32,389 nt of DNA, taken from NCBI GenBank assembly GCA_017608525.1, contig JAFCFS010000005.1, forward strand, positions 1 through 32,389, in the 5' to 3' direction. Positions 1-32,389 of this stretch are shown in pieces. Origin of the DNA: Candidatus Woesearchaeota archaeon. Lineage in GTDB: Archaea; Nanobdellota; Nanobdellia; SCGC-AAA011-G17; GW2011-AR17. The notes beneath the pieces are model-generated. The model saw only the letters and a list, made by a program, of their open reading frames with translations. It searched no databases and was not told where the DNA came from. Positions within the stretch are counted from its first letter, which is position 1; each line of letters begins with the position of its first letter. The translations under genes were made by a program, and so were the position numbers.

Positions 1-110
1 GTTTTCTTAATAAAACTCTGCCCCCATGTCATGATTATTGCTGCTAAAGCAACTGTAAACCCTATAATTAGAACAGTAGCAATCAATGGAGAGATACCTC
101 TTTTTTTCAC
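1..110 (-). CDS. Archaeal type IV pilin-like protein, N-terminus only (runs off window start)
   Basis: Reverse translation from GTG at 110: VKKRGISPLIATVLIIGFTVALAAIIMTWGQSFIKK, a class III signal peptide/hydrophobic helix; good Shine-Dalgarno AGGAGGT just upstream (plus strand acctcct ~118-124). Not in ORF track. Confidence 0.75.
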   Translation of the reverse strand, partial: MKKRGISPLIATVLIIGFTVALAAIIMTWGQSFIKK

Positions 111-177
111 AGTTATTACCTCCTTTTTTTTACTTTTACAAATTTAGAAATGATTTTGCTTTATATAAATCTTTTTG

Positions 178-642
178 TTAGCAATTTTCTAGTTTTTTTG
201 TTAGCTCACCAAACTCATCTTTTTTCCCTACGCATGCAAATTCCCCTTCACCGATTTTTACAATAGGAATAATTTCAATCTTTTTAACCATATTTGCATC
301 CTCAATTTTTATTTCCTTTGTTAAAATCCCCAACCTTTTTACACCTTCCAAATCTTTCAAAATAACGTCATATTTGCTTTTATAAAATCTAATTTTAAAT
401 TTTGATATGTTTTCTTTCTCGTTTATTATTGTCAGCTTAACATAATCATCCCCTGCACAAGCATTTTTAATTTTGAAAAATACATTATTTGTACAGAAAA
501 TCTCAAAGTTTGCTGTTGAGCTTGTTTCCAAAGTTGTTGTTCTAACAAATGATTGAAGCCAGACGAAAATACCCAGAGCAAGAAGAACACAAAAAGAAAC
601 TATTAATGTTGTAATTATTAAAGGATTTGTTCCCTTTTTCAT
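178..642 (-). CDS. Pilin-like secreted/membrane-anchored protein
   Basis: MKKGTNPLIITTLIVSFCVLLALGIFVWLQSFV resembles the N-terminus of the adjacent pilin-like ORF; small soluble C-terminal part with cysteines. Confidence 0.55.
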   Translation of the reverse strand: MKKGTNPLIITTLIVSFCVLLALGIFVWLQSFVRTTTLETSSTANFEIFCTNNVFFKIKNACAGDDYVKLTIINEKENISKFKIRFYKSKYDVILKDLEGVKRLGILTKEIKIEDANMVKKIEIIPIVKIGEGEFACVGKKDEFGELTKKLENC

Positions 643-2987
643 ATTTCTAAGTCCTTTCTTGCAACATCAAGCAATAATTTTCTCTCAGCTTTAGCAACGA
701 CATGCCTTATTCTTTCAACGGCATCTATGTTAACAGAAATGCTATCTATTCCTGCCTTAACTAAAAATTCAGCCATTTCGGGTCTGGAGCCAGCTTGCCC
801 ACATATGCTTGTTTCCACATTGTATTTTTTACAAACATCAATAACGTATTTTAACTGTCTTAAAACTGCTGGATGCATCTCATCATATAATTTTTGGACT
901 ATTGGATTGTTTCTATCAACAGCTAAAGTAAATTGCGTTAAATCATTTGTTCCAAAACTTATAAAATCGATCCCTTCCTTGCAAATTTCTTCAATGATTT
1001 GTACTGCAGCAGGTGTTTCTATCATGACACCAAAATCTATATTCTCCCTTGGTTCAAGACCAATCTCCTTTAGCAATTCTTTTGCCTTTTTTATTTGTTC
1101 TATATGCGTTACCATTGGAAGCATCACGCCAACATTTGTGTATCCTTTGTCATGAGCAATTTTAATGGCCTCAAATTCCGCCTTAAGCAATTCTTTTTGA
1201 TCAATTCCCCTCCTTATTCCGTGCCATCCGAGCATTGGATTGTCTTCTTTTGGTTCTTCTTCTCCTCCTTTCAAATCCCTGTATTCATCGGTTCTGAAAT
1301 CTGACGTCCTATACCATACAGGTTTTCCAGGAAATGCTTTTGCAATTTGAATTATTCCTTCTGAGAGATTTTTTACAAGTTCATCCTTTCTTCCGTGCTT
1401 AAGAAGATAGCTAGGATGTTCTTTCTCTTTTCCAACAATCATAAATTCCGCTCTCAATAAACCAACTCCATCAGCCCCGGTTGCCGCAGCCTTTTCAGCC
1501 ATATCTGGTAGGCCAACAATTACTTTTATTGAAGTTACTGTTTCAATTGGGATTTTTGCTTCTTCTGAAATGATTTCTTTCTTAACTTCCTCCTTTTTTT
1601 CTTCTTCAATTTTTCCTTCATAGACTTTACCAGAATAAGCATCAACAGTTACTATGCTCCCTTCCTTTAGAACTTCTGTTGCCTTTTGTGTTCCAACTAT
1701 GCAAGGAATTCCCATCTCTCTACTTACTATTGCTGCATGACATGTGCTTCCTCCAGAATTCGTTACTATTGCAGCCGCTTTTTTCATTGTTGGAACCATA
1801 TCCGGATTGGTCATTTCTGTAACAAGGACATCTCCTTTTTCAACTTTATTTAAGTCTTCCATTCCGTGAACAATTTTTACCCTTCCACTTGCTTTTCCAG
1901 GGCTAGCACCAATTCCTTTAACAAGAATTTTACCTTCCTCTTCTTTCTTTTCCTCTTCCTTTTTCTCTTTCTTTTTTAGAGTTGTTATTGGTCTTGATTG
2001 AACTATGTAAATATTGTTATCTTCTATAGCATACTCAATATCTTGTGGTGATCCATAATACTCTTCTATCCTTTTTGCATATTTTGCCAGCTCAACAATT
2101 TCAGAATCAGTTAAGACTTGTGCATTTTTCTTCTCTTCCGGAACCTCTCTTTTAATTGTTGTCCCAGCCCTTGGATCTCTTGTGAACATCCAATCCTGTT
2201 TACTGATTTTTTTGTCTACAATTTTAAAAGTTGATTTTTCAACAATATATTCATCTGGAGTTATCGCACCTGAAACAACAGCTTCACCTAAACCCCATCC
2301 AGCTTCAATCATTATTTCGTTTTCATTTTCTGTTACAGGATTTGTTGAAAAAATTACTCCACTCTTTTTTGAGTCAACCATTCTTTGAACAACAACAGCA
2401 ATAAAAACCTTTTCATGAGGGAAATTGTTTTTAACTCTGTAGTAAATTGCTCTTGCAGTAAAAAGCGAAGCCCAACATCTTTGGACAGCGTTGACCACAT
2501 TTTCTGCACCTCTTACATTAAGATATGTTTCTTGTTGTCCTGCGAAACTCGCTGTTGGTAAATCTTCTGCTGTTGCGGAGCTTCTTACAGCAACAAATGT
2601 TTGTTCCCTTGCAGATTTTAAAATGTCAACAACTTCTCTCTTTGCTTTCCTCATTAATTCTCTATCAAGACAAAGAGCATCGTAAGCTTCTACTATTGCA
2701 TTCCTTACACTTTTCGGCATCTCAGCACCCATAATTATATTTTTAATTTTCTTAGATGCTTCCTGCAATTTTGCTGTGTTTTCAACATCTAGATTTTTTA
2801 GAATTGAATATATGCTTTCAGCTATCCCGCTTTCCTTTAAAAATTTTTTATAAGCTTGCGCAGTAACGACAAAACCTGGAGGGATAGGAAAGCCAGCATT
2901 GTACATTTCAGCCAAAGAAGCACCTTTTCCGCCAGCAATTCCAATGTCTTCTTTTGAAAGCTCACTAAACCACATAACATCAGCCAT
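639..2987 (-). CDS. ppsA: Phosphoenolpyruvate synthase
   Basis: 782 aa; GGKGASLAEM, AVRSSATAEDLPTASFAGQQETYLNV, GGSTCHAAIVSREMGIPCIVG phospho-His motif, C-terminal TIM barrel FGTNDLTQFTLAVDRN. Confidence 0.97.
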   Translation of the reverse strand: MADVMWFSELSKEDIGIAGGKGASLAEMYNAGFPIPPGFVVTAQAYKKFLKESGIAESIYSILKNLDVENTAKLQEASKKIKNIIMGAEMPKSVRNAIVEAYDALCLDRELMRKAKREVVDILKSAREQTFVAVRSSATAEDLPTASFAGQQETYLNVRGAENVVNAVQRCWASLFTARAIYYRVKNNFPHEKVFIAVVVQRMVDSKKSGVIFSTNPVTENENEIMIEAGWGLGEAVVSGAITPDEYIVEKSTFKIVDKKISKQDWMFTRDPRAGTTIKREVPEEKKNAQVLTDSEIVELAKYAKRIEEYYGSPQDIEYAIEDNNIYIVQSRPITTLKKKEKKEEEKKEEEGKILVKGIGASPGKASGRVKIVHGMEDLNKVEKGDVLVTEMTNPDMVPTMKKAAAIVTNSGGSTCHAAIVSREMGIPCIVGTQKATEVLKEGSIVTVDAYSGKVYEGKIEEEKKEEVKKEIISEEAKIPIETVTSIKVIVGLPDMAEKAAATGADGVGLLRAEFMIVGKEKEHPSYLLKHGRKDELVKNLSEGIIQIAKAFPGKPVWYRTSDFRTDEYRDLKGGEEEPKEDNPMLGWHGIRRGIDQKELLKAEFEAIKIAHDKGYTNVGVMLPMVTHIEQIKKAKELLKEIGLEPRENIDFGVMIETPAAVQIIEEICKEGIDFISFGTNDLTQFTLAVDRNNPIVQKLYDEMHPAVLRQLKYVIDVCKKYNVETSICGQAGSRPEMAEFLVKAGIDSISVNIDAVERIRHVVAKAERKLLLDVARKDLEI

Positions 2988-3026
2988 TATAAATAGAGAT
3001 GAATTTTTGGGTATTTAAACTTTCTC

Positions 3027-3224
3027 CTAATAATAATCTAGGGCAAGCTTTGTTTCCTCAAGAATTTTTATCTTTTCCTTCATAAGATTTATTTCATTTC
3101 TAAAAAATTCTTCTTGGAATCCTTTTTTAATCATTTCTTCATATGTTTTAATATTCATTTCGCAATTTTTAATTTCGTAACCAATCATTTTCTTAGCTTT
3201 TTGTATTGTATTCATGAATTTCAC
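3027..3224 (-). CDS. Small hypothetical coiled protein
   Basis: 65 aa ORF, K/E-rich helical, overlaps end of upstream ORF by 32 bp. Confidence 0.4.
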   Translation of the reverse strand: MKFMNTIQKAKKMIGYEIKNCEMNIKTYEEMIKKGFQEEFFRNEINLMKEKIKILEETKLALDYY

Positions 3225-3501
3225 CCTCCAGTATTTCTAGGAATTTGTCCTCCAATGTCCTATGGACTTTTCTTTCCAGTTCACCTCCTTTCAGCCCGGT
3301 TTCCGAAGCAATTTTTAGTTTTAATTTGACATACTCTCTTATTACCTCTTTTTTATCTATGCCTATTGAAGCATACATCTCGAATATTCTTTTCAGTGGA
3401 GCCATGAGCATGAAACCCGGCCACGTCGGGCCGGGCGAAGGAGGTAATGCAAGAAAGTTTTCCCTCTGTTTTAACTTTTGAGAAGGAACACTTTCCAGCA
3501 T
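3193..3501 (-). CDS. Hypothetical protein (start uncertain; possibly the internal Met near 3411)
   Basis: 102 aa; C-terminal half (MAPLKRIFEMYASIGIDKKEVIREYVKLKLKIASETGLKGGELERKVHRTLEDKFLEILEGE) looks like real helical protein; N-terminal PSPGPTWPGF crosses a GC-rich hairpin. Confidence 0.5.
   Translation of the reverse strand: MLESVPSQKLKQRENFLALPPSPGPTWPGFMLMAPLKRIFEMYASIGIDKKEVIREYVKLKLKIASETGLKGGELERKVHRTLEDKFLEILEGEIHEYNTKS
3416..3435. repeat. Perfect GC-rich inverted repeat/hairpin CCCGGCC-ACGTCG-GGCCGGG
   Basis: 7-bp all-GC perfect stem, 6-nt loop, in otherwise AT-rich DNA. Confidence 0.85.
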
Positions 3502-3570
3502 TTTTTCGAAAATTTTTTTTCATTTTGTTTTCAATTTTTTGTAGTAAATGCCTGCATATTTTTTATTTAT

Positions 3571-3710
3571 AAACCCTCAAAGAATTCTTACGAAAAATTT
3601 AAAAATAATTTAGTTTTCTTAAACTAAAAACCGAATCCTTTGAGGGTTCTTGAAGTCGGGAAGGTTTTCCTCAAAAGGGTTCTTGATCCCGAGAGGAAAA
3701 CTTTTCCCCT
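3571..3710. promoter_or_regulatory. Candidate structured RNA/switch with competing helices (strand uncertain, plus weakly favoured)
   Basis: AACCCTCAAAG (3572-3582) pairs CTTTGAGGGTT (3638-3648); internal hairpin TTTAGTTT-TCTT-AAACTAAA; AATCCTTTGAGG (3634-3645) can instead pair CCTCAAAAGGGTT (3669-3681); GGGAAGGTTTTCCTC (3658-3672) can pair GAGGAAAACTTTTCCC (3693-3708) with G-U pairs on plus strand. Confidence 0.5.
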
Positions 3711-3778
3711 CATTTTTATGATTTCTCTTAGTAAGAATAATAACTTAGGCATATTTAAATATTTTTATTTGAGAAAAA

Positions 3779-4297
3779 TTACATTAACTTTTCAACTTCA
3801 ACAGAACACTTGCACGGGAGTTTTGGAAATATGGCCCTAAGAACTTCTTTTACATAAGGAATTGCATTTTCCTCGCATGCTATAGAAAATATAATCTGCC
3901 CTTTTTTAACCTGTGCAGCAAGACCAACAGGCTTTCCAAAAGAGAGCTGCATACCAGTTTGCATCCTGTCAGCCCCTGCTCCAGTAAGCATTTTGTTTTC
4001 TCTTAGAACATGGTGCGGATAAATTCTTATTTTAAAGTAATAGTTACTCCCTAATCTGCTTTCCAATTTTTTATTTACATACATTCTGGTTGCTTCTATT
4101 GCATTTTGTCTTATTTGTATATCTTGTTTTGACTTGAGGTAAATTACATAAGGAAATTTTCTTTTTGGGTCACCCATATCAAATTTAACAATTCTGACTT
4201 CCGGAACTGCTTTGATAAAACTTTTTCTTTTGAATTTAGATTTTCTTGTGTAGGGTCTTTCTATGTCCCTGTAGCATGAAAATGGTCTTAAACCCAT
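3779..4297 (-). CDS. rpl10e: Large ribosomal subunit protein uL16/L10e
   Basis: MGLRPFSCYRDIERPYTRKSKFKRKSFIKAVPEVRIVKFDMGDP...GADRMQTGMQLSFGKP; start placed at internal Met (ORF opens at 4309). Confidence 0.96.
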   Translation of the reverse strand: MGLRPFSCYRDIERPYTRKSKFKRKSFIKAVPEVRIVKFDMGDPKRKFPYVIYLKSKQDIQIRQNAIEATRMYVNKKLESRLGSNYYFKIRIYPHHVLRENKMLTGAGADRMQTGMQLSFGKPVGLAAQVKKGQIIFSIACEENAIPYVKEVLRAIFPKLPCKCSVEVEKLM

Positions 4298-4298
4298 C

Positions 4299-4559
4299 TT
4301 AATCACCAATTTTTATCTTTTTCCCAATTGCTTGTCCAGGAATGCCTTTTTCCATAACGGCTCTAACACATCCGCTGTTTCCATGTAAAGATTTTATTAC
4401 TCCTTTAATTGTTTTTCCGCTTGGACTTTTCCATGCAACTTCTTTATTTAAAAGTTTTTCTGCATCCTTTCTTGTTGTAATACTCTCAACATGAATAATT
4501 ATATGATTCGTTTTTTGATGGTGTCTTGCCCTTCTAAAATTAACAATAACGCCTTCCAT
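4299..4559 (-). CDS. rpl35ae: Large ribosomal subunit protein eL33/L35Ae
   Basis: MEGVIVNFRRARHHQKTNHIIIHVESI...WKSPSGKTIKGVIKSLHGNSGCVRAVMEKGIPGQAIG. Confidence 0.93.
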   Translation of the reverse strand: MEGVIVNFRRARHHQKTNHIIIHVESITTRKDAEKLLNKEVAWKSPSGKTIKGVIKSLHGNSGCVRAVMEKGIPGQAIGKKIKIGD

Positions 4560-4560
4560 T

Positions 4561-6444
4561 TTACCTCAATATTACTTCGATTTCTTTTCCGACTATTTCT
4601 TTTAAATCAGAAAGTGTTTTTTCTTTTATAAATGCTCTTGGAGGTGCACTAATCTTTGCAATACATTCCTCGTAATCTTCCAACTTAGCTTTTTCCACAT
4701 CAAGTAATGCACCGTCCTTTCCCAATTTAGCTTTAAGTAGTTCTTCTCTCTTTTCCAAATCAACTGTGATAAAAACCATATCTCCAAGTATAGTAAGTTC
4801 GCCAATTTTATTATTGTACTTAAACCTTATCTTGCACTTCTCCAATTCAATTATCTTTTTCCTTTGCATATGCTCAACCAATGTCTTGACGAAATTTCTA
4901 GCTTCTTTTTTAACCTTTTCCAGTTCTTGTTTAGTTAATTTTCCTTTAAGATAGTCTTCTTTTGCATCGATAACATCTTTTAAAACTTTTAAGAATCTTA
5001 TTGGTATTTTTTCTTTCTCTACCAGAATTTCTTTAAATTTCTTTTCAAGCTCTTCGGTTTTTACACTCTTTTCACCAAGCATAGCAAGTAAATCTTTAGT
5101 TATGTTAATACATGCATCATAAACATCTAATATGCTTTCCTTTTGGCTTCTCTCCTCAATTTGCTTGAAAAGCTCTTTGATCCTTTTTAAATACTCTTGT
5201 GCATCCTTTAGCAAATCGTCAATTTCTTTTCCGCTAACTTCCTTTATTTCCCCATGTTCAATCTTTTTATAAGTGGATCTTACCTTTTCCAAAATTTCAA
5301 CATATTTTTTCTCCAGAAGTTTTTCTTTTTTAACAAAAATTTCTTCCATTAACTTAACAGTTTCCTTTGGGGTTGGTGGCGGAATTCCATAAAGCATCAA
5401 AGCAGCTTGGGCAGGATTAAGTACGGCATAATACAAATCTTCACCAACAACACTTAACATCTTAGCCCTTATTCTTTCAAGCAACCTTTCACCCAATTCC
5501 ATATTCATATCAATTGCTTCCGGACTTGGCTTTACCCTTCCCATCTGCAATAACAATTTCCATGGCATAAAAACTCCTCTATCGTACAACGGAACACCAT
5601 CCCTCAGAAATGTAAAAATAACAGGGTTGGCATCTTTTAAATTGTCCCAAAAATCTGTTAGAATGTAAGTTTGAATATGGAAGCTCTTCTCTACACCTGT
5701 TATTTTGCTTGCTTCAAACCCCATCCCTACAATTATTGCCCTTAACTTGTCTTTTAACTCAGCTCTGCTCATTTTCTTAACATCAGTATCGTCCACGATT
5801 ACATAAACGTCTATATCATTTGCTTTTTCTCCTCTGAATAGGGAACCAGCAGCAACATAACTAACAATATATTTTTCAAACTTTTTTAGGACCATATTTT
5901 TGTGAACTTCAGCTATTTTAATTGCTTTTAACATATCTAATGGATCATGGACTGGTGCACTCATAGCAATCAAGCCCAAAATTTCGTATTTACCATCATA
6001 GCAGTATTCCTTCAATTCAGAAAGAAGCATTGTTTGAGGATTTAGCTTTGGATCTATTTCTGATGCGATTTTGTTTATTATCTCTGTCAATTTTTCATGA
6101 AGTTCTTCCCTTGTCATTCTTCTTACATCAGAATCGTCTACTAAAACAAGGAGATTTATTTTATTTGGATCAATTTTTTCTTCACCTTCTAATTTCTTTG
6201 GAGGCAACAATGCAATGCCAACAATATACTCTTCAAATTTTTCAATAACCTTTCCTTTGAAAGCATCTATTTTTGTTTTGAGCTCTTTTAGCTTTTCTTT
6301 CATTTCTGGTGTTATTCCTGGGATTTCCGGAAATTCTTCTTTCTTTTCCTCTTCCTTTTTTGGCTTCTCTTCTTTCTTTTCCATTTTTTCTTCCTCTTTA
6401 ACTTCCTTTTTTTCTTCGCTTTTTTCTTTCTTGCTTTCTTCCAT
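4561..6444 (-). CDS. Tandem nucleotidyltransferase-domain protein with HEPN-like C-terminal helical region
   Basis: Second NTase repeat has GSLFRGEKANDIDVYVIVDD (GS...DxD); first repeat (ALLPPKK...NKINLLVLVDDSD) lacks GS and Asp pair; K/E-rich N-terminal tail; helical 'LNPAQAALMLYGIPPPTPKE...RSTYKKIEHGE' HEPN-like. Start at MEESKKEK. Confidence 0.75.
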   Translation of the reverse strand: MEESKKEKSEEKKEVKEEEKMEKKEEKPKKEEEKKEEFPEIPGITPEMKEKLKELKTKIDAFKGKVIEKFEEYIVGIALLPPKKLEGEEKIDPNKINLLVLVDDSDVRRMTREELHEKLTEIINKIASEIDPKLNPQTMLLSELKEYCYDGKYEILGLIAMSAPVHDPLDMLKAIKIAEVHKNMVLKKFEKYIVSYVAAGSLFRGEKANDIDVYVIVDDTDVKKMSRAELKDKLRAIIVGMGFEASKITGVEKSFHIQTYILTDFWDNLKDANPVIFTFLRDGVPLYDRGVFMPWKLLLQMGRVKPSPEAIDMNMELGERLLERIRAKMLSVVGEDLYYAVLNPAQAALMLYGIPPPTPKETVKLMEEIFVKKEKLLEKKYVEILEKVRSTYKKIEHGEIKEVSGKEIDDLLKDAQEYLKRIKELFKQIEERSQKESILDVYDACINITKDLLAMLGEKSVKTEELEKKFKEILVEKEKIPIRFLKVLKDVIDAKEDYLKGKLTKQELEKVKKEARNFVKTLVEHMQRKKIIELEKCKIRFKYNNKIGELTILGDMVFITVDLEKREELLKAKLGKDGALLDVEKAKLEDYEECIAKISAPPRAFIKEKTLSDLKEIVGKEIEVILR

Positions 6445-6533
6445 TTTATTTTTTTTCAAATAGGAGCTTATATAAACTTTTCTATTTTTTAAACACAATA
6501 AAATTTAAATACAAAAATTTCCTAAATTTGGAT

Positions 6534-7466
6534 ATGTTTGAAAAACTGACAAAAAAGCCATTTAAGGATAGGCTAAAAGATACAGTCTTTCTTTTGAAGC
6601 ATTCTTTTACTATAATAGGAAAAGAGAAAGATATCAAAAAGCCCATTGTTCATATGATATCTTTTTCTATATTGGTAACGAGTTCGATATTTATTTTCAT
6701 ACTAACACTGCTTCTTAAAAAGTTTATTTTTTTTGGAGTTTTATTTTTTCTTTTTTGGCTCTTCCTAACTTTTTATAAATATTTTTTCTATGTGAGAAGA
6801 AAAGCAGATATAAGCTGGCTTGTTTATAATACGCTTTGTGGTAATGATATTTCTTACAACGATGCCCATCTCCACACAAAAAATGAAAAATCAAAATTGA
6901 GATACATAGCAGCCATAGAAATTCTAATGAAGTATTTTGGGCGCCTTAGAAAAAAAGAAAAAGGAATAGGAGCAGCCTTAGTTAACCTATTCCTAAGAGC
7001 TATTGCTGAAGCTTGGGATTTGTTAAGCAATTATATGATTCCTGCAGTTGTGATTGAAAGGAAACCGCTTAAAGAAATAATACCCAATGTTAAGAATTTG
7101 GGAAAGAACGTACCAGCAGCATTAGTTGGTGTATTTGGAATAGATTTTGCAGGAAATGTTATTCACTTATTGATTGCCCCATTTTATTTGGCATGCTTAA
7201 TTATATCTGTTTTTTTGGGTTATTTAATTTCTTTATTTACGCAAACTACTGTAATCAAATTCTTTCCGATCCATTTTTCGTGGGTTCCGCCTTTTATATT
7301 TATTTATATAGCAATAATAATCGGATGGATAATCAAACTTTTGGTTGAAGCTGTAAAAATAATTTACTTTACCATTTTCTATACGTCCATAACAAGACCA
7401 AACTCCATAATACCAAGTATTAGAGAAGAAATAACCAATTATCTTTTAATGAAGAAAAAAAGTTAA
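6534..7466 (+). CDS. Polytopic membrane protein, unknown function
   Basis: Several hydrophobic segments; C-terminal FYTSITRPNSIIPSI; ATG at 6534 preferred over TTG at 6528. Confidence 0.65.
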   Translation: MFEKLTKKPFKDRLKDTVFLLKHSFTIIGKEKDIKKPIVHMISFSILVTSSIFIFILTLLLKKFIFFGVLFFLFWLFLTFYKYFFYVRRKADISWLVYNTLCGNDISYNDAHLHTKNEKSKLRYIAAIEILMKYFGRLRKKEKGIGAALVNLFLRAIAEAWDLLSNYMIPAVVIERKPLKEIIPNVKNLGKNVPAALVGVFGIDFAGNVIHLLIAPFYLACLIISVFLGYLISLFTQTTVIKFFPIHFSWVPPFIFIYIAIIIGWIIKLLVEAVKIIYFTIFYTSITRPNSIIPSIREEITNYLLMKKKS

Positions 7467-7514
7467 ACAAATTTTAGAAAAATTTTAAAATAGAGTATAT
7501 AATTTCTTGATGGG

Positions 7515-7979
7515 ATGAATAAAAAAATTAAAGGGCTCATTAGAGAGGAAAAAAATCTAGTAAAAATCCTGTTAGAAGTTCAAAAAGAAATAGGCTATTT
7601 GCCAAAGGAAATTATGGAATATATATCAAAAGAGAAAAACATTCCATTAAGTAAGGTTTATAGGATAGCTACATTTTATAAGGCATTTAGTTTAACCCCT
7701 AAAGGAAAATTTCATATCAAAGTATGTTCAGGAACAGCATGTCATGTTAGAGGAAGCGAAAATCTTTTGAACTTTTTGTGTAAGTATACAGGAAGCGAGC
7801 CTGGAAAAATAAGCAAAGATGGAAAGTATAGCATTGAGAAAGTTAATTGTTTGGGAGTTTGTGCAATCGGACCAGTTGCGGTAATTAATGGAAAATATTA
7901 TGGGAAACTCAATCAACTAAAATTAAAAAAATTGCTTGAGAAGATCGAAAATGAAGATAAAGAACGTGAAAGAATTTGA
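7515..7979 (+). CDS. nuoE: NuoE/HoxE/HndA-type [2Fe-2S] thioredoxin-fold subunit
   Basis: VQKEIGYLPKEIMEYISKEKNIPLSKVYRIATFYKAFS; CSGTAC...CLGVCAIGPVAVING cluster ligands. Confidence 0.93.
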   Translation: MNKKIKGLIREEKNLVKILLEVQKEIGYLPKEIMEYISKEKNIPLSKVYRIATFYKAFSLTPKGKFHIKVCSGTACHVRGSENLLNFLCKYTGSEPGKISKDGKYSIEKVNCLGVCAIGPVAVINGKYYGKLNQLKLKKLLEKIENEDKERERI

Positions 7980-9744
7980 AGAATTTAAGAGAAATATAGC
8001 AAAAAGGAAAAAGGATATAGTTATAAGTGTATCTTCTGGAACTTGTGGGTTGGCTAAAGGTGCGGAAGAAGTTTTTGAAGCATTAAAAAAGGAAATTGAA
8101 ATTAATGGCCTGGAAAAGAAAATAGAAATAAAAGCAACCGGATGTCATGGATTTTGCCAATATGAACCAACTGTAGTTATAAAAAAGAATGATCTGGAGG
8201 TTATTTTGATAAATGTGAACGAAAAAGATAGTAAAAAAATTATCGAAAGTGCATTGAGGAGAAAAAAATCCTATACTCCAAAAGAAATTAAAGAATTTGT
8301 TTCAAAACAAAAGAGAATATTGCTGGAAAATAATAAATATGTTGATCCCAAAAATATAGAAGATTATATTGCTATAGGTGGCTATACATCACTTTCTAAG
8401 GCATTAAATATGGAAGGAAAAGAAATTGTAGAGATAGTGAAAAAATCTGGTTTAAGGGGGAGGGGAGGAGCAGGCTTTCCAACTGGTAAAAAATGGGACA
8501 TGTGCAGGAACCAGAAAAGCGATAAAAAATATATAATTTGCAATGCTGATGAAGGTGATCCTGGTGCATACATGAATAGGGCATTGCTTGAAGGAAATCC
8601 GCACCTTATTATAGAGGGCATGATTATTGGTGCATATGCTATTGGAGCTGATGAAGGAATAATTTATGTAAGGTCAGAATACCCTTTAGCTGTAAAGAAT
8701 CTTGAAATTGCAATAAAACAAGCAGAGGAATACGGATTTTTGGGTGAGAATATCTTATCTTCAGGATTTAATTTTAAGTTAAAAATATTTGAAGGAGCAG
8801 GAGCTTTTGTTTGTGGTGAAGAGACTGCTCTTATTTCCTCAATTGAGGGGTTTGCAGGAGAACCAAGGCTTAGACCTCCTTATCCAGCTGAAAAAGGGCT
8901 GTATGGGAAGCCGACAAATATAAATAATGTTGAGACATGGGCAAATGTACCTTTTATAATTGCATACGGTTGGAAATGGTTCTCTTCTATTGGAACAGGA
9001 AAAAGCAAGGGTACAAAAATATTTTCTTTGGTTGGTAAGGTTAAAAATACTGGTTTGGTTGAAGTACCTTTTGGAACTACTCTTAGAGAAGTTATCTATG
9101 AAATTGGTGGTGGTATAAAAGATGGAAAATTCAAAGCTGTTCAAATAGGAGGTCCTTCAGGAGGATGTATTCCTGAAAAATCATTGGATAAAAAGCTAGA
9201 TTATGAAGAAATTAGTGAAAGTGGAGCAATCATGGGTTCAGGAGGATTAATAGTTATGGACGAAAAAACATGTGTTGTTGATGTTGCCAAATACTTTACA
9301 AACTTTTTAAGGTACGAAAGTTGCGGAAAATGCAACTCATGTAGAGAAGGTCTAAATCAAATGTATGCAATATTAGATAGAATAACAAAAGGAAAAGGAA
9401 AACTAGAAGACCTTACTCTTTTGGAAGAACTTGGAGAATATATTAAAAAAGCCTCTCTTTGCGGGCTTGGAAAAACAGCACCAAACCCTGTATTAACTAC
9501 ACTTAAATACTTCAAAAATGAATACTTGGCTCATATAAAAGAGAAAAAGTGTCCAGCTGGTGTTTGCAAGGAACTAATTGAATATTCCATTGAAAAAGAA
9601 AAATGTGTTGGCTGTGGAAAATGTAATGAAGTTTGCAGTACTGGAGCAATAGATTTGGAGAATTACAAGATAGAGAAGGAAAAATGCATCAAATGCGGCG
9701 CATGTTATGAGGTATGCAAGAAAGGTGCTATTACGATAAAATGA
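7951..9744 (+). CDS. nuoF: NuoF/HoxF/HydB-type flavoprotein (NAD(P)H, FMN, Fe-S) subunit
   Basis: N-terminal thioredoxin-like domain, GLRGRGGAGFPTGKKW, ADEGDPGAYMNR, ESCGKCNSCREG, C-terminal 2x[4Fe-4S] CVGCGKCNEVC...CIKCGACYEVC. Start at MKIKNVKEF. Confidence 0.95.
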   Translation: MKIKNVKEFEEFKRNIAKRKKDIVISVSSGTCGLAKGAEEVFEALKKEIEINGLEKKIEIKATGCHGFCQYEPTVVIKKNDLEVILINVNEKDSKKIIESALRRKKSYTPKEIKEFVSKQKRILLENNKYVDPKNIEDYIAIGGYTSLSKALNMEGKEIVEIVKKSGLRGRGGAGFPTGKKWDMCRNQKSDKKYIICNADEGDPGAYMNRALLEGNPHLIIEGMIIGAYAIGADEGIIYVRSEYPLAVKNLEIAIKQAEEYGFLGENILSSGFNFKLKIFEGAGAFVCGEETALISSIEGFAGEPRLRPPYPAEKGLYGKPTNINNVETWANVPFIIAYGWKWFSSIGTGKSKGTKIFSLVGKVKNTGLVEVPFGTTLREVIYEIGGGIKDGKFKAVQIGGPSGGCIPEKSLDKKLDYEEISESGAIMGSGGLIVMDEKTCVVDVAKYFTNFLRYESCGKCNSCREGLNQMYAILDRITKGKGKLEDLTLLEELGEYIKKASLCGLGKTAPNPVLTTLKYFKNEYLAHIKEKKCPAGVCKELIEYSIEKEKCVGCGKCNEVCSTGAIDLENYKIEKEKCIKCGACYEVCKKGAITIK

Positions 9745-10472
9745 AAGATAAAGTAGAAATCAAAATTGATGGAAAGGAATTAATTGTTCCTAGTAGTGCA
9801 ACAATTCTTGATGTTGCTAATGAAATAGGAATATATATACCAACCTTATGTCATAATGATGCACTAAAACCATATGCTTCATGTAGAATGTGTTTGGTAG
9901 AAATCTACACAAACGGAAGAAAAAGAATTGTCACTGCTTGCAATTATAAAGTAGAGAATGGATTAGAGGTTTATACTACAACTAAGGAGGTAGAGAAACT
10001 AAGAAAAATAAACATAGAAATCCTCTTGGCAAAAGCACCTGATTCGAAGAAAATTCAAGATTTGGCATTTAAATTGGGGGTTTCTGAAACAAGATTCAAA
10101 AAGGAAAAAGGGAATAGCTGTATTCTATGTGGTTTATGTGCAAGAATCTGCGAAGAAATTGTTGGTGCAAGCGCAATCAACTTTTATGATAGGGGGAACA
10201 AAAGAAAAATTGGGCCTCCATTTGGCGAGCCATCAGAAGATTGCATAGGATGCGGAATGTGTGCTTATGTTTGCCCGACAAATACGATAGAAATAATAGA
10301 AAAAGATGGAAAAAGAATAATTGAGCCATGGGGAAAAGAAGTTAAAATGAAGAAATGTGAAAAGTGTGGAAATTATTTCATTCCCCAACCACTTGCAAAT
10401 AAATTGGAGAAAGAATTTGGGCTTAAAGACGCATTTAAGTATTGCCCAAAATGTAAAAATGGAAAAGGATGA
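9741..10472 (+). CDS. HoxU/NuoG-N-terminal-like [2Fe-2S]/2x[4Fe-4S] ferredoxin subunit with C-terminal zinc-ribbon-like tail
   Basis: CHNDALKPYASCRMCLVEI plant-type 2Fe-2S; CILCGLCARIC and CIGCGMCAYVCP; terminal CEKCGNYF...YCPKCKNG. ATGA overlap with nuoF. Confidence 0.88.
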   Translation: MKDKVEIKIDGKELIVPSSATILDVANEIGIYIPTLCHNDALKPYASCRMCLVEIYTNGRKRIVTACNYKVENGLEVYTTTKEVEKLRKINIEILLAKAPDSKKIQDLAFKLGVSETRFKKEKGNSCILCGLCARICEEIVGASAINFYDRGNKRKIGPPFGEPSEDCIGCGMCAYVCPTNTIEIIEKDGKRIIEPWGKEVKMKKCEKCGNYFIPQPLANKLEKEFGLKDAFKYCPKCKNGKG

Positions 10473-11517
10473 AGCAATAAAAATTTTGGCTAAGGAACTA
10501 GTTAAATTGGGCTATATTGAAAAGATGGATTATTTCCAATTCAGTTTGGTTAAGGACAAAGAAAATTATGGATTTGTTCCTTTTTCTACCGAATATACAT
10601 ATGGACCATATGGAACGCTGGAAGAAAAATTAGCTAAGAGGTATGGAGCAAATTACATAATTTCCCTTAAAAAGATTTGTAACGACTCTTACTTCATTCC
10701 AGTAGCGTATATAGGAAAAAATGAAGCAAGAATACTCAATGAAACATATTATAAAAATATACCAAAAAATTTAGAGATCGCAATGAAAGAATTAGGTATT
10801 AAGTGTTATTCAACCCTTTACCGTATTTATATGAACGGATTTCCTTTTTGGGATGGTGACTTACTTAAAAATCTGGGCTTTGATATCTTCCAAATTGTTA
10901 AAACAAATTTTGATGAAGGATCATGTTACGTAATGAGAATTTATCCAAAAAAAGGGGATCATAAATTTACTTTTAAACACTCTCAAATAGAAGAGTATAT
11001 AGAAGATAACAAGAGAGGCATACATTTCGAAAAAAAGGATAAAGATTTTTGTACATTCGTTTTTAAATTGCCAAAGAAGGAGCAAAATGTTGAGGTTAAT
11101 AGAATATGGATATCTACAAATTCGATACCTTTAGACGAAGTTTTCCATTATCTTTATTACAATAAACCTGAAGATTTTAAATTTTATTGGAATGAAATAA
11201 GGGATTCAAAGGTTAAGAAAGACTTGGTTTCCTATATAGATACATTTAAAAACAGAAATCTAGAACTTGATTGCTTCTTGTTGAAAATTGGCTTTGATGT
11301 TAAAACAGAATGGCTAGACTTATATAAATCAAAGAATAAAGAGGCTGCAAAATTCTTTATTGTATATTTTATAAAAGCATCAATAGAGGAGAGAAAACAC
11401 ATTTTAAAGGTGCTAATTAATGAAAGAGATAAAAATGAAGAAATTGATAAATACCTCTCAGAAAATCATTCACAATTAATAAAGGAAGTAATCAGGGAGG
11501 AATACAATGAAATTTAA
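10459..11517 (+). CDS. Unknown protein encoded between diaphorase and Kor genes
   Basis: 352 aa from ATG at 10459 (MEKDEAIKILAKELVKLGY...); overlaps both neighbours in the co-directional cluster; no recognisable motif. Confidence 0.75.
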   Translation: MEKDEAIKILAKELVKLGYIEKMDYFQFSLVKDKENYGFVPFSTEYTYGPYGTLEEKLAKRYGANYIISLKKICNDSYFIPVAYIGKNEARILNETYYKNIPKNLEIAMKELGIKCYSTLYRIYMNGFPFWDGDLLKNLGFDIFQIVKTNFDEGSCYVMRIYPKKGDHKFTFKHSQIEEYIEDNKRGIHFEKKDKDFCTFVFKLPKKEQNVEVNRIWISTNSIPLDEVFHYLYYNKPEDFKFYWNEIRDSKVKKDLVSYIDTFKNRNLELDCFLLKIGFDVKTEWLDLYKSKNKEAAKFFIVYFIKASIEERKHILKVLINERDKNEEIDKYLSENHSQLIKEVIREEYNEI

Positions 11518-11815
11518 AATTGAAATCCTAGAGGATATTTGCAAAGGATGTGGGCTTTGCGTTAGCTTTTGCCCAAAACAACTATTTAAGATTTCTGAAA
11601 AAATAAATATTAAAGGATATCATCCAGCGGAATGGATTGGAAGACCATATTTCATAAGTGAAGAAAAATTTGAAAAATTAGAAAAGGAGAAGAAAAATTT
11701 AATAAGTTGTGTTGGTTGTGGTGTTTGTTATAATGTTTGTCCTGAAGCAGCAATTAAAATATACAAAGAGGCAATGGGTGTTGAATTTAAAAATGAAAAA
11801 AAATCTGGAAAATAA
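11507..11815 (+). CDS. korD: 2-oxoacid:ferredoxin oxidoreductase delta (2x[4Fe-4S] ferredoxin) subunit
   Basis: CKGCGLCVSFCP...CVGCGVCYNVCPEAAI. Confidence 0.93.
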   Translation: MKFKIEILEDICKGCGLCVSFCPKQLFKISEKINIKGYHPAEWIGRPYFISEEKFEKLEKEKKNLISCVGCGVCYNVCPEAAIKIYKEAMGVEFKNEKKSGK

Positions 11816-12923
11816 GATCGAAAAGATTTTAATAAAAGGAAACGATGCTGTTGTTGAGGCAGCATTGAGGTCAGGTCTAAATGGATTTTTTGGTTATCCA
11901 ATCACTCCAGCTAGTGAAATTATCGAAGGATTTGCGAAAGCTTATTATGAGGATTTAGAAAGAAAAAAGAAAGGACTAAAGCCAAAATATCCAGAGTTTC
12001 AGGTTTTTTTGCAAATGGAAAGCGAAATTGCCTCAATTAATGCCGCGCTTGGTGGGGCTGCTACTGGAAAAAGGGTGCTGACTGCATCCTCAAGTCCCGG
12101 TATAAGTTTAAAACAGGAAGGAATTTCCTATATTGCTGGTTGCGAACTACCTGTGGCTATAATTGATGTGATGCGAGGAGGTCCTGGTTTGGGGAACATA
12201 GCCCCAGAACAAGGAGATTACTTTCAAACTGTTAAAGGAGGAGGTCATGGGGATTACAGATTAATAACCCTTGCTCCCAATTCAGTTCAAGAATTGGCCG
12301 AATTTACTTGCGAAATATTTGAATTGGCAGACAAATATAGAAATCCAGCTGTTTTACTTTACGATGGTTATTTGGGTCAAATGAAGGAAGGAGTTATTTT
12401 TCCAAAAGTCAAAGCGAAAAATTACGATAGGAGCAGTTGGGCTGCAGATGGTAACAAGAAAGGAAGGGAAAAACATATAATTACATCAATTTATATAGCA
12501 CCCGAAGATATGGAAAAGCATAAATTGAGATTGAAGAGAAAATACGATTTGATTGAAGAAAAAGAAGTTAGATTTGAGAACTATAAATCAGATGATGCAG
12601 ACATTGTTATTGTTGCTTATGGAATTGTTTCAAGGATTGCAAAGGATGTTGTTGAAAAAGCAAGAAAAGAAGGAATCAAAGTTGGTTTATTGAGACCTAT
12701 AACTTTATGGCCATTTCCAAAAAAAGAAATTTCACAAATAGCTGATAATGCAAAAGCAATCTTAACAGTCGAGTTGAACATGCTCGGCCAGATGAATGAG
12801 GATGTGCTTATTTCAGCCAACGGAAAATGCCCAGTAGAATTTTATGGAAGATGTGGAGGGGTTATACCTAAAGAAAAGGAGATACTTGAAAAAATTTTGG
12901 AGATAAACAGGAAGGTAAAATGA
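11793..12923 (+). CDS. korA: 2-oxoacid:ferredoxin oxidoreductase alpha subunit
   Basis: GNDAVVEAALRSGLNGFFGYPITPASEIIE...MRGGPGLGNIAPEQGDYFQ. Start at MKKNLENK (ORF opens upstream at 11709). Confidence 0.95.
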   Translation: MKKNLENKIEKILIKGNDAVVEAALRSGLNGFFGYPITPASEIIEGFAKAYYEDLERKKKGLKPKYPEFQVFLQMESEIASINAALGGAATGKRVLTASSSPGISLKQEGISYIAGCELPVAIIDVMRGGPGLGNIAPEQGDYFQTVKGGGHGDYRLITLAPNSVQELAEFTCEIFELADKYRNPAVLLYDGYLGQMKEGVIFPKVKAKNYDRSSWAADGNKKGREKHIITSIYIAPEDMEKHKLRLKRKYDLIEEKEVRFENYKSDDADIVIVAYGIVSRIAKDVVEKARKEGIKVGLLRPITLWPFPKKEISQIADNAKAILTVELNMLGQMNEDVLISANGKCPVEFYGRCGGVIPKEKEILEKILEINRKVK

Positions 12924-13684
12924 AAAAGAAAAATTTAGAATATATTTTGAAAAGTCCGAAAGTCGAAGCATTTCAGAACAAAACACATTATTGTCCCGGA
13001 TGCGGTCATGGAATATTGCATAAATTATTGGGTGATGCAATGGACGAACTGGGAATAAAAGACATCACAATTTTTATAGACTCTGTCGGATGCTCTGTTT
13101 TTGCCTATAACTACTTTGATTGTGATCATATTCAAGTACCACACGGAAGAGCTCCTGCTGTTGCAACTGCTGTGAAAAGATTAAGACCTGATAAAATTGT
13201 AATAACTTACCAGGGAGATGGTGATCTAGCTGCAATTGGTACTGCAGAAATAATTCATGCTGCAAACAGAGGAGAAAATATAACAATAATCTTTGTGAAT
13301 AATGCTATTTATGGAATGACTGGAGGACAACTTGCTCCAACAACTTTGATAAAGCAAAAGAGCACAACAACACCTCGTGGAAGATTTGCTACAGAATTTG
13401 GTTACCCTTTAAAGATATGTGAAATGCTAAATACATTAAAGGCTCCGGCATACTTGGAGAGGGTTGCTTTATATGATCCATTACACATAAAAAAAGCAAA
13501 AGAAGCTGTGAAAAAAGCATTAAGGATGCAAATAAAAGGGAAAGGCTTCTCTCTTGTTGAAGTGCTTTCACATTGCCCTACAAACTGGAAGATGACACCT
13601 GAGGAATCAATGAAATTTGTTAAGGAAAAGATGGAAAAATACTACCCATTAAAAATATTTAGAGATAGGGAGTTTAAAAAATGA
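12920..13684 (+). CDS. korB: 2-oxoacid:ferredoxin oxidoreductase beta (TPP) subunit
   Basis: HYCPGCGHGILHKLL, YQGDGDLAAIGTAEIIHAANRGENITIIFVNNAIYGMTGGQLAPTT. Confidence 0.97.
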   Translation: MKKKNLEYILKSPKVEAFQNKTHYCPGCGHGILHKLLGDAMDELGIKDITIFIDSVGCSVFAYNYFDCDHIQVPHGRAPAVATAVKRLRPDKIVITYQGDGDLAAIGTAEIIHAANRGENITIIFVNNAIYGMTGGQLAPTTLIKQKSTTTPRGRFATEFGYPLKICEMLNTLKAPAYLERVALYDPLHIKKAKEAVKKALRMQIKGKGFSLVEVLSHCPTNWKMTPEESMKFVKEKMEKYYPLKIFRDREFKK

Positions 13685-14217
13685 GCGTAAAATTGATAAT
13701 CTCAGGTTTTGGAGGACAAGGGGTTTTGTTACTTGGAGATATAATTGCATACTCAGCTCTTAAAGAGGGAAAAAATGTTACATGGGTGCCAAGCTATGGT
13801 CCGGAGTCAAGAGGCGGAACATGTAATTGCCAAGTAATTTGCTCTGAGAAAAGTATAGGTTCTCCAGTAGTTGACGAACCAGATATTTTAATCGCATTTA
13901 ATCTACCTTCTGTTGATAAATTTATGAAAACTGTTAAAAAAGGCGGAATAATGCTTTATGACTCCTCCCTAGTTAAAGAAAAACCAAAAAGAGACGATAT
14001 AAAAATATACGGAATTCCTGCAACTGAAATAAGTGATGTAGCCAATATGGTCATGCTCGGCGCTTATATAGAATTAACCAAAAATATAAAACTCGAAACA
14101 GTAGTAAATTTAGCCTTACCTGAAAAATTAAAAGGTGGCAAAGAAAAATTTATCCCTAAAAATATCAAAGCGATTAAAAAAGGAATAGAGTATGTTTTAA
14201 AAAATTTCAACTTTTAA
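13681..14217 (+). CDS. korC: 2-oxoacid:ferredoxin oxidoreductase gamma subunit
   Basis: LIISGFGGQGVLLLGDIIAYSALKEGKNVTWVPSYGPESRGGTCNCQVICS. Confidence 0.96.
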   Translation: MSVKLIISGFGGQGVLLLGDIIAYSALKEGKNVTWVPSYGPESRGGTCNCQVICSEKSIGSPVVDEPDILIAFNLPSVDKFMKTVKKGGIMLYDSSLVKEKPKRDDIKIYGIPATEISDVANMVMLGAYIELTKNIKLETVVNLALPEKLKGGKEKFIPKNIKAIKKGIEYVLKNFNF

Positions 14218-15427
14218 TTTTTAAAATATCTTTAAACATCCTAATATAATCCAATAGATGTCTAGTGATTAAGAAGTTTTTCCTTACGTACTCTTTTCCA
14301 AATTTACCCATTTCAGCAGCCTTTCTTTTATTCTTAAGGAGATAAATAACTTTTTTGGCGCAATCCTCAATACTGTTAATTAAGAATCCATTTTTTCCAT
14401 TTTTAATTTGCAAAGGAATACCTCCGACATTTCCACCTACGACTGGTGTTCCTTTCCACAGAGCTTCACTAACTGTAAGCGCAAACCCTTCTCTTAAACT
14501 TTTTTGTATAATTACACTTGAAACCCTCTGGAGTGTGTTGACAAGTATATCATTTTCATATTTTCTTTTTGCAATAACTACCTGAACGTCTTTCTCTTTC
14601 TCTGTTTTCTCAAGTACCTTTTCATAAATATATGGTCCTTCTGGATCGTCTCTTGCCATATTGCCCATCAAAACCAATTTGCAATCTACTTTTTTCTTTA
14701 CAATCTTAAATGCCTCAATCACACCAAGAGGGTCTTTCCATTTATCAAATCTTGAAATTTGTGCTATAATTGGTTTGTCCAAATCAATTTTGTACTTCTT
14801 CAATATTTGATGCTGTTCTTTCTCGCTAAGTTCCCTATTTTTATCTGTTAATGGATCAATCGATGGGGGTATTATGTACTCCTTTATCAACCCTTTTTTG
14901 TATTCCCACATTGAAACAACCATGGCATCGTATTTTTTAATATAAGTCTTGATGTAATTCCAAGTTTTTCTGTATGGTGAAGAAAGATCTATATGACATC
15001 TCCAAATCCATGGACAAATTTTTTTTGTGTATTTAATTAAGGCTGCTGGTTGTGGGTCATGTATAATAACAATGTCTTGCTTATTCCATCCTATTGTCTT
15101 TGAGTTTATTTTGTTCCATTTTTCGTATAATTTTTTTTCAGATTGAGTTATAACACATTTCTCACCTTGAAGGGAGTTATGAAATTTTTTAGTAACGGTA
15201 AAAAATTCGTATGGTGCATTAATTATTTTCCAGTCAGCATCTAGACCTGTGTCACTCATTAAAGGGATAAGGCTTTGGAGCATTTCTGCAACTCCACCGC
15301 CCTTTAAAGTAGAATTTATGTGCAATACTTTTTTTCCTTTAATCGGCAAAACTTCTTTTTCGATTTTTTCTATAACTTCTTGCCCAACAATTTTTTCATA
15401 ATCTTTTAGAGATCTTTTGTTAAGCAT
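14207..15427 (-). CDS. treT: GT4 glycosyltransferase, trehalose glycosyltransferring synthase (TreT)-like
   Basis: VLHINSTLKGGGVAEMLQSLIPLM, IWRCHIDLSSPYRKTW, ISRFDKWKDPLGVIEAF, SLREGFALTVSEALWKGTPVVGGNVGGIPLQI; start at MLNKRSLKDYEKIVG. Confidence 0.85.
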   Translation of the reverse strand: MLNKRSLKDYEKIVGQEVIEKIEKEVLPIKGKKVLHINSTLKGGGVAEMLQSLIPLMSDTGLDADWKIINAPYEFFTVTKKFHNSLQGEKCVITQSEKKLYEKWNKINSKTIGWNKQDIVIIHDPQPAALIKYTKKICPWIWRCHIDLSSPYRKTWNYIKTYIKKYDAMVVSMWEYKKGLIKEYIIPPSIDPLTDKNRELSEKEQHQILKKYKIDLDKPIIAQISRFDKWKDPLGVIEAFKIVKKKVDCKLVLMGNMARDDPEGPYIYEKVLEKTEKEKDVQVVIAKRKYENDILVNTLQRVSSVIIQKSLREGFALTVSEALWKGTPVVGGNVGGIPLQIKNGKNGFLINSIEDCAKKVIYLLKNKRKAAEMGKFGKEYVRKNFLITRHLLDYIRMFKDILKIKS

Positions 15428-15474
15428 AAAGATAAGTAGGAAGAAATAGTATATAAAATTTAAGAAATAAAAAA

Positions 15475-16386
15475 TTAAAAAATAATTTTTTCTCCAGGTA
15501 CTTTTGGAAATAAACACACTTCCTTTATATGCTTAGCACCGCAGATATACCTCAACATTCTTTCTACACCAAATCCAGCACCCGCACTTTTTGGTAATAA
15601 GCCTAATTTTGCAAATTTTAGATATTCCTTATATCTTTTAGGGTCTACTTTTGTCTCTTTCATCCTCTTTAAGATTCTTTTGTAGTCCCATTCCCTCTCT
15701 CCTCCTGACAATGCTTCACCATAACCTTGAGGATAAACAAGATCGTAGTTGTGAAAAATTCCTGGCTTATCATGATCTTCCCTATCATAAAATTCTCTTC
15801 TAAAACTTAAAATCCAAAATGGCTCCTTCATTTTTTTTGAAAGTTTCTGTTCAAAATCTTTTCCGTATATTTTTTCAACTTCATAACTATAGAATTTTTT
15901 GAATGGTCTTCTTGGTATTTTTAATTTTCTGCCAAGATCTTTTAATTCCTTTGCACAATCCTTTTTTACTTTCGAAAACACATAGATTAATAGTTCTTCC
16001 ACAAATTTCATTATATCCTCTTTCTTTGCGTTTTTAAATTCAAAATCTACTTGGGAAAATTCGATAAGATGCCTTCCAGTTTTTTTGCATTTGCCAATTT
16101 CCAATCTAATGTTTGGTGAAATTGTATATATTGCCTTTACACCAGGAACAAGCAATGCAAGTTGTTTATGCAACAACATACTTTTTGTCAAAGTTAATTT
16201 TTGTCCATAGTATTTGATTTCTGCATTAAATACTTTATGGCACAAAGGATCCGTAATCGGAGAAATTATTACTGGCATTATTTGAATTAATCCTTTCTTC
16301 CAAAAATAATCATGTATTGCTCTAAGCATTGTTGTTTGAATCCTTAATATCTTTTCCAATTTTGTTTTTCTTTGGAGTTTTACCAT
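15475..16386 (-). CDS. asnA: Archaeal-type asparagine synthetase A (AsnRS catalytic-core paralogue lacking anticodon-binding domain)
   Basis: 303 aa class II aaRS core: VIISPITDPLCH...YGQKLTLTKSMLLHKQLAL...FSQVDFEF...LLPKSAGAGFGVERMLRYICG; no N-terminal OB domain. Confidence 0.85.
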   Translation of the reverse strand: MVKLQRKTKLEKILRIQTTMLRAIHDYFWKKGLIQIMPVIISPITDPLCHKVFNAEIKYYGQKLTLTKSMLLHKQLALLVPGVKAIYTISPNIRLEIGKCKKTGRHLIEFSQVDFEFKNAKKEDIMKFVEELLIYVFSKVKKDCAKELKDLGRKLKIPRRPFKKFYSYEVEKIYGKDFEQKLSKKMKEPFWILSFRREFYDREDHDKPGIFHNYDLVYPQGYGEALSGGEREWDYKRILKRMKETKVDPKRYKEYLKFAKLGLLPKSAGAGFGVERMLRYICGAKHIKEVCLFPKVPGEKIIF

Positions 16387-16473
16387 TTTTTCAAAATAGA
16401 GATAGCTTCATTATATAAATTTATTGCAAATTTTTTGGAAAAATTTACAAATTTTTTAAAAAAATTTTTAAAA

Positions 16474-16492
16474 AATGGAATATTTTTCCATT
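16474..16492. promoter_or_regulatory. Inverted repeat AATGGAA-TATTT-TTCCATT next to lrp start; candidate operator
   Basis: 7-bp perfect arms, 5-bp spacer, in the asnA/lrp divergent intergenic region, 2 bp upstream of the ATG. Confidence 0.5.
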
Positions 16493-16494
16493 AT

Positions 16495-16941
16495 ATGAAA
16501 ATTGACCAAAAAGATTCGAAAATAATTGAGATATTGAAAAGTAATGCAAAGCTTACAACTGGCCAGATATCTAAAAAGCTACTAATCCCAATAACTACAG
16601 TACATAATAGAATTAAAAAATTGGAGAAAGCAGGTGTAATAGAAGGCTATACAATTAAATTGAATTACAAAAAACTCGGATTTGAAATTTTAGCATTTAT
16701 TCAAGTAAACGTTATTTATACATTGCCCAGTGGAAAAAAGATTAAACAAGAAGAAGTTGCAAAAAAAATCAAAAAACTCGATGGTGTTGAAGAAGTTTGG
16801 ATTGTTGCAGGAGGCACAGATTTGCTTGTTAAGGTAAGGGTCAAAAGCATAGATAAATTAAATGATCTTGTAATTAACAAACTCAGGATGGTCGAAGGCG
16901 TGGATAAAACGCAAACTCTTGTTGTTTTAAAGGAAGTTTAA
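16495..16941 (+). CDS. Lrp/AsnC family transcriptional regulator
   Basis: MKIDQKDSKIIEILKSNAKLTTGQISKKLLIPITTVHNRIKKLEKAGVIEGY plus RAM domain; start placed at 16495. Confidence 0.93.
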   Translation: MKIDQKDSKIIEILKSNAKLTTGQISKKLLIPITTVHNRIKKLEKAGVIEGYTIKLNYKKLGFEILAFIQVNVIYTLPSGKKIKQEEVAKKIKKLDGVEEVWIVAGGTDLLVKVRVKSIDKLNDLVINKLRMVEGVDKTQTLVVLKEV

Positions 16942-19025
16942 TTTTTTTCAACAAGTCTAGCCTTTTCGATTATTAATTCGGCAACATACTTAGATTCCTC
17001 TTTAATTTTACTTTTAACAATTTCGATTCTCTTTTTAAATATTGGGCCATCAAGAACGAGGGTTTCAGCCTCTCCTCCTTCGAATGCAACATTAATACCG
17101 ATCTTTTTATTTAATTCTACCAATTTGTCAACATCCTTTTGGGTTATTATTCTGTTTAGCCAATTTTTATCCAAGCCTTCGGAAGAAATTTTTGTTATAA
17201 TAAACTTAAAACCATTTGCAATAATTTCCCTCATTTCCAGTTCTTGATTCATATGCCACAATGGCGAAAAAGTCTTTAATCCAAGCGAATCTGCAATCTT
17301 TTCTATTCTACTCCTTTGATAATTGGAAAAGACTGCGCCTGTTATCACCCCTTCTATACCATATTTCTCCTTGGCAAATTTTAAAGCATTTTTTAAATCT
17401 TTTAGTTCCTCCTCTTTTTTCCCTTCTGTTTCAAACTCAATCAACGGAATTCCAATAGCTTTAGATTGCAATTTAACCATGTCTACTGAAGGTGTATGAA
17501 ACATAAAAGATTCTGGATTTTTGCTTTTTATCGTTATCATGCATGTAATCTCATAATTTTGTTTTTCCATTACATACATTGCATAAATGCTATCTTTTCC
17601 AGAACTAATAAGAGCCCCCAATTTTAAATTTCTCTTCGGATAAAAATTTCTTAAATAACTCGATATTGTGTTAAAGCCAGACCTTTTTGCTAACCTTTTA
17701 ATCCCTTTGTGAAAATTTGAACCATATTGTGCAGCCCTTTTCTTCCTCATTGCGATTTCTCTGTTTAAACCTAAAGAAATTGCAGCTTCTCTAAGTATTA
17801 ATTTTTCTTTGCCATTATGTATTTTGTATTTACTTGGTATTTTTAAAGAGAAAGAAACCAATTCTTTATCCAGAAAAGGCAATCTTATTTCAAGATTATT
17901 GTGCATGGATATTACATCATCTCTGTAGGTGTCTCTTTCATACATTTTTAGAAGTCCAGAGACGCATTCTAAATTGACATTTGCAGATTTTTTATGCCTT
18001 TCGTAACCTCCAAATATTTCTTCACTCCCTAACCCAGAAAATACAACTTTACATCCATCCTTTTTTGCAGCCTCACAAGCAGCATAAAGTGTTATTGCAA
18101 CCCCAACTTTTGTAACATTTGTGTCCTCTATAAGCGGAACTATTTTTTTTAAATATTTTTCAATCTGATCTTCCTTTATTTTTACAATTTTTAGAGGAAC
18201 GTCAAGCAATTTTGCCGACATAATAGAGTACTTTAAATCTTCAGCTTCTTTCATATTTTCCCCTTCAAATATGGAAGTATAACATGTAAATTTTAAACCC
18301 ATGTTTTTAAGCAATAGCGCAATTATGCTAGAATCTATTCCTCCAGAAAAAAGCAATCCAAATTTTCTTTCCGGAACCCTTTTTTTTATCGCGTCTTTAA
18401 TTAAAACTATTAGCTTATTAATTATCTCCTTTTTTGGCAGTTTAATTTCCGGTTTTATTTTGAAAAATTCCCTTTCTATAAACTCTATTTTTTTATTTTT
18501 CATATTATAAATTAAAATCTTTCTGGGGTTCAACTCTACTGGATTATTTGCTCCCATTTTTTCCAAAGCTTTCTTTTCCGAAGCAAACATAAACTCATCT
18601 GAGCAACAAAACCAAAGTGGCTTAACTCCAATTAAATCTCTTGCAAGAACCACTTTATCTTTTTCTATGTAAGCAAAAGCATATACACCATCAAGTTCAT
18701 CGAGAATATACTTAACCTTTTCTATACCAAATTTTTCAAATAAAATCGAAATCAGATGCGAATCGTTCTTTGGCTTAAGAGAATATTTTTTTGCTAATCT
18801 TTTCCAGTTATAAATTGCGCAATTTGACACTAATATTCCATTTTTTTTGTTAATAATTGGTTGAGGCGCTTTCCCTACAATCGAATGTAAGCAATGTCCG
18901 ACAGTAAATCCTTTTTCTGAATAATAATTTTCAGCATCTTTTCCTCTATATCTTATAACACTTAGGCCTAATTTGGCTAATTTTTTGGATTCTTTTTTAT
19001 TAAAAACTCCAATTATTCCGCACAT
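16938..19025 (-). CDS. Fusion: AsnB-like glutamine amidotransferase/asparagine synthetase + Dph6-like diphthine-ammonia ligase
   Basis: aa 1-~467 MCGIIGVFNKK...LLFSGGIDSSIIALLL...FSGLGSEEIFGGYERHK...LEIRLPFLD; aa ~468-695 LGALISSGKDSIYAMYVM...GVITGAVFSNYQRSRIEKIADSLGLKTFSPLW...NVAFEGGEAETLVLDGPIF (Dph6 signature). Confidence 0.9.
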   Translation of the reverse strand: MCGIIGVFNKKESKKLAKLGLSVIRYRGKDAENYYSEKGFTVGHCLHSIVGKAPQPIINKKNGILVSNCAIYNWKRLAKKYSLKPKNDSHLISILFEKFGIEKVKYILDELDGVYAFAYIEKDKVVLARDLIGVKPLWFCCSDEFMFASEKKALEKMGANNPVELNPRKILIYNMKNKKIEFIEREFFKIKPEIKLPKKEIINKLIVLIKDAIKKRVPERKFGLLFSGGIDSSIIALLLKNMGLKFTCYTSIFEGENMKEAEDLKYSIMSAKLLDVPLKIVKIKEDQIEKYLKKIVPLIEDTNVTKVGVAITLYAACEAAKKDGCKVVFSGLGSEEIFGGYERHKKSANVNLECVSGLLKMYERDTYRDDVISMHNNLEIRLPFLDKELVSFSLKIPSKYKIHNGKEKLILREAAISLGLNREIAMRKKRAAQYGSNFHKGIKRLAKRSGFNTISSYLRNFYPKRNLKLGALISSGKDSIYAMYVMEKQNYEITCMITIKSKNPESFMFHTPSVDMVKLQSKAIGIPLIEFETEGKKEEELKDLKNALKFAKEKYGIEGVITGAVFSNYQRSRIEKIADSLGLKTFSPLWHMNQELEMREIIANGFKFIITKISSEGLDKNWLNRIITQKDVDKLVELNKKIGINVAFEGGEAETLVLDGPIFKKRIEIVKSKIKEESKYVAELIIEKARLVEKN

Positions 19026-19029
19026 AGAA

Positions 19030-19236
19030 TTACGCTTTTTTGAACTTTGCTATGTCATCAATCAAATCGACATGACCTAGAAACAAAGCTCTGCAGCAAT
19101 ACCTTTCAAGGCCCAATTCATCAAGCACTTTTTTTCTATCTTCGCCTTTAGAAATTCTTTTTTTATACTCTTCCCATAAATGTCCTACGGGTTTTCCACA
19201 ACTCATACACCTAATTGGAATCATCATTTTCCTCAC
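19030..19236 (-). CDS. rpoN: DNA-directed RNA polymerase subunit N (Rpo10)
   Basis: MIPIRCMSCGKPVGHLWEEY...ELGLERYCCRALFLGHVDLID. Confidence 0.96.
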   Translation of the reverse strand: MRKMMIPIRCMSCGKPVGHLWEEYKKRISKGEDRKKVLDELGLERYCCRALFLGHVDLIDDIAKFKKA

Positions 19237-19641
19237 CTACCTGTAGCTTTTTTGCCTCTTCTTTCTTGGTTTAGAATCGTTTGGTTTATGGGGTTCGTTT
19301 CTCCTTACATCAGCTACCAAAAGATGCCTATCATACTCCAAAAAGTTTTGTTTAAGCTCCTTACTCTTTGTAAATTCGACCAATGCTTTAGCTATCGCAA
19401 GTCTTATAGCTTCTGCTTGACTCTGCCATCCTCCACCAAAAACGTTTACCTTTATATCTACATTTTTTACAATATCCCCGGCAATTATTAATGGCTCTTT
19501 TATTTTCATTCTTGCTATCTCAGGCTCGTAAATTTCCAAAGGAATTTTATTTATTCTTATTTTACCACTACCTTTTTTGATTACAGCTCTAGCTATCGCC
19601 CTTTTCCTTTTTCCTGTTGTTATTGTATTGTTATTTTTCAT
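19237..19641 (-). CDS. rps9: Small ribosomal subunit protein uS9
   Basis: [24 protein letters not shown]...[21 protein letters not shown]...[13 protein letters not shown]. Confidence 0.97.
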
Positions 19642-20054
19642 TTTGCACCTAGATGTTTTGAAAGTTCCCCTATTGTTATGTATTTCAATGTTGGAAGTTT
19701 TGAAACATGGGCACTTTTTAAAGTTTCTGCTTTTTTTCCTTCCAAATTTTTAGGTACTCCAATATAGCATTTAATCCTTTTAAAAGCCTCTTTTCCTCTT
19801 TCTTTTTTATAGGGCAACATTCCTCTTATTATCCTTCTTACCAATATGTCTGCTTTTCTTGGGTAATATGGTCCATGATGCGGATCGCCAATCTCTCTTC
19901 TCTTTTCGAATTTTTTAAGTATATTTTCTTTTCTGCCGCTTATTATTGCTTTTTCAGAGTTTATTATGTGCACTTCTTCCCCCAATAATGCCTTTTTAGC
20001 TACATAACTAGCAAGTCTTCCTACGATTAAGTTTGTTGCATCAATTATTATCAT
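19638..20054 (-). CDS. rpl13: Large ribosomal subunit protein uL13
   Basis: [38 protein letters not shown]...[26 protein letters not shown]. Confidence 0.97.
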
Positions 20055-20055
20055 T

Positions 20056-20415
20056 TTAACCTATTAGCTTTATATTTTTTCCTTCTGGATTTTTTTCTAT
20101 TAGTTCTTCAATTGTTATGGCCTTCCCAATTTTATTTATCTTTTCCATCGCATTTTTTGAAAACTCCAAAGCTGCAACAACCACTTTATGATCTAATTCA
20201 CCAACACTAAGAACTTTTCCAGGAACAACGACAGTTTCGTTTTCTTTTGTATGTTTATTAATTCTTATAATATTAACCTCTCTTCTTTTTCTTCTTGGTC
20301 TCAAAAATTCCTCCATTAATCTTTTCCATAATTTGACCTTCTTCTTTCTGTATAATTTTTCCAATTTCGAAATTAATTTCCTCGTTCTTAAGTTTGTTGG
20401 TCCTGTTTTTCTCAT
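20056..20415 (-). CDS. rpl18e: Large ribosomal subunit protein eL18
   Basis: MRKTGPTNLRTRKLISKLEKLYRKKKVKLWKRL...VVPGKVLSVGELDHKVVVAALEFS; start at 20415, because the longer ORF start lies in the tRNA gene. Confidence 0.95.
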   Translation of the reverse strand: MRKTGPTNLRTRKLISKLEKLYRKKKVKLWKRLMEEFLRPRRKRREVNIIRINKHTKENETVVVPGKVLSVGELDHKVVVAALEFSKNAMEKINKIGKAITIEELIEKNPEGKNIKLIG

Positions 20416-20421
20416 TTTAAA

Positions 20422-20510
20422 TGGTGCGGGGGACGCGATTTGAACGCGCGCACCCACTAAGGGACAAGGCCCTCAACCTTGCGCATTTGACCAGGCTCTG
20501 CCACCCCCGC
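20422..20510 (-). tRNA. tRNA-Leu (anticodon GAG), genomically encoded CCA
   Basis: GCGGGGG acceptor with CCCCCGC, anticodon stem CAAGG-TTGAGGG-CCTTG, long variable arm, T-arm GCGCG-TTCAAAT-CGCGT, then ACCA. Confidence 0.95.
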
Positions 20511-21290
20511 TTATTTTTTTAGGCCCTTTATAAGTTGGTCTAAATGATTATTAAATATTTCTATTGCTTTGTTTAAAATGTCTTTCGAACTTAATTGACC
20601 CCACGGTTCGATAATGAAAATAAAGTCCTTATCACTTGGGTTTACTTTTATTGCCCCATTTGGACATGCTTCTTCACATGCCTTACATAATGTACATTCT
20701 ACAATTTTTGTGACTTTAACTTTCTTCTTTTCCAATTTTAGTATTCCCTTTGGGCAGTATTCCACGCATTTACCACTACCTTTACAGTTTTTGATCTCTA
20801 TTTTTGGATAACCATAATAATAGCACCATGCAGGAGAGAATTTAACATGGTCTTTTCCTCTCCCCAAAGTTGCAGTAGCCTCAATTTTTAATCTTTGACC
20901 CTCAAGCAATTTTACTATTGGGGTTTTTGGATATACCGGTTTTATTTTTGGGTCTTTAGGCTTCAAATCTTCAGCGTATACCATGCAAGGACCCTTTTTA
21001 TCTAAAACAAGTGTTGTTTGGCATCTTGGGCAACCCTTTCCTTTGCATTTGCATTCCTCTTTTAGATTGTAGGATTTCAAATCTGTTTTTAAAACCACAA
21101 GCCCAAGTCTGTGTGCTATTATCTCATCATACATTGCAGAGCTGTTTTCTATAAATTTAACAGTATCGATAGCCATAGTTGGAACTTCTTCAACAATATA
21201 ACGTCTTATTGTATTAATATACTGAGGAGTCACGCCCTTTACCAAAAATATGTCCTTTCCTTTTTCTTTCTTCAGAAGTTTTATTTCCAT
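20511..21290 (-). CDS. rpoD: DNA-directed RNA polymerase subunit D (Rpo3) with ferredoxin-like Fe-S insertion
   Basis: YINTIRRYIVEEVPTMAIDTVKFIENSSAMYDEIIAHRLGLVVL; CKCKGKGCPRC; CKGSGKCVEYCP and CTLCKACEEACP. Confidence 0.96.
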   Translation of the reverse strand: MEIKLLKKEKGKDIFLVKGVTPQYINTIRRYIVEEVPTMAIDTVKFIENSSAMYDEIIAHRLGLVVLKTDLKSYNLKEECKCKGKGCPRCQTTLVLDKKGPCMVYAEDLKPKDPKIKPVYPKTPIVKLLEGQRLKIEATATLGRGKDHVKFSPAWCYYYGYPKIEIKNCKGSGKCVEYCPKGILKLEKKKVKVTKIVECTLCKACEEACPNGAIKVNPSDKDFIFIIEPWGQLSSKDILNKAIEIFNNHLDQLIKGLKK

Positions 21291-21695
21291 TTAAACCCTC
21301 CTCCCTCTCTTTCCACCTTTTTTTCTGCATCTATCGTGGGGTATTGTTGTTACATCTTCTATTGTTCCGATTTTCAGCCCAACTCTTGCCAAAGCTCTAA
21401 TTGCTGCTTGGCAACCAGGACCTGTATTTGATGGTCCATTATGGCCTCCTGGGGCCCTTACTCTAATATGAATTGCATTGATGCCTTTTTCCATTGCTGC
21501 TTCAGCAGCTATTTTCGCAGCTTGCATTGCGGCTGTTGGACTTGCTTCCAGCCTATCAGCCTTAACGACCATACCACCAGAGCATTTTGAGATTGTTTCA
21601 GATCCAGTGATGTCTGTAATATGAACTACAGTATTGTTATAAGAGCTATAAATATGCGCTACACCCCATCTTAATTTTTTTTCTTGCTTTTTCAT
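21291..21695 (-). CDS. rps11: Small ribosomal subunit protein uS11
   Basis: [32 protein letters not shown]...[26 protein letters not shown]. Confidence 0.97.
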
Positions 21696-22237
21696 TCTTT
21701 TTTCACCTCTTTAACTTCTTCTTTTTTGCTAATTCTTATTGGATGCTCCTCATTTGAAAAAGGAGAGTCTGGCTTAAATTTTATCATTTGTTCTTCTCCT
21801 CTTTTAACAAGATAAGATGGGATGTTTACAACCTTGTCACCAACCATTATATGCTCATGAGTTATAAACTGCCTTGCTTGTTTTATACTCCTTGCTAGAC
21901 CAACCCTAACCACTTGCGTTTGTAGTCTTCTTTCCAACAAATCATTTTCTGTCAAAGATAAAACATCGTCCAATTTTGCATCTTTATCTAGCAAACCAAG
22001 TGTATAGAGCTTTGCAAGCAACTGTCTTTTCTCAATTTCTGCTTGCTCGCTTCTCTCAGCAACCAATCTTCTTGCTTGGTATTTAAATCCCTTAAGCTTA
22101 GATGCAATTTTCCATATTTCTTTTTTATTTTTTAAACCGTATTCTTTCATTAAACTTTTTTCTTTCTCAATTCTTTCTTTGTCCCATCTCTTAAAAGGCT
22201 TCGAATACTTTTTCCTTTGTCTTCTTGGATTTCCCAT
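21692..22237 (-). CDS. rps4: Small ribosomal subunit protein uS4
   Basis: [44 protein letters not shown]4 domain [31 protein letters not shown]. Confidence 0.97.
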
Positions 22238-22238
22238 T

Positions 22239-22694
22239 TTATTTCCTCTTTATGCCTTTCTTCATAACTCCCAATGTTCTTCCTTTTCTGAAATGGGATT
22301 TTGTCCTTTGTCCTCTTACAGGTAAGCCGAGAGCATGTCTTATTCCTCTATAGCATTTAATTTTTTTCAATCTTTTAATATCGAATTCTTTTTGTAAATC
22401 TACATCTGATGAAACTAGGTGTTTATCTTCTCCGGTATCATAATCCTTTCTCCTGTTGTATAGCCATTTAGGTATTCCCTTTGGATTCTTAATTAATTTT
22501 TCTATCTCTTCTATTTCTTCTTCACTGAACGTGCCAACCTTTCTCTTTCTATCTATTCCCATTAAATTACATATCGCATTTGCAAAACTGAAGCTTATTC
22601 CTTTTACTTTCTTCAATGCGAGGTAAATCGATTTATTGCCGTCAACGTCGACATCCATTATTCTTACTATTTGCCTAAATTCTTCCTTTTTCAT
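22239..22694 (-). CDS. rps13: Small ribosomal subunit protein uS13
   Basis: FRQIVRIMDVDVDGNKSIYLALKKVKGISFSFANAIC...CYRGIRHALGLPVRGQRTKSHFRKG. Confidence 0.97.
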   Translation of the reverse strand: MKKEEFRQIVRIMDVDVDGNKSIYLALKKVKGISFSFANAICNLMGIDRKRKVGTFSEEEIEEIEKLIKNPKGIPKWLYNRRKDYDTGEDKHLVSSDVDLQKEFDIKRLKKIKCYRGIRHALGLPVRGQRTKSHFRKGRTLGVMKKGIKRK

Positions 22695-23254
22695 TTTACA
22701 AATATACTATACCTATCCTCCTCATTTAATTCTTTTAAAATTCTTTTTACAATTGCTTTTTTTGGATCTATTAAAAGCTTTACCCTTTTCTTTATGTCTT
22801 CAAAATTTTCAAATGGTTTATCCTTCCTTTGTTCAAGTATTTCCCACATCTGTTTTTTTCCAATACCGGGAAGTAACTCTAGTTGGTGCATTCTTGTTGT
22901 TATTGGGCCAGATTCATTGAAAAACTTTACGAATTTTGCTTCATTTTTGTCTACAAGATCGGAAATAACAAATTCCAATTCACCTTTAGCAGTTTCTGTA
23001 AGTTTAGACATAGGTATTCTACCAACTACGTGATGTATTTTTTCTCTTTTTCCTTCTCCAATATAGACTTCTTCTGTTGGTTGGAGTGAAACCCCTTTCT
23101 TCGGAACCAATTCAAGAAGTATAAAGTGCTCCTTCCCGAGAGCCTGAGCAATTGGTGTTTTCTTATGAGTCGGCCTAGTATCAAAAGGATAGCCATTTGG
23201 CAAGAAGTCTAGCACAATCGCGTACTCTTCCTTTATTTCCTTCTTACCATTCAT
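22691..23254 (-). CDS. DUF655 family (OB/HhH) nucleic-acid-binding protein
   Basis: EEYAIVLDFLPNGYPFD...QALGKEHFILLELVPK...VYIGEGKREKIHHVVGRI...TTRMHQLELLPGIGKKQMWEIL; position after rpoF. Confidence 0.88.
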   Translation of the reverse strand: MNGKKEIKEEYAIVLDFLPNGYPFDTRPTHKKTPIAQALGKEHFILLELVPKKGVSLQPTEEVYIGEGKREKIHHVVGRIPMSKLTETAKGELEFVISDLVDKNEAKFVKFFNESGPITTRMHQLELLPGIGKKQMWEILEQRKDKPFENFEDIKKRVKLLIDPKKAIVKRILKELNEEDRYSIFVK

Positions 23255-23598
23255 TTTTTAAATTCTTTCAAGACAGCAAGTATTTTTTTTAGGTCTTCCT
23301 GCTTTATACTCAATGCTTCCTCGCTGAATATCAGTTTTAAACTTTCTAAATCTTTAGGGAATATATCAATTATTTTTACTATTTGTTTTTCTTTTAATCT
23401 TGCAATGTTTAAGTCTTCAATTTTTTTCTTCAGCTCCTTTACTTCTTTTAAACTTAGATTTGCAAAATTTTTTAAATAATCCTTTGTTTTTTTTGCCCTT
23501 GTCGTAAGCTCTGTTCTTTTTTCTATCTCTTCAAGCCTTTTTTTAACTTCTACAAGCGTTATTGGTTTTTCATCGATTATTTCTAACATTTTTCTCAC
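23251..23598 (-). CDS. rpoF: DNA-directed RNA polymerase subunit F (Rpo4)
   Basis: EKPITLVEVKKRLEEIEKRTELTTRAKKTKDYLKNFANLSLKEV...QIVKIIDIFPKDLESLKLIF; adjacent to L21e. Confidence 0.9.
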   Translation of the reverse strand: MRKMLEIIDEKPITLVEVKKRLEEIEKRTELTTRAKKTKDYLKNFANLSLKEVKELKKKIEDLNIARLKEKQIVKIIDIFPKDLESLKLIFSEEALSIKQEDLKKILAVLKEFKK

Positions 23599-23891
23599 CT
23601 TTTTACCGGCTTTAAATGGACAGGGTGGATTATAAGCAGTTTTTCCGTCCTACCATCTTTTATCTTTACTTCATAGCATTCTCCTCTTTTCCCTTCAACA
23701 ATCCCAATTTTTCCAATGAACCTTCTAAATGGCATTCCTTTGTGGACAGAGGGTTCAACTCTTATGTAAACGTTATCTCCTTTATTGAATTCTTGAAGGT
23801 AATCTCTAATGCTTATTTTCCCCTTCTCCCTATATTTTTTCCTATACTTTCTTCTAGTCTTCCTTCTGGCCCCACCTGTCCTTTTTACCAT
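23595..23891 (-). CDS. rpl21e: Large ribosomal subunit protein eL21
   Basis: MVKRTGGARRKTRRKYRKKYREKGKISIRDYLQEFNKGDNVYIRVEPSVHKGMPFRRFIGKIGIVEGKRG. Confidence 0.96.
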   Translation of the reverse strand: MVKRTGGARRKTRRKYRKKYREKGKISIRDYLQEFNKGDNVYIRVEPSVHKGMPFRRFIGKIGIVEGKRGECYEVKIKDGRTEKLLIIHPVHLKPVKR

Positions 23892-23941
23892 TTTTATACC
23901 TTAAAATCTGAAAGATTTATAAAGTTTTTTATTTTTAAAAT

Positions 23942-25087
23942 TTAGAATTCCCTTTCTATCCTAATCAGCTCGTTAATTTTTGCTCTTCTTTCCTTCCCAA
24001 AAATGCCGCATTTAATATACGGAACCCTAAATCCAACAGCAAGGTGTGCTATTGTTGCATCTAGGGTTTCACCACTTCTATGGGAGATTATTGTTTTAAT
24101 TTCTTTCTTCCTTGCAAATTCTATAATCTCTTTAGTTTTGATTAAAGAACCTACTTGGTTTGGTTTAACAATAATTGCATTAACAGAGTTATTCTTGATT
24201 GCTTTTTTTAACAATTTTATATTTGTGCATATTAAATCATCACCACATACGAGACATTTTCTCTTTTCAAAAAAAGAAAACCCTTTAAAATCTTCTTCAT
24301 ATAGTGGATCCTCAACATAAAATAGCTTATACTTTTTTATTGTTTCTTTGATAAAGTTGATCTGTTGCTTTCTATTTAATTTTTTAAATCTTTCAGCAGA
24401 TGAAAAATTTTTATAGAAATAATAACCATTTTTGAAGAAAGAGGTTGCTGCTACATCAACACCAAGTAAAATTTTTCTTCCTGTTTCTTTTTTCACTTCC
24501 TCAATAGTTTTGTTTAGCAATTCAAAAACTTCCAAATTTGAAATATTTGGTGCCCATGCTCCTTCATCCGTTTTTTTCTTAACTTTTAAAACCGTTCCTA
24601 TTTTTTGGTAGAGATAGTCATTTATTGCTGCAGCTTTGTAAAATTTTTTTTCCTTAGCAGCAATAAGAAATTCTTGAATATCTGGAGCATTTCCTTTAAT
24701 ATGTTTGCCTCCACCGACACAATTTCCTAAGGGAGTTGGCATTTTTTTCCTACCCTTTAACAAAAATCTCCATACTTCACCATCTGACATTGCCTTGAGA
24801 AGTGCGAATTCTAAAGCTATAACAGGATTACCCCCAAGAATTTTGAGCAAATTTTCAACTTTTGCCAAATCTTCAAATTCTTCAAAATCGATTTTTTTAA
24901 TTTCACTATATTTATTCAAATAGTTTACAGCATACTCAACATTTTTTTTAAATGCAATAACTTCGTGCTTTCCTTTAGAAGCTCCCGATGGTGCAGATGC
25001 TTTATATTTTTTGTTAATAATAACTTCGATTGTGTCCTCTCCTCTAGAATTTTTAATTTTTCTTGCTTTAAGGCTTTTAACTCTCAT
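23942..25087 (-). CDS. eno: Enolase (short, divergent)
   Basis: SAPSGASKGKHE, GGGKHIKGNAPDIQEFLIAA, LLGVDVAATSFF, YVEDPLYEEDF, CGDDLICTN, IIVKPNQVGSL, ISHRSGET, KINELIRIE. Confidence 0.9.
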   Translation of the reverse strand: MRVKSLKARKIKNSRGEDTIEVIINKKYKASAPSGASKGKHEVIAFKKNVEYAVNYLNKYSEIKKIDFEEFEDLAKVENLLKILGGNPVIALEFALLKAMSDGEVWRFLLKGRKKMPTPLGNCVGGGKHIKGNAPDIQEFLIAAKEKKFYKAAAINDYLYQKIGTVLKVKKKTDEGAWAPNISNLEVFELLNKTIEEVKKETGRKILLGVDVAATSFFKNGYYFYKNFSSAERFKKLNRKQQINFIKETIKKYKLFYVEDPLYEEDFKGFSFFEKRKCLVCGDDLICTNIKLLKKAIKNNSVNAIIVKPNQVGSLIKTKEIIEFARKKEIKTIISHRSGETLDATIAHLAVGFRVPYIKCGIFGKERRAKINELIRIEREF

Positions 25088-25128
25088 AAAAAGTTTGATG
25101 TTTTTAGCTCTTATAAAATTTTTGAGAA

Positions 25129-25329
25129 TTACTCTTTTGGTGGAAGTGGCCTCTTTACCGTTAACGGAATCACTTCAGCTTCAAGTTCTTTTTTAGCTAT
25201 AGAAATTGGATCGTACCTTATTGTTTCTAAATCTTTCTTACTTAACTTCAGGAAAATCGGAGCGCCCATTGCTATTTGCAATGCTCTTGCCCCAATAATC
25301 CTTGCCCTTTCATATTTTGTGAGTTTCAT
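25129..25329 (-). CDS. rpoK: DNA-directed RNA polymerase subunit K (Rpo6)
   Basis: [25 protein letters not shown]...[24 protein letters not shown]. Confidence 0.95.
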
Positions 25330-26093
25330 TTTAGTAAGGACCTCAATTCTTTTGCTTTTTCATATGCAATTTTGAGCATTTCGTCAAAATCTTTATCACT
25401 TATCGGACCTTTCCCTCCTTTCTGAATTGCACATATTTTGCCATCTTCTCTTATTGCAACAGTTAATCTTGCATTAATCATTTTCTCTTCCTCATGCGTT
25501 GGATCAATTACGTATTTATTATGTATCTTGTATACAGTGCACTCGATTGGTAGAAAATTTAATTTTAGATTTTCCTTTCTGGTTTTGTAATCTACTTTAT
25601 CTTCTACAAGTGCAGGAAATCTGGCATTTTTTAGAGCAGCAATTGCAGCGAGATAAGATGCATCTAGCAAATTACCCCCGTCATTAATTGGGTAAATATC
25701 TATAAATATTAGCCATATTTTTTCGCCTTCTTTTATACATAAACTTTTGAAATCTATCGCTCTTGATTCTCTAATTCCTCTATCAATAACTCTGGCTATT
25801 TCGATTGCATCAATGCCGGGAGGTCCAATTTCGAATTCTGATGAAGCAAGAGGAGTAAGTTCAACATTGACAACAATTGTTCCTTCATCAGGTGTGTCTG
25901 GAAATGGTTCTCCTACTTCAAATTTAACTCCTGCAACTACTTCTGTTTCTCCAATTTTAACTCTGGCGCTTCCTTCTGCATTCTTCTCGCTAACATTGTA
26001 CTCTATTTTTATGTCTCTGTAATCAAGCAAATTTCTTCCGTCAAATCTTTTGTTTGAATTTATGAGTGAAATAATATAATCTCTCGTTATCAT
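25326..26093 (-). CDS. rrp42: Exosome complex subunit Rrp42
   Basis: [58 protein letters not shown]. Confidence 0.96.
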
Positions 26094-26791
26094 TTTACCT
26101 CCTTTTCATACCTTTCTTTTAGGGCTCTTTTTTGAATTTCATATATTTCTAAACATTTTCTCTTCGCTAATGAGATTGCCTCTTTTAACTGCTCTCTTGT
26201 TACAATTCCATCTGCTTGTAATAAAGTTATTTCACCAGTTCTTGGTATTATTGCTATTGGAATATCTACAGCATCCTCTTGAGCTTCTTCTTCATAATTT
26301 AAGTCCACAACAATTTTACCACCTACTAAACCACAACTTACAGCAGCAACTAGATCTTTCATTTTAAATCCAGCATCAGCTAATGCCATCGATGCAGCAC
26401 AAATACCAGCACATCTTGTACCTGCATCAGTTTGCAAGAGCTCTATAAAAACGTCTACAGTGGTTCTTGGAAATTCAGTTAAGTCCAGTACAGGAAGAAT
26501 AGCTTTTTCTGTTACAAGTCCTATCTCTCTTGATCTTCTTGATGGCCCAGGTTTTACTCTTTCTCCACTTCCAGAAAATGCCATCATATTGTAAAAACAC
26601 CTTAATGTTCCAGAAGATATGTCTTGTAAGTGTCTTGGATGCAATTCCCTTGGGCCATAAACAGCTGCCAAAGCTATTGTTTTTCCTATTTGAAACATTG
26701 CACTTCCAACTGCATTCTTTACAATCCCAACCTTAGCTTTCATTGGCCTCAATTCGTCAAATGCCCTTCCATCAAATCTTTTTTCATACAT
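26090..26791 (-). CDS. rrp41: Exosome complex catalytic subunit Rrp41
   Basis: RFDGRAFDELRPMKAKVGIVKNAVGSAMFQIGKTIALAAVYGPRELHPRHLQ...RSREIGLVTEKAILPVLDLTEFPRTTVDVFIELLQTDAGTR. Confidence 0.97.
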   Translation of the reverse strand: MYEKRFDGRAFDELRPMKAKVGIVKNAVGSAMFQIGKTIALAAVYGPRELHPRHLQDISSGTLRCFYNMMAFSGSGERVKPGPSRRSREIGLVTEKAILPVLDLTEFPRTTVDVFIELLQTDAGTRCAGICAASMALADAGFKMKDLVAAVSCGLVGGKIVVDLNYEEEAQEDAVDIPIAIIPRTGEITLLQADGIVTREQLKEAISLAKRKCLEIYEIQKRALKERYEKEVK

Positions 26792-27485
26792 TTTTACCTT
26801 TTTTAGCCTCCATTAAGAAATTTTTAATCTCGTCCGTTAAACCGGAAGTATGAGCTTTTTCTTCAACTAATCTAATTGCTTTAATTGCAAGCATTTCGTC
26901 TTCTGCATTCTTTCCTCTAATCCAAATTCTTCCATTTTGTCCAACAATTATTTGGCAGTTTGTTAATTCTTTGATTAGATTTATCATACTTCCTTTTTTG
27001 CCTACTATTCTTGGTATTCTTTGAGGTATAACATTTATGATTATTCCACCAACTAATTTCTTTAAACCAGGACCTTTCATAGTTAAATCTATAGCTTTAA
27101 ATTTGGTAACACTAATTATCCTTGTCACAATATATTCATCAAGATCATAATACCTGGAAAGCTCTGTTCCTCTCTCAATGAAATCCGAAGTTGCATCCCT
27201 AACAGAAAGATTTGCATCGTAAGCATAACCAATATCAACAAGCCAATTATAATAACCTACTTCATTAATTCTTCCAATTACTATGTCTCCTTTTTTTGGT
27301 ATGTAGGTTCCTCTTAGAGGGATTAATTTTATAACCCTTCCATTTATATCGATTAAACTTACTCTCGAAGCTATTAAATCTTCTCCATCCCTATAGGCAT
27401 CTCCGACAGGTATATAATCCATGCCTTTAGCTATTAATTCCCCAGGAACAACAATTTGCTTATTTTTAACAAACAATTTTCCCAT
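26784..27485 (-). CDS. rrp4: Exosome RNA-binding subunit Rrp4
   Basis: VPGELIAKGMDYIPVGDAYRDGEDLIASRVSL...VIGRINEVGYYNWLVDIGYAYDANLSV...IPRIVGKKGSMINLIKELTNC. Confidence 0.96.
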   Translation of the reverse strand: MGKLFVKNKQIVVPGELIAKGMDYIPVGDAYRDGEDLIASRVSLIDINGRVIKLIPLRGTYIPKKGDIVIGRINEVGYYNWLVDIGYAYDANLSVRDATSDFIERGTELSRYYDLDEYIVTRIISVTKFKAIDLTMKGPGLKKLVGGIIINVIPQRIPRIVGKKGSMINLIKELTNCQIIVGQNGRIWIRGKNAEDEMLAIKAIRLVEEKAHTSGLTDEIKNFLMEAKKGKNV

Positions 27486-27486
27486 T

Positions 27487-28185
27487 TTACTTCTTTTTCA
27501 ATATTTTTGTTTCAACATCACCGTGACAAAGTTTACTTAACTCATTAAAAAAACTTTCTTGCATTCCAGCAGGTATTTCAACAATTGCAATTAAACTACC
27601 ATCACCCTGCCATTCATCTTTTAATAACTTTCCATAGTTCTTAAGTACGTTATAGCTTTTAGCAGCATATGTTGGAGGAATTTTGACTGCAACTTCCCAT
27701 ACTTCAAACTTTATCGGCAAAATTGGTCTTAATTGAGACAAAATCTCTTGTATCTGTTCCTCTGCCTCCCTAAATTCATCGATTTTAACATTCGCTTCAT
27801 CCATTGCCCTCTCGATTCTTTCGGGCGGATGTGGCAACCCAGTTCTTGGATCGACTGCATTTCTGCTAATTATGTTTATGATTTGTTTTTTCTTTTCTTC
27901 CTTCAATTTTTTCCTGTACTCTGAAGTAAGTTGGACTTCTCCTTCTTTAACAATCCTTTCGGCAATTTTATAGGCATCGTTGGTTCCAAAAATATCTTCC
28001 AAATCTTTTTCTGATGCTCTCTCCCCTATCTTGACATCTTTAAAAATTTCAGTCGTTGCTAATACATCATCAATCTTCCCAATACCATTTCTAAAATCCA
28101 TTGCTTTATCACAATCTACAAGCACTTCAAAATTCTTTCCTTTTATTTTGAGTCTGGCAACTACTGCTTTATCAACGTCTACCAT
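27487..28185 (-). CDS. Ribosome maturation protein SBDS/Sdo1
   Basis: DVDKAVVARLKIKGKNFEVLVDCDKAMDFRNG...RNAVDPRTGLPHPPERIERAMDEA. Confidence 0.96.
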   Translation of the reverse strand: MVDVDKAVVARLKIKGKNFEVLVDCDKAMDFRNGIGKIDDVLATTEIFKDVKIGERASEKDLEDIFGTNDAYKIAERIVKEGEVQLTSEYRKKLKEEKKKQIINIISRNAVDPRTGLPHPPERIERAMDEANVKIDEFREAEEQIQEILSQLRPILPIKFEVWEVAVKIPPTYAAKSYNVLKNYGKLLKDEWQGDGSLIAIVEIPAGMQESFFNELSKLCHGDVETKILKKK

Positions 28186-28883
28186 TTTATTTTCTTCTTG
28201 TTTATTTTTGTGAATTGCTTTTTCTCCAAATCAACATACGCTCCATCAATTCTTTTCAAATTGAATTCCTTCCCCAAAACTTTCTTCATTATTTTAATTG
28301 CTAATTTTATACCTTCTTCTATTGTAATGTTTTCATTGTACTCTTTTTCAAGCATTTTTTTCGCTTCGACTTCTCCTTCTCCGATAGCTGTTGCTTTATA
28401 TTCGAAATAGATTCCAATTGGATCAGTTACTAATAGTCTTGGCCTGTCATCTACGCCAATAAACATTAGTGAAACACCAAATGGTCTGGCTCCTCCTAAT
28501 TGTGTGTAAAGTTGCTTAATGTCGCAAATTTCTTTTACCAAAGAGACGGTATCAATTGGAACATCATATGTTACTCTATGTTGTTGTGCAATCAATTGGG
28601 CTTTTTCAATCAAAACTCTCCCGTCCATAACGCATCCTGTTGCAGTTGCTCCAATGTGTTTATCTATCTGGAACACTTTTTCAATAGCTTCTGGAACAAT
28701 CAAGCTTTCTGTAATCCTCTTGTCTACAACTATTAAAACACCGTCTTTGCACCTAATCCCGATTGACAAACTTCCCTGCTTCACTGCTTCCCTAGCATAT
28801 TCAACCTGTAAAAGCCTACCGTCAGGACTAAACATAATACTAGTCCTGTCGTAACCCATCATTTGATTTGTTAGCTCGTGCAT
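28179..28883 (-). CDS. psmA: Proteasome subunit alpha
   Basis: GYDRTSIMFSPDGRLLQVEYAREAVKQGSLSIGIRCKDGVLIVVDKRI. Confidence 0.97.
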   Translation of the reverse strand: MHELTNQMMGYDRTSIMFSPDGRLLQVEYAREAVKQGSLSIGIRCKDGVLIVVDKRITESLIVPEAIEKVFQIDKHIGATATGCVMDGRVLIEKAQLIAQQHRVTYDVPIDTVSLVKEICDIKQLYTQLGGARPFGVSLMFIGVDDRPRLLVTDPIGIYFEYKATAIGEGEVEAKKMLEKEYNENITIEEGIKLAIKIMKKVLGKEFNLKRIDGAYVDLEKKQFTKINKKKIKW

Positions 28884-29233
28884 TTTCCCTCTTGGGCAGC
28901 AAAAGTTTTTTTAATTGCTTTATTTAAAATACCTGATACTGTTATTGTCCTTATTAAAACTTTCTTATTTTCTATACTTTTTACTAAACTCAGGGCTGCC
29001 CTGACTTTATCCACCTCCTTTACGTTTGTTTTTATTATTCCTCTATTATTAGCATATTTTGGAACAAACAAAATGCCGGCCCTTGCCAAACCATATTCAC
29101 CTAGAAAATTGAGCAATGATCTTTTGATAGCATTTTTAGCTGTTTTAAAATCTATCTTAAAATTTCCATCACTTATTATTTCGAATCCAATATACCTTTT
29201 TTTCTCCTTTAATGTTGGTAAAATCAGTCTCAT
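28871..29233 (-). CDS. rnp2: RNase P protein component 2 (Pop5-like)
   Basis: MRLILPTLKEKKRYIGFEII...LLNFLGEYGLARAGILFVPKYANNRGIIKTNVKEVDKVRAALSLV; ATG at 29233 preferred over TTG at 29263 because of TATA spacing. Confidence 0.88.
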   Translation of the reverse strand: MRLILPTLKEKKRYIGFEIISDGNFKIDFKTAKNAIKRSLLNFLGEYGLARAGILFVPKYANNRGIIKTNVKEVDKVRAALSLVKSIENKKVLIRTITVSGILNKAIKKTFAAQEGKCTS

Positions 29234-29277
29234 TCTTCCACAGAAAAATTGTTCTATTCTCAAAAGATAACTATTTT

Positions 29278-29289
29278 AGTTTATAAACT
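29278..29289. promoter_or_regulatory. Palindromic TATA element AGTTTATAAACT upstream of Pop5/super-cluster
   Basis: Perfect 12-bp palindrome; ~45-55 bp upstream of ATG 29233, implying initiation ~25 bp downstream on minus strand. Confidence 0.55.
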
Positions 29290-29305
29290 TTTTCTTAAAT
29301 TTAAA

Positions 29306-29520
29306 AGAAGAAAAGCGCTCTGGGCTTGTTGGACTTAATCCATAAAGATCAAATCCAAATCAGTGAAAATCCAAAGGATTTCCACTAAAACTTAGTTTAT
29401 GGCAAAGCCACAAACTAAGCCAAGTCACCCGCGCTATCAGCTGTTGACGTCCGAAGTCCAAGTCTTCATGGAAAATCCGAAGATTCCCCACAAAGACTTG
29501 AAGTCTTCCGCCAACAGCTA
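29306..29520 (-). ncRNA. Candidate highly structured non-coding RNA, ~215 nt
   Basis: On minus strand: 19-bp hairpin capped by cUUCGg (29459-29500), outer AGCUGUUG/CAACAGCU, then a junction closed by AGCGC/GCGCU enclosing three hairpins (29391-29419, 29362-29386, 29329-29358). Non-canonical positions are G-U on minus but A-C on plus. TATA-like ATTTATAAAT at 29541-29550 and U-rich end. Confidence 0.75.
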
Positions 29521-29540
29521 AGAATTTTGACGATTTTCAT

Positions 29541-29550
29541 ATTTATAAAT
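29541..29550. promoter_or_regulatory. TATA-like palindrome ATTTATAAAT, candidate promoter for structured RNA (minus) and/or gene at 29608 (plus)
   Basis: ~25 bp from RNA 5' end on minus strand; also upstream of ATG 29608. Confidence 0.45.
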
Positions 29551-29607
29551 CTTTCTCTCTTAAAAATAATCACAAAATTTATAAAAAACCAATTTAAGAT
29601 TAATTTC

Positions 29608-30123
29608 ATGATTAAAAACATCCTTTGCATATTTGCCATTGCACTCTTAATTTGTTTACCTAGTTTAGTGTATGCTGGAGATTTAAAAGAAATAAATTTA
29701 GGAAAAGAGGCTCAGGGTGAATGGTTCCAAAAAAATGACAAGGTAAAATTTATTTACCATGGAAGAGCAAATGTAATTTCAATAGAAAAAATCACAAATA
29801 AGAGTATCAAGATTACAATATTTCCAAATCTCGAAGAAGGTATTGAGTTAACATTAAAAAAGGGAGATAAACTGAGGTTAGACCTAAATAAAGACCAAAG
29901 AACAGATGTCGAAATAAATTTGTACTTAATCAAAAATGGAAGCGCTTTTTTAATATTCAAAAGTTTGGATGATAGGAAAAAGGTGGAAAATATAATAACA
30001 GGAAAATTTTACGCTGAAGGTGTTGTAGAAGAAAAAAATAATATAATGTACTATTTGCTTTTTGCAATATTTTCTCTGTTTATATTTTTAATCATTTTAA
30101 ATTATAAAGCAAAAAGAAGATGA
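29608..30123 (+). CDS. Signal-peptide-bearing, C-terminally membrane-anchored hypothetical protein
   Basis: MIKNILCIFAIALLICLPSLVYAGD signal peptide; C-terminal YYLLFAIFSLFIFLIILNYKAKRR. Confidence 0.7.
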   Translation: MIKNILCIFAIALLICLPSLVYAGDLKEINLGKEAQGEWFQKNDKVKFIYHGRANVISIEKITNKSIKITIFPNLEEGIELTLKKGDKLRLDLNKDQRTDVEINLYLIKNGSAFLIFKSLDDRKKVENIITGKFYAEGVVEEKNNIMYYLLFAIFSLFIFLIILNYKAKRR

Positions 30124-30836
30124 AATCTAATATAGGTATACTTGGATACGGTGAGGTTGGTAGGGCAATAGCGAAATTCTATAAGAAACCAAGAATAAAA
30201 GATCTTAATAGGGATGATGGTTTAAAAGGGATAGAAATTTTACATGTTTGCATCCCGTGGACTAAAAAATTTATAGAAATTGTAAAAAAAGAAATTGTTG
30301 ATATTAAACCAAAATTAACAATAATCCATTCTACAGTAGCCCCACTAACAACAAAAAAACTCGGAAATTATGGTTTAATTGTTCATAGTCCGGTTAGGGG
30401 AATTCATCCGCATCTTTATAAAAGCATTAAGACGTTTGTGAAGTATATAGGAGCAGACAGCAGAAAAGCTGCAAAACTGGCGAAAGAACATTTTGAAAGT
30501 TTGGGTATAAGAACAAAGATTTTTTATCCATCCGTTACTACAGAGCTCGGTAAATTGTTTAGTACAACCTATTATGGGTTATGTATCGCTTGGCATGGTG
30601 AAATGAAAAAAATTTGTGGTAAATTTGGAGTCGATTTCAAGAAGGCCGTTACAGATTTTAATCTTACATATAATGAAGGTTACGAGAAACTAGGAATGAA
30701 GAATGTAATAAGACCAACACTTTACCCACCTAATAGCTATATCGGTGGTCACTGCATAATCCCAAATGCAAAAATACTGAAAAAATATTCCAATAGTGAA
30801 GCAATAAAATTGATTCTCAAGTATTCAAAAAAATAG
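30120..30836 (+). CDS. NAD(P)-binding dehydrogenase-like protein (UDP-glucose/GDP-mannose DH or 6PGDH-like Rossmann)
   Basis: NIGILGYGEVGRAIAKFY; VCIPW; IIHSTVAP; GGHCIIP; ATGA overlap with upstream gene. Confidence 0.65.
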   Translation: MKSNIGILGYGEVGRAIAKFYKKPRIKDLNRDDGLKGIEILHVCIPWTKKFIEIVKKEIVDIKPKLTIIHSTVAPLTTKKLGNYGLIVHSPVRGIHPHLYKSIKTFVKYIGADSRKAAKLAKEHFESLGIRTKIFYPSVTTELGKLFSTTYYGLCIAWHGEMKKICGKFGVDFKKAVTDFNLTYNEGYEKLGMKNVIRPTLYPPNSYIGGHCIIPNAKILKKYSNSEAIKLILKYSKK

Positions 30837-30839
30837 TTC

Positions 30840-30914
30840 TGCCCCGGCCGAGATTTGAACTCGGGTCTCAGCCTCGAAAGGGCTGAATGATTGACCGGAC
30901 TACACTACCGGGGC
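30840..30914 (-). tRNA. tRNA-Glu (anticodon TTC)
   Basis: GCCCCGG/CCGGGGC acceptor, CAGCC-CTTTCGA-GGCTG anticodon arm, T-loop TTCAAAT; no encoded CCA. Confidence 0.95.
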
Positions 30915-30940
30915 ATAAGTTTAGGAACTAAAGTAAATTT

Positions 30941-31672
30941 TTAATTCTTTCGCTTTATTTTTATTTTAGAATAGGGTTCTTTTTTTAATTTTTCTATTAG
31001 CCAATCAAAGTATCCTTCGTAATCTTTAACCTCTTTTTTACAAGATAGTAATAAGTGGAATTTTTGAGTAAACTTAAAATCTTTTGCTTCTTTTTGCTTC
31101 TTTTTGATTTTTTTTAAAGTTGAATAGGCTCTCTTTACAGAAATAGGGTTAAGCCCAGTAATTCCTGCCATATAACCAATTCCCTCAAACAAATCTATAT
31201 AAAATTGAACATTATTTATTGCAGTTTCTTCATCTACCTTAAAATGTTTTGCCATTTCACCAATCAAATTTTTCCATTTTGTATACGTTTTCAGAGTATC
31301 AAAATGGTAAAGAACATAATTGTTTTCTTCTATAATTTGTTTGTCAAGTGCTATTTCAGTAAACATATGCAGTTCTTTTTCATTTAAATTCGGAAATTTT
31401 TTATGTAGCTTTTTTACTTTTTCCTCAATATAATCTTTGTGAGCATATTTGTCCACAATTAAATGGAGATCTATTCCCCTGCAGAGAGTCTTATATTCTT
31501 TTTTCTTTCTAAGTTTTTTAATCAAGCCTTTAAGTAATTCATGGTTTTCGTCAACACCAATTATCAATTTTTCAAGATCCGGATAAATATTGCCAAAAAG
31601 AAATTCTTTATCGTTGCATAGACCTGGCTCAACCCACGTTGCAACATATAAATGAGTCATAATGCCAGGCAT
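30941..31672 (-). CDS. Hypothetical protein with zinc-dependent phospholipase C-like His/Asp pattern
   Basis: MTHLYVA...GNIYPDL...IDLHLIVDKYAHKDYIEE...; family assignment tentative. Confidence 0.5.
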   Translation of the reverse strand: MPGIMTHLYVATWVEPGLCNDKEFLFGNIYPDLEKLIIGVDENHELLKGLIKKLRKKKEYKTLCRGIDLHLIVDKYAHKDYIEEKVKKLHKKFPNLNEKELHMFTEIALDKQIIEENNYVLYHFDTLKTYTKWKNLIGEMAKHFKVDEETAINNVQFYIDLFEGIGYMAGITGLNPISVKRAYSTLKKIKKKQKEAKDFKFTQKFHLLLSCKKEVKDYEGYFDWLIEKLKKEPYSKIKIKRKN

Positions 31673-31721
31673 ACCATTATGTTAAATAGAATAAGTTCAT
31701 ATTTAAATTTATCGACAAAAA

Positions 31722-31805
31722 CGCCGCGGGTGGGATTCGAACCCACACGTCCCGAAGGACACAGGCTCTCCAGGCCTGCGCAATACCAGGTTATGCGACC
31801 GCGGC
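31722..31805 (-). tRNA. tRNA-Ser (anticodon GGA)
   Basis: GCCGCGG/CCGCGGC acceptor, CAGGC-CTGGAGA-GCCTG anticodon arm, long variable arm TGTCCTTCGGGACGT, T-loop TTCGAAT, discriminator G; no encoded CCA. Confidence 0.96.
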
Positions 31806-31949
31806 ATTCGGTAGCAAAATTGGTATGCCTTCCTTAATTTTGAACTTTTTTCTGCATTTTTTACAAATAAGCATTGAAGCAGTCTTATCGTATATTAAGT
31901 TTCCTTTGCATATCGGACATGCTAAAATTTTGAGCAAATCTTCATTCAT
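31791..31949 (-). CDS. Trm112/YcaR (UPF0434)-like zinc-ribbon small protein
   Basis: MNEDLLKILACPICKGNLIYDKTASMLICKKCRKKFKIKEGIPILLPNAAVA* (52 aa, absent from ORF track); ACPxC...CxxC...EGIPxLL pattern; ATGA overlap with upstream CDS. Confidence 0.85.
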   Translation of the reverse strand: MNEDLLKILACPICKGNLIYDKTASMLICKKCRKKFKIKEGIPILLPNAAVA

Positions 31950-32389
31950 TTTTTAATGTTTTTCCAACTCATTCCACTTATTAAATGTTTGCATTTTACG
32001 CTAGCATCACAATACAAACCAAATCCGTTTTTTTCAACATCTTCACAAAAAAACATATCATCAAAACAAAGTATTTCTTCAACATACCTAAATTTAATTT
32101 TTTCTAAAACATCTCTTCGAATTAAAACACACCCCAAGCCACATTTTTTAATTTTAATTAATTTATCCCCTTCGATTTCTTCTGGTTTTAAAAACCTCAT
32201 CAGTTTTTTGTTGTCTTTTTTTTCTTTCCATAAAAGGGGAAGGTACATGATTTTTCCATTTATTTTATATCTACTAAAATAAACTCCAGAAACAACTTTC
32301 TTTTCATGCCTTATTAGTTTCTCGATAACATCTTTGGGTGGAATAACATCTTGTTCTAAACTTAAAAAATAGTCATACCCTTTTTCTAG
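31946..32389 (-). CDS. Glycosyltransferase (GT-A/family 2-like) C-terminal part, truncated by window end
   Basis: Frame open to 32389: LEKGYDYFLSLEQDVIPPKDVIEKLIRHEKKVVSGVYFSRYKINGKIMYLPLLWKEKK...GLGCVLIRRDVLEKIKFRYVE...FFCEDVEKNGFGLYCDASVKCKHL. Confidence 0.7.
   Translation of the reverse strand, partial: LEKGYDYFLSLEQDVIPPKDVIEKLIRHEKKVVSGVYFSRYKINGKIMYLPLLWKEKKDNKKLMRFLKPEEIEGDKLIKIKKCGLGCVLIRRDVLEKIKFRYVEEILCFDDMFFCEDVEKNGFGLYCDASVKCKHLISGMSWKNIKK

Follow-up and report, generated by a model that had tools for sequence, protein, structure and literature searches.

A predicted family of structured small RNAs with a near-invariant internal loop in a class of DPANN-type archaea

A two-domain structured RNA and its second copy

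The window, that is the whole stretch of 32,389 nucleotides analysed here, comes from the genome of a Candidatus Woesearchaeota archaeon (G000; 1.03 Mb in 88 contigs, 90% complete). On its minus strand, between the RNase P protein gene pop5 and a divergent reading frame, lies a predicted small RNA of two domains (Table 1). Its ends were estimated from the spacing of the TATA element, which begins 28 nt upstream of 29521, and from the U-rich tract. The divergent "secreted-protein" frame (29527-30123, plus strand) has no Pfam match; its likely start is 29608, where the protein would begin with the signal-peptide-like sequence MIKNILCIFAIALL.... The TTG at 29527 that was listed as its start would make the frame overlap the TATA box of the RNA. 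The window also carries genes for tRNA-Glu(ttc) (30839-30915), tRNA-Ser(gga) (31721-31806) and tRNA-Leu(gag) (20422-20510), all on the minus strand.

Table 1. Coordinates in the window of the predicted RNA, its parts and its downstream neighbour.
Feature	Position	Strand	Evidence
Predicted small RNA, two domains	29303..29521	-	Ends estimated from TATA spacing and U-rich tract
TATA box ATTTATAAAT of RNA gene	29541..29550	-	Sequence; family loci; kept in copy B
Domain 1, the unit conserved in the family: outer stem, internal-loop core and UUCG-capped helix	29440..29518	-	Models R1 and R3; covariation
Outer stem P1, 5' strand	29509..29518	-	Pairs with 29440-29449
Outer stem P1, 3' strand	29440..29449	-	Pairs with 29509-29518; family covariation
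Core motif, 5' strand, GAAGACU (family consensus GRANAAU)	29502..29508	-	Near-invariant A9 columns 14-20, 37 units
Core motif, 3' strand, CUUCGGA	29450..29456	-	A9 columns 104-110, 34-37 of 37 units identical per position
Helix P2, UUCG tetraloop at 29478-29481	29457..29502	-	Fold; length variable across family
Domain 2 (closing stem, two small bulges, three hairpins)	29314..29435	-	Pair comparison with copy B
Domain 2 closing stem	29431-29435/29314-29318	-	Fold
Domain 2 hairpin H1	29391..29419	-	Fold; copy B comparison
Domain 2 hairpin H2	29360..29388	-	Fold; 3 pairs with both bases different in copy B
Domain 2 hairpin H3	29329..29358	-	Fold; copy B comparison
U-rich tract, probable transcript end	29303..29313	-	Sequence; T-rich DNA also follows many family members, though not all
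Separate TATA-like box (TTTATAA), probably of pop5	29281..29287	-	Sequence
pop5 (RNase P protein), downstream neighbour	28871..29233	-	Pfam PF01900, E 1.9e-17; start by alignment with relatives (MRLILPTLKEKKRY...)

The minus strand of 29300-29530 folds with a minimum free energy of -111.5 kcal/mol, against -57.1 +/- 4.7 kcal/mol for dinucleotide shuffles (z -11.5; 0 of 200 shuffles as low), whereas the plus strand of the same region folds less well (z -7.4). All the helices that the original prediction had named were found on the minus strand, namely the outer stem, the capped helix, the closing stem of domain 2 and its three hairpins, and so were the TATA-like box and the U-rich tract. The UUCG-capped helix is 21 bp long and not 19 bp. 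The strand had been assigned from G-U pairs, and the count upholds this, with 14 such pairs on the minus strand vs 1 on the plus strand. When 1840 segments of 210 nt from both strands of the window were folded, the RNA had the lowest energy of all (-109 kcal/mol, 8.3 sd below the mean). Outside the RNA and the tRNA-Ser region, the next most stable stretch lies at 12006-12215 on the plus strand (-66 kcal/mol per 210 nt, 3.7 sd below the mean). No long ORF covers the RNA region, and the sole listed minus-strand ORF that overlaps it is a 57-aa frame ending in domain 1.

The window was searched with Rfam 15 (4227 families) and gave no match to the RNA: only the tRNAs reached the gathering threshold, and the weak matches fell far below it. 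This agrees with the earlier reading that the RNA resembles neither RNase P, SRP nor 5S RNA, nor C/D or H/ACA RNAs. Indeed, the genuine archaeal RNase P RNA (RF00373) of this genome was found at C49:8071-8356 with 138.6 bits and its SRP RNA (RF01857) at C1:6420-6693 with 183.5 bits, neither model matching the locus; since both sit elsewhere in the genome, the RNA of the window is neither of them. Similarly, four other loci of the family described below had no Rfam match in E-value mode.

The genome holds a second copy (copy B; C19:19853-20060, plus strand), located upstream of metK, 84% identical to the window copy and with the same TATA region in front of it. Its fold is more stable than that of the window copy (-130.9 kcal/mol, z -13.5). 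Domain 1 is almost unchanged between the two copies (98% mean column identity). Domain 2 was aligned by hand, helix by helix. The 51 pairs compared are all kept: 36 are identical, 10 differ at one base and 5 at both. Its loops, UUU or UUAU in the window copy, read UUCG in copy B. By inspection, the closing stem of domain 2 is in both copies built like domain 1. Above an outer stem, the 3' strand carries a purine-rich bulge of 3 nt; a helix of 3 bp follows, then a bulge of 3 nt in the 5' strand, and finally the upper part, which in domain 2 consists of three hairpins in place of the single helix of domain 1. Diverged second units following a first one also occur in two other genomes (G007 and G080). 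Domain 2 is thus probably a diverged, lineage-specific second unit that bears three hairpins on top.

Distribution, structure and genomic setting of the family

A plain nucleotide search of 60 relatives gave no match beyond the source genome; only covariance models worked, because the sequence diverges too fast. A first model of domain 1 (R1), made from the two copies of the source genome, found three further genomes and missed others that were later recovered by model R3. In the genomes found by R1, a UUCG-capped helix is enclosed by a shared core that reads GGRAG-AA-UUU in its 5' half and ACUUCGGAC in its 3' half. A search of 84,980 bacterial and archaeal species with a pattern based on this core identified full hairpins in five archaeal contigs (entitled Nanoarchaeota, Woesearchaeota or "archaeon"), two of which carry two tandem units. 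Seven bacterial matches (L014, L015, L019, L021-L024) and one viral contig (L026) have no outer stem and were attributed to chance.

Model R3 was built from seven units, the two copies of the source genome being kept outside the training set. Applied to 378 genomes of the class, it retained 24 at E <= 0.1, 22 of them with full-length matches, and both copies of the source genome scored 62-63 bits. The window copy shows the outer stem, the GRANAAU/CUUCGGA core, the UUCG-capped P2 and the upstream TATA box of the family. In total, 37 complete hairpin units are present in 22 of the 378 genomes, spread over about a dozen taxonomic families. Matches below 20 bits with the apical hairpin only or a shortened form (G251, G293, G013, G017, G020, G023 and G035) were left uncounted; in one of these genomes (G293), two adjoining small UUCG-capped hairpins without the family core (L045:1480-1532) are possibly another structured RNA. 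An independent exact-pattern search of the same 378 genomes yielded 25 matches, whereas the reversed pattern, run as a control, gave 4. Of the 25, 23 belong to family loci, and no new genome was added; missed detection by the model is therefore not the main reason for the sparse distribution. The pattern matches in G305 and G369 lacked a match to the RNA model and were not counted. No family member was found outside the class in a sample of the phylum. The RNA is not essential for the class, since it is present in only 22 of 378 genomes.

The nearest relative of a unit lies in the same genome or taxonomic family for 23 of the 37 units, vs a mean of 3.3 with shuffled labels, a figure that includes recent tandem duplication. 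Genomes carry from one to five copies, and tandem arrays often comprise two or three complete units, sometimes with a further diverged one, behind one promoter. The highest copy number was seen in G056, where at least three complete tandem units at L067:2762-3078 (contig C279) are followed by a diverged hairpin (GGUGGAGCAACU...UUCGG) and where two more single copies lie on other contigs.

The family unit is a hairpin of 60-95 nt made of an outer stem of about 10 bp, an internal-loop core and a helix of variable length that is mostly capped by UUCG. Its structure was assessed in an alignment of 40 hits (A9), which is fitted to the model and therefore leans towards the structure. In A9, 90.4% of cells form standard pairs vs 66.6% in shuffles, two-sided changes affect 28 of 31 pairs and amount to 314 cells vs 105.7 +/- 8.6 in shuffles, and G-U types recur across the whole alignment. 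When the partner column was shifted by 1-3 positions, only 39-49% of cells paired, down from 90%. All 10 pairs of the outer stem show two-sided changes, with 96.6% of cells paired. The signal is the same in the seven-unit alignment, itself fitted to model R1, and in the hand-aligned comparison of the two copies.

The core is close to invariant. Among the 37 complete units, the columns of its 5' strand read G (37), R (37), A (35), N, A (36), A (35) and U (36), and each position of the 3' strand C, U, U, C, G, G, A is kept in 34-37 units. GRA/UUC pairs are possible between the two strands in every unit. The core may pair either as GRAN with CUUC or through three purine-purine pairs plus AA/UU, and covariation fits both registers alike because the core columns hardly vary. 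P2 plus its loop measures 26-56 nt, and the apical loop is of UUCG or CUCG type in all 37 units (CUUCGG in 27). The alignment of the 37 units thus indicates that the outer stem, the core and the cap are the constant parts, the length of the upper helix being free.

The original prediction of a non-coding RNA under selection for structure is therefore well supported, by covariation over the 40 aligned hits, by a second structured copy, by TATA boxes and by the lack of an Rfam match. It needs amending on two points: the conserved unit is domain 1 only, domain 2 being seemingly a lineage-specific, diverged second unit, and the anchor proposed upstream of pop5 is not conserved, as described below.

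A TATA-type octamer starts 24-38 nt upstream of the first unit at 23 of 27 loci, a distance similar to that in the window, against 4.3% of the remaining positions of that DNA and 8.5% of shuffled upstream sequences. Many members are followed by T-rich DNA. The genes next to the RNA include pop5, metK (twice), rpp30, AspRS, LeuRS, gatE, Dph2/aIF5B (family f23), Band_7/RNase_H_2 (family f48), PCNA, RNase HII, rpS2 and others. Both orientations occur among these genes, and at several loci they are convergent on the RNA. No protein-coding neighbour common to all loci was found. An RNase P protein gene lies directly downstream on the same strand in two genomes (pop5, 28871-29233, in the window; rpp30, L064:1867-2355, in G026). 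Similarly, metK adjoins the RNA in two genomes, the RNA being upstream of it for copy B and downstream in G087. Neighbours lean to translation and RNA genes (AspRS, LeuRS, gatE, aIF5B, Dph2, rpS2, LigT), a post hoc observation.

The region upstream of pop5 had been proposed as a conserved anchor for comparing related genomes, which proved wrong: the pop5-psmA operon is kept within the taxonomic family, and an unfiltered search found a copy upstream of pop5 in none of the 16 family relatives with pop5. Moreover, pop5 need not share the transcript of the RNA, as it appears to have its own TATA-like box. The RNA gene, with its own TATA box, its varied and sometimes convergent neighbours and 16 relatives without a copy upstream of pop5, is thus independent and not tied to Pop5.

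Possible function of the RNA

That this is a real and new RNA family we consider nearly certain. A literature search, in which subscription journals were mostly outside the search, found no description of it. Judged from sequence, it is a hitherto undescribed family of a class of DPANN-type archaea whose named members were deposited as Nanoarchaeota and Woesearchaeota. The family, its structure, the promoter position, the tandem modularity and the lack of a fixed gene neighbour are shown by the comparisons above, and the RNA is predicted to be independently transcribed. Novelty is claimed at the level of the RNA family, the predicted mechanism not being claimed as new.

The best explanation, to which we give a little under an even chance as a whole, is an independent small RNA gene whose core docks a protein, with the RNA acting as a scaffold or decoy. 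The core is invariant where pairing needs no identity, while the length of P2 is free (26-56 nt), which suggests that the core itself is recognised and makes it a candidate protein-binding site. The helices and UUCG caps would provide a stable RNA, and one to four tandem units behind one TATA promoter would multiply the binding sites. The RNA may then serve as scaffold or decoy for an RNA-binding protein, in the manner of CsrB or Y RNAs and unrelated to them. Protein docking would account for the near-invariant, helix-flanked loop bases, the free length of the upper helix, the UUCG caps and the tandem repetition, and we hold this mechanism only tentatively. Against it stand the lack of a common protein-coding neighbour over all loci, the lack of TROVE/Ro60 in the 22 positive genomes and the presence of the family in only 22 of 378 genomes. 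Stated in full, and with the same reserve, the proposal is a new kind of modular archaeal RNP in reduced-genome archaea, in which one to four copies of a new internal-loop motif would be bound by a putative protein that the RNA would titrate or scaffold; in the source genome the second unit would have expanded into a domain of three hairpins, and the gene as a whole is duplicated.

The invariance of the core could instead mean that it pairs with a target RNA or folds to bind a ligand. The main rival is a trans-acting antisense sRNA, whose CUUCGGA and/or GRANAAU strand would pair with a conserved rRNA, tRNA or mRNA target. Short near-invariant stretches between freely changing stems and an own promoter would suit it, but the invariant strands face each other in a very stable hairpin and can partly pair (GRA/UUC, 37 of 37 units), which would hide the seed, and there is no conserved unstructured seed or loop, the apical loop being just UUCG. 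Antisense action is less likely because the CUUCGGA strand is held inside the hairpin, and we regard it as unlikely overall. Somewhat less probable still is a catalytic RNA or a sensor of small molecules or ions, with the core as active site or ligand pocket. A compact invariant internal loop with covarying flanks is indeed seen in small aptamers and ribozymes, but no common gene set and no expression platform are attached to the RNA, no cleavage-type loop is recognisable, and the conserved core is only about 14 nt long.

A hairpin that acts as DNA, being a mobile or repetitive element (REP- or MITE-like, or a transposon end), would explain the patchy distribution, the tandem copies, the unrelated insertion sites and the two near-identical copies in one genome. 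We set it aside as very improbable: G-U pairs are kept (14 vs 1 here) and common across the alignment, which favours an RNA, TATA boxes precede the units at a narrow distance, copy number is only 1-5 per genome, and the RNA recurs between Dph2 and aIF5B in three genomes of family f23 (G354, G289 and G345). A role in cis, as leader or attenuator of the gene that follows (here pop5), might be suggested by the 45-100 nt that separate the RNA from a same-strand gene at several loci (pop5, metK, rpp30, gatE, Band_7). It is contradicted by loci where the closest gene downstream converges on the RNA (e.g., G007, G081, G087, G094 and G037) and fits poorly with a downstream gene that varies by family, the TATA-like box of pop5 and the 16 relatives without a copy there, which leaves it barely credible.

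To our knowledge, next to nothing is known about regulatory and structural RNAs in DPANN archaea, as these organisms are mostly uncultivated and their genomes small (0.5-1.8 Mb here). A family that has promoters of its own, covaries strongly and keeps a near-invariant core offers a concrete handle on such RNAs: the core can be synthesised as bait, and the 37-unit alignment can be used on metatranscriptomes at once. Should the RNA titrate a protein, CsrB-like logic would be present in archaea.

Comparison with known RNAs

The family shares with archaeal RNase P and SRP RNAs a highly structured archaeal RNA, and the window copy adjoins an RNase P protein gene. Archaeal H/ACA and C/D guide RNAs are alike in size range and hairpin form, but the consensus of the family has no box motifs, guide pocket or k-turn consensus, its helices are UUCG-capped and Rfam gives no match. 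A K-turn bound by L7Ae (C stem-NNN-GA/GA-NC stem) was rejected: alignment column 17, which should hold the first G of GA, has a pyrimidine (C or U) in 11 of the 37 units, and by inspection the strand opposite the core also misfits the NC stem. RNAs of type III toxin-antitoxin systems (ToxI-like) similarly consist of tandem structured units, whereas here there is no common toxin-like neighbour and the downstream genes vary and are mostly housekeeping; this assignment was rejected, the neighbours being diverse, those scanned with Pfam mostly housekeeping, and no toxin gene being linked.

Y RNAs associated with Ro60 are small hairpins whose stem has a conserved internal loop or bulge rich in purines, and their distribution in prokaryotes is patchy; the present family resembles them in all of this. 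Its core sequence differs, however, and TROVE/Ro60 (PF05731) was found in 0 of the 22 positive genomes, the control genome Deinobacterium being positive; with no Y RNA match in Rfam either, a Ro60 RNP was discarded. CsrB, CsrC and RsmY are bacterial protein-sequestering RNAs, encoded by independent genes, whose repeated hairpins each display one protein-binding site. The archaeal family has no sequence relation to them and has the same modular, repeated hairpins and an independent gene. The CsrB-type site is a GGA in the apical loop, whereas the apical loops of the archaeal units are UUCG and their conserved site is the internal loop GRANAAU/CUUCGGA.
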